In this document: positions 1 through 64,000 of the stretch, piece after piece
Numbering within the stretch: the stretch's first letter is position 1
How the letters are laid out: each line of letters opens with the position of its first letter
Source: Hymenobacter sp. APR13
Lineage (GTDB): Bacteria; Bacteroidota; Bacteroidia; Cytophagales; Hymenobacteraceae
Reading direction: 5' to 3'
NCBI RefSeq assembly: GCF_000737515.1
Contig: NZ_CP006587.1
Span: forward strand, 2,785,001-2,849,000
DNA: 64,000 nt
Notes under the pieces: generated by a model
Database searches by the model: none
Told to the model about the DNA's origin: nothing
What the model saw: only the letters and a program-made list of their open reading frames with translations
Program-made: the position numbers and the translations under genes

Positions 1-581
1 TTGCCGCTCAGGTACACGCCAAATGCTCCCAGGCCACCAATAATAATGTAGTCGAAGGGATGCGGCGGCACCCAGTCGAAGAGCCGGAACAACAGCGTGG
101 CGCCCAGTAGCACTTCAAACCACACCCACTCGCGCTGGATGCGGGGGCTGGCCCGGAACAGCACCAGGCTGCGCCAGGAGTAGTTGGTTTTGGCCAGGAA
201 GAACACAAACAACGCCAGGTTGATGGTGTAAATCAAGGCAAACAGGGTCCGGTCGTTGGTAGGCAGCTGGTACTGGATGACGCGCTCCAACAGGTGCAGC
301 CCCACACACAGGGTGGCCAGCAGGCCCGGGCCCAGTACCAGCCGCCGCAGCAAACCTACGAAGTCGTTGCCGCGCAACGGGTCGGGCAGCTCGCGCTGGT
401 GCATAAACATACCGGCCGCAAAGCAGGCCTGCGACACCAGCGTCACCCATTCCGGCCACGGCCCACCCAGCCAGATGGCGGCTTTGCCCTGCGTGTTGCT
501 GAGAGTACTGAGCAGCAACAGTACCCAACTGAGAATAGTCAGCGGATACACAGCAGATTGCAAGCGGTGGCGAAGGGGCAT
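1..581 (-). CDS. Multi-pass membrane protein, 5' part only (runs off left edge)
   Basis: Reading the minus strand from an ATG at 579-581 gives 193 codons without a stop up to the window edge. The translation starts MPLRHRLQSAVYPLTILSWV and holds about six hydrophobic segments (roughly residues 10-27, 44-60, 78-98, 112-130, 153-170 and 174-190), so this is the membrane domain of an inner-membrane protein. The C-terminal part is outside the window. Such N-terminal membrane domains in Bacteroidota are often followed by a signalling domain (kinase or PP2C-type phosphatase), but that is a guess here. Other frames of this stretch give low-complexity Pro/Ala/Arg proteins typical of GC-rich shadows. 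Confidence 0.6.
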   Translation of the reverse strand, partial: MPLRHRLQSAVYPLTILSWVLLLLSTLSNTQGKAAIWLGGPWPEWVTLVSQACFAAGMFMHQRELPDPLRGNDFVGLLRRLVLGPGLLATLCVGLHLLERVIQYQLPTNDRTLFALIYTINLALFVFFLAKTNYSWRSLVLFRASPRIQREWVWFEVLLGATLLFRLFDWVPPHPFDYIIIGGLGAFGVYLSG

Positions 582-690
582 AGAGGCGGAATAGTGTTCC
601 CCGTGATCCGCAGAATTTTTAAGACGCGGGGGCAAAACGGACCGCTAAGATAAGACGGCTTTTCTATGTGGGAAACAGCGGCTTCAATAT

Positions 691-758
691 GAAAAAAAGC
701 CGGGAGGCCAGCCGGAGGGCTACGGCTGAGCTTACCTCCGACCCGGCTTCCCGGCTTT
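691..758 (-). terminator. Rho-independent terminator of guaB
   Basis: Perfect 10-bp arms AAAGCCGGGA (696-705) and TCCCGGCTTT (749-758) enclose a further imperfect stem. On the minus strand the hairpin is followed by a run of seven T (698-692). It lies 27 bases past the guaB stop. Confidence 0.8.
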
Positions 759-784
759 CTGCAAAAGGGGCCGCAGCCCCGGTC

Positions 785-2512
<1,728 letters not shown>

Positions 2513-2536
2513 TCATCATTCCTTTCGAAAAAATCC

Positions 2537-3382
2537 ATGTCAACCACCAAAAACTGGTTTATCACCGGCGTCAGCACCGGATTTGGCGCCTCGCTGGCCG
2601 AGCTGCTGCTGGCCAAAGGCGACAAAGTAGCGGCCACGTTCCGCAAGCAGGAGCAGGCCGACGCCTTCACAAAGAAAGCCGGCGAAAACGGCCACGGCTT
2701 CGTGGTGGAAGTAACCGACGAAGCCCAGGTGAAGCGGGGCGTGCAGGACGCCATTGCGCGCTTCGGCCACCTCGATGTTATTGTGAACAATGCCGGCTAC
2801 GGCTCGCTGGGCAGCATCGAGGAGATTGATGCCGCCGAGGTGCACCGTCAGTTCGACGTGAACGTGTTCGGGCCGCTGCACGTGCTGCGGGCCGTGCTGC
2901 CCCACCTGCGCGAGCGGAAAAGCGGCCACGTACTCAACATCACCAGCATCGGCGGTCTGAAAACCTTCCCCGGCGTGGGCGTCTACAATGCCAGCAAATT
3001 TGCCCTGGAGGCCATCGGCGAGAGCCTGGCCCAGCAGGTGAAGCCGCTCGGCATCAAGGTCACCAACATCGAGCCCAGCGGCTTCCGCACCGAGTGGGCC
3101 GGCAGCTCGGCCACCTTCGCCGACACCCAGATTGAGGACTACCGCGCCACCGTGGGCGAGAACCTGAAGGGCATCCAGAGCTACAGCGGCCGCCAGCCCG
3201 GCGACCCCGACCGCGCCGCCCAGATCATGTACGACCTCGTGCGCCAGGAAAACCCACCGCTGCACCTGCCCCTCGGCAAGGCCGCCGTGAAAGGCGCCCG
3301 CGAGAAGTTCACGGCCCTGCTGGAGGAGCTGGCCGCCGTAGCCGAAACCGGCGACTCCGCCGACTTCCCGGCCGGCGAATAA
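2537..3382 (+). CDS. Short-chain dehydrogenase/reductase (classical SDR)
   Basis: A 281-residue NAD(P)-dependent oxidoreductase of unknown substrate. The Rossmann cofactor loop reads ITGVSTGFG (about 8-16), the NNAG motif is at about 83-86, and the catalytic Tyr and Lys stand in YNASK. The closest groups by feel are the SDRs annotated as 'oxidoreductase/SDR' related to retinol or ketoacyl reductases; the sequence does not fix the substrate. The ATG at 2537 is used; the frame is open upstream for 85 codons, but these overlap the divergent guaB promoter and are Pro/Arg-rich. A bidirectional hairpin follows the stop at once. Confidence 0.9.
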   Translation: MSTTKNWFITGVSTGFGASLAELLLAKGDKVAATFRKQEQADAFTKKAGENGHGFVVEVTDEAQVKRGVQDAIARFGHLDVIVNNAGYGSLGSIEEIDAAEVHRQFDVNVFGPLHVLRAVLPHLRERKSGHVLNITSIGGLKTFPGVGVYNASKFALEAIGESLAQQVKPLGIKVTNIEPSGFRTEWAGSSATFADTQIEDYRATVGENLKGIQSYSGRQPGDPDRAAQIMYDLVRQENPPLHLPLGKAAVKGAREKFTALLEELAAVAETGDSADFPAGE

Positions 3383-3392
3383 GGCATCCGAC

Positions 3393-3439
3393 AAAAAACG
3401 CCTGTCATCCTTCGCAAGCGCAGGATGACAGGCGTTTTT
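3393..3439. terminator. Bidirectional terminator hairpin
   Basis: Arms AAAAACGCCTGTCATCCT and AGGATGACAGGCGTTTTT are perfect complements around a 10-base loop, with A- and T-runs outside. The CTGTCATCCT core is also the start of the longer intergenic palindromes at 14600 and 20927. Confidence 0.75.
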
Positions 3440-3508
3440 CGTTAGGAGCCCGGCCTGCCGTGCTTATCTTGCCCGGGCCTGCCATTTTCCGCCTCAAAAC
3501 CTGCTGCC

Positions 3509-4348
3509 GTGCCGCACTCCACCAACGATGTCGAAGTAACTTCCTGGGCTGATTTGCAGCAGGCGCTGTTTCAGGAAACCTGGGACGGCCGCATCGGGCG
3601 GTTCCGCTCGCCGTTTGTGTACCGCGGGCTGCGCACCCAAAGCTGGCCCCTGACCACCAGCCTGCAGCGCCTCGGCGGCGAGTACCAGCTGCTGGAAAAC
3701 CACCTGCTGCGCAACTTCCGCAAGTACGCCCGCGACTCAGCGCTGCCCGGCGCTTCGGTGTGGAACTGGCTGGCCCTGGCCCAGCACCACGGCCTGCCCA
3801 CCCGCCTGCTCGACTGGACCTACTCGCCCTACGTGGCCCTGCACTTCGCCACCGACGACCTGGAAGCCTACGACCAGCCGGGCGTTATCTGGGCCATCAA
3901 CTACGTGAAAACGGCCGAATTCCTGCCGCCCAGTCTGCGCGAGGCCCTGCGCAACGAAGGCTCCAACGTGTTTACGCCCGAGCTACTGGAGCCACTCTGC
4001 ACCAACCTGCGCGAGCTGGAGCTGCTGCAGCGGGAGCCGTTTCTGCTGTTTCTGGAGCCGCCCTCGCTGGATGCCCGCATCGTGCACCAGTACGCCCTGT
4101 TTTCGCTGATAAACACGGCCCAGGATACGCTGCACGGCTGGCTGGAGCAGCATCCGGAGCTGTATTTCCGCATCATCATTCCGGCCCGGCTGAAGTGGGA
4201 AATCCGGGACAAGCTCGACCAGGCCGGCATTACGGAGCGGGTGCTGTTTCCGGGCCTCGGGGGCCTGAGCCGCTGGCTGCACCGCCACTACACGCCCACA
4301 CCCGGCCAAACCGCCCAGGACCTGCTCGACGACCAGATTCCGGGGTGA
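3509..4348 (+). CDS. FRG domain protein
   Basis: A 279-residue soluble protein with an FRG domain, named for its conserved Phe-Arg-Gly. Here it reads FVYRGLRTQSWPLTTSL near residues 35-51, followed by NWLALAQHHGLPTRLLDWT and PYVALHFA, the usual signature. The FRG family has no agreed biochemical role; it occurs alone or fused to toxin- or defence-like domains. The only possible start is GTG at 3509, since the frame contains no ATG at all. Upstream, TATCTTGC near 3465 is a near match to a -7 element. Stand-alone between an SDR and a DUF2490 barrel, with no visible partner. Confidence 0.85.
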   Translation: MPHSTNDVEVTSWADLQQALFQETWDGRIGRFRSPFVYRGLRTQSWPLTTSLQRLGGEYQLLENHLLRNFRKYARDSALPGASVWNWLALAQHHGLPTRLLDWTYSPYVALHFATDDLEAYDQPGVIWAINYVKTAEFLPPSLREALRNEGSNVFTPELLEPLCTNLRELELLQREPFLLFLEPPSLDARIVHQYALFSLINTAQDTLHGWLEQHPELYFRIIIPARLKWEIRDKLDQAGITERVLFPGLGGLSRWLHRHYTPTPGQTAQDLLDDQIPG

Positions 4349-4392
4349 GAAGCCGGGCGGCATTGCGCACTGAAACGCGGCTGGCCTTGGCC

Positions 4393-5187
4393 TTACAGCG
4401 CCGAGGCCAGCGCCAGGCCGCGCCGTAAGTCGGGCTGGAAGCTGAGGGCCAGTTGCAACGTGTGGTGGTACTGCAGGGCGTAGCCGGCGGCGGGCTGCAC
4501 CATCTGATGCTGATAGCCGGCTTCTATGGCCACCGCCCGGGTGAACTGGTAGCCGAATGCCAGATACGCCCGGTTCTGCTCGAAGAAATTGCGGCCCGCA
4601 CTGGCCCCAAAGCCCAGAAAAAGCTCGTCGGCGCCGGCCAGGTAGGGTGTGCCCGGCTCCAGTTTGCCTTTGTGGCCGAGCGGCACCACTAGGCGCAGCT
4701 GGTAGCGCATGCGGTTGAGGTAGGTGGCGCGGGCGTCGCCGGGGCGGCGCACCCAGCGCTGCTCCAGGCGGTAGCGGTGCTGGGTGTGCACCCGGCCGGA
4801 GTCTTCGCGCAGCAGCACCTGCTGGTAGAGGCGGTGCTCGGGCAGCGGGCTGGCTGAGGCGTAGTCGTTGTAGAAGTAAGACGAGGCGCGGGCGTAGCCG
4901 GCCGTGAGCTGCAAAGCCGGCGCCACATGGTAGTTGATACCGATGCGGGCCAGCTGCTGCGGCTGGTAGGCGTCTTTGGCGCGGCGCAGCTGCCCGTCGA
5001 GGTGCAGGCCCCAGCGCTGGCTGAGGCGGGCGTCGCTGAGGAACGTGAGCCACGTGTTGGCGCCGGCAGGGGCGGCAATGGGCGAGGAAACGGGGCGCTG
5101 GGCGTAGCCGACCGTACCTGCTGCCAGGGTCAGGGCCAGCACCGCCAGCATCTGCTTCCAGGACAGGACAGGTAGAAGTGGGGTCAT
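4393..5187 (-). CDS. DUF2490 family outer-membrane protein
   Basis: A 264-residue exported protein. A signal peptide (about 1-29, ending VGYAQ) is followed by alternating hydrophobic/polar strands with many aromatic residues (ASSYFYNDYAS, RYRLEQRW, RNFFEQNRAYLAFGYQF), as in small beta-barrels of the DUF2490 family common in Bacteroidota. Function unknown. The ATG at 5185-5187 is taken; a second Met at residue 13 would shorten the signal peptide. Convergent with the FRG gene. Confidence 0.8.
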   Translation of the reverse strand: MTPLLPVLSWKQMLAVLALTLAAGTVGYAQRPVSSPIAAPAGANTWLTFLSDARLSQRWGLHLDGQLRRAKDAYQPQQLARIGINYHVAPALQLTAGYARASSYFYNDYASASPLPEHRLYQQVLLREDSGRVHTQHRYRLEQRWVRRPGDARATYLNRMRYQLRLVVPLGHKGKLEPGTPYLAGADELFLGFGASAGRNFFEQNRAYLAFGYQFTRAVAIEAGYQHQMVQPAAGYALQYHHTLQLALSFQPDLRRGLALASAL

Positions 5188-5285
5188 AGACCCATATTAC
5201 CAAATTATTACGCTTGTTACGCCAATGTTACTAACTATATTTTTGCAACTGCAAGTAGCTGTGTGAAAGATGAATGGCTTATCGG

Positions 5286-7924
5286 CTATTGGTTCGCCTC
5301 GAAGCGCTTTTTGGTGAGCTTGGTGGGCACGTGCTCCATGGGCTTGTCGGGCCAGGGGTGCTTGGGGTAGCGGCCCTTCAGGTCTTTGCGCACCTCGAAA
5401 TAGCCTTTCTCCCAGAAGCTGCGCAGGTCGCGGGTGACCTGGGCGGGGCGGCCGCCGGGTGAGAGCAGGTGCAGCAGCAGTGGCACCCGGCCCCCGGCCA
5501 CGGTGGGCGTTTCGATGAGGCCAAACAGCTCCTGTAGCTTCACGGCCAGCACCGGCGTGGTGGGGTCGGCGTAGTCGAGGGCGACGTGGGAGCCACTGGG
5601 TACTTCCAGATGGGCAGGGGCGAGGCGGTCCAGCTCCTGGCGCTGGGCCCAGCCGCCGGGCAGGCGCTGCAGCAGCAGCTCCAGCCAGTCGAGGCGGCTC
5701 ACGTCGTTTAGGCTTTTAAGACCAGCCAGGTGCGGGGCCAGCCACTCCTCCAGCTCCGCTGCCAGCGTTTCATCCGACACGTCGGGCCAGGTTTCGGGAA
5801 AGTGCGTGTGCAGGAACATCAGCCGCTGCCGCAGCGCCGTGGCGGCTTCGCTCCAGGGCAGGCGCGCTACGCCCGCCGTGCGCAGGGCCTCCAGCAGGGC
5901 GGCTGCTAATAAGGTGGCGTCGGGTTGGGGCAGGGCGGCATCGGAGAGCAGCAGTGCGCCCAGGCGACGCTGGCGGCGGGCCTGCACGCGGCCGGTGGCG
6001 GCATCCCAGCGCACTTCGTCCACCTGTTCAATCTGCTCCGCAAACAGCTCTTCCAGCTCCTGGCGGCTGACGGGCGCGGCCAGGGCGGCGCGCAGCTGGT
6101 GCGGCGGGCCATCGAGGTAGGCCACGGCCAGAAACTGGTCGTCGCGGCCGAAGTGCTCGGCGGGCAGGGCCACGCGCTGGCCGGTGGCGAGGCGCACCCG
6201 GTCCGGGGTTTCGCGCTGGGCCAGGCGGTCGGGGTAGGCCAGGGCCGTGAGCAGGCCGGCCGCGTCGGCATCGGCGGAGGTGGCCGCGTCGCGGATGCCG
6301 GCGCGCTGGCGCAGGTTGCGGGCCGCATCCCGGACGCGGTGCAGGGTGTTGTGCTGCACCAGCAAGCCCGGCAGCGGGGCCCGCCCGCTGGCAATAGCCT
6401 CAAACCGCAGCCGCAGATCGGGTGGGGTAGGGTGGGCGTCGGCGGCCCGCAGCACATCACGCTCCGACAGCAAAGCCGCCAGCGCGGCGGCGGCGGGGCC
6501 GTGGCCCAGCTCGTGCCCACGCACCACCAGATGGCCCAGCCGCGGCGCCAGCCCCAGCCGCGCCAGCGCCCGGCCGTGCGGCGTGGGTTTCAGTAGTGGG
6601 TTGGTGGATGGTGGATTGGTGGGTTGGGCTGATGATATGGATAGGGGCAATTCGGGGGCATTCCCGCTTACTTCATTTTCATTCGCCCCATCATTAACAA
6701 CAGCTCCCAGGCGGCACAGCAGGTCGTGGGCGAGGGCCAGGGCGGGGCGGGGGGGGCATCGAGCCAGCGCAGGCTTTGCGGGGCGGCGCCCCAGAGGGCC
6801 AGCTCCAGGGCCAGGCCGCTGAGGTCGGCGGTGAGGATTTCAGGGGGTAGGTAGGCCGGCAGGGCGTCGTGCTCGGCGGTGGTCCAGAGGCGGTAGCAGC
6901 TGCCGGGTCCGAGGCGGCCGGCGCGGCCCCGGCGCTGGTCGGCGGCGGCTTGGCTGACGGGCACGGTTTCGAGGGTGCTGAAGCCGGTGCGGGCCTGGAA
7001 GCGCGGCACCCGGGCAAAGCCGCCGTCAACCACCACCGTTACGCCCTCAATGGTGAGGCTGGTTTCTGAAATAGCCGTGCTGAGCACCACTTTGCGCTGC
7101 CCGGCCGGCACCGGACGCAGGGCCGCATCCTGCTCGGCCAGGGGCAGCTCGCCGTGGAGCAGGTGCAGCTGCACGGCGTCGGGCAGGGCGGGCTGTAGCT
7201 TGTCGGCCACGCGGCGCAGGTCGGCGAGGCCGGGCAGAAACACCAGCACGTCGCCGGTGGGGTGCTGGCGCAGGGCTTCGCGCACGGCCGTGGGCACCAG
7301 CGTCGCCAGCCGCTCGGCGGGGCGGCTGCCGCCGGCGGCGGCCTGGCGCGGGCTCAGGTAGTGCGTCTCGACGGGGAACAAAAAACCCGCGCTGCTCACC
7401 ACCGGGGCCTGCAGCCAAGCGCCCATGCGCTCGGCTTCCAGCGTGGCGCTCATCACCAGAATGCGCAGCTCGGGCCGCAATACCGCTTGGGCATCGAGGG
7501 CCAGCGCCAAGCCCAGGTCGGCGCGCAGGCTGCGCTCGTGAAACTCGTCGAAGATGACAGCCGCTACGCCTTCCAGCGCCGGGTCGTCCTGAATGAGGCG
7601 CGTCAGGATGCCTTCGGTGATGACCTCGATGCGGGTGCGGCTGGAAACCTTGCTTTCCAGCCGGACGCGGTAGCCCACGGTTTCGCCTACGGGCTCGTGC
7701 AGCAGCTTGGCCAGGCGGGTGGCGGCGGCGCGGGCGGCCAGCTGCCGGGGCTCCAGCATCAGAATCCTGCCTCCGTCGCGCCAGGCGGCCTCCAGCAGCG
7801 CCAGCGGCACCACGGTGGTTTTGCCGGCGCCGGGCGGGGCCTGCAGCACCACCCGCTCGTGCTGGCTGAGCGCCGCAAGCAGGTCGGGCAAGGCTTGGAC
7901 TATCGGGAGGTCGGGGAATTGCAT
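5286..7924 (-). pseudogene. hrpB: ATP-dependent helicase HrpB, frameshifted
   Basis: HrpB is a DEAH-type helicase of about 820-860 residues. Here it is split. The first frame (7924 to about 6757) carries APPGAGKTT (Walker A, residues 29-37), DEFH (126-129), the SATLE motif and QRRGRAGR (motif VI), then runs through LRWLDAPP and loses family-like sequence before ending at 6668. The remaining C-terminal part (HrpB_C) continues in another frame down to the stop at 5286, starting ALALAHDLLCRLGAVVN. Frames switch at a run of eight G (6749-6756, C on the coding strand); a ninth base would rejoin the two halves. This could be a true mutation, a phase-variable tract or a sequencing error. The junction is followed by an odd Asn/Pro/Ser-rich linker of about 30 residues before the C-terminal domain. 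Confidence 0.85.
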
Positions 7925-7947
7925 AGGGAGGTTCTGATGGATGTAGC

Positions 7948-8025
7948 CCGCAGAGGGCGCGGCAGAAAGCGCAGAGGACGCAGAACGTTCTGCGCCTTCT
8001 GCGCTTTCTGCCGCGCCCTCTGCGG
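7948..8025. repeat. 78-bp near-perfect palindrome
   Basis: The block is symmetrical about AACGTT (7984-7989): 37 of 39 position pairs match. The arms start CCGCAGAGGGCGCGGCAGAA and end in its complement. It lies between the rhodanese stop (8041) and the hrpB start (7924), both on the minus strand, so it would form a very stable hairpin in a joint transcript. Confidence 0.85.
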
Positions 8026-8040
8026 AAACCGACGCAAGGG

Positions 8041-8364
8041 TTAGTACACCGCCACCGACGGGTCCACGCGCGTGCTCCAGGCGTGGATGCCGCCGCGCAG
8101 GTTCAGCAGGTTGGTCAGCTCGTGGCGGTGCTGCAGGTAGGCCAGGGCCTGCATGGAGCGCACGCCGTGGTGGCAGATGAGCACCACGGGCCGGGTGTCG
8201 TCGATTTCGTCGGCGCGGCGGGCCAGCTCGCCCAGCGGAATCAGCACGCTGCCTTCGATGCGGCAGTAGGCGTATTCCTCGGGCTGGCGCACATCCACGA
8301 GCTGCAGGTTTTCGCCGGTGGCGAGGCGGGCGTGCAGGTCTTCGGGCGTGAGTTCGGGCAGCAT
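8041..8364 (-). CDS. Rhodanese-like domain protein
   Basis: A single-domain rhodanese of 107 residues, the size of GlpE. It keeps the LVDVRQPEEYAYCRI start motif and the active-site loop CHHGVRS with the catalytic Cys, so it probably moves sulfur (thiosulfate or persulfide). The ATG at 8362-8364 (MLPELTPEDL) is chosen over an ATG at 8392-8394, because the latter overlaps a perfect -7 promoter element (8392-8399). The gene is divergent from pnuC. Confidence 0.9.
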   Translation of the reverse strand: MLPELTPEDLHARLATGENLQLVDVRQPEEYAYCRIEGSVLIPLGELARRADEIDDTRPVVLICHHGVRSMQALAYLQHRHELTNLLNLRGGIHAWSTRVDPSVAVY

Positions 8365-8391
8365 GGCAGCAGAGCAGGTGAGGGGAAAGCG

Positions 8392-8399
8392 CAAAATTA
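8392..8399 (-). promoter_or_regulatory. Putative -7 element of the rhodanese gene
   Basis: TAATTTTG on the minus strand, a perfect TAnnTTTG match, 28 bases before the chosen ATG. It faces away from the pnuC element 14 bases further on. Confidence 0.6.
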
Positions 8400-8412
8400 G
8401 TCGGTGGCTGGT

Positions 8413-8420
8413 TAGCTTTG
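8413..8420 (+). promoter_or_regulatory. Putative -7 element of pnuC
   Basis: TAGCTTTG on the plus strand, a perfect TAnnTTTG match, about 62 bases before the chosen pnuC start. Confidence 0.55.
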
Positions 8421-8461
8421 GCCCCGGCCTTTGCGGGCTGCCCGCCCGAGCCCCTCCCTTC

Positions 8462-8480
8462 TCACCTGTTACCTGTCACC
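8462..8480 (+). repeat. CACCTGTTACCTGTCACC repeat element
   Basis: The motif TCACCTGTTACCTGTCACC just before the pnuC start recurs at 27811-27830 and 40083-40100 (with small changes), in both other cases as the right arm of an inverted repeat. Confidence 0.5.
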
Positions 8481-8481
8481 T

Positions 8482-9117
8482 TTGACGCAGACGTTGTACG
8501 AGTTCTGGACCGCCGCCGCCGGGCCCGGCCCTTTGGAGTGGATTGCGGTGCTTACTGGCTTTGCCTGCGTGTGGCTGGCCGCCCGCGAGTCGTTGTGGAA
8601 TTTCCCGGTGGCCCTGGTCAGCTGCGCGCTCTACATCGTGGTGTACTACCGCGCCGGCCTCTATTCCGACTCGCTGCTGCAAATCATGTTCATCGTGCTG
8701 AGTTTGTACGGCTGGTACGAGTGGCTGTACGGCGGACGCAGCAAAACCGAGCTGCCGGTGTCGCGCACGCGGCGCTGGGAGTGGCTGGCTACGCTGGCGT
8801 TTGTGGGCGTGTTCACGGCCGGCTTCGGCTACTACCTCAGCACCCGCACCGACGCCGCCCTGCCGCACTGGGACAGTTTCACGACGGCCGGCAGCCTGGC
8901 GGCGCAGTTTCTGCTCATGCGCAAGCGTCTGGAAAACTGGTGGCTCTGGATTCTGGTGGATATCATCTACGTGCCCATCCTGTGGTACAAGCAGCTCTAC
9001 CCCACCAGCGTGCTGTACGCGCTGTACCTGGGGTTGGCCGTGTACGGCTACTGGGAGTGGCGCCGGTCGATGCTTAAAGAGCAGGCCGCTGCTGCGCAAT
9101 CCGGCTTGAGCGCCTAA
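8482..9117 (+). CDS. pnuC: Nicotinamide riboside transporter PnuC
   Basis: An inner-membrane facilitator for nicotinamide riboside. The 211-residue protein has about seven hydrophobic helices and the Trp/Tyr-rich PnuC patterns YGWYEWLYG, NWWLWILVDIIYVPILWYK and YGYWEW. The start is uncertain: there is no ATG, and I take TTG at 8482 (MTQTLYEFW), which puts the first helix near residue 15; a TTG at 8431 would add 17 Pro/Ser-rich residues. The next gene, 67 bases on, encodes a NadR-type kinase that phosphorylates the imported riboside, so the two form an NAD-salvage pair. Confidence 0.92.
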   Translation: MTQTLYEFWTAAAGPGPLEWIAVLTGFACVWLAARESLWNFPVALVSCALYIVVYYRAGLYSDSLLQIMFIVLSLYGWYEWLYGGRSKTELPVSRTRRWEWLATLAFVGVFTAGFGYYLSTRTDAALPHWDSFTTAGSLAAQFLLMRKRLENWWLWILVDIIYVPILWYKQLYPTSVLYALYLGLAVYGYWEWRRSMLKEQAAAAQSGLSA

Positions 9118-9184
9118 GCCGTAACATGCTCTGCTGACGCTGTTGGCGCCGCCTTTCCTTGCTTATTCCTTGTTGCCCCTACCC

Positions 9185-9718
9185 ATGCTGCGCGTAGCTC
9201 TCACCGGCCCCGAATCGACGGGCAAAACCACCCTCAGCCGCCAGCTGGCCGCCCACTACCAAACCAGCTGGGCCCCCGAGTATGCCCGGGAGTATCTGGA
9301 AAAGCGCGGGGCCAGCTACCGCTACACCCTCGCCGATCTGGAAGATATTGCCCACGGCCAGCTGCGGGCCGAGGCCGAAGCCGAAATCCAGGCCATCCAG
9401 CAGGACCGGCCGCTGTTCTTCTGCGACACCGACCTGCTGGTGATTAAAATCTGGTCGGAGCACGCGTTTGGGCACTGCCCCGAGTGGATTCTGGAGCAGA
9501 TTGAGCAGCAGCAGTATCATCTGGTGTTGCTGCTGAACGTGGATTTGCCCTGGGCGCCCGACCCGCTGCGGGAGCACCCGCACCTGCGGCAGCAGTTCTA
9601 CCGCCTCTACCACCACACGCTGCAGGAGCAGCTTTCGCACTTCGCCGAAATCAGCGGCCCGCCATCCCAACGCTTCGAGCAGGCCTGCTACCACGTAGAC
9701 GAGCTGCTGCTGGGATAA
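9185..9718 (+). CDS. NadR-like ribosylnicotinamide kinase / AAA_28 ATPase
   Basis: A 177-residue P-loop protein matching the C-terminal kinase half of NadR. The Walker A loop GPESTGKTT is at about residues 7-15, followed by APEYAREYL, and FFCDTDLL as the Walker B-like strand. It lacks the nucleotidyltransferase and HTH domains of enterobacterial NadR, as usual in Bacteroidota. It is expected to phosphorylate nicotinamide riboside to NMN, trapping what PnuC brings in. The ATG at 9185 (MLRVALTGPES) is chosen because the P-loop strand follows at once; the 14 codons before it are not conserved-looking. Confidence 0.88.
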   Translation: MLRVALTGPESTGKTTLSRQLAAHYQTSWAPEYAREYLEKRGASYRYTLADLEDIAHGQLRAEAEAEIQAIQQDRPLFFCDTDLLVIKIWSEHAFGHCPEWILEQIEQQQYHLVLLLNVDLPWAPDPLREHPHLRQQFYRLYHHTLQEQLSHFAEISGPPSQRFEQACYHVDELLLG

Positions 9719-9743
9719 GCCGTGTGGTCAGAAAGCCAAAAGA

Positions 9744-9840
9744 ACGTCATGCTGAGCGCAGCGAAGCATCTCGCGTGCTGACACAGGATTACTATGACAA
9801 AGTCAGCACGCGAGATGCTTCGCTGCGCTCAGCATGACGT
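9744..9840. repeat. Intergenic palindrome, family A (39-bp perfect arms)
   Basis: Arms 9744-9782 and 9802-9840 are exact reverse complements around a 19-base loop. The left arm opens ACGTCATGCTGAGCGCAGCG and continues GAAGCATCTCGCGTGCTGAC. The same family recurs at 11288 and 62691, with a decayed piece near 27790. Confidence 0.9.
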
Positions 9841-9972
9841 GCTGTAGAGCAGTAGAAAAGCCAACCGTCCACTGCACGGTGCCGAAACGCGAACTACAAA
9901 GTTCGCGCTACAGTATACGCCGTATCACCATTCCACCGCACCGGCTTTGGGCCGATGCGTAGTATGCTTCCT

Positions 9973-10848
9973 ATGACCTATACCCTCGAAAACGAGCTGT
10001 GCCGCGTGCAGGTGCAAACCCACGGCGCCGAGCTGAGCAGCTTTGTGCGCAAAGACCTCGACAACCTGGAGTACATCTGGGAGGCCGACCCGGCTGTGTG
10101 GGGCCGCCACGCGCCGGTACTGTTCCCGATAGTTGGCCGCCTGCCCCAGGATGCCTACCAGCACCAGGGCCAGGTCTACCAGCTGTCCCAGCACGGTTTC
10201 GCCCGCGACCAGGAGTTTCGGCTGGTGCGCCAGACGGCGGCCGAGCTGGTGCTGGAGCTGCAGGCCAGCGACGCCACCCGCGCCGTGTTTCCGTTCGGGT
10301 TCAGTTTGCAGATTTCGTATCGTCTGGCCGGCTCGCAGCTCACCATCGGCTGGGACGTACGCAACGTGGACACCACAGAACTGCTGTTCAGCATCGGGGC
10401 GCACCCGGCGTTCCGGTGCCCGCTGCTGCCCGGCGAGACGTTCGAGGACTACGAGTTCGTGTTCGACCACCCGGTCAGCTTCGAACGGTACCTGCTGGAC
10501 GGCGGCCTGCTCACCGGCCAGACCGAGCCCGTAATGAAGCAGCAAACCACTCTGCCGCTCAGCTACGAGCTGTTTGCGCAGGATGCGCTGGTGCTGAAAC
10601 ACTTCGACTTCACGCACCTCACGCTGCGCAGCCGCCAATCCGGCCGGGCGGTGCGGGTGCGCTTCGATGGGTTTCCCTACCTCGGCCTCTGGACCAAAGG
10701 CCCCGGCGCGCCCTTCGTGTGCATCGAACCCTGGCACGGCATTGCCGGCAGCGTGGGCGTCCCGGGCGAGCTGGCCGACAAGGAAGGCATCCTGGCGCTG
10801 GAACCCGGCCAGCAGTTCAGCACGTCCTACAGCATCACCGTAGAGTAA
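9973..10848 (+). CDS. Aldose 1-epimerase (galactose mutarotase) family protein
   Basis: A 291-residue beta-sandwich sugar epimerase of the LacX-like subgroup. Motifs are FPIVGRLP (substrate-loop region), QHGFARDQEF with the first catalytic-type His, GAHPAF with the second His, and IEPWHG with the likely base Glu. Homologues interconvert anomers of hexoses, but the real substrate of this subgroup is often unknown. Three in-frame ATGs stand at 9955, 9964 and 9973; the last (MTYTLENEL) is used since the fold begins directly after it. The GNAT gene follows after two bases. Confidence 0.87.
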   Translation: MTYTLENELCRVQVQTHGAELSSFVRKDLDNLEYIWEADPAVWGRHAPVLFPIVGRLPQDAYQHQGQVYQLSQHGFARDQEFRLVRQTAAELVLELQASDATRAVFPFGFSLQISYRLAGSQLTIGWDVRNVDTTELLFSIGAHPAFRCPLLPGETFEDYEFVFDHPVSFERYLLDGGLLTGQTEPVMKQQTTLPLSYELFAQDALVLKHFDFTHLTLRSRQSGRAVRVRFDGFPYLGLWTKGPGAPFVCIEPWHGIAGSVGVPGELADKEGILALEPGQQFSTSYSITVE

Positions 10849-10850
10849 GC

Positions 10851-11267
10851 ATGGCCGCCGAACCCGCCATCTGGGCCATTGCGCCCAGCCACACCTACCT
10901 GCTGCGCCACGAGGTGCTCTGGCCCGATAAGCCGCTGGCCTACGTGCAGCTGCCCGAAGATGCCACCGGCTACCACTACGGCGCCTTCCAGGACGACCAA
11001 TTGGTAGGAGTTGTTTCCCTTTTCGTGGACGGCGACGAGGCGCGGTTCCGCAAATTTGCCGTCATGCCCGCCTACCAGCGCCAAGGCATCGGCAGCGCGC
11101 TGCTACGCTACGTGGTGGCCGAAGCGCGCCGCCTGGGTGCCCGCCGCCTCTGGTGCGACGCCCGCCAGGACAGCGCCGCCTTCTACGCCCGCTTCCACCT
11201 GCAGCCTGAGGGCGCAGTGTTTTACAAGGGCGACGTTCCGTACGTGCGGATGGAAATGGAGCTGTAG
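10851..11267 (+). CDS. GNAT family N-acetyltransferase
   Basis: A 138-residue acetyltransferase. The acetyl-CoA-binding motif A reads RFRKFAVMPAYQRQGIGSAL (about 66-85), followed by LGARRLWCDAR and FYARFHLQPEG (motif B). The acceptor is unknown. The ATG at 10851 lies two bases after the epimerase stop, so the two are co-transcribed. A family A palindrome follows and may end the transcript. Confidence 0.9.
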   Translation: MAAEPAIWAIAPSHTYLLRHEVLWPDKPLAYVQLPEDATGYHYGAFQDDQLVGVVSLFVDGDEARFRKFAVMPAYQRQGIGSALLRYVVAEARRLGARRLWCDARQDSAAFYARFHLQPEGAVFYKGDVPYVRMEMEL

Positions 11268-11287
11268 ATAGCAGGTCTGAAGAATGC

Positions 11288-11391
11288 AAAGGCCGTCATG
11301 CTGAGCTTGCCGAAGCATCCCTACCGCAGTGCTAATCAAAGAAGTTAGCCAGAGGTAGAGATGCTTCGGCAAGCTCAGCATGACGGCCTTT
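11288..11391. repeat. Intergenic palindrome, family A
   Basis: Arms 11288-11319 and 11360-11391 are exact complements (AAAGGCCGTCATGCTGAGCT, then TGCCGAAGCATC). The outer AAA/TTT and a T-rich right flank make it a plausible terminator in both directions. Confidence 0.88.
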
Positions 11392-11419
11392 TCTTGATGC
11401 AATGATCAACCCATCCGCC

Positions 11420-11665
11420 TCATACCATCAGCGGCTCGGTGGGGCGCACGGGCGTTTGGGGGCGGCGGTTGTAGTCGGGCTCCCAGTCGTTGATGGGGCG
11501 CGTGATGCCGGGGGGCAGGTCCAGGTCGGGCAGGCCGTCGTCGAGTGGTTCGCCGCCTTCGTCGTCGTTGTCGGGGTGAGGCGGACTGGGGAAGCGGCGT
11601 CGTGGAATCACGACGAAATAGATGGCCAGAGCCAGAAACAGCAGCAGGTAGACAAGGGGAGTCAT
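11420..11665 (-). CDS. Small single-pass membrane protein
   Basis: An 81-residue protein with one N-terminal membrane helix (MTPLVYLLLFLALAIYFVVI), a basic stop-transfer PRRR, and then a soluble tail rich in Pro, Asp and Glu (DNDDEGGEPLDDG). I do not recognise a family. The positive-inside pattern and strong third-position GC support it as real. Convergent with the GNAT gene, and the last gene before the TPP-controlled receptor. Confidence 0.6.
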   Translation of the reverse strand: MTPLVYLLLFLALAIYFVVIPRRRFPSPPHPDNDDEGGEPLDDGLPDLDLPPGITRPINDWEPDYNRRPQTPVRPTEPLMV

Positions 11666-11896
11666 GGCTGGGAGAGCTGAAAAACGAACGGGCGGCCTCG
11701 CTGGGTACCGCCTACTAAGTAACGGGGCGTGCGGGGCGGTTGTTTTAGAAAATGCGGGGATTTTGGCGGCAGATGGTCTTTCTAAGTTAACTGATAATCA
11801 ATCAAAACGAAAGTACCCGACCCGTGCCCGCCATGTGCCCTGGCGGTGGCGCCCGGGAGCGGGAGCAGCGGCCGAAACCGCGAAAAATGTCCGGTA

Positions 11897-11929
11897 TTGC
11901 TGCAAAAGCCGAATGCCCGCGTACCTTTG
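11897..11929 (+). promoter_or_regulatory. Promoter of the TPP-riboswitch transcript
   Basis: TTG (11897-11899), 22 bases, then TACCTTTG (11922-11929), a good match to the Bacteroidota -33/-7 pattern. Transcription would start about 11935, just before the riboswitch. Confidence 0.7.
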
Positions 11930-11937
11930 CGCCATAG

Positions 11938-12022
11938 TTTAGGGGTGCCCCGTACCGGGAGTGGTGCGCGGCTGAGATCATACCCATTGAACCTGTCCGG
12001 GTAATGCCGGCGAAGGGAACAA
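11938..12022 (+). promoter_or_regulatory. TPP (THI-box) riboswitch
   Basis: The conserved thi-box elements are present in order: GGGGTGCCC (11942-11950), GGCTGAGATCATACCC (11970-11985), TGAACCTG (11988-11995), then CCGGGTAATGCCGGCGAAGGG. These match the pyrimidine-sensing CUGAGA and pyrophosphate-sensing helices of the thiamine pyrophosphate aptamer. It lies between a good promoter and the receptor start, so thiamine sufficiency should shut off receptor synthesis. An ATG inside it (12004) is part of the aptamer and not a start. Confidence 0.93.
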
Positions 12023-12096
12023 ACGATCCGCGAGCGACAAGCCGAAGGCCCCGACCCCTGGGGCCCGGTCCGTTCCACTTTTTCCAGTTTTCACTG

Positions 12097-14580
12097 TTGA
12101 AAAATTTTCTACCCACCGGCGTGGCGCTTCTGGCGCTGTCCGGTCCGGCATGGGCGCAAGGCCCCGTGTCCGGCACGCTTACCGATGCCCAGACGGGCAC
12201 GCCGCTGCCCGGCGCCACCATCCTGCTCGACGGCGCGGCCAGCGCCGCCACCGACGCGGCGGGCACCTTCACTATCCCGGCCGTGGCAGCCGGCGCGCAC
12301 GAGCTGCGCATCACGTTTGTGGGCTACGAGCCGCTGGTGCGGCCGCTGCAGGGCCAGGCCGAGGCCCAGCGCCTGGCGGCCGCGCTGCAGCCCGGCGGCG
12401 TGCTCACCGGCGAGGCCCTCGTGACGGCCAGCCGCGCCAACGAGCGCACGGCCACGGCCTACACCAACCTCAGCAAGGAAGACCTGGCCAAGCGCAATTT
12501 CGGCCAGGACCTACCCTACCTGCTCGACCAGACGCCTTCCGTGGTGGTGACCTCCGACGCCGGCGCGGGCGTGGGCTACACCGACATCCGCATCCGGGGC
12601 ACGAGCACCACGGGCATCAACATGACCATCAACGGGGTGCCGCTGAACGATGCCGAGTCGCGCGGTGCGTTTCTGGTGAACCTGCCGGATCTGGCCTCGT
12701 CGGTGAGCAGCCTGCAGGTGCAGCGCGGCGTGGGCACCAGCCAGAACGGCGGCGCGGCCTTTGGGGCCAGCGTGAACATCAGCACCCTCGACAACCGCCG
12801 CGAGGCCTATGGCGAAACCCAGAACAGCGTCGGCTCCTTCGGCACGGTGAAAAACACGGTGCAGTTCGGCACCGGGCTGGTGAGCGGGCATTTCACGCTG
12901 GACGGCCGGTTGTCGCGCATCAAGTCCGATGGCTACATGAACCGGGCGTCGTCGGATCTGAAGTCGTACTACTTTTCGGCCGGCTACCAGCAGGCTAATA
13001 CGCTGGTTAAGTTCATCACCTTCTCGGGCCGCGAGAAAACATACCAGGCCTGGAACGGCGTGCCCGAGCCGGCCATCACCGGCGACCAAACGCTGCTGCA
13101 GAACTACATCGACAACGGCGAGCTGAGCGAGGTCGATGCCGAGCGGGTGCGCCGCGAAGGCCGCCGCTACAGCTACTACACCTACGACAACCAGACCGAC
13201 AACTACCAGCAGAACCACTACCAGCTGCACCTCTCGCAGGGCCTGGGCCAGGACTGGAACCTGGGCGGGGCTCTGCACCTGACGCGCGGCCTCGGCTACT
13301 ACGAAAGCTACCGGGCCCGCCGCAAATTCGTGGATTACGGCCTGCAGAACGTCATTATCGGGGGCGACACGCTCACCCGCACCAACCTGGTGGACCGCAA
13401 GTGGCTGGACAACTACTTCTACGGCGGCACCTTCGCCCTCAACTACCAGCCCAAGGCCAACGACCGGCTGCAGGCCACGCTGGGCGGCGCCTGGAACCGC
13501 TACGACGGCGACCATTACGGCGAAGTAATCTGGGCCCAGTACGCCTCCAACAGCACCCTCGGCCAGCGCTACTACTTCAACAACGCCGTCAAGACCGACT
13601 ACAACGGCTACGCCCGCGTTACGTGGCAGGCACTGTCGCGGCTGGGTGTCTATGCCGATTTGCAGCTGCGCCGCATCCGCTACACGATTGATGGCGTGGA
13701 AGACGACCAGAACGACGTGCGCACCCGCGCCCGCTACACGTTCTTCAACCCTAAAGCCGGCGCCACCTTCACGCTGGCCGAGGGCCGGCAGCTCTACGCC
13801 AGCCTGGGCGTGGGCCGGCGCGAGCCGGTGCGCGCCGACTTCACCGACCGGCTTGCCAACGACCCCACCCCCCAGGCCGAGCGCCTGGTGGATGTGGAAG
13901 GCGGCTACCGCCTCAATTTGCCCGAGGCCAGCGTGCTGGGCACCCGGGCCGTGGCGCGGCTGGAGGCCAACTTCTTCTACATGAACTACCGCAACCAGCT
14001 GGTGTCCATTGGGCAGCTGAACGACGTGGGCACGCCGCTGCGCACCAACGTGGCCCGCAGCTACCGCCGCGGCGCCGAGCTGACCGGCTTCTTGTCGGCC
14101 AACGACAAAATCAGCCTTAGCAGCACGCTCACGCTCAGCCAGAACCGCATCCTGGGCTTCCGCGACGTGACCTACGACAAGGACTTCAACCCCGTGCTGG
14201 GGGAGGCCCGCACCAGCACCATTTCCTACTCGCCCGGCGCGGTGTCGGCGCACACGCTGGAAGGGCAGCCGCTGAACGGGCTGCGCCTGGCGCTGCTCTA
14301 CAAAACCGTGAGCCGCCAGTACCTCGACAACTCCGAGAGCCTCAACCGCAGCATCAAGCCCTACCAGGTGCTCGATTTTCGGGTGCGCTACGCCCTCCGG
14401 CCGCAGTTTGTGAAGGAGATTGAGCTGGGTTTGCTGGTGAATAACGTGCTCAACCGCGAGTACGTGGCCAACGGCTACACCTACAGCTACCCCGGCGCCA
14501 GCGGCGGCCTCGATACCTTCAACTGGTACTACCCGCAGGCCACGCGCAACTTCCTGGTGTCGGTGGGCGTGAAGCTGTAG
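12097..14580 (+). CDS. TonB-dependent outer-membrane receptor, TPP-regulated (probable thiamine uptake)
   Basis: An 827-residue TonB-dependent receptor. The signal peptide (MKNFLPTGVALLALSGPAWA) is followed by a carboxypeptidase-regulatory-like domain (about 25-105, VSGTLTDAQTGTPLPGATIL), a plug with IRIRGTSTTGINMTINGVPL and VQRGVGTSQNGGAAFGASVN, and a beta-barrel to the C-terminus, which ends in VSVGVKL as outer-membrane proteins do. The TPP riboswitch upstream makes it a vitamin B1 or precursor transporter; receptors of this kind under TPP control are established in Bacteroidota. I use TTG at 12097 because it gives a standard signal peptide; the frame is open back into the aptamer. No thi biosynthesis genes lie beside it. 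Confidence 0.92.
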   Translation: MKNFLPTGVALLALSGPAWAQGPVSGTLTDAQTGTPLPGATILLDGAASAATDAAGTFTIPAVAAGAHELRITFVGYEPLVRPLQGQAEAQRLAAALQPGGVLTGEALVTASRANERTATAYTNLSKEDLAKRNFGQDLPYLLDQTPSVVVTSDAGAGVGYTDIRIRGTSTTGINMTINGVPLNDAESRGAFLVNLPDLASSVSSLQVQRGVGTSQNGGAAFGASVNISTLDNRREAYGETQNSVGSFGTVKNTVQFGTGLVSGHFTLDGRLSRIKSDGYMNRASSDLKSYYFSAGYQQANTLVKFITFSGREKTYQAWNGVPEPAITGDQTLLQNYIDNGELSEVDAERVRREGRRYSYYTYDNQTDNYQQNHYQLHLSQGLGQDWNLGGALHLTRGLGYYESYRARRKFVDYGLQNVIIGGDTLTRTNLVDRKWLDNYFYGGTFALNYQPKANDRLQATLGGAWNRYDGDHYGEVIWAQYASNSTLGQRYYFNNAVKTDYNGYARVTWQALSRLGVYADLQLRRIRYTIDGVEDDQNDVRTRARYTFFNPKAGATFTLAEGRQLYASLGVGRREPVRADFTDRLANDPTPQAERLVDVEGGYRLNLPEASVLGTRAVARLEANFFYMNYRNQLVSIGQLNDVGTPLRTNVARSYRRGAELTGFLSANDKISLSSTLTLSQNRILGFRDVTYDKDFNPVLGEARTSTISYSPGAVSAHTLEGQPLNGLRLALLYKTVSRQYLDNSESLNRSIKPYQVLDFRVRYALRPQFVKEIELGLLVNNVLNREYVANGYTYSYPGASGGLDTFNWYYPQATRNFLVSVGVKL

Positions 14581-14599
14581 GGTGTTATCGGGTAATTGC

Positions 14600-14703
14600 C
14601 TGTTGTCCTGAGCAGAGCGAAGGACCTTGCCACGCCAGAACATGTTGCAGTGGCATCGGTTGTTCAACCGCCATAAGGTCCTTGGCTTCGCTCAGGATGA
14701 CAG
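14600..14703. repeat. Intergenic palindrome, family B (imperfect)
   Basis: Left arm TGTTGTCCTGAGCAGAGCGA (14601-14620) and right arm GCTTCGCTCAGGATGACAG (to 14703) pair imperfectly, with AGGACCTT/AAGGTCCT further in. Same core as the perfect copy at 20927. Confidence 0.75.
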
Positions 14704-14735
14704 ACGGTTTTCGTCGGCCAACCTGGCAGATTCTG

Positions 14736-14743
14736 TATCTTTG
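14736..14743 (+). promoter_or_regulatory. Putative -7 element of the acyl-CoA dehydrogenase gene
   Basis: TATCTTTG, a perfect TAnnTTTG match 29 bases before the ATG at 14772. Confidence 0.6.
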
Positions 14744-14771
14744 AATCTGATTCCCACCCAATCCTTACCTC

Positions 14772-16004
14772 ATGTCTTCGCAAGCTGACGTTCTCTCGCC
14801 CCAGGCCAAAGCGGCCAAAGCGCACGGCTCCACCAACGCCGCCGGCTTCACCGATTATTTCGACCTCGACGGCCTGCTGACCGAGGAGCACAAGCTCATC
14901 CGCCAAAGCATCCGCGACTTCGTCAAGAAGGAAATCAGCCCCAGCATCGAGAAGTGGGCGCAGGACGCGCACTTCCCGTCGGAAATCGTGCGCAAGTTCG
15001 GCGACGTGGGCGCGTTCGGGCCCACCATCCCCACCGAGTACGGCGGCGGCGGCCTCGACTACATCAGCTACGGCCTGATTATGCAGGAAATTGAGCGCGG
15101 CGACTCCGGTATGCGCTCCACGGCCTCGGTGCAGGGCTCGTTGGTGATGTTCCCGATTTACGCCTACGGCTCGGAAGAGCAGCGCAAGAAGTTCCTGCCC
15201 AAGCTGGCTTCCGGCGAGTGGCTGGGCTGCTTCGGCCTCACGGAGCCCGACCACGGCTCCAACCCCGGTGGCATGACCACCAACATCAAGGACATGGGCG
15301 ACTACTACCTGCTGAACGGGGCCAAGCTCTGGATTAGCAACTCGCCCGAGTGCCAGGTAGCGGTGGTGTGGGCCAAAGACGAAAACGGCCGCATCAAGGG
15401 CGTTATCGTGGAGCGCGGTATGGAAGGCTTCACTACCCCCGAAATCCACAACAAGTGGAGCCTGCGCGCCAGCACCACCGGCGAGCTGGTGTTCGACAAC
15501 GTGAAAATCCCGAAGGAAAACCTGCTGCCCAACATCGACGGCCTCCGCGGCCCGCTATCCTGCCTCGACTCGGCCCGCTTCGGCATTGCCTGGGGCGCCA
15601 TCGGGGCCGCCATCGACTGCTACGAGTCGGCGCTGAAGTACTCGCTGGAGCGTGAGCAGTTCGGCAAGCCGATTGGCGGCTTCCAGCTGCAGCAGAAGAA
15701 GCTGGCCGAAATGCTCACCGAAATCACCAAGGCCCAGCTGCTGGTGTGGCGTCTCGGGGTGCTCAAAAACGAAGGCAAGGCCACTTCGGCCCAGATTTCG
15801 ATGGCCAAGCGCAACTCCGTGGAAATTGCCCTGCACATTGCCCGCGAAGCCCGCCAGATTCACGGCGGCATGGGCATCACCGGCGAATACCCCATCATGC
15901 GCCACATGATGAACCTGGAGTCGGTGGTGACCTACGAAGGCACCCACGACATCCACCTGCTCATCACCGGCGCCGACATTACCGGCATTCAGGCGTTCAA
16001 GTAA
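14772..16004 (+). CDS. gcdH: Acyl-CoA dehydrogenase, glutaryl-CoA dehydrogenase type
   Basis: A 410-residue FAD-dependent acyl-CoA dehydrogenase. The pattern SVQGSLVMFPIYAYGSEEQR, then GCFGLTEPDHGSNPGGM, WISNSPECQV, CLDSARFGIAWGA and QIHGGMGITGEYPIMRH is that of glutaryl-CoA dehydrogenase, which oxidises and decarboxylates glutaryl-CoA to crotonyl-CoA in lysine and tryptophan breakdown. The catalytic base is Glu389 in YEGTHDIH. The N-terminus has a 25-residue Ala/Ser-rich lead before the family start. Single gene with its own promoter and terminator. Glutaryl specificity is a family-level inference. Confidence 0.87.
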   Translation: MSSQADVLSPQAKAAKAHGSTNAAGFTDYFDLDGLLTEEHKLIRQSIRDFVKKEISPSIEKWAQDAHFPSEIVRKFGDVGAFGPTIPTEYGGGGLDYISYGLIMQEIERGDSGMRSTASVQGSLVMFPIYAYGSEEQRKKFLPKLASGEWLGCFGLTEPDHGSNPGGMTTNIKDMGDYYLLNGAKLWISNSPECQVAVVWAKDENGRIKGVIVERGMEGFTTPEIHNKWSLRASTTGELVFDNVKIPKENLLPNIDGLRGPLSCLDSARFGIAWGAIGAAIDCYESALKYSLEREQFGKPIGGFQLQQKKLAEMLTEITKAQLLVWRLGVLKNEGKATSAQISMAKRNSVEIALHIAREARQIHGGMGITGEYPIMRHMMNLESVVTYEGTHDIHLLITGADITGIQAFK

Positions 16005-16025
16005 GCGCCTGTCCGCGTATCTTCA

Positions 16026-16060
16026 AACGGCCGTCCTGGAAGCAGGGCGGCCGTTTTTTA
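16026..16060 (+). terminator. Rho-independent terminator
   Basis: AAACGGCCGTCCTG (16026-16039), a four-base loop, CAGGGCGGCCGTTT and a T-run, 22 bases after the dehydrogenase stop. Confidence 0.8.
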
Positions 16061-16078
16061 TTTGTTATCTACTCGACT

Positions 16079-16771
16079 ATGCAAGCCGATTCCCGTCGTT
16101 TCTTTGGTGCCACCCTGTTGCTGGGGGCCGTGTTCTGCGCGGTGTATCTGCGGGTGGCGTATCCGCCGCTGCCGGAGCCAGAGCGGCAGTGGGGGGCGCC
16201 GCGCCTGCTGGTGTCCGACAGCGTGCTGTACGGGTTTGTGCGGGAGCTGCTGGCGCAGTCCAGCTCCGATATGTCGCCCGAAGGCATGGCTGGTGCCGAC
16301 TTCTATATCAGCCGCGTGCTGTTGGAACATGGCATGTATTCCATGACAACTAAGCGCCTGATTCGGTATGCTGCTCCGGAACGAGGCTGGACACTGCAGG
16401 AGCTATGTAGCCGCCGTCTGTTGTCGCCGGCTGACACGGCTTATATGCGGCTCCAAATGAATTATTCCTCAGGGTTTGGGCTCGAACAACGTTTTTTACC
16501 CGGCCATCAGGTTGTTTCGGCCGACACAGTTCGGGCAATAGTAAATCGATCAGAAGAGCCATTTATTTTTTTAAGTACGCTGGAACAACGCTACAAAACG
16601 CATGACTATTCATACCTGACGTCCCCTCTTTTCTCTCGTGACGGCAAGACCGTAATCGTGGAAATCTCCACTACCTGTGGCGGCCTGTGCGGCAGTGGCG
16701 AAACGTGGGTGCTGAAGCGTCGCCAAGGCAAGTGGCGTAAAGTGCGGCTGCTGAATAGCTGGGTGAGTTAG
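16079..16771 (+). CDS. Hypothetical exported or membrane-anchored protein
   Basis: A 230-residue protein. An N-terminal hydrophobic helix (FFGATLLLGAVFCAVYL, about 7-23) is a signal anchor; the rest is soluble, with a closing segment SRDGKTVIVEISTTCGGLCG and SGETWVLKRRQGKWRKVRLL that looks like a compact beta domain with a Cys pair. I recognise no family. The ATG at 16079 starts 18 bases after the terminator. The third codon position is less GC-biased in the middle (16440-16640), where base composition drops. The acyl-carrier-like gene follows after 16 bases. Confidence 0.7.
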   Translation: MQADSRRFFGATLLLGAVFCAVYLRVAYPPLPEPERQWGAPRLLVSDSVLYGFVRELLAQSSSDMSPEGMAGADFYISRVLLEHGMYSMTTKRLIRYAAPERGWTLQELCSRRLLSPADTAYMRLQMNYSSGFGLEQRFLPGHQVVSADTVRAIVNRSEEPFIFLSTLEQRYKTHDYSYLTSPLFSRDGKTVIVEISTTCGGLCGSGETWVLKRRQGKWRKVRLLNSWVS

Positions 16772-16787
16772 TAATCAGACAGTCATT

Positions 16788-17390
16788 ATGGGCCTCGATA
16801 CCGTTGAACTTGTCGTTGCTTTTGAGGAGCATTTCCAACTGGCCATCCCGAACCAGGTGGCGGAAACAATCGGCACCGTGGAACAGGCGGCGGCGGCCAT
16901 CGCCTACCTGAAAGGCCTGCCCGCCGACCCGGCGCGCACGGCAGTGTACTACCAGTTGCTCGCGCGTCTGCTGGCGTGCCTGCCTTCGCGCCATCCGGCC
17001 CCCACCGAGGCCACACTGCTTGTGCAGCTGGAGCTGCTGGGCGCCAACAAAGCGCGAACCCAGGAGCTGGCCGCCTGCCTGCAGCTGCAAATGCCCGATT
17101 TGCCCCAGGCCGGCTGGCAGCCCCGTCTGCCGGGCTGGTGGCAGCGCCTGTTCGGGACTACGGCAGTGGCACCCACGCCGCCGCCACTTTCGCCCAACTG
17201 GGCCCGAAGTACCGTCGCCGACCTCACGGAGTGGCTGCTGGCCCAGAACTACCAGCTGCTGCTGCCACAGCCCACTACGCTCTACGAGGTGCAGCGGGCC
17301 GTCGTCGGCCTCACCAGCGACCGGTGCGGCGTGCCGGTGCCCGAAATCTGGCTCACCGACAGCTTCACCAACGACCTGGGCATGGATTGA
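16788..17390 (+). CDS. Acyl-carrier-protein-like protein with permuted order
   Basis: A 200-residue protein. Residues 1-40 (MGLDTVELVVAFEEHFQLAI, then IGTVEQAAAAI) match helices II-III of acyl carrier proteins. The last 30 residues (EVQRAVVGLTSDRCGVPVPE to TDSFTNDLGMD) match helix I and the loop that in normal ACPs leads into the phosphopantetheine Ser. The chain thus begins and ends at the point where the modified Ser should be, as in a circular permutation, with about 110 residues between. No Ser stands at the modification site: GLDT at the N-terminus has Thr5, and the C-terminus stops after the Asp. A cargo-carrying role is therefore doubtful. The ATG at 16788 directly follows the previous gene. 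Confidence 0.72.
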   Translation: MGLDTVELVVAFEEHFQLAIPNQVAETIGTVEQAAAAIAYLKGLPADPARTAVYYQLLARLLACLPSRHPAPTEATLLVQLELLGANKARTQELAACLQLQMPDLPQAGWQPRLPGWWQRLFGTTAVAPTPPPLSPNWARSTVADLTEWLLAQNYQLLLPQPTTLYEVQRAVVGLTSDRCGVPVPEIWLTDSFTNDLGMD

Positions 17391-17435
17391 GGCCGCCCGT
17401 GCTAGGGCCGGTGCCTGCTCCACGGCAAGCCTTGC

Positions 17436-17897
17436 TTACCGCAACTCGTCGAAGGCATACTGCCCGGTGCTCCAGAACTCGTCCAGGGCAATCAGGCGGG
17501 GCTTGAAGAACGAAATCAGGGCGGGCCAGTCGTCGCGGCTGAATAGGTTGACGGGCGTCAGCTCGGTGAACACGCGGCTCAGGGGCTGGCCGTTGGCATC
17601 GGTGATGTCGGCTTCCCAGCGCCAGGGCTCACCCACGGCCTCCTGCAGCATGGTTTTCAGCTCCCGCAGCTGCTCGAAGAACAGTTCCCGCACCCCGGCG
17701 TCCGGGTGCGTCAGCTCGATGGCTATGGTGGCGTGGCGGGCGTCGGCGTGCAGGCGGAAGTGCACGTGCTTGAGGCCGGTTTTGTAGTTGATCCAGTTGG
17801 TGGGCACGCCCTCGGCGGAAGGCACGGGCGCCATATACTGGCCGAAAGTGGTCCAGAAAGCCTGGCGGAGCTGAGTTACTTCAGTTTTACTATACAT
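17436..17897 (-). CDS. DUF4268 domain protein
   Basis: A 153-residue soluble protein that matches DUF4268 in its openings (TEVTQLRQAFWTTFGQYM, WINYKTGLKHVHFRLHADAR) and its charged, Trp-rich strands. Members often occur as a C-terminal domain in restriction-like proteins or alone; no function is settled. I use the ATG at 17895-17897 (MYSKTEV); another ATG lies three codons upstream. The -7 element TATTTTTG ends only six bases before this ATG, so the mRNA may have almost no leader. Convergent with the ACP-like gene. Confidence 0.85.
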   Translation of the reverse strand: MYSKTEVTQLRQAFWTTFGQYMAPVPSAEGVPTNWINYKTGLKHVHFRLHADARHATIAIELTHPDAGVRELFFEQLRELKTMLQEAVGEPWRWEADITDANGQPLSRVFTELTPVNLFSRDDWPALISFFKPRLIALDEFWSTGQYAFDELR

Positions 17898-17903
17898 GGG
17901 CCA

Positions 17904-17911
17904 CAAAAATA
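17904..17911 (-). promoter_or_regulatory. Putative -7 element of the DUF4268 gene
   Basis: TATTTTTG on the minus strand, six bases before the chosen ATG, which implies a leaderless or nearly leaderless transcript. Confidence 0.5.
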
Positions 17912-18152
17912 ACGCTTCTGATAGGGGAATGATGCCCGGGCCGCGCCGGCGGGGTAGCGGCCAGCCAGGCAGGGCGTCGGCGTCGGCACCTCGCGCGCCG
18001 GGCAGGATTCTACGCGCAGGACAGGCGGACAGGCACAGTCGGGCACGCGCCGCGCGGTGGCGATAAGCCCGGTGAGCAGCGCCCGAATTGTCGACCTGAC
18101 GGCGTAAAACTATTTTGCTGTGTATTTTACTGCCTCATTACGGCTCTCCTCC

Positions 18153-18482
18153 ATGCCCAAAACCTCCGATTCCCTGATTCTGCTTGAATGCCTGGTGGCC
18201 GGCACCACCCACCGCCCCGGCCTGCGCGAGTTCGAGCCCCAGCTGAAAGCCGGCCAGCGCCTGGCCCTACAGCGCGAAGCCGACAGCGCCTACGACGACT
18301 GGGCCGTGAAAGTGCTGACCGAAGGCGCCGAGCCGTTCTGGCTGGGCTACCTGCCCGAAGGCCACAACGAAACCGTCGCCCGCATGCTTGACGCCGGCTT
18401 CCCGCTAACCGGCCGCCTCACCCACAAAGCCTGGGAAGACGAGTGGCTGCACCTGGAAATCGAAGTGCTGATGCCGCGGTAG
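18153..18482 (+). CDS. HIRAN domain protein
   Basis: A 109-residue stand-alone HIRAN domain: GLREFEPQLKAGQRLALQRE, then YDDWAVKV, FWLGYLP and ETVARMLDAGF are the family's conserved strands. HIRAN domains bind DNA 3' ends in eukaryotic HLTF; bacterial single-domain versions are thought to recognise damaged DNA or forks but are poorly studied. The ATG at 18153 is chosen because the domain starts a few residues on. Alone on its strand and followed by a composite palindrome. Confidence 0.83.
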   Translation: MPKTSDSLILLECLVAGTTHRPGLREFEPQLKAGQRLALQREADSAYDDWAVKVLTEGAEPFWLGYLPEGHNETVARMLDAGFPLTGRLTHKAWEDEWLHLEIEVLMPR

Positions 18483-18488
18483 ATGGTT

Positions 18489-18686
18489 GTTAGGGATTAG
18501 GGATTAGGGCCTGGGGAGTAGGGATTGCACGCTGTAGAGACGCAATATTTTGCGTCTCATCGTTGCTGATGTTGACCCTGGTGCCAGTTGCCCAACGACG
18601 AGACGCAAAATATTGCGTCTCTACAGCGTGCAGGCCAATTCTTGTTAAGACTGCCTAAGCCCCCAGCCCCAATCCCTAATCCCTAA
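18489..18686. repeat. Nested composite palindrome
   Basis: Outer arms TTAGGGATTAGGGATTAGGG (from 18490) and AATCCCTAATCCCTAA (to 18686) enclose inner arms 18527-18565 and 18593-18631 that are complementary with one mismatch. Each inner arm itself contains the hairpin GAGACGCAATATTTTGCGTC(TC). The right outer arm carries the stop codon of the minus-strand gene ending at 18683. Confidence 0.85.
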
Positions 18687-19660
18687 AGAGAATCGGCCAG
18701 GGCAAGCACCTGCTCGCGGGCCTTGTGCAACGCCGGCTCCTGCGGGAACGTGTGCTGCACCCAGCGCGTGAAGCCGCTCACCATCTCGCCCACGGCCTGC
18801 CGGCCGCTGGGTTCGGTGGTGGCCGGCGCGGAGGCGGCCACTTCTTCGGGCGTCACGGTGGGGAATACGCTGCCCAGGCCCACTTTTTCCAGCACCTCGC
18901 TCACGAACACCATGCCGCACACCTGCATGGCTTGGTAGAGCTGCACTAACTCTGGCATGCTCAGCGCCAATTCTTCGCCGGGCTCCAGCGTGCTCAGGCG
19001 CGTTATCATCGGCTCCAGCGCGGCCGGGCGCAGGTCTTCCAAGTCGGCTACGGCGGTCAGGAACGGATGCTCGCCGGCTTCGGGCAGCGAGTGCACCAGC
19101 AGCAGGGCCAGCCGCATCATCTGCAACTGCGGCTCCGAGAAGCGCACCGTGGCCGCCGGCGGCGCCGGGGCCGGGTGGGCGGCCAGGTAGTGCGCAAATA
19201 CTTCCTCCACGCTCAGTCGGTGCAGCCCCAGCGAAGGCGTGGCCGGCAGGTGTTCTTCCAGCAGCGCCAGAAAAGCGCCGCTCAGCTCCAGGCAATAGGT
19301 TTTCAGCGCCTGCACCTGCTCGGGTTCAATGGCCATCTGGCGCTGCACATACTGCAGCACGGGCGTGGCCAGGCTGGTATCGAGGGTGAGGCGGCCCAGC
19401 AGCAGCAGGTCGTAGAGGGCGCGGGGCTGCTGCTTTAGCGCCTGCAGCAGCTGCTCGTGGCTGGCAATGGCGTTCAGCTCGGCCACGCGCAGGGTGTTGA
19501 GGCCGGTGAGGGCCGTCAGCTGCAGCAGCGGCGCATCCTGCGGGCGGCTCAGCAGCTCGGCGCAGGCCATGCCGTGCAGGGAAAGGGAGTGCGCCAGCTG
19601 GTCGTAGAAGTCGGCGGGAATGGCGTGCAGCCAGTCGTGGGGGGCAGAAGGCGTGGGCAT
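18683..19660 (-). CDS. Hypothetical helical protein
   Basis: A 325-residue, soluble, Leu/Ala/Glu-rich protein predicted to be almost all helix (for example LLQALKQQPRALYDLLLLGR, QMMRLALLLVHSLPEAG). No signal peptide or motif that I recognise. I use the ATG at 19658-19660 (MPTPSAPHDW) since an upstream ATG at 19687 overlaps the -7 element. Its last codons and stop lie inside the right arm of the composite palindrome, so the C-terminus may have been remade by the repeat. Confidence 0.75.
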   Translation of the reverse strand: MPTPSAPHDWLHAIPADFYDQLAHSLSLHGMACAELLSRPQDAPLLQLTALTGLNTLRVAELNAIASHEQLLQALKQQPRALYDLLLLGRLTLDTSLATPVLQYVQRQMAIEPEQVQALKTYCLELSGAFLALLEEHLPATPSLGLHRLSVEEVFAHYLAAHPAPAPPAATVRFSEPQLQMMRLALLLVHSLPEAGEHPFLTAVADLEDLRPAALEPMITRLSTLEPGEELALSMPELVQLYQAMQVCGMVFVSEVLEKVGLGSVFPTVTPEEVAASAPATTEPSGRQAVGEMVSGFTRWVQHTFPQEPALHKAREQVLALADSL

Positions 19661-19684
19661 AGGGCAGCAGCGTGCGGAAGAACG

Positions 19685-19692
19685 CAAAGGTA
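19685..19692 (-). promoter_or_regulatory. Putative -7 element
   Basis: TACCTTTG on the minus strand, 25 bases before the ATG of the helical hypothetical gene. Confidence 0.6.
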
Positions 19693-19862
19693 GGCAGCAC
19701 GCCGCGCAGATGCCGGCCGCCCGGCCTCGGGCCGCCGCTAGAGGTGGGGGTTTGCTAGTGGGATTAGTAAATAATAGCGCCGGACTATTTTTTTGCTAAA
19801 AAGGGCACAATCTGCCCGGTGCCGGTGTTACCTTGCTGCTATCAACTTTCACTTTCCGCCCT

Positions 19863-20912
19863 ATGCGCGAACCATTTCTCACCGGCGGCGCCGACCACAT
19901 GGACGCCACCGAAAAAGACATTGACAAGGCGCTGCGGCCGCTTTCCTTCGACGACTTCGCGGGCCAGGATAAGGTGGTCGACAACCTGAAGGTGTTTGTG
20001 GCCGCCGCCCGCCGCCGCGGCGACGCCCTCGACCACGTGCTGCTGCACGGCCCTCCCGGCCTCGGCAAAACTACGCTCTCGCACATCATCGCCAACGAGC
20101 TGCAGGCTGGCATCAAAATGACCAGCGGCCCGGTGCTCGACAAGCCCTCCGACCTGGCCGGCCTGCTCACCAACCTGGAGCCGCACGACGTGCTGTTCAT
20201 CGACGAGATTCACCGCCTCAACCCCGTGGTGGAAGAGTACCTGTACTCGGCCATGGAAGACTACCGCATCGACATCATGCTCGATTCGGGCCCGAATGCG
20301 CGGTCGGTGCAGATTTCGTTGTCGCCGTTTACGCTGATTGGCGCGACCACCCGCTCGGGCATGCTCACCTCGCCGCTGCGGGCCCGCTTCGGCATCAGCT
20401 CCCGCCTCGAATACTACGATTCCAAGCTGCTGACCAGCATTGTGCAGCGCTCGGCCGAAATTCTGGGCACCCCGATTTACGAGGACGCGGCCTACGAAAT
20501 TGCGCGCCGCTCGCGCGGTACGCCGCGTATCGCCAACAATCTGCTGCGTCGCACCCGCGACTTTGCTCAGGTGAAAGGCGACGGCAGCATCACGATGGAC
20601 ATTGCCCAGTTTGCCCTCAACGCTCTCGACGTAGACGCCCGCGGCCTCGACGACATGGACAAGCGCATCCTGACCACCATCATCGACAAGTTCAAAGGTG
20701 GGCCGGTGGGCATCAGCACCATTGCCACGGCTTGCGGCGAGGAAGGCGAAACTATTGAGGAAGTGTACGAGCCGTTCCTGATTCAGGAAGGCTACATCAA
20801 GCGCACCAGCCGCGGCCGCGAGGCCACGGAAGCGGCCTACCTGCACCTGGGCCGTGCCATGCCGCAGCACCTGCGCGGCAATACCGGCACCACCGGCGAG
20901 CTGTTCTCGTAG
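19863..20912 (+). CDS. ruvB: Holliday junction branch-migration ATPase RuvB
   Basis: A 349-residue AAA+ motor that drives branch migration of Holliday junctions with RuvA. Walker A GPPGLGKT is at 63-70, Walker B FIDEIHRL at about 112-119, the sensor region [18 protein letters not shown] near 160-177, the arginine-finger region [20 protein letters not shown], and the C-terminal winged helix ends in the family motif. The ATG at 19863 (MREPFLTGG) is used; ten codons upstream look unrelated. TACCTTGC at 19829-19836 is a near -7 match. Single gene. Confidence 0.97.
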
Positions 20913-20926
20913 CCGAAAAACCTCCT

Positions 20927-21012
20927 GTCATCCTGAGCGAAGCGAAGGATCTGATTACACCGGAACAAGTAGGTTCTAATGTAATCAGATCCTTCGCTTC
21001 GCTCAGGATGAC
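20927..21012. repeat. Intergenic palindrome, family B (33-bp perfect arms)
   Basis: Arms 20927-20959 and 20980-21012 are exact complements (GTCATCCTGAGCGAAGCGAA, then GGATCTGATTACA) with a 20-base loop. It lies between ruvB and queG, both plus strand. Confidence 0.9.
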
Positions 21013-21042
21013 GTATTTTTACGGCTTATCTACCTGTCCTCC

Positions 21043-21978
21043 GTGCTGCCTACCGCCCATTACACTGCTTTCGTCAAGCGCCGCGCGGCGGAGCTGGGCT
21101 TTATGTACTGCGGGATTTCCGAGGCCGGGTTTCTGGAGGAAGAGGCGCCGCGCCTCGAGAGCTGGCTGAACCAGAATATGCACGGCCGGATGGCCTACAT
21201 GGCCAACCACTTCGATAAGCGCCTCGACCCGCGTCTGCTCGTGGACGGGGCCAAATCGGTGATTTCGCTGCTGCTCAACTACTACCCGCCCGAGGAAACC
21301 CAGCAGCCCGACGACACGCTCCAGATCAGCAAATACGCCTACGGCCGCGACTACCACTTCGTCATCAAAGACAGGCTGAAGACGCTGCTGGCCGATATGC
21401 AGGAGGAAATCGGCGAAATCGGGGGGCGCTGCTTTGTCGATTCGGCGCCGGTGATGGACAAGGCCTGGGCCAGGAAGAGCGGGCTGGGCTGGGTAGGTAA
21501 GAACGCCAACCTGATAAGGCCTGGCACCGGCAGCTTCTTCTTCATTGCCGAGCTGATTGTGGACGTGCCGCTGGACTACGACGGCCCCATCCGGGACTAC
21601 TGCGGCACCTGCACCAAGTGCGTGGATGCCTGCCCCACGCAGGCCATTACGGAGCCCTACGTGGTGGATGGCAGCAAGTGCATCAGCTACTTTACCATCG
21701 AGCTGAAAGACCAGATTCCGCGCGAAGTGGACGGCAAATTCGGCAACTGGGTGTTCGGCTGCGACATCTGCCAGGACGTGTGCCCCTGGAACCGGTTCAG
21801 CAAGCCCCACCAGGAGCCCCAGTTCAACCCGCACCCCGGCCTGAAAGACCTCACCCGCGGCGACTGGCAGGAAATCACGCACGAGCTGTTTTCGGAGCTG
21901 TTCCGGCAGTCGGCCGTGAAGCGCACCGGCTACGCGGGGCTGCAGCGCAACATCCGCTTCGTAACCGGCGACGAGTAA
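21043..21978 (+). CDS. queG: Epoxyqueuosine reductase QueG
   Basis: Reduces epoxyqueuosine to queuosine in tRNA, using cobalamin and two 4Fe-4S clusters. Ligand Cys are at 187, 190, 193 and 197 ([12 protein letters not shown]) and at 240, 243 and 247 ([10 protein letters not shown]), with Cys213 the likely eighth. Asp133 in VDSAPV matches the catalytic Asp region. At 311 residues it lacks the C-terminal HEAT repeats of the E. coli-length enzyme, as is common in this phylum. The start is GTG at 21043; the palindrome ends 30 bases upstream, leaving little room for any other. Confidence 0.95.
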
Positions 21979-21987
21979 CTGAGGCGC

Positions 21988-22040
21988 AAAAAACCGGCCC
22001 CGGCCACCAGCGCAATGCTGGCAGCCGGGGCCGGTGGGTT
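21988..22040. terminator. Bidirectional terminator
   Basis: ACCGGCCCCGGC and GCCGGGGCCGGT pair around an inner CCAGC/GCTGG stem, with A-run left and T-rich right, between convergent queG and the small minus-strand gene. Confidence 0.8.
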
Positions 22041-22058
22041 TCTGGCAGTCCGGGCGCT

Positions 22059-22253
22059 TTAGGCGAGGGTAGCCTGCGTGAAAACGCGGTTCAGGATGCG
22101 GCGGTAGAGCTTGGAGAATTGCTCGTAGCACCACGCCTTGAGCTGGAGAAGCTCGTCGGGGAGCATAGTGCGCAGGGCTTTGCGCAGCTCTTTCTCGAAG
22201 AGAATCTTATCGAAGCTAACTTTTAGCAGGATGGTTTTAGCGTACTCGAGCAT
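22059..22253 (-). CDS. Small conserved hypothetical protein
   Basis: A 64-residue helical, basic protein (MLEYAKTILLKVSFDKILFE, later LKAWCYEQF). Proteins of this size and opening occur widely in Cytophagales, to my recollection, with no known role. Convergent with queG over a shared terminator. The upstream 260 bases contain no gene. Confidence 0.75.
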   Translation of the reverse strand: MLEYAKTILLKVSFDKILFEKELRKALRTMLPDELLQLKAWCYEQFSKLYRRILNRVFTQATLA

Positions 22254-22454
22254 TGGGGTAAGGCTTGTTTTCTGGGTGGGGTAGGGGGCGAACAGGACGA
22301 TTGCAGGAGGACTATACGGAACCGGGAAAAAACAGTCGATTCCGTGCCGGGAGTGTCACGCTATTTTATTGAAAATTACAAAACAAAACCCGTTAGGTTC
22401 AAACAGCATTATGGCCAAAACCGCCTATACGTATTGTAAAAGCAGAGTATTCAA
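22254..22454. other. Non-coding gap
   Basis: Between the small gene and the ferritin-like cluster. It turns AT-rich after 22360. I see no ORF, tRNA or clear -7 element. Confidence 0.5.
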
Positions 22455-22484
22455 CAAAAAAGGAACGACTGAGGTCGTTCCTTT
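22455..22484 (-). terminator. Terminator of the ferritin-like cluster
   Basis: AAAGGAACGAC and GTCGTTCCTTT pair (22459-22484); on the minus strand a run of seven T follows. Confidence 0.8.
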
Positions 22485-22520
22485 CAGGTGGTGTGGCGGG
22501 CAGTAGAAGATGCCTGACCT

Positions 22521-23387
22521 TTAGTAGGTAAACAGTTCCATAATCGTGCTGGCCTGTGCCGTAGAGAGTGGCTCATCAAACGCCTCTGGTACGCCCTGAG
22601 TGAGAATGTTGGTGCCGGGGAAACCGATGGGCAATAGTCGGAACGGTACCGGCCGGTAGCCGGGCACCAATTGCTCCAGCGCATTCTCTCCGCTGTATAC
22701 AATGTCCGTTTTGCCCGCTACCGTAATGGAAGCATCCGCCGGGCTCGGCCAGGGCTTTACCACGGCCGCGCGCTTCTGCCGGATAATGCGGATGCGGGCG
22801 GCGTGGCGGGCTTCAGTAGCATGTATTTGCAGGGCAGTCTGCAGGATGAAGTCGTTGCTGATCAGGGATTGCACCTGGCCCTTATAGGCTCGTACGCCGG
22901 CATCCTCGAGCAGCTGTGCGAGCCGCAGGAAATCATCGAAGTTGCTGAATACGGAGGCGAAAAAGGCTGGCTGCGTATTGTTGCGGCTGCCCGTGAAATC
23001 GTAGTTGGGCTGCGCTGGGACCGTGCCGCCCGAGTTGGTGATGGCGTCGGAGAGCAGCGTGATGTGCTGCTGCTGGTGGCGCTGCATCGTGACGATGGAA
23101 GCGCGAATGGTGGCGTCGGCGGGGAAGAAGCCGGCGGGAGCGGCCAGCGCCCGCGCATACAAGGCTTCCTGCAGGCGTTCCAGCTGCAGCGCCAGCGTCA
23201 GCGAGTCGAGGATAGTGGTGGTGCCGGCCTGCGTGGGCAAGGCTGCCAAACCCAGCGGCAGCGCGGCCGCCAGCGTTTTGGCGCTGAACCGGCCCAGGCT
23301 TTCCAGCGCAGCGCGGCGTGGGGCCGACTGCTCCAGCTGGGTGGAATCGGTGGCGGCCAGTTCGGCCAGAAGCTTCAGAAGATACAT
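22521..23387 (-). CDS. Ferritin-like domain protein B2 (degenerate copy)
   Basis: A 288-residue member of the ferritin-like family seen in desiccation-related proteins. It shares with B1 (24278-25129) the layout: N-terminal helix, twin-domain helical bundle, QTALQIHxxEARHAxxIR motif, and a long C-terminal tail closing EAFDEPLS. Two positions that carry Glu in the other three copies are Gln here: LERLQEALY for LExLE, and RHQQQHITLL for NHETAHVTLL. The metal centre is therefore probably weakened. No lipobox, unlike its partner A2 thirteen bases upstream, with which it forms an operon. Confidence 0.8.
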   Translation of the reverse strand: MYLLKLLAELAATDSTQLEQSAPRRAALESLGRFSAKTLAAALPLGLAALPTQAGTTTILDSLTLALQLERLQEALYARALAAPAGFFPADATIRASIVTMQRHQQQHITLLSDAITNSGGTVPAQPNYDFTGSRNNTQPAFFASVFSNFDDFLRLAQLLEDAGVRAYKGQVQSLISNDFILQTALQIHATEARHAARIRIIRQKRAAVVKPWPSPADASITVAGKTDIVYSGENALEQLVPGYRPVPFRLLPIGFPGTNILTQGVPEAFDEPLSTAQASTIMELFTY

Positions 23388-23400
23388 AGCAAGCGGTGCC

Positions 23401-24123
23401 TTAGGTGGTCGGCAGGTTTGCCGTGGAAATGACTACTGGTACGAACGGCTGAATCAGGGCTACAACCTGCGCCGGGGATTTGGCGTCGTCGAGGCCTGTG
23501 GTGCCTATGTTATCGGCGAAGGTGCCGGGCTGCAGCACCTCACGGGCCAGAGCTGCGTGCCGGGCTTCCACCGAGACAATCTTGCCCAGGGCGTTTAGGT
23601 GCTCAGCCGAGGTCAGGTATTTGGCGGCCCCATTGTAAGCCGCCACCCCAATTTCCTCCAGCTGCCGCGCCGCCGTCCAGACGCCGGTGCGGGTGGTGAG
23701 CGTGAAGGTGGAGAAGTCGAAAACCAGCGGTGCGGAAAGCGTATTATCGTAGGCCGACGTTCCCAACGCATACTTCAGGTACTCCCGATGGATCAGCTCA
23801 TGGTCGCGCAGGTCGGTGAGGTAAGCCAGCTCGCCCGGAAGCAAGTCAGAGGGTGGGGTAGTAACTACTTTATCGTAGAAGGCAGCCTCAATCTGCTCAA
23901 GCAGGTAGGCGTAATTGAGCACTGTAATGTTAGGGTCGCTGGCACTGGTAGACGATGACACGAAGTTGCCCAGCGTCAGGGTAGGATTACCCGCAACCGG
24001 ATCTGGATCGTCGTCTTTGCCGCAGCCAGCCAGAACAAGTGCCGAAACTGCCGCACCGGCCCCGGCTACACGAAAGAAGGAGCGGCGGGCAAGCATCCGC
24101 GCCGGAGAAGAAGGAGTGTGCAT
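23401..24123 (-). CDS. Ferritin-like lipoprotein A2
   Basis: A 240-residue ferritin-like protein. The N-terminus has a twin-Arg (ARRSFFRVAGAG) and a lipobox LAGC with Cys34, so it may be a Tat-exported lipoprotein. Metal-ligand-like motifs are LLEQIEAAFY, DHELIHREYL and SVEARHAALA. The start at 24121-24123 is preferred to an upstream ATG at 24177, which overlaps the -7 element 24175-24182. First gene of the second A-B pair. Confidence 0.85.
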   Translation of the reverse strand: MHTPSSPARMLARRSFFRVAGAGAAVSALVLAGCGKDDDPDPVAGNPTLTLGNFVSSSTSASDPNITVLNYAYLLEQIEAAFYDKVVTTPPSDLLPGELAYLTDLRDHELIHREYLKYALGTSAYDNTLSAPLVFDFSTFTLTTRTGVWTAARQLEEIGVAAYNGAAKYLTSAEHLNALGKIVSVEARHAALAREVLQPGTFADNIGTTGLDDAKSPAQVVALIQPFVPVVISTANLPTT

Positions 24124-24174
24124 AAGAAAAGGTTGGGCGGTACCAGAACAGAAAACAGCTCGGTTCCAACTCAA

Positions 24175-24182
24175 CAAAGATA
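24175..24182 (-). promoter_or_regulatory. Putative -7 element of the A2-B2 pair
   Basis: TATCTTTG on the minus strand, 52 bases before the A2 ATG and downstream of the terminator of the first pair. Confidence 0.6.
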
Positions 24183-24224
24183 GCCTGTTATGCTGGGATG
24201 CTCTAACGCGAAAAATGGTTGCAC

Positions 24225-24260
24225 AAAAAAGGGCGCCCCGTTGTAGGGCGCCCTTTTTTT
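24225..24260. terminator. Terminator between the two ferritin-like pairs
   Basis: AAAAAAGGGCGCCC, a seven-base loop, and GGGCGCCCTTTTTT. It separates pair A1-B1 from pair A2-B2, which therefore are two transcription units. Confidence 0.85.
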
Positions 24261-24277
24261 ATGATAGGCTAAGCAGC

Positions 24278-25129
24278 TTAGAATGTAGCGGCCGAACGGG
24301 CAATAGCTACTACCGTCGTGTTGTCAAGACCTTCGTCGAAGGCTTCGCTCACTTCAGCGGCTGTGTAGGTGTTGCCACCTACCGAGGTCAGCGTGAGACC
24401 GGCCTGCACCAAGTTGCTCTCTGCTGGGAACGTGGTAGCGGGGTTGCCGGCACCATATACAGCAGCCGGAGCGCCGTTGGCTTCAGCGTTGGTGATCCAG
24501 CCCAACTGGTTGATGCCACCGGCAGCAGCGGCGCGGCGCATTACTCGGATGTGCGAAGCGTGACGAGCTTCTACCGAGTGAATCTGCAGCGCGGTCTGCA
24601 GGTAGTTGTTGGGGTTACCGGCTGCTTTGATTTTGGTAGCCTGGCCTTTGTAGGCGCGTACACCGGTGTCTTCGAAGGCCTGAGCGAACGTCAGGAACGA
24701 GGCGTAGGTAGCGAAGGCAGCACCGAAGTTGAAGCTGGCCGGACGTGGGTTGGCATTAGAACCAAGAGCGGTCTTCAGCAGCGTTACGTGGGCCGTTTCG
24801 TGGTTCTTGATGGTCTGGATGGCGTTGCGGGCAGCGCTACCGTTGGTGAGCGTAGCAGCCAGAGTTGGTGCTGCCAAAGCCTGCACATAGAAGTCTTCTT
24901 CCAGGTACTCGAGCAGCAGCGCGAAGTTGAACACGTCATTGACAGAGTTCAGCGTCTGCTGGCCCATGGCCTTGTTGAAGGCCGAGCCGATGGCGATAGG
25001 CGCCGCAGCCAGCGCAAATTTCTTGCTGATGTCGCCGAGCAAGGTAAGGGCGCTGCGGCGATGGGTGAGGCGATCCACAATTTCAGGATCTACCTTCTCT
25101 ATCTCGGAAATGATTTGAAACAGGTTCAT
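24278..25129 (-). CDS. Ferritin-like domain protein B1
   Basis: A 283-residue ferritin-like protein with intact ligand-type motifs: LLEYLEEDFY, NHETAHVTLL and HSVEARHASHI. It starts MNLFQIISEIEKVDPEIVDR, with no classic signal peptide, though a moderately hydrophobic segment (FALAAAPIAIGSAF) lies at about 38-51. Members of this family are linked to stress or desiccation by annotation only; iron binding is a family-level expectation. Second gene of the first pair, 33 bases after A1. Its third-position GC is lower than the neighbours, with many T-ending codons. Confidence 0.85.
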   Translation of the reverse strand: MNLFQIISEIEKVDPEIVDRLTHRRSALTLLGDISKKFALAAAPIAIGSAFNKAMGQQTLNSVNDVFNFALLLEYLEEDFYVQALAAPTLAATLTNGSAARNAIQTIKNHETAHVTLLKTALGSNANPRPASFNFGAAFATYASFLTFAQAFEDTGVRAYKGQATKIKAAGNPNNYLQTALQIHSVEARHASHIRVMRRAAAAGGINQLGWITNAEANGAPAAVYGAGNPATTFPAESNLVQAGLTLTSVGGNTYTAAEVSEAFDEGLDNTTVVAIARSAATF

Positions 25130-25162
25130 ACGGTTCGAAAGTCAGAAGTAAGGGAGAGAAGG

Positions 25163-25876
25163 TTATTTGCCGACGTTGTCGCCGTTGAGCTTTTCCTTGA
25201 TGAAAGGCTGTGCGGCGGCCAGTACCTGGGCCACAGTCATGGCACCATCGAGGCCGTTGGCGTCTACGGCCGTGCTGTCAGCAAACGTGCCGTTGCTGAT
25301 CATGTCGCGGATAGCGGCTGCGTGGCGAGCTTCTACCGAAACAATTTTGCCAGCCAGCAGCAGGTAGTCGTCGGACTTGATGAGGGAGCCGGCACCGTTG
25401 TAGGCAGCTACACCCAGGTCTTCGAACGTTTTAGCCGTGCTCAGAACCGACGTGCGGTCAGAGAAAGTAACCTTGCTGAAGTCAGGGGTCAGGGCTGGGA
25501 TTACGCTGGCTGCTGGAATGGCCGCTTTCAGGAAGTCACGGTGAATGGCTTCATGCTTGGCAATGGCCGTCAAAGCTGTGCGCTCATCGGCCGTGACGCC
25601 GGTGTAGAAATTAGCTACTACTTGGGCATAGAAAGCGGCTTCCAACTGCTCCAGCGCATAAGCGTAGTTCAGTACACCCACGTCGCCCGAACCCAGGCTT
25701 ACCGTGCCAGCGGGGGTGGTAGAGTTGTCATCATCATCGTCGCAGCCCGAAAGCAGCAGGGCGGTAGCACCAGCAGTGGCACCAGCATACATGAAGAACG
25801 AACGGCGCTGAATCGGAACGTGAAGCGGCTTAGTGAAATCAGCCTCTTCGCCACCTTTTTTGAGGTTGTTGGACAT
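25163..25876 (-). CDS. Ferritin-like lipoprotein A1
   Basis: A 237-residue paralogue of A2: twin-Arg QRRSFFMYAG (24-25), lipobox LSGC with Cys45 followed by a run of five Asp, then ALEQLEAAFY, KHEAIHRDFL and SVEARHAAAI. It is exported and probably anchored by lipid. The ATG at 25874-25876 (MSNNLKKGGEE) is used; 37 more codons are open upstream but include no export signal. It heads the first A-B pair. Confidence 0.86.
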   Translation of the reverse strand: MSNNLKKGGEEADFTKPLHVPIQRRSFFMYAGATAGATALLLSGCDDDDDNSTTPAGTVSLGSGDVGVLNYAYALEQLEAAFYAQVVANFYTGVTADERTALTAIAKHEAIHRDFLKAAIPAASVIPALTPDFSKVTFSDRTSVLSTAKTFEDLGVAAYNGAGSLIKSDDYLLLAGKIVSVEARHAAAIRDMISNGTFADSTAVDANGLDGAMTVAQVLAAAQPFIKEKLNGDNVGK

Positions 25877-26025
25877 GGGGGTAGAAGATTTAGTAAGGAA
25901 AGGTTTCGGCAATAGAATACCTGCCAGCCTGCAAAGCCGCTTTTTACTAAAAGAGGAAATAAAGGAGGGGTGGGTATTTGACAGCACTTACGGGGGCTCT
26001 CGGAGCAGGGATTGTCTGAAGCCAT

Positions 26026-26033
26026 AATTTTGT
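26026..26033 (+). promoter_or_regulatory. Putative distal -7 element for batD
   Basis: TAATTTTG, perfect match, 131 bases upstream of the batD start. A second perfect match lies closer at 26139. Confidence 0.4.
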
Positions 26034-26138
26034 ACCTAATGGATGAAGGCTAGTACAGAAAAAATACAGGAATAGGCTGATAGCCAGCTGTGAAAAGGGA
26101 GAGAATCAGCTCATTAGCACGATGCAGCCTTTTTGGCG

Positions 26139-26146
26139 TAATTTTG
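26139..26146 (+). promoter_or_regulatory. Putative proximal -7 element for batD
   Basis: TAATTTTG, 18 bases before the chosen batD ATG. It overlaps the first codons of a longer possible reading frame and so argues against an ATG at 26122. Confidence 0.5.
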
Positions 26147-26163
26147 AAGCTCATGCTACTCCT

Positions 26164-27663
26164 ATGATGCGGTTTCTGGGCTGGATGCTCTTGGTATTGT
26201 GTGTTGTTGCCGGACCGCGGAGCCAAGCTCAACAGCCTGTACGCCCGCCCGCTACCACGTCAGCAACCCGGGTGGAGCTGGAGCTGGGCCGCGCCACTTT
26301 TCCGGTGACGGAATACTTCACCATCAGCTTTAGGCTGAGTGGAGCGCCGCTGGAGCGGTATTCGGCCTTCCCCGACCTAGAGGGTTTCAAGAAAAGCGGC
26401 AAGTCCAGCACCACCACCACGCGCATTGTGGAGGGCCGCACCACCACCGAGCTGACCATCACGCAGCGCTACGCCGCCTACGCCGAGGGCGAGTACACCA
26501 TCAGGCCGTTTTCGATGACTGTGAACGGGCAGGTGGCGCGTTCGGCCGGCGCCACGCTCACGGTGGGCCCAGCCCCAACGGCCGCCACGGCCCCGCCACC
26601 CGCCGGCAGCGCGCCGCAGGGCATCGGCTTAATGGATCTGCTGTTTGGCAAGCCCAAGCCGCAGGAGTACGTGGAGCCCAAAGACAACGCCTTTCTGGCC
26701 CTGGTGCCCGACAAAACCAGCGTCTACGTAGGCGAGGGCGTGCACGTGGGGCTGTACTTCTACCTCACGCCTTCTGACCAGGGGCTGCTGGATTTCTACA
26801 ACTTTCCGGGACAGCTGCCGGGCATTCTGCGCCAGCTCCGGCAGCGCACGGCCTGGGAGGAGTCGTTCAACGAGCAGGAGATTGTGCCGGAGCCGGTGAC
26901 GATGGGCGGCAAGCCGTTTCTGCGCTATCGGCTCTACGAAGCCGAGTATTATCCGCTGAACAGCGAGCCGCTGATTTTTGGAGAAGTAGCGCTGCAGATG
27001 GTGAAGTACCGCCTGGCCAAAAAGCCGGCTGAGGGCCTCGATAACCGGATGGAAGGCTACAAAACCTACCGCACCGCCGCCCGCACCATTGCCGTGAAGC
27101 CGCTGCCGCCGCACCCGCTGCGCGACCAGGTGGCGGTGGGCAGCTACCAACTGCGCGAGGCCATCGACCGGACTGCGTTCCGGACCGGGCAGGCCTTCAC
27201 CTACACGTTTGGGGTGGAAGGCGAAGGCAACCTGGCCGCCCTCAATGCGCCGGTGGTGCAGCCCCGGACCGGCCTGGAAGTGTACGGCCCCGACGTGCAG
27301 CAGGAGCTGACCCGGCAGGCCGGTCGGGTAGGGGGGCGCAAGGTGTTCCGCTACCGGCTGGTGGCGCGCCAGCCGGGTGTGCTGCCGCTGGACAGCCTGC
27401 TGCAGCTGGTGTATTTCGACCCCGAAACCGGCCGCTACGATACGCTGCAGCCGGAGCTGCGGCCCACCGTGCGCGGCGCAGTCCGAACTGAGCTGCCCTT
27501 CCGCGCCCGCACCGACGACCCATATTACCAGGCCGTGCTCTTCGAGGCAAGCAACCGCCTGCAGCCGCTGGACGCCTACCGCGACGTGCGCCGCTACGCC
27601 ACCTACATCCTGGCCGGGTTGCTGGTGGTGGCCAGCTGGGGCTGGTGGCAGGCTAAGAGGTGA
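26164..27663 (+). CDS. batD: BatD family protein (aerotolerance-related)
   Basis: A 499-residue envelope protein. Signal peptide (MMRFLGWMLLVLCVVAGPRS), tandem beta-sandwich repeats with the BatD features LGRATFPVTEYFTISFRLSG and VPDKTSVYVGEGVHVGLYFY, and a C-terminal membrane helix (ATYILAGLLVVASWGWW) with a short cytoplasmic end. BatD normally sits with BatA/B/C/E, but no bat gene is near, so this is a stand-alone copy. The ATG at 26164 is chosen, since the signal peptide starts there. The stop TGA is the first triplet of a TGATGAGGTGATG repeat, which also opens the inverted repeat before aroC. Confidence 0.85.
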   Translation: MMRFLGWMLLVLCVVAGPRSQAQQPVRPPATTSATRVELELGRATFPVTEYFTISFRLSGAPLERYSAFPDLEGFKKSGKSSTTTTRIVEGRTTTELTITQRYAAYAEGEYTIRPFSMTVNGQVARSAGATLTVGPAPTAATAPPPAGSAPQGIGLMDLLFGKPKPQEYVEPKDNAFLALVPDKTSVYVGEGVHVGLYFYLTPSDQGLLDFYNFPGQLPGILRQLRQRTAWEESFNEQEIVPEPVTMGGKPFLRYRLYEAEYYPLNSEPLIFGEVALQMVKYRLAKKPAEGLDNRMEGYKTYRTAARTIAVKPLPPHPLRDQVAVGSYQLREAIDRTAFRTGQAFTYTFGVEGEGNLAALNAPVVQPRTGLEVYGPDVQQELTRQAGRVGGRKVFRYRLVARQPGVLPLDSLLQLVYFDPETGRYDTLQPELRPTVRGAVRTELPFRARTDDPYYQAVLFEASNRLQPLDAYRDVRRYATYILAGLLVVASWGWWQAKR

Positions 27664-27869
27664 TGAGGTGATGAAGTGACAGGTGACAGGTGGTATGAGG
27701 TGAAAGTTGATTCTGAACCTTTGGAACTTCTTGTCACGCCAGAAATCCTGTCAACCTTTCTGTTCATGCGTGCTGACGTACTGTGCGGGCTCAGCATGAC
27801 AGCTACCTTTGTCACCTGTCACCTGTCACCCCATCACCCCATCACCTCATCACGATTCACCTCATCACC
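27658..27869. repeat. Inverted repeat of AGGTGATG/AGGTGACAGG units
   Basis: Left arm (27658-27702) is built from GGTGATGAGGTGATG and GTGACAGGTGACAGGTGG; right arm (27811-27869) is CACCTGTCACCTGTCACC and CCATCACCTCATCACG. They pair over most of their length around a 108-base spacer, which itself contains a decayed family A end (GGGCTCAGCATGACAG). Related arms occur at 39991-40112. Confidence 0.75.
27804..27811 (+). promoter_or_regulatory. Putative -7 element of aroC
   Basis: TACCTTTG, perfect match, at the inner edge of the right repeat arm; 68-base leader to the aroC ATG. Confidence 0.55.
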
Positions 27870-27878
27870 CCAAACCAT

Positions 27879-28955
27879 ATGAATTCTTTCGGCTCACTGT
27901 TTCGCATTACCACGTTTGGAGAATCGCACGGGCCGGGCATTGGGGTGGTGATTGATGGCTGTCCGGCCGGGCTGGCGGTGGCTACCGACGACATTCAGGC
28001 GGCGCTGGACCGGCGCCGCCCCGGCCAGAGCGACCTGACCACCCCGCGCCAGGAAGCCGACCGGGTGGAAGTGCAGTCGGGCATTTTCCAGGGGCAGACC
28101 ACGGGCACGCCTATCAGCCTCTACATCCGCAACCAGGACCAGGCCAGCCACGATTACTCGCACATCGAGCACGCCTACCGCCCTTCGCACGCCGACTACA
28201 CCTACGACCAGAAGTACGGCCGGCGCGACTACCGCGGTGGCGGCCGCAGCTCGGCCCGCGAAACGGCCGCCCGCGTGGCCGCCGGGGCCGTGGCGCAGCA
28301 GTTTCTGAATCAGCACGGCATTCGGGTGCAGAGCTACGTGTCGCAGGTGGGGGCGGTGGCCGTGCCGGTGGGCTACGAGCAGCTGGACCTGAGCCTCATC
28401 GACTCCAACCCGGTGCGCTGCCCACACCCCGAAACCGCCGAGCGCATGACCGAGCTGATCCGCCAGACCCGCGACCGGCACGACACGGTAGGCGGCCTCG
28501 TGACGGGCGTGCTGACGGGCGTGCCGGCCGGCCTCGGCGAGCCGGTGTTCGACAAGCTGCATTCCGAGCTGGGCCGTGCTATGCTGGGCATCAACGCCGT
28601 AAAGGGCTTCGAGTACGGCTCCGGCTTTGCCGGCACGCTGCTGTTCGGCTCCGAGCACAACGACCCGTTCTACACCGACGAAACCGGCCAGGTGCGGACC
28701 CGCACCAACCATTCGGGCGGAATTCAGGGCGGCATCTCCAACGGGCAGGATATCTACTTCCGCGTAGCCTTCAAGCCCGTGGCCACCATTCTGCAGCCCC
28801 AGGCCACCATCAACGACCAGGGCGAGGCCATCAGCCTGGCCGGCCGCGGCCGCCACGACCCCTGCGTGCTGCCCCGCGCCGTGCCCATCGTGGATGCCAT
28901 GTCCAGCCTCGTGCTGGCCGATATGCTGCTGCGCGCCCGCGCCAACCGGGTGTAG
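27879..28955 (+). CDS. aroC: Chorismate synthase
   Basis: Converts EPSP to chorismate, the last shared step of aromatic biosynthesis, with reduced FMN. The 358-residue length is normal. Motifs are [19 protein letters not shown] (signature 1), [27 protein letters not shown] (signature 2), and [18 protein letters not shown] (signature 3 region). The ATG at 27879 ([14 protein letters not shown]) is right before signature 1; the open frame upstream is translated repeat sequence. No other aro gene is adjacent. Confidence 0.97.
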
Positions 28956-28987
28956 GTAACAGCTGTTATACTCAACGATATTTAAGG

Positions 28988-29023
28988 GCCCGGTTGCAAT
29001 CCACGCTGAAGCCGCAACCGGGC
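28988..29023 (+). terminator. Probable terminator of aroC
   Basis: GCCCGGTTGC and GCAACCGGGC are perfect complements around a 16-base loop; the T-run after it is weak. Confidence 0.55.
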
Positions 29024-29094
29024 TCGGTATTTTCCTGCATTGCCGGCGCAGTCATTTTTGGCCGCTTCGGAAGCTTTTGCATTGCTCATTGCCT

Positions 29095-30411
29095 ATGGCT
29101 GTTCCTCAACTTGTGCGTCCGCTGGTGCGGCCTTTTACGGAGTTTTTTCGGCGCGAAGCTGCCGGCGGCATCATGCTGATGGCCAGCGCCGTGCTGGCGT
29201 TGCTGCTGGCCAATACCAGCTGGGGACCGGCCGCCTACTTTCCGCAGATCTGGGAAAAGCACCTGAAACTCTCGCTCAACGGTGTGGTACTCGACATGAG
29301 CTTGGCGCACTGGATCAACGACGGGCTGATGAGCGTGTTTTTCCTGATTGTGGGGCTGGAAATCAAGCGCGAGGTGATGGAAGGCGAGCTATCCGAATGG
29401 CGGCAGGCGGCCCTGCCGATTGCGGGGGCGCTGGGCGGCATGCTGCTGCCGGCGCTGCTCTACTTCCTGGTAAACCGCGGCCTGCCCACCCAGAACGGCT
29501 GGGGCATCCCGATGGCCACCGATATTGCCTTTGCGCTGGCCGTGCTGCAACTGCTGGGGCCGCGCGTGCCGCTGGGCCTCAAGGTGTTCCTCACGGCTCT
29601 GGCCATCGTCGATGATTTGGGCGCGGTGCTGGTTATTGCCGGCTTCTACACCACCAACCTCGACCTGACCTACCTGCTGCTGGCGCTGGGCACGTGGGCA
29701 CTGTTGCTGAATCTGAATTTCCTGGGCGCGCGCAGTCTGGCTATTTACCTGCCGCTGGGCGTGCTGCTCTGGTTTTTCATGCACCAGTCGGGCATTCATG
29801 CCACGCTGGCGGGCGTGCTGCTGGCGCTGGCCATTCCGGCCCGCATTGGGAAGGGGCGCCCCGAAATCCTGCTGATGCTGAACGACCGGCTGGGCATGCT
29901 GCAGCACGAGGTGCACGGGGCCGAGGCCAATCCGCGCATCATCAGCGAGGAGCTGGAGTACCTCTCGGACGCCATCAGCTCGCCGGCCCAGAAGCTGGAG
30001 CAGCGCCTGCACTCGGTGGTGGCGTTTGGCATCATTCCGCTGTTTGCCTTCGCCAACACCAGCCTCATCATTGATGCCGGTGTGTTCGGGCAGCTGCTTT
30101 CGCCGCTGGGGCTGGGCATTCTGCTGGGGCTGGTGGTGGGCAAGCCGCTAGGAATCGGGGCGCTGTCGTGGCTGAGCGTGCGGCTAGGCTGGGCCTCGCT
30201 GCCGGCCGGCGTTACGTGGCGGCACCTGTGGGGCGCCGGCGTGCTGGGTGGCATTGGCTTCACGATGTCGTTGTTTATTACGCTGCTGGCGCTGGGCGAG
30301 CATTCGGCCGGCGAGCCGGTGGCCAAAGTGGCCATTTTGAGCGCCTCCTTTATATCGGGCACCGTGGGCTTCCTGCTGTTGCGCAGCGCGCCGGCCGCTC
30401 CCGGCGCCTGA
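29095..30411 (+). CDS. nhaA: Na+/H+ antiporter NhaA
   Basis: Inner-membrane electrogenic antiporter that exports Na+ for H+. A 438-residue protein with about eleven to twelve helices. The ion-site Asp are ATDIAFALAV (Asp143) and AIVDDLGAV (Asp173, Asp174), corresponding to the essential Asp of E. coli NhaA. It also has the FFLIVGLEIKRE and GIGFTMSLFI motifs. The start is ATG at 29095 (MAVPQLVRPLV). Confidence 0.96.
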   Translation: MAVPQLVRPLVRPFTEFFRREAAGGIMLMASAVLALLLANTSWGPAAYFPQIWEKHLKLSLNGVVLDMSLAHWINDGLMSVFFLIVGLEIKREVMEGELSEWRQAALPIAGALGGMLLPALLYFLVNRGLPTQNGWGIPMATDIAFALAVLQLLGPRVPLGLKVFLTALAIVDDLGAVLVIAGFYTTNLDLTYLLLALGTWALLLNLNFLGARSLAIYLPLGVLLWFFMHQSGIHATLAGVLLALAIPARIGKGRPEILLMLNDRLGMLQHEVHGAEANPRIISEELEYLSDAISSPAQKLEQRLHSVVAFGIIPLFAFANTSLIIDAGVFGQLLSPLGLGILLGLVVGKPLGIGALSWLSVRLGWASLPAGVTWRHLWGAGVLGGIGFTMSLFITLLALGEHSAGEPVAKVAILSASFISGTVGFLLLRSAPAAPGA

Positions 30412-30452
30412 CGCTGACGGAGGCCCACAGCCCACATCCTCCATTTCCTAGC

Positions 30453-30460
30453 TACCTTTG
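30453..30460 (+). promoter_or_regulatory. Putative -7 element of the nfu gene
   Basis: TACCTTTG, perfect match, 87 bases before the ATG. Confidence 0.55.
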
Positions 30461-30546
30461 CAACTATTGCCGCCCCGCGCGGTTTTACGTGTCAGGCCGA
30501 ACAGATTCGGCCGACTTTCTCCCGCTTGTCTCCAAGTCTTTCAAAC

Positions 30547-31185
30547 ATGGCTGAACAACTCACTGCCCCCGCCGGCCCGGTTTCCATCTACGCCGAAGCC
30601 TCGCCCAATCCCGAATCCATGAAGTTCGTGCTCAACGCCCAGCTGCTGGCTGATGGCGTAAGCGTGGACTACCCCAACCTCGAAGCCGCGGCCAACTCGC
30701 CGCTGGCCCAGGAGCTTTTCAACTTCGATTATGTGGGCCGCGTGTTCATCGCCCAGAACTTCGTTACGGTCACCAAAACCACCGACCACCAGTGGGCCCA
30801 GCTCATTCCCGAGCTGCGCACCTTCCTGAAGTCGTACGTGGAAGCCAGCGGCCCGATCTTCACCGTCGACCCCGCTGCCGAGCAGAAAGCCGCCCAGCAG
30901 GCCGCCGCCAGCGGCTCGGCCAACTCGTCGGAAGCCGACCAGCAGACCAGCCAGAAAATCATCGACCTGCTCGATAACTACGTGCGCCCCGCCGTGGAGC
31001 AGGATGGTGGCAACATCACTTTCAAAAGCTACCACGAAGGCATCGTGACCGTGAACCTGCAGGGTTCGTGCTCGGGCTGCCCTTCGGCCACCGTCACGCT
31101 GAAGTCGGGTATCGAGAACCTGCTCAAGCGCATGGTGCCCGAGGTGAAAGAGGTAGTAGCCGAAGGTATTACGGCCCAGCACTAA
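30547..31185 (+). CDS. NifU/Nfu-type iron-sulfur scaffold protein
   Basis: A 212-residue Fe-S carrier with two domains: an Nfu N-terminal domain (about 10-105, SIYAEASPNPESMKFVLN) and a NifU C-terminal domain (about 135-210) whose CSGCPSATVTLKSGIE carries the cluster Cys175 and Cys178. A Gln/Ala/Ser-rich hinge joins them. Such proteins pass 4Fe-4S clusters to target enzymes. The ATG at 30547 (MAEQLTAPAG) is chosen. Own promoter and terminator. Confidence 0.92.
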   Translation: MAEQLTAPAGPVSIYAEASPNPESMKFVLNAQLLADGVSVDYPNLEAAANSPLAQELFNFDYVGRVFIAQNFVTVTKTTDHQWAQLIPELRTFLKSYVEASGPIFTVDPAAEQKAAQQAAASGSANSSEADQQTSQKIIDLLDNYVRPAVEQDGGNITFKSYHEGIVTVNLQGSCSGCPSATVTLKSGIENLLKRMVPEVKEVVAEGITAQH

Positions 31186-31206
31186 GCTGCTTCAACCTGA
31201 AGAAAT

Positions 31207-31240
31207 CAAAAGCCCCGAGCCGGTTGGTTCGGGGCTTTTG
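31207..31240 (+). terminator. Rho-independent terminator
   Basis: AAAAGCCCCGA and TCGGGGCTTTT pair around a 10-base loop, 22 bases after the nfu stop. Confidence 0.85.
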
Positions 31241-31262
31241 CGTTGATAAATGGCTGCCTCCA

Positions 31263-31294
31263 GCCCGGTCAGGACGTCTGCACCCTGACCGGGC
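31263..31294 (-). terminator. Hairpin after the DUF5777 operon
   Basis: GCCCGGTCAGG and CCTGACCGGGC are perfect 11-bp arms with a 10-base loop, 75 bases past the operon end on the minus strand; no T-run, so its role as a terminator is uncertain. Confidence 0.5.
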
Positions 31295-31368
31295 CCCACG
31301 AGCGGCGCAACGGAGCCGTCGGGCAGTCCTGGCTTCCTCTCCGAGCAGGACTGGGGAGCCATACCCCG

Positions 31369-32292
31369 CTACAGACGGGGTTTGAGCGTGAAGTTGCGGG
31401 CCACGTTGAAGCCGAAGTAAATGTCGCCGTCGAAGAAGTTGCCGGTGGTCTGGGTCAGGAAATGCCGCTCAATCATGCCTTGCGAGTTCGTAACGTGTAG
31501 CTGGAACACGTGCCCGCCGGTTTCGATATCGAAGCCCGCGGCCAGCGCGTTGCGGGTGCTGGGGTCGGCGGACGTGGGCAGGCGGTAGTAGTATTCCAGC
31601 ATCAGGGCGGTGCGCTTGCTGAGCTTTTGGCGGCCCGACATGCCCAGCGCGTACACATCGTTGTGCTGCTGGCGCGTGTCTACCAGGTTGCGGTGCACCA
31701 CGGTGGGGCTCAACTGCACCGACAGGCTGGGGCTGAACCGGCGCGCCACCAGCGCCTGCACCGTGTAAGTGAGTCGGCGCGGCAGCGTGTGGTCGAGGCC
31801 ATCGAAGTAGCGCAAGGAGGTGAGGGCCGAGCTACCAAACAGCGTGACACTGACCGGCATGGCGTGCAAGCCGGTGGTTTGGCGCAGCGCCCGGTATTTC
31901 AGGAAACCATCGTAGGTTTTGTCCAGCGAACTGCGGCCGATGCCCACCGTCAGGCGGTCGGTGGCGCCGTATTCCAGCCCCAGCCGGATGGTGGCTTGGT
32001 CGAGGCCGAAGAAGTTGTAAGCCCCGCTGTTGAGCGTGCCGAACCGGTGCGAAATCAGGAACACCAGTGTGCCGCCGCCCGGCGTTTCCACCGAGTGCCC
32101 GTTGATGATGCGTGTGCCCTTAAACGTGGCCGCCACCAGCTCGCGCCGCAGCGTGTCGGTGGTTTGGCGCTCCAGGTCGCCGAGCAGGTCAGGTGGGGGC
32201 GGGGTATTCTGGGCCTGCAGGTGGGTGGCGGGCAGCCAGCCGGCCAGCAGCAGCCAGCCCAGGCAAAAGCAGAAGCGGGAGAGGAGTGGCAT
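31369..32292 (-). CDS. DUF5777 family beta-barrel protein
   Basis: A 307-residue exported protein: signal peptide ending LQAQ (about 28), then strand-rich sequence with the DUF5777-like segments RIINGHSVETPGGGTLVFLI, SHRFGTLNSGAYNFFGLDQA and the aromatic barrel end NVARNFTLKPRL. Likely outer-membrane barrel of unknown function. Last gene of an operon with YceI (27-base gap) and a cytochrome c lipoprotein; that set suggests a periplasmic redox or lipid-linked process. Confidence 0.85.
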   Translation of the reverse strand: MPLLSRFCFCLGWLLLAGWLPATHLQAQNTPPPPDLLGDLERQTTDTLRRELVAATFKGTRIINGHSVETPGGGTLVFLISHRFGTLNSGAYNFFGLDQATIRLGLEYGATDRLTVGIGRSSLDKTYDGFLKYRALRQTTGLHAMPVSVTLFGSSALTSLRYFDGLDHTLPRRLTYTVQALVARRFSPSLSVQLSPTVVHRNLVDTRQQHNDVYALGMSGRQKLSKRTALMLEYYYRLPTSADPSTRNALAAGFDIETGGHVFQLHVTNSQGMIERHFLTQTTGNFFDGDIYFGFNVARNFTLKPRL

Positions 32293-32319
32293 AAGCGCAA
32301 CAGCAGACAGAGGAGCAAA

Positions 32320-32937
32320 TCAGGGACGGGCCGAAGGAACCGGCGCTCCGGCCGTGGCCGCTACGGCCTCGCAGCTCAGGTCCAGGCGAACCTGCACCAC
32401 CTTGGCAATATGGTCGCGCACCAGCGCCGGAATGTCAATCTGGTAGTCGGCCGGGGCTACATTGAAGGTGGCCAGCACCCGTAGGCGGCCGTTTTGCAGC
32501 TCCAGCGTACCGGGCACCTGCACATGCCGCGTTACTCCGTGGATGGTAAGGTCGCCTTCAGCCGTCACGGGCCGGGCGCCGCCGGCCCGGAGGGCTTCCT
32601 CGTCCAGCGCCAGCAGGCGGCCCGCAAACGTGGCCCGCGGGTAGCGGTCCGATTCCAGGTAGTTTTCATTGAAGTGCTCCTGCATCAGGGTGCGCCGAAA
32701 CTGAAACGACTTCACCGGAAGCGAAAAGGCTACCTGCCGGGTGTTCAGGTCGAGCACGGCTGCGGTTTGCTGCGAGCGGGCCTCAATGTCTTCGAGTGGG
32801 CTGGCCGAAAAGAAGGACAGCAGGCCAGTCCGCGTCTGGAAGCGGGCCTGGCCGGCAGCCAGGTGCGGCAGCAGCCCCAGAAACAGCAGGAGCGCCGGCC
32901 CCCAACGACCGGCAATACTTGGCAGGCAGTTTGGCAT
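32320..32937 (-). CDS. YceI family periplasmic protein
   Basis: A 205-residue exported lipocalin-like protein. Signal peptide (to about residue 30), then the YceI patterns VAFSLPVKSFQFRRTLMQEH, FNENYLESDRYPRATFAG and EGDLTIHGVTRHVQVPG. Family members bind polyisoprenoid chains in a hydrophobic pocket. Middle gene of the cytochrome-YceI-DUF5777 operon. Confidence 0.92.
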   Translation of the reverse strand: MPNCLPSIAGRWGPALLLFLGLLPHLAAGQARFQTRTGLLSFFSASPLEDIEARSQQTAAVLDLNTRQVAFSLPVKSFQFRRTLMQEHFNENYLESDRYPRATFAGRLLALDEEALRAGGARPVTAEGDLTIHGVTRHVQVPGTLELQNGRLRVLATFNVAPADYQIDIPALVRDHIAKVVQVRLDLSCEAVAATAGAPVPSARP

Positions 32938-32951
32938 GAGCAGGAGGTGCG

Positions 32952-33350
32952 TTAGTTGTTGAGGGCTCCGGCATCCACCCAGCGCCGGATATGGTCGATT
33001 TCACAGTCGCTGAGCTTGGGGCCACCCTGCGGCATGGTCTTGTAGCCGGGCGCGTGGCTCACCACCCCCACCAGCAGGCCGTTGCGGGCCACGGCCTGCA
33101 CCTGGGCATGGGTTTCCAGGCTGACATTGCCTTCCCGCGCGACGTTGTTGTGGCAGACCACACAGCGCTGCTGCAACAGCGGGGCTACCACGGCCGCGTA
33201 GGTATTGGCCGCCGGGTCGCAGGCGGGGGTGGGCGGGACGTTGCCGAGCAGGTCTTCGGTGTTTTCGGAGGCGCAGGCCGCCAGCACCAGAAGCCCCAGC
33301 ATCAGCCACCGCCCCGGCAGAGCAGCGCGCACGGGTTGCTTGGTTTTCAT
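32952..33350 (-). CDS. c-type cytochrome lipoprotein
   Basis: A 132-residue protein. Lipobox LAAC with Cys26; a single heme site CVVCHNN (63-69); Met106 in YKTMPQGGPKLS as likely axial ligand; and the closing IRRWVDAGALNN typical of cytochromes fused to or found with planctomycete-type cytochrome domains. It is anchored in the envelope and could pass electrons to a partner. First gene of the operon; no promoter of the standard type found upstream. Confidence 0.9.
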   Translation of the reverse strand: MKTKQPVRAALPGRWLMLGLLVLAACASENTEDLLGNVPPTPACDPAANTYAAVVAPLLQQRCVVCHNNVAREGNVSLETHAQVQAVARNGLLVGVVSHAPGYKTMPQGGPKLSDCEIDHIRRWVDAGALNN

Positions 33351-33492
33351 CGTTGTCGGGAGGAAAAGAAAGACCGGAAGAGAGGAGCCGCTGGCTAGGC
33401 CAGCCGACGGGGCAGTTGCGGCAAAGACGTTTCAGCAGGCCCTTGGTGGGCCGCTATTCGTGTAGTTCGATGATGGTCAGTTGCGCTCCGCT

Positions 33493-34842
33493 TCAGGGCC
33501 GGGCGGCCAGCAGCCCATACTTGAGGCCCACTGCCAGGCCGGCGCTCCGCAGCTGAATGCGCCCAAAGCCCACGCCTCCCAGCGGCAGCTTCACAAACGG
33601 CTCGGCCTGCGCTGCCCAGCGCCCGCCCAGTGCCCGCTCACAGCCTACCGACAGATTGAGCACGCTCAGCACATGGTTGCTGCCGCGCGCCAAACTCCAG
33701 GTGCGCTCCAGATACTGCCCGTTGAGGCTGTAGTCGTAAGTGTATTGCTCGTTGCGCATAAGGAATGACGAAAGGCCGGCGCTGGCAAACAGCGAGTACG
33801 TGGGTTGGGGCCGCACTTCGTAGCGCACATCCAGCGGAATCTCCACGATGCGGCAGTCGGCCTCTATTCGGTCAACGGGGATGCGCCAGGTCCAGTAGGA
33901 GGCGGGGGGGCGGTAGTCGGAGCCCCGGGCCTCGTATCGTTTCATGCTATACAGCACGCCGCTACGCACCCGCCAGCGCGGCGTCAGCCGGTACTCGGCC
34001 ACCAGCCCGGCCGTCAGGCTGGGCCCGGCCAGCTGCCGGGGCCTGACGGCCGCCAGCTCCGGAGCTACTGCCACCCCCAGTAGCAGCCGGTACACAGGTT
34101 TCGCCGTGATAGAACGAGGCTGGATGGAATCGGCCGCAACAGCGGAAGCGGGTGGCAAGGCCGCCACCGGCTGCATCCGGCCGGAGTCCTGTGCGGCTAT
34201 TAGTGGGGTAGCTTGTGTCGCGGTCGGTGAGTCAGAAAGCACAGTAACCGCAGGCTCTGCCACCGTCGTAGGTTGCCGCGCCCCGGCCTGGCTACTGGGT
34301 TGATCCTCCCGCTTGGTGGCCTGCCAAGTCATACTATACGGCCGGCCGGCTGCCAGATATTGCAACGGCAACTGCCGGCGTGTGGCAGGCTGCTGTGGCT
34401 GGCCGGCAGAAGCTGCGCGGGGCAGAGCCAGGGCAGAATGGCTATTGCGGCCAAGCATTTCCGCCGCTGCTGCCGGCAACCGGGAAACTGCCGCGGCAAC
34501 TGGCTCCAAGCGGCCGGAGCGCCGGGCCACAGATTTCGCCTGCTGCTTACCCAGCACAGAAACCGGCACGGAGGCTGGTATTGCAGCCAGAGGTTCCGGC
34601 CGCGCCGGACGCCGTTTTTGCAGCAGCTGCTGGCTTTGCCAGCCGATCATCAGAAAGCCTAGCAGCAGTATTTCCAGCAAAAAAAGCTCGGCTACCCGAT
34701 GCCGGACCTGCTGCTGCACCTGCCGCTGCTGGGCGGCGGCAACCAGCTGGTTTTCCAGCTGCTGCCACGCACCAAGCGGCAGCTCGTCGGGGTACGCCGC
34801 GGCGCTGCGCCGGGCCAGCGCGTCCAGCTCTTCATCCGACAT
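33493..34842 (-). CDS. Inner-membrane-anchored protein with C-terminal beta-barrel domain (possible anti-sigma factor)
   Basis: A 449-residue protein. Residues 1-50 are cytoplasmic and start MSDEELDALARRSAAAYPDE, a pattern seen in Bacteroidota proteins coded next to ECF sigma factors; one membrane helix lies at 51-69 (ELFLLEILLLGFLMIGW). About 200 residues of Ala/Gln/Pro-rich linker follow, then a PorT-like outer-membrane beta-barrel domain (from about 255, YRLLLGVAVAPELAAV, to GLAVGLKYGLLAARP). The ATG at 34840-34842 overlaps the sigma gene stop by 11 bases, so the pair is translationally coupled. A role in holding the sigma factor is inferred from this position only. Confidence 0.75.
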   Translation of the reverse strand: MSDEELDALARRSAAAYPDELPLGAWQQLENQLVAAAQQRQVQQQVRHRVAELFLLEILLLGFLMIGWQSQQLLQKRRPARPEPLAAIPASVPVSVLGKQQAKSVARRSGRLEPVAAAVSRLPAAAAEMLGRNSHSALALPRAASAGQPQQPATRRQLPLQYLAAGRPYSMTWQATKREDQPSSQAGARQPTTVAEPAVTVLSDSPTATQATPLIAAQDSGRMQPVAALPPASAVAADSIQPRSITAKPVYRLLLGVAVAPELAAVRPRQLAGPSLTAGLVAEYRLTPRWRVRSGVLYSMKRYEARGSDYRPPASYWTWRIPVDRIEADCRIVEIPLDVRYEVRPQPTYSLFASAGLSSFLMRNEQYTYDYSLNGQYLERTWSLARGSNHVLSVLNLSVGCERALGGRWAAQAEPFVKLPLGGVGFGRIQLRSAGLAVGLKYGLLAARP

Positions 34843-35431
34843 GAGTGGCGTACGCATGGTGGTGGCTTCTTTTGAGCGAGGCACGCAGGTGGGCCCGCGC
34901 CTTTGACAGATTGGATTTAGACGCGCCCACCGAAATGCCCAGCTGCTCGGCTATTTCCTCGTGGGAGTAGCCATCGATGGCGAACATATTGAACACGGCC
35001 CGGTAAGCCGGTGTCAGCTGCCCTACCACGGCCAGCAGCTCCTCAAAGGAGAGGGTATCGAGCGGGGAGTGGCTGTCGTCGGGGTAGAAGGGCGCTACGG
35101 TTTCCAGGTCGGTCTGGAAAGCGTGGCGCATGCCGGCCCGAAACCGGTCGATGGCCGTGCGCACTAGGATGCGCCGCATCCAGCCGCGCCAGGAGCCGGC
35201 CAGGTCGGGGTAGCGGGCAGCATCGAAGCGCGGCAGCTCCTGGAAAATCTTGAGGAAGCCGTCATTTACGGCTTCCAGGGCAGTGTCCCGGTCGTGCAGG
35301 TAGCGCAGGCACACGCTCAGCGCGTAGCCGTAGTATTGCACGTATAGCTGGCGCTGGCAGCTGCGCTCCTGCCGCTGGCAGCCTGCCAGCAGGGGCATAA
35401 GTAGCGCAGAATCCAGGTCAGGACGAGCCAC
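34832..35431 (-). CDS. ECF-type RNA polymerase sigma factor
   Basis: A 199-residue sigma-70 family protein. Region 2 is at about 27-95 (YYGYALSVCLRYLHDRDTAL, DGFLKIFQELPRFD, WMRRILVRTAIDRFR). Region 4 is at about 135-185, with SHEEIAEQLGISVGASKSNL as recognition helix, then SKARAHLR. No anti-sigma of the usual FecR type is present; the overlapping next gene is the candidate partner. The start ATG is at 35429-35431. No TAnnTTTG element is seen upstream. Confidence 0.92.
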   Translation of the reverse strand: MARPDLDSALLMPLLAGCQRQERSCQRQLYVQYYGYALSVCLRYLHDRDTALEAVNDGFLKIFQELPRFDAARYPDLAGSWRGWMRRILVRTAIDRFRAGMRHAFQTDLETVAPFYPDDSHSPLDTLSFEELLAVVGQLTPAYRAVFNMFAIDGYSHEEIAEQLGISVGASKSNLSKARAHLRASLKRSHHHAYATHVG

Positions 35432-35505
35432 GGCAGAGAGAGGAAGTACACCAGCCCACTCGGCCGGCCTCTTGGAAAGGTTGCCTGAGCTTCAGGAATT
35501 TACAC

Positions 35506-35536
35506 AAAAAAAGTCCGGCCAGAGGGCCGGACTTTT
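35506..35536 (-). terminator. Terminator of secDF
   Basis: AAGTCCGGCC, AGA loop, GGCCGGACTT; followed on the minus strand by T7. It lies 50 bases past the secDF stop. Confidence 0.85.
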
Positions 35537-35585
35537 CAAGCAAATGGGAAGTGGCATGGGGCACGCACTGCGTGCTCCCGGTGGC

Positions 35586-38500
35586 TTATACCTGCGCCGT
35601 CGAGAGTTTCGGGGCGTCGGTGCCGTCGCCGATGTGCGTCGACATATCGGTGCCCCGCTCACGGGCCTCTTTGCGGCCGTAGGTGTCGAGGATGATCGGC
35701 GTGGCAATGAACAGCGACGAGTACGTACCGAAGATCATGCCCACGAGCATGGCAAACGAGAACGAGCGTAGCGTTTCACCCCCGAAGATGTAGAGTACGG
35801 CCACCACCAGGAATACCGTGGTGAACGTAATCATGGTACGCGAGAACGTGGAGTTCAGGGCCGGGTTGGCTACCTGCGCAAACGTCAGCTTCGGGTTTTC
35901 CCGCAGGTACTCGCGGATCCGGTCGTAAATAACCACGGTGTCGTTCATCGAGAAGCCGATTACGGTAAGCACGGCGGCCACGAAAATCTGGTCCATCTCG
36001 TAGTTGAGGCCGAACAGACGGGCAATCGGGTAGCAGGCAATTACCAGCAGCGCATCGTGGAAGAGCGCCACTACGGCGGCCATCGAGTACTGCCACTTCT
36101 CGAAGCGGAACAGTACGTAGATGAAGATGCCGAGCAGCGTCAGGCCCAGGCTCAGGACCGAAGTACGCTTGATGTCGTCGGCGATGGTGGCACCTACTTT
36201 CGAGGTCGACTTAATAACCGGGGCATCGGCGGCGAAGTCTTTGGTGAGCTCCGAAACCATGGCAGCTTCCACTTTTTTGTCGGCAACTACCGATTCGTCA
36301 TCGGCCAGGTAGCCGGTGGTGATGCGCAGACGGTTTGGGGCGCCGAAGGTTTTTACCTCTGTACCAGCCCCCTGGAAAGCCCGCTCCACCAGGGCGTCGT
36401 GCACCTTGGAAGCGTCCATGTCCTTATTGAAGTCCACCACGTAGGCACGGCCGCCGCGGAAGTCAACGCCCAGGTTCGGGCCGCCCTGAATGGCCATCAG
36501 CACGAAGCCTACTACAATAACGATGGTCGAGAAGGCGTAGGCCCACTTGCGCTTGCCCACGATGTCGAAGTTGACACCCTTGAACAGCTTGCGCGACAGG
36601 AAGGTCGAGAAGGTCATGCTGCTCTTCTCCTTGCCTTTCACCAGCCACTCGATGATGAGGCGCGAGATGAACACGGCCGACAGGAACGAGGTGAAAATAC
36701 CGATGAGCAGCGTTACGGCGAAGTTCTGCACCGGACCCGTACCGAAGATGAACAGAATCAGGGCGATGATGAGCGTAGTAACGTTGGAGTCGAAAATGGC
36801 CGAGAAAGCGCGCGAGTAACCTTTGTTGATGGCGTCGTGCAGGCTCAGGCCGTGGTCCAACTCTTCCCGGATCCGTTCGAAGATCAGTACGTTGGCATCC
36901 ACCGACGAGGCAAACACCAGGATCAGACCGGCAATGCCGGGCAGCGTAAGGGCGAAGGAGAACTGGGCCAGTACGCCCAGAATCAGGAAGCCGTTGAACA
37001 GCAGGGCAGCATCGGCCACCAGACCGGCGCGGCCGTAGTACAGTGCCATGAAGGCCATGATGATGATCAGACCGGCCAGCGACGAGTAAAGACCCTGGTT
37101 GATAGCCTCCTGGCCCAGCGACGGACCTACTACGGCTTCTTCCACGATGCGCGTCGGGGCGGGCAGCTTACCAGCTTTCAGTACGTTGGAAAGGTCCTGG
37201 GCTTCTTCGATGGAGAAGTTGCCCGAAATGCTGGTGTTGCCACCGGCAATTTCCGACTGCACCACTGGGTCCGAGTACACGTAGTCGTCGAGCACGATAC
37301 CCACCTGACGGCCGATGTTGGCGCCGGTCAGTTTCTGCCATTTCTTGGCGCCCGAGGGGTTCATGGCCATGCTCACTTCGGGGCGGCCGCCCTGGTCGTA
37401 GTCCTGGCGGGCATCAGCCACCACTTCACCACCCAGCGGAGCCTCTGTGCCGGGCTGCTTGCGGATGGCGTTCAGCTTCAGGTATTCCTTGCCTTCGATG
37501 GTCTCCGGCTTCACGCTCCACAGGAACGTCAGGTTAGGCGGCAGAATGGCGCGGGCTTCGTCGGAACGCAGGATGGTGTTCATGCGGGCCGTGTCCTGCA
37601 CGTTTACGCCCAGTTGGCCGGGCACCGGCATCGTGAACAGGCGGGCCAGTACCGAACCCTGCTGCGCCGTGGCGGCGGTATCGGTCTTAGCGGCCGTAGC
37701 GGCGTTTTTCTTGGCCAGCTGGCTGGCCAGCGAGGTCGAGTCGCCGGTGGCGGCGGCCGTAGCAGTATCGGTGGCGGCGGCTACGGTGGCGGGCTTGGCG
37801 GTGGTAGCGGTTTTCTCTTTGGCAATCAGAGCCTGGTCGAGTTGCTGCAGGTAGGGGCCGAACTCATCCTGGCGCCATACTTCCCAGAACTCCAGCTTGG
37901 CCTGGCCTTGCAGCAGTTTGCGCACACGGTCGGGGTTATCCACGCCGGGCAGCTCCACCTGAATGCGGCCCGTGCCTTTCACGCGCTGAATGCTGGGCTG
38001 GCTGGTGCCGAACTTGTCGATACGGGTCCGCAGGATGTTGAACGAGCGGTCAATGGCTTCTTCCACTTCCTTGTTGATGGCACCGATTACCTTCTCGTTA
38101 GTCGAGTTGATGTCGATGCCGCGGCTCTTGTTGGTGGTGTTAGCGAAGATGCGGGCCAGGTTCTGGCCGGGAGCGGCCGTCTGGTACGCCTGCGCGAAGA
38201 GGGTCGTGAACGGCGTCGAAGGGTTGGCCTTCTGGGCTTCCTGCGCCTGCTCCATGGCCTGGTTGAACTTGGGGTCTTTGGAGTTGCCGCTCATGGCGCG
38301 CACAATCTCCACCGGCGACACTTCCAGCGTCACGTGCATGCCGCCTTTCAGGTCAAGGCCGAGGCCCAGCTCCGACGAGCGCACGTCGCGGTAGGTATAG
38401 TCAACGCCGAGCAGGCTGGTTACGGGCGCGCGCCACACCGAGTCGAGGTAGCGCTGGCGCAGTTTCTGGTCAACCTGGCCGCCTTTGGTGGCATACACCA

Positions 38501-38606
38501 CGGCGTCGTTCTGCACCCGCCGCGAAATGAACGTGAAGGTCAGAAAGTAGATACACAGCGCCGACACAATGATGGTCAGCGCAATGATGAGTCCTTTATT
38601 ACGCAT
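35586..38606 (-). CDS. secDF: Protein translocase subunits SecD and SecF, fused
   Basis: A 1006-residue proton-driven export motor. The SecD half has LGLDLKGGMHVTLEVS, NILRTRIDKFGTSQPSIQRV and its six-helix end (from about 560). The SecF half begins near 700 and holds NLGVDFRGGRAYVVDF and SMNDTVVIYDRIRE. Fusion of the two is usual in Bacteroidota. A low-complexity Ala/Thr stretch of about 65 residues (near 255-320, KEKTATTAKPATVAAATDTA and on) is inserted in the periplasmic domain P1. The ATG at 38604-38606 (MRNKGLIIALT) begins right at the first helix. Single gene with a terminator. Confidence 0.96.
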   Translation of the reverse strand: MRNKGLIIALTIIVSALCIYFLTFTFISRRVQNDAVVYATKGGQVDQKLRQRYLDSVWRAPVTSLLGVDYTYRDVRSSELGLGLDLKGGMHVTLEVSPVEIVRAMSGNSKDPKFNQAMEQAQEAQKANPSTPFTTLFAQAYQTAAPGQNLARIFANTTNKSRGIDINSTNEKVIGAINKEVEEAIDRSFNILRTRIDKFGTSQPSIQRVKGTGRIQVELPGVDNPDRVRKLLQGQAKLEFWEVWRQDEFGPYLQQLDQALIAKEKTATTAKPATVAAATDTATAAATGDSTSLASQLAKKNAATAAKTDTAATAQQGSVLARLFTMPVPGQLGVNVQDTARMNTILRSDEARAILPPNLTFLWSVKPETIEGKEYLKLNAIRKQPGTEAPLGGEVVADARQDYDQGGRPEVSMAMNPSGAKKWQKLTGANIGRQVGIVLDDYVYSDPVVQSEIAGGNTSISGNFSIEEAQDLSNVLKAGKLPAPTRIVEEAVVGPSLGQEAINQGLYSSLAGLIIIMAFMALYYGRAGLVADAALLFNGFLILGVLAQFSFALTLPGIAGLILVFASSVDANVLIFERIREELDHGLSLHDAINKGYSRAFSAIFDSNVTTLIIALILFIFGTGPVQNFAVTLLIGIFTSFLSAVFISRLIIEWLVKGKEKSSMTFSTFLSRKLFKGVNFDIVGKRKWAYAFSTIVIVVGFVLMAIQGGPNLGVDFRGGRAYVVDFNKDMDASKVHDALVERAFQGAGTEVKTFGAPNRLRITTGYLADDESVVADKKVEAAMVSELTKDFAADAPVIKSTSKVGATIADDIKRTSVLSLGLTLLGIFIYVLFRFEKWQYSMAAVVALFHDALLVIACYPIARLFGLNYEMDQIFVAAVLTVIGFSMNDTVVIYDRIREYLRENPKLTFAQVANPALNSTFSRTMITFTTVFLVVAVLYIFGGETLRSFSFAMLVGMIFGTYSSLFIATPIILDTYGRKEARERGTDMSTHIGDGTDAPKLSTAQV

Positions 38607-38786
38607 GTTTAATGAATTGATGAGCTGCTTCTGGATGTGCTGATGTGCCCGGAGTCTGCTGTGGCTATAGGTGGCGAGGAAATGTCCGGCAACTGCCGGC
38701 AAAGCACGGATGCGCTTGCGGTATGGCTGGCCCGCATCAGCTCCGGGAACACAGCACCACCGCTCACCAACCTATCAGCGTCGCCG
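38607..38786. other. Non-coding gap
   Basis: The 180 bases upstream of secDF. I see no convincing ORF or -7 element; the secDF promoter must lie here. Confidence 0.4.
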
Positions 38787-39158
38787 CTAGGGAGCCTGCG
38801 GCGAAAGCGACGCCACCAAAAGGCGGGCACGGAACACGGCCGCCGGCCGGATGCCCGCCAGGGGGCGCGGCACGGCCAGCGCCCGGCGCACGGCCGGCAG
38901 CCAGCTTTGCGGAGCGGGCCAGGGCAGCCACGCGGCCAGCTCGGGCGCCGTGTGCAGCACCAAAGGGCCGGTGGCTTCCAGCGTTACTTTCTGCTTCACC
39001 ACCGACACGCGCAGCGGCTGCCCGATGCGCGTGGTTTTGCCGGCCGGCACCCGGAAGGTGGCCACGGCCTGGTGGTTCAGCGACAGCACAAACAGCACGG
39101 TGGCTGTGAGCAGCGCAAAACGCACGCGGGGCAAAAAGTGGGAGAAAAAGGGGAGCAT
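38787..39158 (-). CDS. Hypothetical exported or membrane protein
   Basis: A 123-residue protein with a hydrophobic N-terminus (FALLTATVLFVLSL, about 14-27), then a beta-rich stretch (ATFRVPAGKTTRIGQPLRVS) and a basic, Pro/Ala-rich C-terminus. No family recognised. The ATG at 39156-39158 is supported by the best promoter in this region (TTG-20-TATATTTG), 18 bases upstream. Confidence 0.65.
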   Translation of the reverse strand: MLPFFSHFLPRVRFALLTATVLFVLSLNHQAVATFRVPAGKTTRIGQPLRVSVVKQKVTLEATGPLVLHTAPELAAWLPWPAPQSWLPAVRRALAVPRPLAGIRPAAVFRARLLVASLSPQAP

Positions 39159-39175
39159 GAAAAACCTAAGAGCTA

Positions 39176-39206
39176 CAAATATAGCCAAACCGGCCGGGCG
39201 AGGCAA
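39176..39206 (-). promoter_or_regulatory. Complete Bacteroidota-type promoter
   Basis: On the minus strand TTG (39206-39204), 20 bases, TATATTTG (39183-39176). Both boxes and the spacing agree with the -33/-7 consensus. Confidence 0.75.
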
Positions 39207-39246
39207 CGGCCGCCGGGTATTCAGGCAGGCCGGCATCCTGGGGCGC

Positions 39247-39280
39247 CAAAAAAAGAGCCCTGCCGTGTGGCAGGGCTCTT
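39247..39280 (-). terminator. Terminator of udk
   Basis: AAGAGCCCTGCC, GTGT loop, GGCAGGGCTCTT; followed on the minus strand by a T-run. Two copies of CTATGTCAGG stand just upstream (39281-39300). Confidence 0.85.
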
Positions 39281-39311
39281 CTATGTCAGGCTATGTCAGG
39301 CCGGAAGGGCG

Positions 39312-39938
39312 TTAGCCGTTGATGGCGGCTTTGCTTTTCAGGAACGACACCAGCACATCCAGGCCCCGGTCGAAGTGCCGGTTGTTGGGAATCACGATGT
39401 CGGCGTCCTGCTTGAAGGGCTTGATGTATTTCTCGTAGGTGGGCGCCACGTGGTTGGTGTAGCGGTAGAGCACGTCCTCCAGGTCGTAGCCGCGCTCGTC
39501 CCGGTCGCGCACGATGCGGCGCTGCAGCTTCACATGCTCCCGCGCATCAATGTAGACCTTCAGGTCGAGCAGCTTGGCCACTTCCTCGAAGTAGAACACG
39601 AAGATGCCTTCCACTACTACAATAGGAGCCGGCTTGAACACCAGCTCCTGCGGCACCACGCCGGGGTTGTTGAACGTGTACTCGGGGCGGCGCACCTCCA
39701 GGCCCTGGCTGATGCGCAGCACGTCGGCGGCGTAAGCGGCCGAGTCGATGCTGGATGGCAGGTCGAAGTTGGTAACGCCCTGGGCATCCACCGACTGGTT
39801 TTCGCGCGGGTGGTAGTAGTTGTCCTGCGAAATCAGGCAAATTTCTTCTTCGGGAAACGAAGCCAGCAGCCGGCGCAGGAAGGTGGTCTTGCCGGAGGCG
39901 CTGCCGCCCGTGATACCGACGATGAAAGGATGTTGCAT
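39312..39938 (-). CDS. udk: Uridine kinase
   Basis: Phosphorylates uridine and cytidine in pyrimidine salvage. The 208-residue protein has the P-loop GGSASGKTT (11-19), SQDNYYHPRENQ with the Asp/Tyr of the nucleoside site, NFDLPSSID, and the lid region RRIVRDRDERGYDLEDVLYR. The ATG at 39936-39938 (MQHPFIVGITGG) is used; a -7 element lies 40 bases upstream. Confidence 0.95.
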   Translation of the reverse strand: MQHPFIVGITGGSASGKTTFLRRLLASFPEEEICLISQDNYYHPRENQSVDAQGVTNFDLPSSIDSAAYAADVLRISQGLEVRRPEYTFNNPGVVPQELVFKPAPIVVVEGIFVFYFEEVAKLLDLKVYIDAREHVKLQRRIVRDRDERGYDLEDVLYRYTNHVAPTYEKYIKPFKQDADIVIPNNRHFDRGLDVLVSFLKSKAAING

Positions 39939-39977
39939 GGTGTGGGAAAACGGCCCGTACTGGCAGGGCCAACCCTG

Positions 39978-39985
39978 CAAAAGTA
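39978..39985 (-). promoter_or_regulatory. Putative -7 element of udk
   Basis: TACTTTTG on the minus strand, perfect match, 40 bases before the udk ATG. Confidence 0.6.
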
Positions 39986-39990
39986 AGAAA

Positions 39991-40112
39991 TTAGGTGATG
40001 AGGTGATGAGGTAAGTGGTAAGTAAATGGTGACAAGCGACAGATGCCAGTGAAGAGTATACGGCAACACGTAGCGCTTTTCAGCACCTGTTACCTGTCAC
40101 TTGCCACCTGTT
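39991..40112. repeat. Inverted repeat of AGGTGATG/ACCTGTCAC units
   Basis: Left part TTAGGTGATGAGGTGATGAG with GGTAAGTGGTAAG, right part CAGCACCTGTTACCTGTCAC with TTGCCACCTG. Same units as at 27658-27869 and 8462-8480. Its right end overlaps the rdgB stop codon. Confidence 0.7.
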
Positions 40113-40690
40113 CCCTTGTTCAAAAACGCCACCAGGCCGGCCACGGCCCGCGCCCGGTGGCTAATCTGGTTTTTCTCGGTGGTGGTCATTTCGGCAAACG
40201 TGCGGCCGTCGCCCTCGGTGGGCTGGAACACCGGGTCGTAGCCGAAGCCACCGGTGCCGCTGAGCTGCTCGGTAATGCGGCCTTCCACGGCACCTTCAAA
40301 CTCGTGCACCACGCCGCCGGGCAGCACAAGCGCCACCACTGTCCGGAACCGGGCCGAGCGGTCGGCGTGGCTGCGCAGCTCCGTCAGCAGCTTCTGCACG
40401 TTGTCTTCGGCCGAGCGCTGGGGCCCGGCATAACGCGCCGAGTACACGCCGGGCGCGCCGCCCAGCGCCGTTACCTCCAGCCCCGTGTCGTCGGCGAAGC
40501 AGGCCACGCCATAGTGTTCCCACACGTATTCGGCCTTCTGGCGGGCGTTGCCGGCCAGCGTGTCGTGGGTTTCGGGCAGCTCCTCGTGGCAGCCGATGTC
40601 GGCCAGACTCAGCAGCTCGGTGCCGGCGGGCAGCAGCGGCCGGATTTCATCGAGCTTGTGAGCATTATTGGAAGCAAAGCAAAGGCGCAT
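40097..40690 (-). CDS. rdgB: XTP/dITP diphosphatase (RdgB/HAM1 family)
   Basis: Removes non-canonical purine triphosphates (XTP, dITP) from the pool. The 197-residue protein has FASNNAHKLDEIRPLL (1st strand and substrate loop), DDTGLEVTALGGAPGVYSAR with the metal Asp pair, GGFGYDPVF and ISHRARAV. Start ATG at 40688-40690. The last residues (GTGGK) and the TGA stop are written in GGTGGCAAGTGACAGG, which belongs to the intergenic repeat. Confidence 0.95.
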   Translation of the reverse strand: MRLCFASNNAHKLDEIRPLLPAGTELLSLADIGCHEELPETHDTLAGNARQKAEYVWEHYGVACFADDTGLEVTALGGAPGVYSARYAGPQRSAEDNVQKLLTELRSHADRSARFRTVVALVLPGGVVHEFEGAVEGRITEQLSGTGGFGYDPVFQPTEGDGRTFAEMTTTEKNQISHRARAVAGLVAFLNKGTGGK

Positions 40691-40779
40691 GGGGGGAATG
40701 GCTTAATTGTTTGATGGGTAAATGGCTTGATGGCTGAACACCTGGCCACGGTCCGGCGCAAAGGAAAAAGAAACAACAC

Positions 40780-40802
40780 AAAAAAAGCCGGACCAGCCGG
40801 CT
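40780..40802 (-). terminator. Rho-independent terminator
   Basis: AGCCGG, five-base loop, CCGGCT; followed on the minus strand by T7. It ends the transcript of the FN3-like gene. Confidence 0.7.
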
Positions 40803-40837
40803 ACAAGCAATTTTAAACAATTCAACTATTAACCCAC

Positions 40838-41242
40838 TCACCGAAACATCGACTTGATGCTGCCCCAGGAGCGCTGGACGGCGCTGGGCGTCTGGCCGAG
40901 GGTGCTGGTGTACTGCTGGTCGCCGGTGGTGGTGCGCACGTTCAGGCGGTAGATGAACGGTCCGCCGCCCTGCGCGCCGCGGTACACGTCGGTGTCGAGG
41001 TACTGATAGCGGCCCTGTCCGGTGGGGGCGAGGGTGGTGAGGCGGTTGAAGCCGGGGTCGGCGTTGGTTTTGCGGTACAGCTCGTAGCTCTGCACGCCGC
41101 TTTCACTGGCCACTTCCCAGGTCACGCGCACATTATTGCTGTCAAATACGGCCTGAAAGAGCGTAATGGTAGCACCCATCGCCAGCGTAGTGCACAGGAG
41201 CAGGAACAGCAGCAACAGCCGCGTAGCTTTGTGGGGAAGCAT
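40838..41242 (-). CDS. Small exported protein with FN3-like sandwich
   Basis: A 134-residue protein. Signal peptide (MLPHKATRLLLLFLLLCTTL, AMGA), then one beta-sandwich: DSNNVRVTWEVASESGVQSY, ELYRKTNAD and FIYRLNVRTTTGDQQYTS are typical of fibronectin type III domains. Likely periplasmic or secreted, function unknown. The ATG at 41240-41242 is chosen over an upstream ATG at 41417-41419, which would extend the frame into the divergent rpmE promoter. Confidence 0.75.
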   Translation of the reverse strand: MLPHKATRLLLLFLLLCTTLAMGATITLFQAVFDSNNVRVTWEVASESGVQSYELYRKTNADPGFNRLTTLAPTGQGRYQYLDTDVYRGAQGGGPFIYRLNVRTTTGDQQYTSTLGQTPSAVQRSWGSIKSMFR

Positions 41243-41360
41243 GGGGGAGAGTGTAATAGGTAGGCTGATAACAGATAGGTAAGGCAGGGCTTCAAAAATA
41301 AACAAATTCCGGTAGCTGAGGCAGCCGGATACCGGAATTGCAGAAAAGAGCCGGATAAGC

Positions 41361-41391
41361 TTTTGAAAGTTGCGCGTAACATGTACTTTTG
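41361..41391 (+). promoter_or_regulatory. Complete Bacteroidota-type promoter of rpmE2
   Basis: TTTTG (41361-41365), 18 bases, TACTTTTG (41384-41391). Leader of about 48 bases to the ATG. Confidence 0.75.
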
Positions 41392-41443
41392 CAGTCCCTT
41401 CCGCAAAATCGGCAGGCAACTAGGCACAAACGGTATTCCGACC

Positions 41444-41689
41444 ATGAAAAAAGACATCCACCCCGAGTACCGCGAAGTGGTATTCCAGGACAGCTCCAGC
41501 GGTTTCAAATTCGTTACCCGCTCGACGATGAACTCCAACGAGACCATCACAATGGAAGACGGTAAGACGTATCCCGTCGTGAAAGTGGAAGTTAGCTCGG
41601 AGTCGCACCCCTTCTACACCGGCAAAAACGTTCTGCTCGACACGGCTGGCCGCGTAGAGAAGTTCATGACCCGCTACAAGAAGAAGTAG
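41444..41689 (+). CDS. rpmE2: 50S ribosomal protein L31, type B
   Basis: An 81-residue ribosomal protein: [53 protein letters not shown]. It lacks the zinc-binding Cys of type A L31, hence the type B form. The start at 41444 is the one used throughout the family; a strong promoter and a terminator frame the gene. Confidence 0.97.
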
Positions 41690-41696
41690 TTTTCTG

Positions 41697-41866
41697 AGTG
41701 CCTGGTGCTTAGTGCCTGGTGCTTCGTACAACTGATTTTCTAAAAACTCCTGCCGGCTCGCCTGGCAGGAGTTTTTTCTTTTCTGCCCACCTTTGCAGCT
41801 TGTTACTCGCTGCGCCTGGAACGCTGGCTTAAGCCAAGCACCAGGCACCAGGCACTAAGCACTAAG
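41697..41866. repeat. Inverted repeat of GTGCCTGGTGCTTA units
   Basis: Left arm GTGCCTGGTGCTTAGTGCCTGG (first 20: GTGCCTGGTGCTTAGTGCCT) at about 41699-41722 and right arm AAGCACCAGGCACCAGGCAC with TAAGCAC (41837-41863). The rpmE2 terminator sits between the arms. Confidence 0.75.
41742..41777 (+). terminator. Terminator of rpmE2
   Basis: AAAAACTCCTGCC, nine-base loop, GGCAGGAGTTTTTT. Confidence 0.85.
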
Positions 41867-41871
41867 TTTCC

Positions 41872-43110
41872 ATGCACGTTCTGCTCTTCGACGATCCGGC
41901 CATCCGGCCCCATCTGCTGCCCTTCACGTTTACGCGCCCGGTGGCGGCGCTGCGCTGCGGCATCCTGACGCTGGCCGAAAAGTGGCAGATACGGCTCGGT
42001 GGGCAGCCCGTGGGCTACCTCACCGAGCCGTATCTGCAGGCCAAGTACCCAGCCGGCGCCACTGCGGGCCCGGCGCTGGTCATCAATGGCGCCATCTGCC
42101 CCGATGACGTGCTAGTGCAGCAGGTGCAGGCTCTGGCCGCCGGCGAGGCGCTGTTCTGCGACGAAACGCTGGTTGCGGCCCACCTCGCCGATGCCACCCA
42201 GGTAGCCGAGCTGATTCAGGAAGGCTTCCAGAAAACCCGCGACGTAGTCGAGCCCATTACCATTATCCGGGAAGTGTGGCACCTGTTTCTGCGCAACGGC
42301 GCCGAAATCCGCCGCGACTTCGACCTGCTGACCAAAGGCCGCGAGTCGGCACCCGTCGGCGACGCGCATACCATTGTGTACGCGCCGGAAAACGTGTTCA
42401 TCGAGCCCGGTGTGAAGATTCGCGCTGCCATTCTCAACGCCGAAAACGGCCCGATTTACCTCGGCAAAAACTCGCAGGTGCACGAAGGCGCCATCATCAG
42501 CGGGCCGCTGGCGCTCTGCGAAGGCAGCCACATCAATGCCGGCGCCAAAATGCGCGGCGACAACACCGTGGGCCCGTTCAGCAAGGTGGGCGGCGAAGTC
42601 GGCAACAGCATCCTGCTCGGCTATAGCAACAAAGGCCACGACGGCTACCTCGGCAACTCGGTGATTGGCGAGTGGTGCAACCTGGGCGCCGACACCAACA
42701 CCAGCAACCTCAAAAACAACTACGCGCCCGTCAAAATCTGGAGCCACTCGGCGGGCCGCTTCGTGAACACCGGCCAGACTTTCTGCGGCCTGATGATGGG
42801 CGACCACAGCAAGTGCGGCATCAACACCATGTTCAACACCGGCACGGTGGTGGGCGTGGGCGCCAACATCTTCGGGGCCGGCTTTCCGCGCACTTTCATT
42901 CCAAGCTTCAGCTGGGGCGGTGCCGCCGGCTTCGAAACCTTCCGGCTGCCCAAAGTGGCTGAGGTTGCGGAGCGCGTGATGGCCCGCCGCAGCCTGGCCT
43001 ACGACCAGGTGGAGCAGGACATCATGCGCCACGTGTACGAGCAAACCGTGAAAGACCGGGTGTGGGAGCGGACTGCCCCCGCCGCGCCGGTTGGCGGCAC
43101 GGAGCTGTAG
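41872..43110 (+). CDS. GlmU-like putative sugar nucleotidyltransferase
   Basis: A 412-residue protein of the Bacteroidota GlmU-like group. The N-terminus (HVLLFDDPAIRPHLLPFTFT, RPVAALRCGILTLAEKW) is the shortened nucleotidyltransferase-like half. From about residue 165 a left-handed beta-helix of hexapeptide repeats follows (VFIEPGVKIRAAILNAENGP, GAIISGPLALCEGSHINAGA, IGEWCNLGADTNTSNLKNNY). Probably a sugar-phosphate transferase, but the substrate is unknown. The ATG at 41872 follows directly on the repeat arm. CACCTTTG (41788-41795), one base off the -7 consensus, may serve as promoter. Confidence 0.87.
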   Translation: MHVLLFDDPAIRPHLLPFTFTRPVAALRCGILTLAEKWQIRLGGQPVGYLTEPYLQAKYPAGATAGPALVINGAICPDDVLVQQVQALAAGEALFCDETLVAAHLADATQVAELIQEGFQKTRDVVEPITIIREVWHLFLRNGAEIRRDFDLLTKGRESAPVGDAHTIVYAPENVFIEPGVKIRAAILNAENGPIYLGKNSQVHEGAIISGPLALCEGSHINAGAKMRGDNTVGPFSKVGGEVGNSILLGYSNKGHDGYLGNSVIGEWCNLGADTNTSNLKNNYAPVKIWSHSAGRFVNTGQTFCGLMMGDHSKCGINTMFNTGTVVGVGANIFGAGFPRTFIPSFSWGGAAGFETFRLPKVAEVAERVMARRSLAYDQVEQDIMRHVYEQTVKDRVWERTAPAAPVGGTEL

Positions 43111-43117
43111 TCAGGCC

Positions 43118-43153
43118 CGGCCCGCGTGGCGCACGATGGTGCCATGCGGGCCG
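43118..43153. terminator. Hairpin between the GlmU-like gene and holB
   Basis: CGGCCCGC and GCGGGCCG with inner GGC/GCC pairing; no T-run. Attenuator or terminator is possible. Confidence 0.4.
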
Positions 43154-43198
43154 CCGCCGTTCCAATCAACCAAGCCCACCGCGCCCCCCCCCAGTTCC

Positions 43199-44338
43199 AT
43201 GCGTTTCTCCGACATTCCTGGCCAGCAACAGGTGAAGCAGCTGCTCGTGCGCAGCGTGCAGCAAAACCACGTGGCGCACGCCCAGCTGTTTCGCGGGGCC
43301 GAGGGCTCGGCGGCGCTGCCGCTGGCGCTGGCCTTCGCGGCTTTTCTGAACTGCGAGAGCCGCACGCCCGACGCCGACGATTCCTGCGGCCTGTGCCCGA
43401 GCTGCCAGAAAATCGACAAGCTCATCCATCCCGACCTGAACTTCATCGTGCCCGTCACGACCACCAAGGCCGTGGCCAAGGACGCTACCAGCAGCAAGTT
43501 CATGGCCGACTGGCGCACCTTCGTGCTCGACAGCCCCTACCAGGGCCTCAACGACTGGATGCAGCACATCGGGGCCGAGAACAAGCAGGGCAGCATTTCC
43601 AAGGAAGAAAGCCTGCAGCTGCTGCGGCTTGTGAGCCTCAAGGCCTTTGAGGCGCAGTACAAGCTGGTGGTGATCTGGCAGCCCGAGCTGATGCACCCGG
43701 CCGCGGCCAACGCCGTGCTCAAGCTGCTGGAAGAGCCGCCCGCGGCCACGGTGTTTCTGCTGGTCAGCCACGCGCCCGAGCAGCTGCTGCCCACCATCAT
43801 CAGCCGGGTGCAGCCCGTGGTGGTGCGCCCGCTCTCCGAGCAGGACCTCACCAACTGGCTGCGCGACGAGCACCAGGTGCCCGAAGTGAAGGCCCGGCAG
43901 CTGGCCCAGCTCGCGGAAGGCAACCCCGGCGCCGCCCTGGCCGCCCACCACGCCGCCGCCACCGACCACGACTACTTTGCGCTGTTTGCGGGCTGGATGC
44001 GCACCTGCTTCAGCAACAAAGTGAGCGAGATGCTGGAGCGGAGCGACGAATTCCAGAAGCTAGGCCGCGAAAACCAGAAGGAGTTTCTGCAGTACGCCCT
44101 CACGCTGCTGCGCAAGGTGCTGCTCTTCGGCCTCGATCCGCAGCTGGTGCCGCACCTGTCCACGCAAGAGCAGCCGTTTGTGCAGGGCTTCAGCCGCTTC
44201 GTCACGCCCCTCAACGCCGACCCCATCACCCGCGAGCTGAACGAAGCGCACTACCACATCGAGCGCAACGCCAACCCCCGCATGGTGTTCGTGGATGTGT
44301 CGCTTCGGATGGCTACGCTACTGAAAATGGCCACCTAG
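43199..44338 (+). CDS. holB: DNA polymerase III delta' subunit
   Basis: A 379-residue clamp-loader subunit. It keeps the four zinc Cys (52, 63, 66, 69 in NCESRTPDADDSCGLCPSCQ), HPDLNFIVPV, the NAVLKLLEEPP motif and SRVQPVVVRPL. The Walker A site is lost (FRGAEGSAALPLALAF), as expected for the non-ATPase delta' subunit. The ATG at 43199 (MRFSDIPGQQQVKQLL) is standard; a run of eight to nine C lies just upstream. Transcription may continue from the GlmU-like gene. Confidence 0.9.
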   Translation: MRFSDIPGQQQVKQLLVRSVQQNHVAHAQLFRGAEGSAALPLALAFAAFLNCESRTPDADDSCGLCPSCQKIDKLIHPDLNFIVPVTTTKAVAKDATSSKFMADWRTFVLDSPYQGLNDWMQHIGAENKQGSISKEESLQLLRLVSLKAFEAQYKLVVIWQPELMHPAAANAVLKLLEEPPAATVFLLVSHAPEQLLPTIISRVQPVVVRPLSEQDLTNWLRDEHQVPEVKARQLAQLAEGNPGAALAAHHAAATDHDYFALFAGWMRTCFSNKVSEMLERSDEFQKLGRENQKEFLQYALTLLRKVLLFGLDPQLVPHLSTQEQPFVQGFSRFVTPLNADPITRELNEAHYHIERNANPRMVFVDVSLRMATLLKMAT

Positions 44339-44426
44339 AGCGAATAGAGGCGGAAAATACAGTTTGCTAAAAAGGTATAGCTGCCGCTAAAACCGCTATA
44401 GCCACCCGCCCAAACCAGCCGCACCG

Positions 44427-44434
44427 TACCTTTG
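44427..44434 (+). promoter_or_regulatory. Putative -7 element of hemC
   Basis: TACCTTTG, perfect match, with an unusually long leader of about 98 bases before hemC. Confidence 0.5.
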
Positions 44435-44537
44435 CCAGACCTGCCGACGGGCCGGCGTCAATGTCGGCGCAGAACCGGACATAAAGCTGCTGCGCATCGC
44501 AAGCTTACACGTTTACTTTCTAATTCAGAATTCTTAC

Positions 44538-45476
44538 TTGAAAAAGCCCATTCGCATTGGCACCCGGGGCAGCAAGCTGGCGCTGTGGCAGGCCCACCAC
44601 GTAGCGGCTTGCCTGGAGCAGGCCGGCCTGGCTTCCGAAATCGTCATCATCACCACCAAAGGCGACGTGGTGCTGGACCGCTCCCTGGATAAAATCGGGG
44701 CCAAAGGCGTGTTCACCGAAGAGCTGGAAGTGGGCTTGCGCACCGGCCACATCGATATTGCCGTGCACAGCGCCAAAGACGTGCAAAGCACCATCCCCGA
44801 CGACCTGGAGCTGCTGGCGTTCATGGAGCGCGAGCAGGTCAACGACGTGGTGGTGAGCTTCCAGCCCGATCTGGATCTGCGCAAGCCGGGCCTCGTGCTG
44901 GGCACCAGCAGCACTCGCCGCAAGGCTATGCTGCGCCGTTTTTTGCCCAACGCCAGCACCGCCGAAGCCCGTGGCAACCTCCAGACGCGCCTGCGCAAGC
45001 TCGAAGAAGGCCAGTACGACGCGCTGGTGCTGGCCTACGCCGGCGTGCACCGCATGGAATACGACCACCTGATCCGGCACGTGCTGCCCGAAACGCAGTT
45101 TGTGCCCGCCACCGGGCAGGGCAGCGTGGCCATTGAGTGCGCCCGCACCCTGGAGCCGGCCCTCAAAACCGAGCTGCACCGCATCCTAGACCACCCGGCT
45201 ACCCACGTGTGCCTGGCCGCCGAGCGGGCCTTCCTGCGCACCATGGAAGGCGGCTGCAGCATCCCCAGCTTCGCGCTGGCCACCCTCAGCTCCGATGGCG
45301 CTGTGGTGCACTTGCACGGCGGCCTCATCAGCCTCGATGGCGGCAAACTGCTGGAAGAAGCCCAGACCGCCGACGCCAGCCAAGCCGAAGCGCTGGGAAT
45401 TCGCATTGCCGAAAGCGTACTGGCCCGCGGCGGCCAGCAGATTCTCGACGAAATCCGCCGCGAAAGAGACGCGTAG
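44538..45476 (+). CDS. hemC: Porphobilinogen deaminase (hydroxymethylbilane synthase)
   Basis: Polymerises four porphobilinogens to hydroxymethylbilane in heme and corrin synthesis. The 312-residue protein has RIGTRGSKLALWQ (6-18), HSAKDVQ with catalytic Asp81, GTSSTRRKA, AEARGNLQTRL, and Cys240 in MEGGCSIP, which holds the dipyrromethane cofactor. The start is TTG at 44538 (MKKPIRIGTRGS); there is no suitable ATG. No other hem gene is near. Confidence 0.96.
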   Translation: MKKPIRIGTRGSKLALWQAHHVAACLEQAGLASEIVIITTKGDVVLDRSLDKIGAKGVFTEELEVGLRTGHIDIAVHSAKDVQSTIPDDLELLAFMEREQVNDVVVSFQPDLDLRKPGLVLGTSSTRRKAMLRRFLPNASTAEARGNLQTRLRKLEEGQYDALVLAYAGVHRMEYDHLIRHVLPETQFVPATGQGSVAIECARTLEPALKTELHRILDHPATHVCLAAERAFLRTMEGGCSIPSFALATLSSDGAVVHLHGGLISLDGGKLLEEAQTADASQAEALGIRIAESVLARGGQQILDEIRRERDA

Positions 45477-45504
45477 GCACTGCTTTCACGAATCTGTACT
45501 ACAT

Positions 45505-45545
45505 AAAAAAAAGGCCTCGTTTCTGCACAGAAACGAGGCCTTTTT
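45505..45545. terminator. Bidirectional terminator
   Basis: AAAGGCCTCGTTTCTG, CACA, GAAACGAGGCCTTT with A8 left and T-run right, between convergent hemC and the DUF2238 gene. Confidence 0.9.
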
Positions 45546-45567
45546 GCTGAATAAGTATCGGCAGGCG

Positions 45568-46218
45568 CTAGGCGGCCTCGCGGCGGCCCCGGCCAAAGAG
45601 TGCGTACAGAATCAGCGCGAAAATGGCGCCGCTGGTATCGGCCAGCATGTCCTTCTGCGCATCCCAGATGTCGCCCTGGCTGCCCAGGAAGGCGGCACCG
45701 GCGTTGCCGCCGGCCACTTCGGCGTACACCCACTCAATCAGCTCGTAGGCCATGGCCACGGTGCCGATGACGCACAGCGGAAACAGGTAGCTGATGGTGC
45801 GGTTGCGGATGGTGCCGTAACTGTCCGTCAGCTCGATGATGGCGTAGGCGTAGAAGCCCACCGAGAAGTGCGCCACCCGGTCGTACATGTTGCGCTTGAA
45901 GCCAAACAGGTTGTTGAACCAGTCGAACGGCACTTTCTCGAAGGTGTAGTGGCCGCCCACGGTGTGCATGAACAGCAACACGCTCATCAGGGCGTAGGCC
46001 AGGTTGGAGAAGCGCGTGCCGCGCACGTACAGCACCGCCAGGGCTAGCACAATCAGGAAAATCGGCACGTTTTCGGCCCACCAGGTGCCGCGCTCGGCCG
46101 GGTTGATGCCCAGCGCCACAAACTCAATCAGGTAGATGGCCAGCAGCAATTTCGGAAACCAGTGGGGCGGCGGCGGCGCGAGGCTGGGGGTAGCGGTAGG
46201 GGGTAAGGCAGTCGTCAT
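45568..46218 (-). CDS. DUF2238 (YjdF-like) membrane protein
   Basis: A 216-residue inner-membrane protein with about six helices. It matches DUF2238 in MHTVGGHYTFEKVPF, RNMYDRVAHFSVGFYAY, AMAYELIEWVYA and QGDIWDAQKDMLADTSGA, with conserved His, Asp and Glu lying at the membrane faces. Function unknown. ATG at 46216-46218; another ATG lies 11 codons upstream. Confidence 0.9.
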   Translation of the reverse strand: MTTALPPTATPSLAPPPPHWFPKLLLAIYLIEFVALGINPAERGTWWAENVPIFLIVLALAVLYVRGTRFSNLAYALMSVLLFMHTVGGHYTFEKVPFDWFNNLFGFKRNMYDRVAHFSVGFYAYAIIELTDSYGTIRNRTISYLFPLCVIGTVAMAYELIEWVYAEVAGGNAGAAFLGSQGDIWDAQKDMLADTSGAIFALILYALFGRGRREAA

Positions 46219-46389
46219 GAAAAAAGAGTGAGAGGGAAACTGGCGCCTCATACGCCATTGGCGGCATTAGGGAGGATATTCGCGGAAAAATATATTCGGG
46301 GTGTGCCCACAGACGGGCGGCCTGCAAACCGGGCGGCTCTGCGTCAAACCCCTTACTTTCGCCTTCTCAATTTCATATCCTTCCTGTTT

Positions 46390-47031
46390 ATGCGTTTCGC
46401 TTCCCGTTTTTCGGTTTTGCTTGGGGTGTTTTTGTTGCTGCTGGCGCCGGCCCTCTACGCGGCCAAATTCCCCAAGACCAGCAAGAAAGATCAGCTCGTC
46501 ACCATCAGCACCTCGCTCGGTGATATCAAGGTGGTGCTCTTCGATGCCACACCCAAGCACAAAGCCAACTTCCTGAAGCTGGCCGAAAGCGGCTTCTATA
46601 ACGGCACTACCTTCCACCGCATCATCTCCGACTTCATGGTGCAGGGCGGCGACCCCGGCAGCAAAGACGCCGACCCCACCAACGATGGCCAGGGCCAACC
46701 CAACGAAGGCACCATCCCGGCCGAAATCCGGCCCGAATTCACCCATAAGTTCGGCGCGCTGGCCGCCGCCCGCCAGGCCGACTTCGTGAACCCCGAGCGG
46801 GCCAGCAGTGCCTCGCAGTTTTATCTGGTGCAGAACCACCGCGGCACGCCGCACCTCAACGGCCAGTATACCGTCTACGGCCAGGTTGTGAGCGGCCTCG
46901 ACATCATCGACAAAATTGCCGCCCAGCCCAAAGACGGCCGCGACCGGCCCCTGACCGACATCAAAATGACGATGAAGGTGGAGAAGCTGAAGAAAAAGAA
47001 AATCACGGAGCTCTACGGCTACACCTATTAA
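46390..47031 (+). CDS. Peptidylprolyl isomerase, cyclophilin type
   Basis: A 213-residue exported prolyl isomerase. Signal peptide (MRFASRFSVLLGVFLLLLAP, ALYA), then the cyclophilin domain: NFLKLAESGFYNGTTFHRII, SDFMVQGGDPGSKDA, ASSASQFYLVQ and LNGQYTVYGQVVSG, which include the catalytic Arg of FHRII and the active-site Phe/Gln. It probably folds periplasmic proteins. The ATG at 46390 begins the signal peptide. TACTTTCG near 46354 is one base off the -7 consensus. Confidence 0.93.
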   Translation: MRFASRFSVLLGVFLLLLAPALYAAKFPKTSKKDQLVTISTSLGDIKVVLFDATPKHKANFLKLAESGFYNGTTFHRIISDFMVQGGDPGSKDADPTNDGQGQPNEGTIPAEIRPEFTHKFGALAAARQADFVNPERASSASQFYLVQNHRGTPHLNGQYTVYGQVVSGLDIIDKIAAQPKDGRDRPLTDIKMTMKVEKLKKKKITELYGYTY

Positions 47032-47072
47032 GGCCCGTTCTGCGTCCTGTTCCACATTCAGTTGGTAGAGCT

Positions 47073-47978
47073 ATGCGTATTCTCGTCACGGGTTCCAATG
47101 GCTTGCTGGGGCAAAAGCTGGTGGCCCTGCTCCGCACCCAGCCCGGCCTAACGCTCATTGCCACTTCGCGCGGGCCCAACAAGTTGGCCACGCTCTACCC
47201 CGAGGTGCGCTTCGTGCCGCTGGATGTTACAGATGGCGCCCAGGTGGCGGCGGTGCTGGCGCAGGAGCAGCCCACGCACCTCATCCACACGGCCGCCATG
47301 ACCAACGTGGATGAGTGCGAGCTAAACCAGGAAGCCTGCTGGCTCCAAAACGTAACGGCCGTCGGGCATCTGGTAGCTGCCTGCGAAACGCACCAGATCC
47401 ACTTCACCCACCTCAGTACCGACTTCGTTTTTAGTGGCGAAGCTGGCCCGCTGGCTGAGGACGCCGTTCCGGCTCCGGGGAATTTCTACGGAGCCAGCAA
47501 GGTAGCTGCCGAACGGCTGGTGCAGGCCTGCCGTGCACCGTGGGCCATTGTGCGCACGGTGCTGGTGTATGGGGTGGCGCACGAGTACGGCCGCACCAAC
47601 ATCGTGCTCTGGGTGCGCGACTCGCTACGGGCAAAAAAGCCCATTAAGGTGGTGAACGACCAGTTCCGGACGCCCACCCTGGCCGAGGATCTGGCCCAGG
47701 GCTGCTGGCTGGTGGCCCGGCACCACGCCACTGGCCTCTACCACATCAGCAGCGACGAAATGCTGACCCCGTATCAGATGGCACTCCGGGTGGCCGCCTA
47801 TTTCCAGCTGGATGATGCTCTGATTGAAAAAGTGGATGCCAGTGTATTCTCGCAGCCCGCCCAACGGCCGTTGCGCACCGGCTTTATCATTGAAAAAGCA
47901 CGCCGGGAGCTAGGCTACCGGCCCCATTCCTTCGAAGAAGGGATTGCCGAAGTGGCGCGCCAGACGGCGGCCGACTGA
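47073..47978 (+). CDS. RmlD-like NAD(P)-dependent reductase
   Basis: A 301-residue extended SDR. Cofactor loop MRILVTGSNGLLGQKL, HTAAMTNVDECELN, LSTDFVFSG and the catalytic YGASK are those of dTDP-4-dehydrorhamnose reductase (RmlD). No other rhamnose gene is present, so it may serve another sugar or product. It lies 41 bases after the cyclophilin gene on the same strand. Confidence 0.88.
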   Translation: MRILVTGSNGLLGQKLVALLRTQPGLTLIATSRGPNKLATLYPEVRFVPLDVTDGAQVAAVLAQEQPTHLIHTAAMTNVDECELNQEACWLQNVTAVGHLVAACETHQIHFTHLSTDFVFSGEAGPLAEDAVPAPGNFYGASKVAAERLVQACRAPWAIVRTVLVYGVAHEYGRTNIVLWVRDSLRAKKPIKVVNDQFRTPTLAEDLAQGCWLVARHHATGLYHISSDEMLTPYQMALRVAAYFQLDDALIEKVDASVFSQPAQRPLRTGFIIEKARRELGYRPHSFEEGIAEVARQTAAD

Positions 47979-48033
47979 GTGGCTGGCCGCCATACAATCA
48001 TCCTGCCAGCCAGGGCCAGCTAGTGATAAACGC

Positions 48034-48066
48034 AAAAACCCCGCGGGCAGAACCGGCGGGGTTTTT
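48034..48066 (+). terminator. Rho-independent terminator
   Basis: AAAAACCCCGC and GCGGGGTTTTT pair, 55 bases past the reductase stop. It marks the left border of the AT-richer island. Confidence 0.85.
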
Positions 48067-48149
48067 ACACACCTATTGCAACATTGTTCACTGGATGGAA
48101 TGCTACTAGAGCACCGCCAGCCTGAATACTAACATAAAATCTATTTGAA

Positions 48150-48374
48150 TCAGTAATTGTCGAATTGAGGCAAAACTGTTCCTACCAGCAGCCCGCCAAT
48201 CAGCACCGCAGTGCCCGACCGGATGGCCTGTTCTCCTGCGATATAAGACACCATTTCTCCATCAATCGTCTGGAAACCGGCGAGCGTAGTAGCAGCGCGC
48301 TGGTGAGTTGCCATTTCCAGAAGCAAGTAGCGCAATGCGTGTCCTTGCCGGCGTTTGAGAAGTAAGGAGGCCAT
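48150..48374 (-). CDS. Small membrane protein (tentative)
   Basis: A 74-residue reading frame. N-terminal half basic (SLLLKRRQGHALRYLLLEMA), then one hydrophobic segment (SGTAVLIGGLLVGTVLP, about 53-69). Codon use does not strongly favour either strand, and the opposite strand is also open, so this is tentative. It points the same way as the transporter genes, 309 bases after them. Confidence 0.4.
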   Translation of the reverse strand: MASLLLKRRQGHALRYLLLEMATHQRAATTLAGFQTIDGEMVSYIAGEQAIRSGTAVLIGGLLVGTVLPQFDNY

Positions 48375-48683
48375 AGATAGCCAGTAGAGAACAGCCTGTA
48401 GAAATGCTGAGAGAACTATCTAGAACCTTTAGCACATTACAAAACTACATGCCATGCCAAGGGCTGTAAAGGACAGTTGCTGTGTATTTGTGACTATGCT
48501 TTTTTGGCGCTATAATGGATCTAAGACCGACGCGAGTTAACGTGCTGTATATATTATAAATAATACATATTTTTTATAATCAGATCATTATAAATTATCG
48601 TGGCATTGAATCGAAGCTGGTTGTGCCCCATGATTTGTCTGAAATAAGCTCATATGTGACATTGGAAAGTCAGCTTCTTCGCT
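48375..48683. other. AT-rich non-coding gap
   Basis: 309 bases without a credible gene. The block 48546-48600 is almost pure A/T and holds ACATATTTTTTATAA (48565-48579), which occurs in reverse complement at 52935-52949 in the gap upstream of the repeat-peptide gene. GTAAAGGACA (about 48467) also recurs near 52899. Confidence 0.5.
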
Positions 48684-49673
48684 TTAATTGCTCTGGGCTT
48701 TGGTGGCTGGGAGCAATTGGCGTAAAGCAAGCGCAGTAAGCAACAGAGCTACTACAGGAAACACGATGAGCCACCAGTTCGTCGGAGCTAAACGGCTGGC
48801 TGCCAGTAGGCGTCCCCAGCTCGGTAGCTCCGGAGGCAGGCCCACTCCTAGAAAGGATAAGGTGGTTTCCAGGCCTATCAGGACCGCCAGATTCATGGGT
48901 AAGGATGCGCGTATTACTCGCCAACTGTTAGGGAGAATATGGCGCAGTAGCACGCTGTAAGTAGGCAGCCCAAGTGCCCGGGCAGCTTCCAGGTAAGGCA
49001 ACAGCCGAATTCTGCGGGTTTCGGCGCGCATCAGCCGGGCTGGTGTGGGCCACGAAACCACAACAAGAAGGGCGGTTATGGAACCTGCACTCGGCTCGAT
49101 GGAGGCAGCTACTATCAGCACCACTACTAGGCGTGGTAAGGAGGCCAGTGCTACAATAGCCATAGAAAACCACGTGTCAATGGGCAGTGCTATGGGACGC
49201 TTCAACCACTGGCGGCGCTCCAGAATTTTAGCCCCTACTGCACCAACACTCAGCAACCCTACAGGCCACCAGATAGCTGAGTAGCCGCTGGCGGGGGCCT
49301 GTAGCAGCAGGTACAGCAGCCCGATTATGCCACCAGTAAGCAGGACCGCAAAGGGCAGGCGCAGGCCGGCATTGCCCCAAAAGCCAGCTGCTCCTCCCAA
49401 AACTACACCCAGCAACGTGGCGAGCAGCGTAGCCGGTACACTCATTAGCAGCACCGTGCGGGCGCCATACACCAGGCTAACCAGTACATCATGGCCCTGA
49501 GGGTCGGTGCCCAGCGGGTGGCCGGGGGTGAGGGGAGGCGCACTTGTGTGCAGCAAGTCCGGAAAGGCAGATAGAGGTAGGAAGTCGGCGAGCAAGGCTG
49601 CTGCCAGCAGTAGCAGTAGCCAGCTCCAACTCAGGCCCTGGCCCCAGCGGTAGAAAAGTGGGAAGTGTGTCAC
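48684..49673 (-). CDS. ABC transporter permease, Dpp/OppC type
   Basis: A 329-residue inner-membrane permease of the peptide/nickel group. Motifs are HPLGTDPQGHDVLVSLVYGA (the usual OppC/DppC start region) and the ATPase-coupling EAA loop EAARALGLPTYSVLLRHILP, then LGVGLPPELPSWG. An extra pair of hydrophobic helices (LPFAVLLTGGIIGLLYLLL and following, about 105-150) interrupts the usual layout. It overlaps the DppB-like gene by four bases. No ATP-binding subunit is coded in the window. Confidence 0.88.
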   Translation of the reverse strand: MTHFPLFYRWGQGLSWSWLLLLLAAALLADFLPLSAFPDLLHTSAPPLTPGHPLGTDPQGHDVLVSLVYGARTVLLMSVPATLLATLLGVVLGGAAGFWGNAGLRLPFAVLLTGGIIGLLYLLLQAPASGYSAIWWPVGLLSVGAVGAKILERRQWLKRPIALPIDTWFSMAIVALASLPRLVVVLIVAASIEPSAGSITALLVVVSWPTPARLMRAETRRIRLLPYLEAARALGLPTYSVLLRHILPNSWRVIRASLPMNLAVLIGLETTLSFLGVGLPPELPSWGRLLAASRLAPTNWWLIVFPVVALLLTALALRQLLPATKAQSN

Positions 49674-50722
49674 GCAGCAGCCGGGCTAAGGCGTGGGTCG
49701 AGCAGGTAGTGCAGGCCATCTGCCACCCAGAGCGACAGTTGCCGCAACACTACAAGCAGCAGCACACCGCCTAACAATACCGGATAGTCGCGGGCGGTAG
49801 CGGCTTCGGCGAGCAGCCGTCCTACTCCCGGCAGGGCAAAAATAAGCTCCACCACCACCGAGCCAGCCAGGAGGTTAGGCAGCAGATCGGTCAGGAGCAC
49901 AAGGCTGGGTAGAGCGGCATTGCGCAGGGTATGGCGCCAGAGTACCTGCCGCTCCGACAGCCCTTTAGCGCGTGCAGCCAGTGCGTACGGCTGTTGCAAC
50001 TCATGGCGTAACGCAGACGCCAGCTGCACCGTCGGCTCGGCAATACCAGTCAGCACCAAGCTGGCTACCGGCAGCACCAGGTAGCTCAGATACGTCAAAG
50101 AACTCTCGGAATCAGTTTCTTCTGCCAGGCCATAGGCTGGAAAAAGCGCAAGAAAATCGGGGTTAGCTAACAGGAGCAGCAGCAACGATGCCACGGCAAA
50201 CAGCGGGAGCGTATCCAACGCAAACAGCACCGTTACAAGCGGCCCCGGTCGCCGGGCTTGGGCCAGCCCGATTGCAAGTGTCCCGCTAAGCACCAGCAGC
50301 AGCAGTAGCGCCAGCAGCGTAAGCGGCACAGTGGTGTATAATGCCTGGGTCAGCAGTGGCCCTACCGGTTCCTGGGTTTGGTAGGAGTTGCCTAACTCTC
50401 CGCACCAAAGCCCCACCAGCCATTGATGGTATTGGTTATGGCGGCCTTCCCATTGCCACCGTAGTGCCAGAAACTGCGTGGAAGGAGCGCTGAGCCGGGA
50501 AAAGTAGAACAGCGGATTGTCGAGCCCCAGCCGGTGGCGGGCCTGCTGTTGGGCCGCCTGAATCTGGCCGACGCTTGGAGCTGCGCCCGTAGGGATGCCG
50601 CCGAAACGGGCCAACAGTTGCTGCTCGTCGGGTAGCGTCCGGGTTAGTAGAAACAACAACGTGAGAATGCTCCACATCACCAGTAGCTGCCGGCCCAGCC
50701 GGATACCCAAGCGCCCGATCAT
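49670..50722 (-). CDS. ABC transporter permease, Dpp/OppB type
   Basis: A 350-residue permease, partner of the gene downstream. The N-terminus (LGIRLGRQLLVMWSILTLLF, LLTRTLP) and the EAA loop ALAARAKGLSERQVLWRHTL, RNAALPSLV and VVVELIFALPGVGRLL are those of DppB/OppB. It starts four bases after the binding-protein stop and overlaps the next permease by four, so the three genes are tightly coupled. Confidence 0.9.
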   Translation of the reverse strand: MIGRLGIRLGRQLLVMWSILTLLFLLTRTLPDEQQLLARFGGIPTGAAPSVGQIQAAQQQARHRLGLDNPLFYFSRLSAPSTQFLALRWQWEGRHNQYHQWLVGLWCGELGNSYQTQEPVGPLLTQALYTTVPLTLLALLLLLVLSGTLAIGLAQARRPGPLVTVLFALDTLPLFAVASLLLLLLANPDFLALFPAYGLAEETDSESSLTYLSYLVLPVASLVLTGIAEPTVQLASALRHELQQPYALAARAKGLSERQVLWRHTLRNAALPSLVLLTDLLPNLLAGSVVVELIFALPGVGRLLAEAATARDYPVLLGGVLLLVVLRQLSLWVADGLHYLLDPRLSPAAA

Positions 50723-50726
50723 AGGT

Positions 50727-52457
50727 TTACCGGGCCGGAAGCGCAGCCAGCTTCAGCTGGAGAGCATTGTAGCCGGGCCGCACGCTGGTGGCCTGCACCG
50801 GCTGCAGCCGGCGGGAAGCTACCACCCGGTTGCGCGAAAAGTATAGCACTGTGAGCGGAGCCTGCTGCTGCAGGAGTCGCTGAAAACGGCGCAGCAGCTT
50901 ATTGCGCATCTCTAGGCGGTTTGCCGTAGCTATAGCCTCTATCAAGTGGTCGGCGTCTGGCGAGCTAAACCGGGTGAAATTGAAGAGGCCGATACCCTGT
51001 GAGTGTAGGATAGGCTTGAAATTGTACGTAAACGGATTGCCTGATATCGTCCGAACGAACACCTCGACTTCGCCGGCAACGAGTTGCTGCTGGAGCAAAC
51101 TGTTTTCGGTCGGACGTAGCTGCACCTTGATGCCTAGTCCGGTAGCCGCCTCGCGGAACTGCAGGGCCACTGTTTCGTGGGCCGCGGCTTCGCTGCGGTA
51201 GCTGATGCTGAGCGCCAATGGGCCCGTGCGGCCTCTCCACCAGGTTCCGTCGGGGTGTTTCTGCCAGCCCGCCTGTTGCAGCAAAGCAGCAGCCTGCGTG
51301 GGAGAAAATTGGGGAACTGCCAGGCTGTCGTTGAAAGCCTGCTTATCCCGGGGTGAAATCATACTTGGGCTTCGGTAAGCAAGCCCGGGTTGGGTAGCTT
51401 GAATCAGACGTGGAGCATCAAACAGCAACGTAAGTGCGCGGCGCGTAACGGCATCGTGCAAAAAAGCATGCTGCGTATTAAAGCCCGCCATCGTCGACTC
51501 GTAGGTGTCGGCTGTAGCGAAGGTCAGGCGGCTGCTGTCGGCCGAGTTCTTCAATTGCGTAAATATGCGGGCCGAAGGCATCGGGTACAAGTCCAGATTT
51601 CCTCTCCGTAAGGCCAGCGTAGCAGTACCATCATCCGGGATGACGCGGAATTCGAGTTGTGCTGCCTGTGCCTGAAGCCAGCTGGCTGGCCGGACAAGGC
51701 GGTTGGCCCACCAATTGGGTTTGCGCTGAAGACGCAAATACTGATTCGGGCGCCAAGCGGCTACTGTATAAGGTCCGCAGCCTGGCAGGCGCTCTGGGTG
51801 CTGGCCGAGCTGTGCCTGGCGGTAACGGGCCGCAAAAGCCAAGATAGCCGGATATTGCCGGATGGCCGCAGCGGTATCCGTTTTCAGCAATGAAAAAGGC
51901 ACAGCGCGTAGTTGCCCGGCCGGATCCAGCGCGTATTCCGGCAGGATGGAATAGTCGCCGGAGGACAGCACCATATCCAGCGAAGAGCCGGCGCGTACCA
52001 GCGTGAAGCGCCGCGGATCTGATGCATCTAGCCGGATGTCGAGAATGTCACCGTACTGGAGGCGGGAAAACTCGGTTGGGAGCCCAGGACAATTCAGCAG
52101 ACGGAGCGTGAAGGCCACGTCCTGTGCCAATACGGGCGTGCCATTATCCCAGGTAGCCTCTGGCCGAAGGCGGTAGTGTAGCAGCGTAAGTGGCCCCTGT
52201 TGCTCGATGCGTGGCAGCGAGTCGGCTAGCCACGGTACTATCTGCTGCTTGTCGGGCTCGCCCATAAGCAAGCTGCAGTGCAAGAGGTTGATAACTTCCG
52301 TGGCCTGTGGGGTAAGAGCCGTCAGCAGGTCGAGCGAGCGTGGATCGTCGGCCCAGCGAATACGAATGGCCGCCGATGGCTTGGCTGCCGAGTTGCAGCC
52401 TACCAATCCGTACCAGCCTGTAAGCAATAGCAATACCCCGGACAGTAAAGACTTCAT
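50727..52457 (-). CDS. Oligopeptide-type substrate-binding lipoprotein (SBP_bac_5)
   Basis: A 576-residue extracytoplasmic binding protein. The signal ends in lipobox GLVGC (Cys21). The fold motifs are LHYRLRPEATWDNGTPVLAQ, DVAFTLRLLN, ILPEYALDPAG, GCGPYTVAAW, YLRLQRKPNWW and TRRALTLLFDAPRLIQ, as in OppA/DppA. These proteins bind peptides and sometimes heme or nickel chelates. The ATG at 52455-52457 stands 90 bases after the stop of the repeat-peptide gene on the same strand. AAACTTTG (about 52470) is a poor -7 match, so co-transcription with the peptide gene is likely. Lower GC than most of the window. Confidence 0.92.
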   Translation of the reverse strand: MKSLLSGVLLLLTGWYGLVGCNSAAKPSAAIRIRWADDPRSLDLLTALTPQATEVINLLHCSLLMGEPDKQQIVPWLADSLPRIEQQGPLTLLHYRLRPEATWDNGTPVLAQDVAFTLRLLNCPGLPTEFSRLQYGDILDIRLDASDPRRFTLVRAGSSLDMVLSSGDYSILPEYALDPAGQLRAVPFSLLKTDTAAAIRQYPAILAFAARYRQAQLGQHPERLPGCGPYTVAAWRPNQYLRLQRKPNWWANRLVRPASWLQAQAAQLEFRVIPDDGTATLALRRGNLDLYPMPSARIFTQLKNSADSSRLTFATADTYESTMAGFNTQHAFLHDAVTRRALTLLFDAPRLIQATQPGLAYRSPSMISPRDKQAFNDSLAVPQFSPTQAAALLQQAGWQKHPDGTWWRGRTGPLALSISYRSEAAAHETVALQFREAATGLGIKVQLRPTENSLLQQQLVAGEVEVFVRTISGNPFTYNFKPILHSQGIGLFNFTRFSSPDADHLIEAIATANRLEMRNKLLRRFQRLLQQQAPLTVLYFSRNRVVASRRLQPVQATSVRPGYNALQLKLAALPAR

Positions 52458-52547
52458 GTGCGCATCGCAGGCAAAGTTTCCCGGCAGGCAAGTTAGCCAG
52501 GAAATTTGTGGCAGCGACTACCGCACACGCACAGGCTTGGCTGCAGC

Positions 52548-52829
52548 CTAGCGGCCCGTCCAGCCACCAGCACCATGTTCAGCATCGATACCCGTCCAGC
52601 CACCAGCACCGTGGTCAGCATCGATACCAGTCCATCCGCCGGCACCGTGGTCAGCATCAATACCAGTCCAGCCGCCGGCACCATGTTCTGCATCAACACC
52701 TGTCCAGCCACCGGCACCGTGGTCGGCAGCCATCGTCATTGTAGGAGAATCAGTGGAACGGATGCCGCCGGAGAAGTCAGCGGTGAAGCTCGAAAACTGG
52801 AGCAGGGCGAGGGCGATTAATTCTAGCAT
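52548..52829 (-). CDS. Repeat-peptide precursor, (A-D/E-HGAGGWTG-I/V-D)x5
   Basis: A 93-residue protein with no family that I know. Residues 1-12 are hydrophobic (MLELIALALLQF), then a linker (SSFTADFSGGIRSTDSPTMT) containing a Gly-Gly at 21-22. From residue 35 to the end there are four complete 12-residue units and a fifth ending in Arg: 35-46, 47-58, 59-70, 71-82, 83-93. Each carries HGAGGWTG. At DNA level the 36-base units differ nearly only at third positions (GCC/GCT, GGT/GGC/GGA, ACA/ACT/ACG, ATT/ATC, GAC/CAC against GAA/CAT), which shows selection on the protein. It could be the precursor of a small secreted peptide. Next gene: peptide-binding lipoprotein. CACCTTTG (52876-52869) is a near -7 match 40 bases upstream. 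Confidence 0.75.
   Translation of the reverse strand: MLELIALALLQFSSFTADFSGGIRSTDSPTMTMAADHGAGGWTGVDAEHGAGGWTGIDADHGAGGWTGIDADHGAGGWTGIDAEHGAGGWTGR
52551..52727 (-). repeat. Tandem 36-bp coding repeat, 5 units
   Basis: Five head-to-tail units (the last 33 bases) inside the peptide gene. No spacers separate them. Confidence 0.85.
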
Positions 52830-53198
52830 GGCGCTTGGCTTTTGTGTGTTTCAAGTGATTGACTGACACAAAGGTGGGCGCTGGAGCAAGCCACGTAAAG
52901 GACACTATTAGCGTAAAAGTGATTGGTATAATATTTATAAAAAATATGTTTAATTACATTAAATTTCCTGTCATAAGCCTGCTGCATTGTGATTAGCAAG
53001 CTTGAGCGGGCTGAAATCTGTGCCTAAACTCAGGTGGAGTGTGACATTTTACGATTAAAAAAACATATTTCACCACTACAAATGTCCAACAGGATAGTAG
53101 TGACAGTAAAGGAAAAACTGTGTTGTTTTGTGACAGGAATTTTATGACAAGCCCAATCTCAAAAACAACGATAATAGCCTGTATAGGGCGTTTTGCTA
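52830..53198. other. AT-rich divergent regulatory gap
   Basis: 369 bases between the divergent peptide and helical-protein genes. It holds an AT block (52925-52970), the 15-mer TTATAAAAAATATGT (52935-52949), and several TGACA words (GTGACATTTT near 53040, GTGACAGTAAAGG near 53099, GTGACAGGAATTTT near 53131, ATGACAAG near 53144). No perfect TAnnTTTG was found. Shared operators for the two transcripts are possible. Confidence 0.5.
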
Positions 53199-54728
53199 AT
53201 GGATGAACTGATAAATTTAGCTCGTATTGTGACAGACAGGAAGCTGAAAGTGCTTCCGTTGCTTGACTTTACGGCCCGTCATTCCTCCAATAAAGAAATG
53301 CAGCTGGTGCAACAATTGGTTGATGGACAGCCAAAGTCACAGCAGCAAATTGTTAAAACCTTATACGGTAAAGCTGATCGGACGCGGTACGCAGCGTTTC
53401 GGAAACTGAAGTCGAGGGTGCAGCAGAAGCTGCTGAATCATCTGTATTTCCTGGATGAGACGGACACGCGCCATCTGGTGTCCCGCCGTTACGAATATCA
53501 GGTGCTGAACCTCTACATGCAGGTGAGCGTGCTGTATTCAGAAGGGGAACTGAAGGCTGCCGAATCGTTGAGTAGAAAGGGGCAGCGTTTGGCGCAAACC
53601 CATGAAATGACGCAATATGTGGTGCTGTTTGGCCAACTGCTACGTGGCATATATGCAGATATTCGAATGCCGGCCCGCTACCAGGCCAATAAGCTGCTAT
53701 TGGAGAAAAGCCAAAAGACGCTGGCAATAGAAGAAGAAGCGTCCCAATTGTATTGGGACGTAAAAGGAACAGTTGCTTACAATGTGCGCACCCGTCGTTC
53801 CATTCTGGATAAGATGGACGGGGTGGTACAGAAACTGGCAGAGTTCTACAAATCCGCGGGCACATTCATTACTTTCCATTACCACTACCGAGTACAGCTT
53901 ATTCAGCAGGAGTTGCTGGGAAATTACCAGGAGATAATCAGGATTACCGGGGCCACGGCTCGGCTGCTGGAGCAAGGCAAAATCAACAATAAGCGTTTTG
54001 ACAAGCGCTTTAATGCGTATATGAGTGTATACGCACACTTTCGCAGCCGGAAAGTAGAGAATGGCTTACGGCTGGCAGAGCTACACGCTAAAGAGTTTCA
54101 CCATTCCTCGGTGAACTGGCTGTATTACTTGGAAATCTATCTGCTGCTGGCGATTCATGCCGGGCAGTATGGCGAGGCACTGGAACTGCTGGCTACTGCC
54201 CGCAAAAACGTGTATTTCGATAAGCAGCAGGCTGTGGCTCAGCAGCGCTGGGACCTGTACATGGTGTATCTGCAGTTTGTGCGGCCGGAACTGTCGCCGG
54301 TGCGCATGCGCAACTTCACCACGTTCGTGCAAACCGTACCTGACCACAGCCGCGACAAGCAGGGCTACAACGTTGCGGTGCTGATTCTGCAGTTTCTGCA
54401 CTTCCTGCGCCAGCGCGACCTAGAAAACATTCTTACTCGACTCGAAAGCCTACGCAAATATCAGCAGCGGTATTTGCGGGAAACCGGCAACGTGCGAAGC
54501 CAACTGTTTTTCCGGCTGCTAGCAATCGTCGTTAAGGAAGAATTCAACCCAACAACCAGCCGCAAAAAGGGAGAAGCGGTACTGAAGAAGCTACAGGCCT
54601 CGCCGCCACCCGGTGAGGCCTTCGCTGAAATCGAAATTGTGCCTTACGAACAGCTGTGGCAGATTACGCTGGATATTCTGCAAACCACGGCGCTCTACAA
54701 CGCCGAGCAAGACAAAAAGCTGGTGTAG
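53199..54728 (+). CDS. Large helical-repeat protein, possible peptide receptor or regulator
   Basis: A 509-residue soluble protein, all-helical by eye. An N-terminal module (about 25-85: NKEMQLVQQLVDGQPKSQQQ, IVKTLYGKADRTRYAAFRKL, KSRVQQKLLNHLYFLDETD) looks like a small helical, perhaps DNA- or protein-binding, domain. The rest is a TPR-like array (YSEGELKAAESLSRKGQRLA; ELLGNYQEIIRITGATARLL; LLLAIHAGQYGEALELLATA). I know similar proteins in Bacteroidota only as hypothetical. ATG at 53199; a TTG two codons upstream is also possible. GC is near 50%, lower than housekeeping genes here. Divergent from the repeat-peptide operon. Confidence 0.8.
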   Translation: MDELINLARIVTDRKLKVLPLLDFTARHSSNKEMQLVQQLVDGQPKSQQQIVKTLYGKADRTRYAAFRKLKSRVQQKLLNHLYFLDETDTRHLVSRRYEYQVLNLYMQVSVLYSEGELKAAESLSRKGQRLAQTHEMTQYVVLFGQLLRGIYADIRMPARYQANKLLLEKSQKTLAIEEEASQLYWDVKGTVAYNVRTRRSILDKMDGVVQKLAEFYKSAGTFITFHYHYRVQLIQQELLGNYQEIIRITGATARLLEQGKINNKRFDKRFNAYMSVYAHFRSRKVENGLRLAELHAKEFHHSSVNWLYYLEIYLLLAIHAGQYGEALELLATARKNVYFDKQQAVAQQRWDLYMVYLQFVRPELSPVRMRNFTTFVQTVPDHSRDKQGYNVAVLILQFLHFLRQRDLENILTRLESLRKYQQRYLRETGNVRSQLFFRLLAIVVKEEFNPTTSRKKGEAVLKKLQASPPPGEAFAEIEIVPYEQLWQITLDILQTTALYNAEQDKKLV

Positions 54729-54768
54729 CTTAATACGGCCTCTGCAACTGCGTAGAAACAAACAAAAA

Positions 54769-54804
54769 CGAGTAGGGAGTGTAGCGAGCTACACTCCCTA
54801 CTCG
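54769..54804. terminator. Bidirectional terminator
   Basis: CGAGTAGGGAGTGTAG, CGAG, CTACACTCCCTACTCG: perfect 16-bp arms, with A5 on the left, between convergent genes. Confidence 0.85.
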
Positions 54805-54830
54805 TGTGGTAGGCAGCAGGGTGGAGTAGG

Positions 54831-55232
54831 TTATTTTGGCGAGGCTGAAGAAGCCTTAAGTGCAGTCGCCGTGTGCCGTGCCGCGGGAGCAGTCCCGGCA
54901 GCTACCAGCGCCTGATACCGATCAAACTGCACAGAGGTTAGGAGGTCCTTGAGCTTTGCTGTGTACTCTTCCTCCACTACGCGCAATTTGTTCTGGCGCA
55001 TTGCCGGATCGTCGCCGTACATGGTTGTAATCTGGCTTTCCTGGACTAGGCGGTCGTACGTCAGTTGGCGGACTCGTACGGAGCGGGCGTCATCCAGCGC
55101 AATCCGATTGGCCAGCAACCGAGTGTCTTCCATGGCTTCGGCCCGAAGCCGGTCAGAGGCTTGCTGAGCCTGAGCGGAGAGCGACGCAGTGGCAAGGCTG
55201 CCAGCCAGCAGCAGGGCAAATAGGCTTTTCAT
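54831..55232 (-). CDS. Small exported helical protein
   Basis: A 133-residue protein. Signal peptide (MKSLFALLLAGSLATASLSA, QAQ), then charged helices (DRLRAEAMEDTRLLANRIAL, KLRVVEEEYTAKLKDLLTSV, QFDRYQAL). The YTAKLKDLLTSVQFDRYQAL stretch recalls the LTxxQ-type periplasmic stress proteins (Spy/CpxP-like) but too weakly for a name. ATG at 55230-55232 (MKSLF) begins the signal peptide. Convergent with the helical-repeat gene. Confidence 0.72.
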   Translation of the reverse strand: MKSLFALLLAGSLATASLSAQAQQASDRLRAEAMEDTRLLANRIALDDARSVRVRQLTYDRLVQESQITTMYGDDPAMRQNKLRVVEEEYTAKLKDLLTSVQFDRYQALVAAGTAPAARHTATALKASSASPK

Positions 55233-55421
55233 AGTAGGCATGTAAGTGCAAACAGAAGGTGTAAGCTGTTCGTGTTCGCAAATAAAGCAATTGTTTATTA
55301 GATAAATGCAGTAAACAAATTATATTATTGAAATATACTATTACTCAATAGGAACGGCGCTAGCTCGCTAGTAACAGGCAAAGGGGGTAAAGTTTACTTA
55401 TAAGCTGTTCGAAACAGCCAT

Positions 55422-56057
55422 TTATGGCTCAACAGTGATACTCACCTGCCGGGTTACACAGTGGCTGTCGGGGCAGGTGTCGGGGCCGTTGCCGCGTAAA
55501 GCCATCCGTACGATATAGTTGCCGGGGCGGCGGAAGGTGTGTTTTACGCTACGGCCGTTGGCCACTACGCCGTCGCGAAAATCCCAGAGTACTACTACAT
55601 TCTCGCAGAGCGGTAACTGTGAGTCAAGGGCATCGAATGCTATTGGCTGGCCAACGCGTGCGTTAGCAGGCGAAGCCTCGAAATTGAGGACGATTTCCTG
55701 GGTGAAATCAACGGGAATGAGCTTTTCGGCAACCCGTACTTCGCCGGTTTTCTCGTCTACCACGTCTAGTTGCACAGTGTAGCGGCGGCGTTCGGTGTAG
55801 CAGTGCGCCACGGTAGGGCCCGTGAGGGTGGTGCCGTCGCCCATCAGCCAGCGGTAGCTAAGCGGCCCGGCGGCCGAATCGACGGAAGCGCGGGCGTCCA
55901 GTTCTACGCATAGCTCTACAAGACGCGCCGGAGGACACTCTACGCTGATCGTGTCGCCGGCCGTTTGGGCATAAGTAACCTGTGGCAGGGCCGCTACCAA
56001 GGCTGTTAGCAGAAGCAGAGCAAAGAAACGGCAGATGTGCACGGCTGGCCAAACCAA
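55422..56057 (-). CDS. Exported PKD-domain protein
   Basis: A 211-residue exported protein. After the signal peptide (to about residue 30) come two PKD-type beta-sandwiches: one at about 37-115 (LSYRWLMGDGTTLTGPTVAH, CYTERRRYTVQLDVVDEKTG) and one at about 125-210 (VVLWDFRDGVVANGRSVKHT, FRRPGNYIVRMALRG). Four to six Cys suggest disulfides. No C-terminal sorting domain is present. The frame has no ATG; TTG at 56055-56057 is given, and GTG at 56040-56042 is as likely. It ends the kinase-regulator side of the region. Confidence 0.75.
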   Translation of the reverse strand: MVWPAVHICRFFALLLLTALVAALPQVTYAQTAGDTISVECPPARLVELCVELDARASVDSAAGPLSYRWLMGDGTTLTGPTVAHCYTERRRYTVQLDVVDEKTGEVRVAEKLIPVDFTQEIVLNFEASPANARVGQPIAFDALDSQLPLCENVVVLWDFRDGVVANGRSVKHTFRRPGNYIVRMALRGNGPDTCPDSHCVTRQVSITVEP

Positions 56058-56078
56058 GTACGGTGAACAGAAGCGGCG

Positions 56079-56792
56079 CTAGAATTTGTTGAGCCGCTGA
56101 AATACGTCGCGCGTGTAAGTCTGGCCGATGGGAATATGTTTGCCATCAATGAGGATGGAGTTGTCCTCGATGGCCTGAACGCGTTTCAGATTGACGATAA
56201 ATGAGCGGTGTACCCGCACGAAAAGGCCCGCAGGAAATTTCTCTTCCACGGCCTTCATGGTGCTGTACACGATGAGTTTGCTCTGGCCTGTTACCACGTG
56301 TACGTAGTCGCCAAGGGCTTCCACGTAGCGCACCTCGTCAAAGATGACTTTCACCAGCTTGGTATCCACCTTCATGAAGGTAAAATCGGCGGTTTCGGGG
56401 GGCGTAGCGGGCTCAGGGCGGGCAGTCGCCAGCTCTAGGGCGCGCTGTGAGGCTTTCAGGAACCGGGCATAGCTGATGGGCTTTACCAGATAGTCGACCA
56501 CATCGTGCTCGAAGGCCTCGACGGCGTACTGCTGGCTGCTGGTAATGAGCACTACCAGGGGTGGGTTCTGCAGCGTGCGGAGCAGGTCGAGGCCCGACAT
56601 GAGGGGCATTTCCACGTCCAGAAACAGCAAATCCACGGACTGGGTGCGCAGAACTTCCGCCGCCTGGACGGCACTGGTGCAGGAGCCGGCTGAGGTCAGA
56701 AAGTCGGTGCTGGCAATACAGTTTTCAACAATCTGAATGGAAAGCGGGTCATCGTCGATAACCAAGCAGCGGAGCGGGGAGAGGTGCGGCAT
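56079..56792 (-). CDS. LytTR family response regulator
   Basis: A 237-residue regulator. Receiver domain at about 8-120 (CLVIDDDPLSIQIVENCI, phospho-Asp in FLDVEMPLMSG, and VVDYLVKPISYARF). A LytTR DNA-binding domain follows at about 138-235 (VDTKLVKVIFDEVRYVEALG, FVRVHRSFIVNLKRVQAIE). Located 52 bases downstream of a hybrid kinase, its likely partner, though the kinase has its own receiver and HPt. TACCTTTG (56805-56798) ends six bases before the only ATG, so the gene may be expressed on its own from a leaderless mRNA. Confidence 0.92.
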   Translation of the reverse strand: MPHLSPLRCLVIDDDPLSIQIVENCIASTDFLTSAGSCTSAVQAAEVLRTQSVDLLFLDVEMPLMSGLDLLRTLQNPPLVVLITSSQQYAVEAFEHDVVDYLVKPISYARFLKASQRALELATARPEPATPPETADFTFMKVDTKLVKVIFDEVRYVEALGDYVHVVTGQSKLIVYSTMKAVEEKFPAGLFVRVHRSFIVNLKRVQAIEDNSILIDGKHIPIGQTYTRDVFQRLNKF

Positions 56793-56797
56793 ATACT

Positions 56798-56805
56798 CAA
56801 AGGTA
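56798..56805 (-). promoter_or_regulatory. Putative -7 element of the LytTR gene
   Basis: TACCTTTG on the minus strand, perfect match, ending 6 bases before the ATG. It lies between the kinase stop (56845) and the regulator start. Confidence 0.55.
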
Positions 56806-56844
56806 AACTATCCCCTGAAAAAACCACACCGCATCCACCAAGCT

Positions 56845-59800
56845 TCAACTGACCATAATACGGGCCTGAATAAGCGGATACAAGTCGGCCAGCTGCAGCT
56901 CCAGATACTCTAGGCTGGCGGCCAGCTGGTCGGGGGGGGCGTGCTGCCGGGCCTGCTGCTCGAGCTGCTCCAGCGTGCCGTGGAGCGCTGGCACCCCGAA
57001 ATACGCCACCTGGCCTTTCAGCTTGTGCGCCGTGCGGGCCAGGGCGTCGGGGCTGGCGGCCTCAAACGCCTGGCAGAGCTGCTGCTGGAGCTGCGGCCCC
57101 TGGCTGAGAAACGTCCGGATGATTTGGCCGATAAAGGCTTCGTTGCCGCTCGCCAGCTCTTCCAGCAACGTCCAGTCGAGGGCGGCGGCCGCAGTAGCAG
57201 GCGCCAGTTCGGCTGGTGCGGCTGCCGGTGCTTCGGCCGGGGCGGTGGCTTCGGTGGTAGGGCGGCGGGTGTGCTGGGCGAGCCGGGCGAAAAGCACGGC
57301 CGGGTCGAAGGGCTTGGCCAGCGTGTCGTTCATGCCGGCTTCCAGGGCCAGGGCGCGGTCTTCAGGCAGCGCCGATGCCGTGAGGCCGATAATCGGGAAC
57401 TGGTCGGCATCGGGAAAGAGCATGCGCAGTTGCCGGGAAGCCTCGTAGCCGTCCATTTCGGGCATCTGCACGTCCATGAGCACGGCATCGAAAGCCTGAG
57501 TGGCGGCGGCTTCCACGGCCAGGCGGCCGTTGGCGGCTATGGTTACCTGCACGTTCCAGGCTTCGAGAGTTTTGCGGGCTACCAGCTGGTTGAGCTCGTT
57601 GTCTTCGGCCACCAGCACATGCAGCGCCGGCTCGAAGCGGCCGACGGCCAGGCTGGCTTCGGCGGGCACGGTGGCGGGGTCGGCGGCTTCGTAGGAGATG
57701 CTGAAGTGGAAGGTGGAGCCCACGCCGTCCTGGCTTTCCACGCCCAGCTGGCCGCCGTGCAGCTCCACGAGGTTGCGGGCGATGCTCAGCCCCAGTCCGG
57801 TGCCGCCGAACTGGCGCGTGGTGCTGGTGTTGGCTTGGGAGAAATCCTCGAAAATGGCATCCAGCTTATCGGCCGGAATGCCGATGCCGGTGTCCTGCAC
57901 CGCGAAATGCACCGCGGGCCGGGCCGTACCGGTGGCTTCTTCCGGCGCCGATACGCGCAGCGTGACGCCGCCGCGGGTGGTGAACTTGATGGCATTGCCG
58001 ACCAAGTTGACCAGCACCTGATTAAGCCGCACCGGGTCGCCGAAGACGGCGGCGGGCACGCCGGGCCCGATTTCCAGCCGGAAGTAGAGCTGCTTGCTTT
58101 CGGTGGCGAAGCGGAACATACTGGCCACGCGCCGCAGCAACTCCGGCAGCCGGAAGGCGGTGTGCTCCAGCGTCATCTTGCCGGCTTCAATCTTGGAGCT
58201 GTCGAGGATGTCGTTGATGATGACCAGCAGGTTCTGCGACGACGACTGCACGGCTTCCAGGTACTCGCTCTGCTCGCCGGTGAGGGGCGTCTGGCGCAGC
58301 AGGTGCGAGAGGCCGATTACGGCATTCATGGGCGTGCGGATTTCGTGGCTCATGTTGGCCAGAAACTGGGCTTTGGCTTTGCGCGAGGCCTCAGCCACGT
58401 CGCGGGCCACGGTCAGCTCGGCGTTCATCTCCTCGATGTGGGCGTTCTGGTGGCGCAGCTCCTGGGTTCGTTCGCGCACGGTAGTTTCCAGCTGCAGCTT
58501 CTGCTGCCGCAGTACCGCCTCGCGCCCCCGCACAAACGCCCAGATGCCGGCCCCGGCCGCCAGCACGCTCAGGGCCGCAAACCACCACGTGCGCCAGAAC
58601 GGCGTGGCCACTTCAAAGCGCACAACCACCGGCGCACTCCACGCGCCCTGCTCGCCGCGCCGGGCGCGCGCCTCAAACTGGTAGGCACCAGCGCCCAGGC
58701 GGCTGAATCGCGCTTCGGTAACGCCGGACGGCTTGCTCCACACCGAATCGTAGCCGCGCAGGCGGTACTGGTACTGCACGGCAGCGGCTTGCGACAGGCT
58801 GATGCCCCGGAACCGGAACGCCAGCCGGTGCTCCGTGGCCGAGAGCTGGCCCAACGAGTCGGTGGCTGCGGGGGCGCCATCTACCTCGGTCTGCACCACC
58901 AGCACGGCCGGCGGAGGCAGCTCGGGCTGCCACTGGCGGGTGCTTACGCCCACGGTCACCATACCGGTGCGGGTAAGCACCAGCAGCTGGTTGGAAGCGA
59001 ATAGAGCCGTGGCCTGGGGCAGGCAGTCGCGCACCCACGGGTTGTCGGGCGCTGCCAGCGGATAGACGCGGCCGGTGGCGGGGTGGAAGGCGCTGAGCTG
59101 GTTGCGGTGCACGAGCAGCAGGTAGTCGGGGCCGTGCTCGTAGCCGGAGTACATGTGATGGCGGCCCCATATGCTCTGAAACGAGGTCAGCGCGTAGCAA
59201 TAGTCGGAGGCCAGGCCTTGGGCGGTGGTGTATTGCCGGAACCGGCCGTTTTCGTAGCAGAACAGCCCGCTGCCTTCCGTGCCAATCCAGACGCGGCCGG
59301 CCGGGTCAGTGGCCAGGGCGGTGGCGTTGAGGCCGCCCGGCACCAGCCGGAAATGCCGGAACCGGCCCTGTTCCCACACGGCCAGCCCGGTGCCGTGCGT
59401 GGCCACCCAGACCCGCCCGGCGGCGTCGCAGAGCAAGGCGTAGATGGTGTTGTGCAGCAGGCCGTTGGCCGTGGTGTAGTGCGTGGTGGGCTGGGCGGGG
59501 TCGGCGGGGCGCCGATACACGCCGTCCGATTCGGTGCCCACCCACAAGGTGCCGTCGGGGGCGCGGGCCAGGGCCGTGACGCGTAGCGTGCTGGGCAGGC
59601 CAGCCACCGGCTGCAGCAGCTGGCCGCGGTGCTGCCATACGCCCCGCCCGCGGGTGCCCAGCCAGCTTTTGATAGAATCACGAGAGTCTTTACCGATGGC
59701 TAGTGGCTCTTCGACTACCACGGTAATCGGGACCTTGAGGGCCGGCAGACGGAGTGCTTTCAGCCACTCAGTAGAGTAGGGCTGCGTCAGTCGGCCGTCG

Positions 59801-60510
59801 GCGGTGCCCGACAAGCCCAGCACTGGCCCGCCCGCCGCCGACCAGGTGGTGCCGGCTGGTTGCGGATAGGCTTTGATATGACGGTCGGTGAAGCGCCACA
59901 GGCCGTGGCCGGCGGTGCCCAGCCACAAATTGCCTTCCCGGTCGATTTCCGTGCAGCGGATGACAGCCCCGGCCGGCAGCTGCGCCTGGTACTGGCGTTG
60001 CAGATCGGCTATCCACGCAGAATCGGGCGGAATCTTTTCGCCCTTCTCTTTCGGAAAGATGCGTGTGAAACCTTTCGGGGTTAGCATCGATTGTTCGCCC
60101 TGGTAGTGCAACACAACCAGTGGACTCGCGCTGTCGTCGGTTTTGAGGCCCACCACAAAATCCTCGGCCAACCCGTCTTTGGTGGTGTAGGTTTTGAACT
60201 CCGTGCCATCGTAGCGCACGAGGCCCTCGGCGGTGCCAATCCAGAGGTAGCCCTGCCGGTCCTGCACCACAGTGTAGATGAAGGGCTGCGGCAACCCCTC
60301 AGCGGCTCCGAAGTGCTTAACGAATTGCTGGCCTGCTGACTGTCCCGGCTGCGCCCAACTGCGTGGCGCGCTCAACAGCAGCACCAGCATCAGCCCCAGA
60401 CGAAACAGCAGAAGAAACGGGCGCAACACAGGCAGCTGGCAGAGAAAGTAGACAATCGGGAAGGAAGTGGCTGGCAAGGTAGCGGCTGGCGGGCAGCCTG
60501 CCGCGGGCAT
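56845..60510 (-). CDS. Hybrid two-component sensor kinase with propeller sensor, receiver and HPt domains
   Basis: A 1221-residue membrane kinase. Signal peptide/anchor to about 53; periplasmic beta-propeller (Reg_prop repeats such as GYLWIGTAEGLVRYDG, GNLWLGTAGHGLWRF, GTLWVGTESDGVYR, GRVWIGTEGSGLF) to about 530; Y_Y_Y domain at about 560-635; one helix at 641-660; coiled coil; HisKA with phospho-His722 (SHEIRTP); HATPase with GGTGLGLSIA (902-911); receiver with Asp1013; an Ala/Pro linker; HPt with His1162 (AHKLKG). All phosphorelay residues are intact. The ATG at 60508-60510 is listed, but TACCTTGC at 60481-60474 and the signal-peptide shape would suit a TTG start at 60426. Upstream of the LytTR gene. 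Confidence 0.93.
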   Translation of the reverse strand: MPAAGCPPAATLPATSFPIVYFLCQLPVLRPFLLLFRLGLMLVLLLSAPRSWAQPGQSAGQQFVKHFGAAEGLPQPFIYTVVQDRQGYLWIGTAEGLVRYDGTEFKTYTTKDGLAEDFVVGLKTDDSASPLVVLHYQGEQSMLTPKGFTRIFPKEKGEKIPPDSAWIADLQRQYQAQLPAGAVIRCTEIDREGNLWLGTAGHGLWRFTDRHIKAYPQPAGTTWSAAGGPVLGLSGTADGRLTQPYSTEWLKALRLPALKVPITVVVEEPLAIGKDSRDSIKSWLGTRGRGVWQHRGQLLQPVAGLPSTLRVTALARAPDGTLWVGTESDGVYRRPADPAQPTTHYTTANGLLHNTIYALLCDAAGRVWVATHGTGLAVWEQGRFRHFRLVPGGLNATALATDPAGRVWIGTEGSGLFCYENGRFRQYTTAQGLASDYCYALTSFQSIWGRHHMYSGYEHGPDYLLLVHRNQLSAFHPATGRVYPLAAPDNPWVRDCLPQATALFASNQLLVLTRTGMVTVGVSTRQWQPELPPPAVLVVQTEVDGAPAATDSLGQLSATEHRLAFRFRGISLSQAAAVQYQYRLRGYDSVWSKPSGVTEARFSRLGAGAYQFEARARRGEQGAWSAPVVVRFEVATPFWRTWWFAALSVLAAGAGIWAFVRGREAVLRQQKLQLETTVRERTQELRHQNAHIEEMNAELTVARDVAEASRKAKAQFLANMSHEIRTPMNAVIGLSHLLRQTPLTGEQSEYLEAVQSSSQNLLVIINDILDSSKIEAGKMTLEHTAFRLPELLRRVASMFRFATESKQLYFRLEIGPGVPAAVFGDPVRLNQVLVNLVGNAIKFTTRGGVTLRVSAPEEATGTARPAVHFAVQDTGIGIPADKLDAIFEDFSQANTSTTRQFGGTGLGLSIARNLVELHGGQLGVESQDGVGSTFHFSISYEAADPATVPAEASLAVGRFEPALHVLVAEDNELNQLVARKTLEAWNVQVTIAANGRLAVEAAATQAFDAVLMDVQMPEMDGYEASRQLRMLFPDADQFPIIGLTASALPEDRALALEAGMNDTLAKPFDPAVLFARLAQHTRRPTTEATAPAEAPAAAPAELAPATAAAALDWTLLEELASGNEAFIGQIIRTFLSQGPQLQQQLCQAFEAASPDALARTAHKLKGQVAYFGVPALHGTLEQLEQQARQHAPPDQLAASLEYLELQLADLYPLIQARIMVS

Positions 60511-60640
60511 CCTGGGAACCGGGTAGTTTCCTCGTTGAATATAGGACCACGCTGGTTAACCGGGATAGGCCCCAACAGATACTGCCCCCGCCTACCGGAA
60601 GTACCGGCAGGCAGGGGCAGCGCATAATCGGCTGGGAACG

Positions 60641-62674
60641 TTACTTGCCGGTCACCTTGAACTCGGTGCGGCGGTTTTGCTGGCGGCCGGCCTTGGTGGT
60701 GTTCGGAGCCACGGGCTGCGTGTCGCCGTAGCCGGCGAAGGTGAGGCGGTCTTTGGCCACGCCTTTGGCCACGAGGTAATCTACCACGGCTTTGGCGCGG
60801 CGCTGGCTCAGGTCTTTGTTGTAGGCGGCGTTGCCCACGTTGTCGGTGTGGCCCGAGATTTCCAGGCGCAGGGCGGGCGTTTCAGTCAGCAGCTTCTGCA
60901 GGCGCTCCAGCTCGCCGGTGCTTTCCTTGCGCAGCGTGGCCTTGTCGAAGTCGAAGAAGATGTTGTTGAGCACCACCTTCACGCCCACGTCCAGCTTCCG
61001 GAGCTGGATGTCCTTCACCACCTCCGAATAGGCCGCGCCGGCCGGCAGATCGAAGTTTTCGGAGTGGAACAGGTAGCCGTCCTGACGCACCACAATACCG
61101 TAATTCACGCCCGAGGGCAAGCTCACTAGGTAGCGGCCCGACTGCGCGTTGGCCTTAAACGAGGCAATGTTCTCGTTGCGCGAGTTGTCAATCACGTCGA
61201 TGGTGGCTTCCAGCGGCTGCTTGCTGACGGCGTCGGTGATGGTGCCTTTCAGGATGGTGACCTGGGCAGTGGCCACGGGCACGGCCGGGGCCAGCTGGGT
61301 TTCCTTCACGGGTTGCACGCGGGAAGCCAGCAGCTGGTCTTCCTGGCTGAGGGCCGGGGTCTTTTCGGCGCCCAGAAACGTAATCTGGTAGATGTCCTTG
61401 GAGCCCAGGCCGTCGTCGCGGAACGAGGAGTAGTAGCCGTGCCGGCCCGAGGCGGAAATCACGAAGAACACGTCGTCGTCAGGGGTGTTGATGGGCCAGC
61501 CCAGGTTTTCGGGCGTGCTCCACTTGCCGTTTTCGTAGGTGGAGCGGAAGATGTCGTAGCCGCCCATGGAGTTGTGGCCTTCCGATGAGAAGTACATCGT
61601 CTTGCCATCGGGGTGCAGAAACACGCCTTCCTCGCCGTAGGGCGTGTTGATGGTGGGGCCGAGGTTCACGGCCGGGCCGCGCCCTTCCATTTCCACCTTG
61701 TAGATGTCGCGCGAACCCAGCCCGCCGGGCTTGTCGCTCACAAACAGCAGACTGCGCCCATCCGGCGTGTAGGCCGCCGATGACTCATGCGCCTTGCTGT
61801 TGATGCGTGAGCCCAGCTGCTTGGGCTTGCTCCACTCGGCGCCGCGCAGGTTGCTTTCGTGCAGGTCGCCGCCGTTGTCTTCCATGTACACCAGTAGGCG
61901 CTGGGCGTCGGGGGCGAGGCCCACGGTGGCGTCGTGGCCGGCGGTGTTCACGGTTTCGCCGAGGCTGCGGGCGGCGCCCCAGGCGTCGCCGGTGCGGGCG
62001 CTCTGGTACACGTCCTCGAAGAAGCCGCCCGACTCGGGGTCCTTCTCGCCGCCGGTAGAGCCCTGGCGGCGCGAGGTAAACAGCATCACCGACTCATCAG
62101 CTGAAATAACCGGGCCGTAGTCGGGGTAGGGCGAGTTCACGCCCGGCCCGGCGTTGTCCACGAACACCCGGATGGGCTTGGCTTCCAGCAGGCGGCCATT
62201 TTCACACTCCTTGATTTTCTTCTGGATGTCCTGGGTGAAGCCGGCTGTGTTTTTGGTGCCGGTGGCGGGCGTGGCCTGCTTGTACTCGGCAATGGCTGCG
62301 GCCCACTTGCCGTTCAGGTGCAGCCCGCGCCCCAGCAGGTAGTGAATGCGCGGATCGACGCCCGAGTTGAGCTGGTAGGCTTTCTGCAGATACGCCAGCG
62401 CCCGCGGCTTAAACCCCGAATGCAGGTAACAGTCCCCAATTTTCAGGTTCAGCTCGGCGTTTTCGGCGTTGAACTTCTGGGCTTCCAGGTAGTGCGTCAG
62501 GGCCTGCTCGTAGCGGGGCGGGTCGGCCAGGTACCACTCGTCGCCAAGCTTGATTTCCTTGAGGGCCGCCCGCAGCCCGTCCTTGTCGTTGCCGAACCGG
62601 TCTTTGCTGAACTCCACACTTTGGGCCTGCGCGGCCGAGGAAAGCAGGAGCAGGGCGAGTAGGTATTTATACAT
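60641..62674 (-). CDS. OmpA-family protein with TPR, PD40 propeller and CNA/carboxypeptidase-like domains (PorE-like)
   Basis: A 677-residue envelope protein. Signal peptide (MYKYLLALLLLSSAAQAQ); TPR region (about 45-165); PD40 propeller repeats (about 205-450; VNSPYPDYGPVISADESVML, YTPDGRSLLFVSDKPGGLG, DGKTMYFSSEGHNSMGGYDI); a regulatory-like beta domain (about 485-560); OmpA C-terminal peptidoglycan-binding domain (about 570-677; FDFDKATLRKESTGELERL, ISGHTDNVG, NRRTEFKV). This domain order is that of PorE, a type IX secretion accessory, but Bacteroidota have many paralogues. The ATG at 62672-62674 is used; the frame upstream is only translated palindrome. Confidence 0.88.
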   Translation of the reverse strand: MYKYLLALLLLSSAAQAQSVEFSKDRFGNDKDGLRAALKEIKLGDEWYLADPPRYEQALTHYLEAQKFNAENAELNLKIGDCYLHSGFKPRALAYLQKAYQLNSGVDPRIHYLLGRGLHLNGKWAAAIAEYKQATPATGTKNTAGFTQDIQKKIKECENGRLLEAKPIRVFVDNAGPGVNSPYPDYGPVISADESVMLFTSRRQGSTGGEKDPESGGFFEDVYQSARTGDAWGAARSLGETVNTAGHDATVGLAPDAQRLLVYMEDNGGDLHESNLRGAEWSKPKQLGSRINSKAHESSAAYTPDGRSLLFVSDKPGGLGSRDIYKVEMEGRGPAVNLGPTINTPYGEEGVFLHPDGKTMYFSSEGHNSMGGYDIFRSTYENGKWSTPENLGWPINTPDDDVFFVISASGRHGYYSSFRDDGLGSKDIYQITFLGAEKTPALSQEDQLLASRVQPVKETQLAPAVPVATAQVTILKGTITDAVSKQPLEATIDVIDNSRNENIASFKANAQSGRYLVSLPSGVNYGIVVRQDGYLFHSENFDLPAGAAYSEVVKDIQLRKLDVGVKVVLNNIFFDFDKATLRKESTGELERLQKLLTETPALRLEISGHTDNVGNAAYNKDLSQRRAKAVVDYLVAKGVAKDRLTFAGYGDTQPVAPNTTKAGRQQNRRTEFKVTGK

Positions 62675-62690
62675 AGTGGTAGATGTCTGA

Positions 62691-62790
62691 AAAAGAACGT
62701 CATGCTGAGCTTGCCGAAGCATCTCGCGTGCTGACGTTGAGTTACTGGTGCGGTAGAGATGCTTCGGCAAGCTCAGCATGACGTTCTTTT
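62691..62790. repeat. Intergenic palindrome, family A (35-bp perfect arms)
   Basis: Arms 62691-62725 and 62756-62790 are exact complements, opening AAAAGAACGTCATGCTGAGC and continuing TTGCCGAAGCATCTC. The outer A/T runs would make it a terminator between the TPR gene and the OmpA-family gene. Confidence 0.9.
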
Positions 62791-62809
62791 ATCGTCTGAA
62801 AGCACGCAC

Positions 62810-63871
62810 CTACTCGCCGCAACCGGAGTTGGCGGCGTAGCTGGTGCCAATTTCCAGGCCTAGCTCGGCGGCTTTGCGCCAGTCCTGGCAGGCGCCGTCG
62901 GGGTTGCGCAGCATCTCGCGGGCGTGGCCGCGATTGAGGTAGGCCTCGGCGTACTGCGGGTTGAGGGCAATGGCTTTGCTGGCGTCAGCTTCGGCCTTTT
63001 TGTAGTCTTCCAGCTTGAGGAAGGCGGCGGCGCGGTTGTTCCAGGCAAAGGCGTAGGCACCGTCCAGCTCAATGGCGCGCCCGAAGTCTTCGGCGGCGCC
63101 TTTGTAATCGGCGGCTTCGTAGCGGGCGGCGCCGCGGTTGGTGTAGGCGATGGGATTGTCCTGCTTTTTCTGCAGATACTGGGTGTAGTCCTGCAGGGCG
63201 CCTTTCAGGTCGCCGGCGCGGCGCTTGGTGCCGGCGCGGTTCAGCAGGGCCGGCAGTAGCTCCGGCTGCAGCGTGAGGGCGCGGGTGTAGCTCTGGATGG
63301 CGGCCGGATACTCCTGCAGCTGGCGCTCGGCGCTGGCCCGGTCGTGCCAGGCGTAGGCGTAGGTGGGGTCGGCTTTGGTGGCCTGCTCGAAATCGGCCTT
63401 GGCCGCTTTGTACTCGCCTCTCTCGAAGCGTAGCGCGCCACGGTAGTACCAAGCCGGGGCGTAGGCGGGGTTGGTTTCCACGGCTTTGGAATAGTCCTGC
63501 TCGGCCTCGGCGGGCTGCTTCAGCGCCTCCCGCGCCTGGCCGCGTCCGAAGTAGGCGGTGCCGCTGGCCGGGTCCAGCTTGAGGGCGGCGTCGTAGTCCT
63601 GCACGGCCGGCTGGTATTCCTGCAGCTCGTAGCGGACGGCGGCGCGGTTGTAGTAGGCCTTGGCGAAGTCGGGCTTGGCCGCCAGCGCCCGGTCGAAATC
63701 CTGCAGGGCGGCGCGGTAGCTTTTCTGGTTGAACTTGGCCACGCCGCTGTTGTAGAGCTTTTCGGCCTGCTGGGCGGGCGGCAGGGTGGAGGCACGCACA
63801 GTATCTACCTGGGCCGTGGCCACCAGTGGCAGCAGGCTGCCGGCCGCCAGCAAGAGTATGGGTTTTAACAT
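62810..63871 (-). CDS. Exported TPR-repeat protein
   Basis: A 353-residue periplasmic protein. Signal peptide (MLKPILLLAAGSLLPLVATA), then nine or so 34-residue TPR units from about residue 35 to 345, each with the W/Y-G-F-Y-A-P type spacing (AKAYYNRAAVRYELQEYQPA; GTAYFGRGQAREALKQPAEA; AYAWHDRASAERQLQEYPAA; AEAYLNRGHAREMLRNPDGA). The array closes with a Cys-containing cap (GACQDWRKAAELG). It probably serves as protein-binding scaffold next to the PorE-like protein. ATG at 63869-63871; the leader contains a hairpin. Confidence 0.9.
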   Translation of the reverse strand: MLKPILLLAAGSLLPLVATAQVDTVRASTLPPAQQAEKLYNSGVAKFNQKSYRAALQDFDRALAAKPDFAKAYYNRAAVRYELQEYQPAVQDYDAALKLDPASGTAYFGRGQAREALKQPAEAEQDYSKAVETNPAYAPAWYYRGALRFERGEYKAAKADFEQATKADPTYAYAWHDRASAERQLQEYPAAIQSYTRALTLQPELLPALLNRAGTKRRAGDLKGALQDYTQYLQKKQDNPIAYTNRGAARYEAADYKGAAEDFGRAIELDGAYAFAWNNRAAAFLKLEDYKKAEADASKAIALNPQYAEAYLNRGHAREMLRNPDGACQDWRKAAELGLEIGTSYAANSGCGE

Positions 63872-63874
63872 AGC

Positions 63875-63900
63875 ATCCGGCCGTTTAGCTTCGGCCGGAT
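63875..63900 (-). promoter_or_regulatory. Hairpin in the leader of the TPR gene
   Basis: ATCCGGCCG, eight-base loop, CGGCCGGAT: perfect 9-bp arms ending three bases before the start codon, so it could mask the ribosome-binding region. Confidence 0.5.
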
Positions 63901-63963
63901 AAATGTAATTTTAATTGCGCAAACCACGCAAAAGGGTTTCGATTTTTGTTTCGTAGTAGAACT

Positions 63964-64000
63964 ATGGCAAGAACCAGTAGCAGCCACGAGCCACTTCCGC
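63964..64000 (+). CDS. Possible first codons of a gene leaving the right edge
   Basis: An ATG at 63964 opens a frame (MARTSSSHEPLP) that runs to the window end, divergent from the TPR gene. Twelve codons are too few to judge. Confidence 0.2.
   Translation, partial: MARTSSSHEPLP

What the first reader, a model, noticed from the sequence alone, without database searches (positions are those of the whole stretch)
48684..54728. Candidate peptide-signalling module: repeat-peptide precursor, peptide importer and divergent helical protein
Seen: a 93-residue repeat peptide gene; 90 bases behind it on the same strand an oligopeptide-binding lipoprotein; then two Dpp/Opp-type permeases with 4-base gap and overlap; divergent across a 369-base AT-rich gap, a 509-residue all-helical TPR-like protein. 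Known: RRNPP systems of Gram-positives use a secreted precursor, re-import through Opp, and a TPR-type receptor, often coded side by side. Inference: this cluster may be an equivalent in Bacteroidota, in which a processed HGAGGWTG-type peptide is taken up and sensed. Weak points: no ATPase subunit, no exporter and no clear DNA-binding domain are in the window.
Basis: partly seen in the sequence, partly recalled or inferred. Interest (0 to 1): 0.88.

Follow-up and report, generated by a model that had tools for sequence, protein, structure and literature searches.

The report
RRNPP-like peptide signalling in Bacteroidota
A Hymenobacter gene cluster looks like a complete peptide-messenger system (a repeat-built signal precursor, its own importer and a Rap-like receptor), a kind of bacterial communication so far described in Gram-positive bacteria, and receptor and precursor pairs like it recur across Bacteroidota.

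Summary

The unit is: helical receptor <-> [repeat precursor - binding lipoprotein - permease - permease - new ORF74]. In 36 same-genus genomes receptor and binding protein are both present in 31 and both absent in 5. Of 79 GTDB loci, 77 have a divergent precursor and 68 have binding protein and both permeases.

Precursors share a hydrophobic leader and carry 1-18 copies of a Gly/Trp core. Codons of the core are strongly constrained (crude pN/pS 0.05). Single-copy relatives end at the core (...GTGGTGTWDDSN), like Phr-type propeptides.

Some distant receptors in the class also have divergent leader-type ORFs (8 of 21 examined, 0.5 expected). Release, import and binding are inferred. A DNA-binding domain and an exporter are unproven, and no sequence homology to RRNPPA receptors was found.

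The parts
53199..54728 (+). Receptor candidate: 509-aa all-helical TPR-like superhelix, Rap/NprR/AimR-like by predicted structure
52548..52829 (-). Signal precursor: K/R-free hydrophobic leader (MLELIALALLQFSSF), spacer, five HGAGGWTG-type cores
   Evidence: precursor ORF in 77 of 79 GTDB loci; crude core pN/pS 0.05
50727..52457 (-). Peptide-binding lipoprotein (SBP_bac_5), a second SBP_bac_5 gene tied to this locus
   Evidence: PF00496; two SBP_bac_5 matches in the own genome, one in locus-lacking G004, G016, G027, G030, none in G036 (82% complete)
49670..50722 (-). Permease 1, Opp/Dpp type
   Evidence: PF00528; Opp2B/Opp1B-like, below cut-off
48684..49673 (-). Permease 2, Opp/Dpp type
   Evidence: PF00528; Opp4C-like, below cut-off
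48150..48374 (-). ORF74: further conserved gene, 74 aa, motif F.TIDG..VP....GE.ALR.GTA.LVGGLLVG, function unknown
   Evidence: 36 of 79 GTDB loci by single-query tblastn, always same strand and 4.6-5.6 kb left of the receptor start; 334 proteins at E <= 1e-3 among 7994 scored; no NCBIfam match, no precomputed Pfam domain on the 120 listed relatives
53079..53133 (-). Promoter-like element P1 (TCAC-N17-CCTTT-N25-TTTG), reads toward the precursor
52869..52922 (-). Promoter-like element P2, same architecture, 39 nt before the precursor start
48440..48493 (-). Promoter-like element P3, same architecture, upstream of ORF74
   Evidence: also in G002, G007, G009, G023, G032
53040..53047 (-). Lone conserved ATGTCACA box between P1 and P2
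   Evidence: alignment of 32 intergenic regions; box positions listed
48034..48066 (.). Conserved hairpin flanked by A and T runs, likely bidirectional terminator closing the unit
   Evidence: blastn block and its sequence

Best explanation
This is a cell-to-cell (or self-sensing) peptide signalling system that works like the Rap/NprR/AimR (RRNPPA) systems of Bacillota. Steps. (1) The precursor is made from promoters P1/P2 (elements seen; activity inferred). (2) Its hydrophobic leader takes it to or through the membrane, and proteases release several copies of an 8-10-residue Gly/Trp peptide such as HGAGGWTG (inferred from repeat boundaries and from single-copy relatives that end at the core). 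(3) The dedicated binding lipoprotein and two permeases, powered by the genome's single unlinked fused Opp-type ATPase, bring the peptide into the cytoplasm (parts shown, pairing inferred). (4) The peptide binds the concave face of the 509-aa TPR-like receptor (fold predicted, binding inferred), which then changes transcription of its own locus through the GTCAC/CCTTT elements, giving a positive or negative feedback loop that includes importer and ORF74 (element shown, regulator inferred). In Hymenobacter the core has been multiplied inside one precursor; elsewhere in the family it mostly occurs once, at the C terminus.
For: Co-occurrence and linkage: 31 both, 5 neither, 0 one only in 36 same-genus genomes; precursor in 77 of 79 GTDB loci; precursor, binding protein and permeases in 12 of 12 loci fetched from 12 of the 18 matched genomes of other genera of the family. 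Selection: pS 0.494, pN 0.025 between core units of one precursor, crude count. Fold: ranks 1-6 Rap, 17 of 50 rows RRNPPA by title. Core-receptor covariation in 69 loci: partial Mantel r 0.25, p 0.0005, given permease-1 and binding-protein distances; core against binding protein given permease 1 and receptor r 0.01, p 0.38. ATPase in trans; second SBP. Element locus-specific: 3 of 3 hits in 5.01 Mb; 41 of 74 hits in 32 locus-carrying genomes lie in the locus, the reversed control gives 26 in the same genomes. Class-level: divergent leader-type ORF at 8 of 21 receptor genes examined, expected 0.5, p 2e-8.
Confidence: 0.8

Rival explanations
1. The precursor is a multicore antimicrobial or RiPP-like peptide; the helical protein and importer serve immunity or peptide recycling.
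For: Leader plus repeated cores resembles multicore RiPP precursors (recalled); core varies between species.
Against: No modification or dedicated export gene is among the six conserved genes; wider neighbours and unlinked genes were not scanned for such enzymes. Receptor has no signal peptide by eye and is Rap-like in model; cores within one precursor are mostly kept identical and vary with the receptor.
Confidence: 0.08
2. The Gly/Trp(/His) peptide is a metal-binding scavenger taken up by a Nik/Opp-like transporter, and the helical protein is a metal-responsive regulator.
For: NCBIfam matches of the binding protein and permease 1 include NikA, CntA and Opp2B (nickel) models; some cores start with His.
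Against: All those matches are far below cut-off (NikA 76 of 393 bits); His is missing from many cores, e.g. GGSGGWG, IGGSGWE, GGTGTWD; class-level precursors have other C termini.
Confidence: 0.05
3. The unit is an intracellular regulatory loop: the small protein, uncleaved, binds and titrates the helical regulator, and the importer takes up unrelated peptides.
For: No exporter known; leader is not a canonical signal peptide; leader conserved.
Against: Copy number 1-18 of a near-identical core and variable spacers suit cleavage; importer genes kept in the unit in 12 of 12 loci of other family genera.
Confidence: 0.07

Closest known systems
Rap-Phr systems with tandem pheromones (Rap3T-Phr3T, Rap105-Phr105; PMC11343458, abstract and outline seen)
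   Same: TPR receptor fold (8rsu, 8rtc, 8rte among ranks 2-5); adjacent precursor; several pheromone copies in one propeptide
   Different: Bacillus subtilis phages; here Bacteroidota, up to 18 copies, divergent precursor gene, importer genes in the unit, leader mostly without K/R
RRNPPA family as a whole (Rap, Rgg, NprR, PlcR, PrgX, AimR, ComR; PMC9765709, passages seen)
   Same: receptor plus propeptide pair; C-terminal pheromone; up to six identical copies; receptors without propeptide (compare L153, L190); neighbouring multiple propeptide genes (compare L201, L260, L261)
   Different: described in Firmicutes; no sequence relation found here; canonical Sec leader and N-terminal HTH not shown here
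AimR (arbitrium)
   Different: kept near rmlD in 51 of 66 long GTDB loci, so a stable chromosomal locus; phage genes were not searched for

Membership tests
RRNPPA quorum-sensing systems | Receptor with TPR-like superhelix | tested here: met
RRNPPA quorum-sensing systems | Detectable sequence homology to a known RRNPPA receptor | tested here: not met
   no RRNPPA family in the Pfam scan of 73 members; profile against PDB gives only 9lnt, E 0.18
RRNPPA quorum-sensing systems | N-terminal HTH (or Rap-type helical bundle) | tested here: inconclusive
RRNPPA quorum-sensing systems | Small propeptide gene next to the receptor, pheromone at its C terminus | tested here: met
   77 of 79 loci; 12 of 12 in other family genera; that the core is the pheromone is inferred
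RRNPPA quorum-sensing systems | Propeptide exported by Sec or PptAB | tested here: inconclusive
   hydrophobic leader present but mostly without K/R; exporter not identified
RRNPPA quorum-sensing systems | Re-import by an oligopeptide permease | tested here: inconclusive
   SBP and two permeases in the unit, fused ATPase unlinked; transport not testable
RRNPPA quorum-sensing systems | Direct binding of mature peptide changes receptor activity | not testable with these tools
   needs purified protein and peptide
RiPP gene cluster | Modification enzyme encoded with the precursor | tested here: not met
   none among the six conserved genes; wider neighbours and unlinked enzymes not tested
Nickel/opine-metallophore uptake (Nik, Cnt) | Binding protein reaches the curated model cut-off | tested here: not met
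   NikA 76.2 of 393 bits, CntA 31.3 of 800 bits

The most novel reading that the evidence does not exclude
Bacteroidota have their own widespread class of RRNPP-like two-gene peptide signalling: a roughly 500-aa helical receptor and a divergent short precursor (leader M..LI.ALL..LG, diverse C-terminal signal). Hymenobacteraceae added a dedicated importer, a locus-specific promoter element and tandem amplification of a Gly-Trp signal; other families use other signals (e.g. ...GGVVVVTGVGV, ...NIIWETNEK, ...SDEDGW).
Probability: 0.6. Interest if true: 0.93.

Novelty: new variant of a known kind. Interest (0 to 1): 0.88.

Why it matters
Intracellular peptide quorum sensing is presented as a Gram-positive system; PMC10075063 (passages) applied its detector to Firmicutes genomes and viruses, and a 2026 review (PMC13220807, passages) places RRNPP in Gram-positive bacteria. 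A Rap-like receptor with a conserved multi-copy signal precursor and its own importer in Bacteroidota would open a peptide language in a Gram-negative phylum to direct test, with candidate signals readable from genomes (77 precursors from GTDB contigs here). It would also let import specificity and sensing specificity be studied apart, since the core varies with the receptor rather than with the binding protein.

Tried and rejected

Results against: the strict leader filter fails for 26 of 81 genus-level receptor genes; by the leaders, 14 of these loci have GTG starts, which the script left out, and three have K in the leader; L153 and L190 have no precursor found by eye either. Of 32 locus-carrying genomes, six (G003, G010, G015, G021, G033, G035) have element hits only outside the locus and three (G011, G028, G029) none. 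Two of the 8 order-level leader hits (L218, L226) look accidental. G041 holds a repeat-like match (L066, residues 36-91 of the precursor, near a contig end) without receptor or SBP_bac_5; not followed. Precursor cores are not uniform everywhere: L182 has three different ones. Class-level loci were mostly the stronger rows, not a random draw.
Full report
Observation. Pfam assigns SBP_bac_5 and two BPD_transp_1 proteins; precursor and helical protein match no family above cut-off. The window lies in a 5.01-Mb genome whose near relatives are Hymenobacter; the helical protein is single-copy there.

Linkage. In 36 same-genus genomes the helical protein and the binding protein at E <= 1e-20 are both present in 31 and both absent in 5 (G004, G016, G027, G030, G036; the last is 82% complete). 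Reading the DNA around them shows one leader-expression match in each of 32 intergenic regions, starting 348-380 nt from the receptor start codon, with GTG starts in three. These 79 overlap with the genomes. The two without precursor, L153 and L190, also lack the importer genes.

Precursor. Leaders look like MLELIALALLQFSSF, mostly without K or R (exceptions L133, L157, L159), then a Ser/Thr/Ala/Pro-rich spacer and 1 to 18 cores (21 of 78 have one). Cores within a precursor are mostly identical (exceptions such as L182); between species they differ (HGAGGWT, GGSGGWG, IGGSGWE, TGGTGWG, GGTGTWD). Between core units of the same precursor that differ in DNA, pS is 0.494 and pN 0.025 by a crude count, which says the peptide is translated and constrained. 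Last repeats end shortly before the stop...GWEND...GWGHD...GWTGR, and single-copy precursors in Adhaeribacter end ...GTGGTGTWDDSN or ...GGTGSWDDNN. This is the layout of Phr-type propeptides with a C-terminal pheromone, amplified in Hymenobacter. L201 has three precursor genes in tandem.

Covariation. In 69 loci with receptor, binding protein, permease 1 and precursor, core distance follows receptor distance (r 0.65). Given permease and binding-protein distances the partial correlation with the receptor stays 0.25 (p 0.0005), while that with the binding protein given permease and receptor is 0.01 (p 0.38). Shared descent is only partly removed; given the permease alone the leader also tracks the receptor (0.22, core 0.34). 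The sign is that the receptor, not the importer, reads the core.

Importer energy. The genome has one ORF with two oligo_HPY matches, a 736-aa fused ATPase, unlinked; two matches are found in 37 of 37 genomes of the genus, own included, also in those lacking the locus. SBP_bac_5 matches number two in the own genome and in most locus carriers (three in G010, G017, G018, some of them pieces), one in G004, G016, G027, G030 and none in G036. A shared ATPase serving a second, dedicated binding protein is the simplest reading; it is an inference.

Regulatory region. The 32 divergent regions align. Two blocks read toward the precursor, each (G)TCA(C) - 17-18 nt - CCTTT - 24-26 nt - TTTG, resembling a Bacteroidetes promoter (recalled) with an upstream box, and a lone ATGTCACA lies between. 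The element TCACN{17,18}CCTTTN{24,26}TTTG occurs three times in the own genome, all here: P1, P2, and P3 downstream of permease 2; the reversed control finds none. Over the own and 31 locus-carrying genomes there are 74 hits, 41 in the locus; the 33 elsewhere are close to the 26 of the reversed control; the five locus-lacking genomes have 3 (sorted by hand). Nine of the 32 have no hit inside the locus. P3 precedes ORF74, a conserved gene found in 36 of 79 loci at the same place, and also in L207 and L214 of other family genera and in Adhaeribacter L198 and L201, with 334 database relatives. So the locus looks self-regulating, and ORF74 is a candidate output.

Breadth. The receptor family is in 87 of 292 sampled genomes of the order (27 of 109 genera) and 48 of 396 of the class sample (33 of 198 genera; 43 of the 48 outside the order). 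A strict filter for a divergent ATG ORF with a K/R-free hydrophobic start within 600 nt finds 55 of 81 receptor genes (79 GTDB loci), 10 of 15 (other family genera), 8 of 33 (order; two doubtful) and 8 of 21 (20 stretches from 18 of the 43 genomes outside the order, mostly the stronger rows), against 0.024 expected per receptor from the rest of the same DNA (p 1e-68, 2e-13, 1e-6, 2e-8; related loci are not independent). Examples are MMELIIAILIALGS...GGVVVVTGVGV, and MATLLAILLSLNLITS...NIIWETNEK in two tandem copies. Their signals differ. Importer genes were not searched at class-level loci; among order-level L216-L242 only L228 had permease matches.

Literature. RRNPPA systems are described in Firmicutes (PMC9765709, passages; PMC10075063, passages: Firmicutes genomes and viruses analysed); tandem pheromones in Rap systems in PMC11343458 (abstract and outline). 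A 2026 review (PMC13220807, passages) has no word beginning with Bacteroid and places RRNPP in Gram-positive bacteria. The listings of searches showed no report of such a system in Bacteroidota; several list only the first 15-20 of more papers, and the library holds open-licence PMC papers only.

Judgement. That this is a peptide signalling unit working like RRNPPA is likely (0.8). Which way the receptor acts, how the precursor leaves the cell, and what ORF74 does are open. Membership in RRNPPA by descent is not claimed: sequence homology was tested and not met.

Noticed in passing
window 48150-48374: ORF74, a small conserved protein gene with its own copy of the locus promoter element; no known family.
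   Followed up: partly
L201; L260, L261: Two or three tandem near-identical precursor genes beside one receptor (Adhaeribacter soli; class-level genomes).
   Followed up: partly
L153, L190: Receptor genes without precursor or importer, in species that also have another locus with them (H. piscis L149, H. cyanobacteriorum L188); possible eavesdroppers.
   Followed up: partly
L203, L205, L207: Tandem duplicated receptor genes behind one precursor in a sister genus (also G171, G300, G309).
   Followed up: no
L230, L231, L233, L234, L235 (G125): One genome with five receptor paralogues, three with a precursor-like ORF of their own (...VGESDWDTAG, ...VGDANWNGD, ...IGGGDWA).
   Followed up: partly
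L228 (G103): Order-level receptor with a precursor-like ORF and permease matches downstream on the other strand.
   Followed up: no
L099, L163, L169: Two receptor genes in one locus in opposite directions; in L099 the binding protein sits next to the receptor without a precursor.
   Followed up: no
L066 (G041): Repeat-like match to the precursor's cores near a contig end in a genome without receptor or SBP_bac_5 match.
   Followed up: no
L219, L221, L222: A 145-aa protein gene sits where the precursor would be in a more distant receptor subfamily.
   Followed up: no
window 56079-60510: LytTR-type response regulator and a hybrid histidine kinase follow the unit (by eye); a match to the regulator is found in 45 of 66 long GTDB loci.
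   Followed up: partly
window 52560-52611: Sub-threshold Rfam match RF00523 (E 0.66) over the repeats, taken as chance.
   Followed up: no
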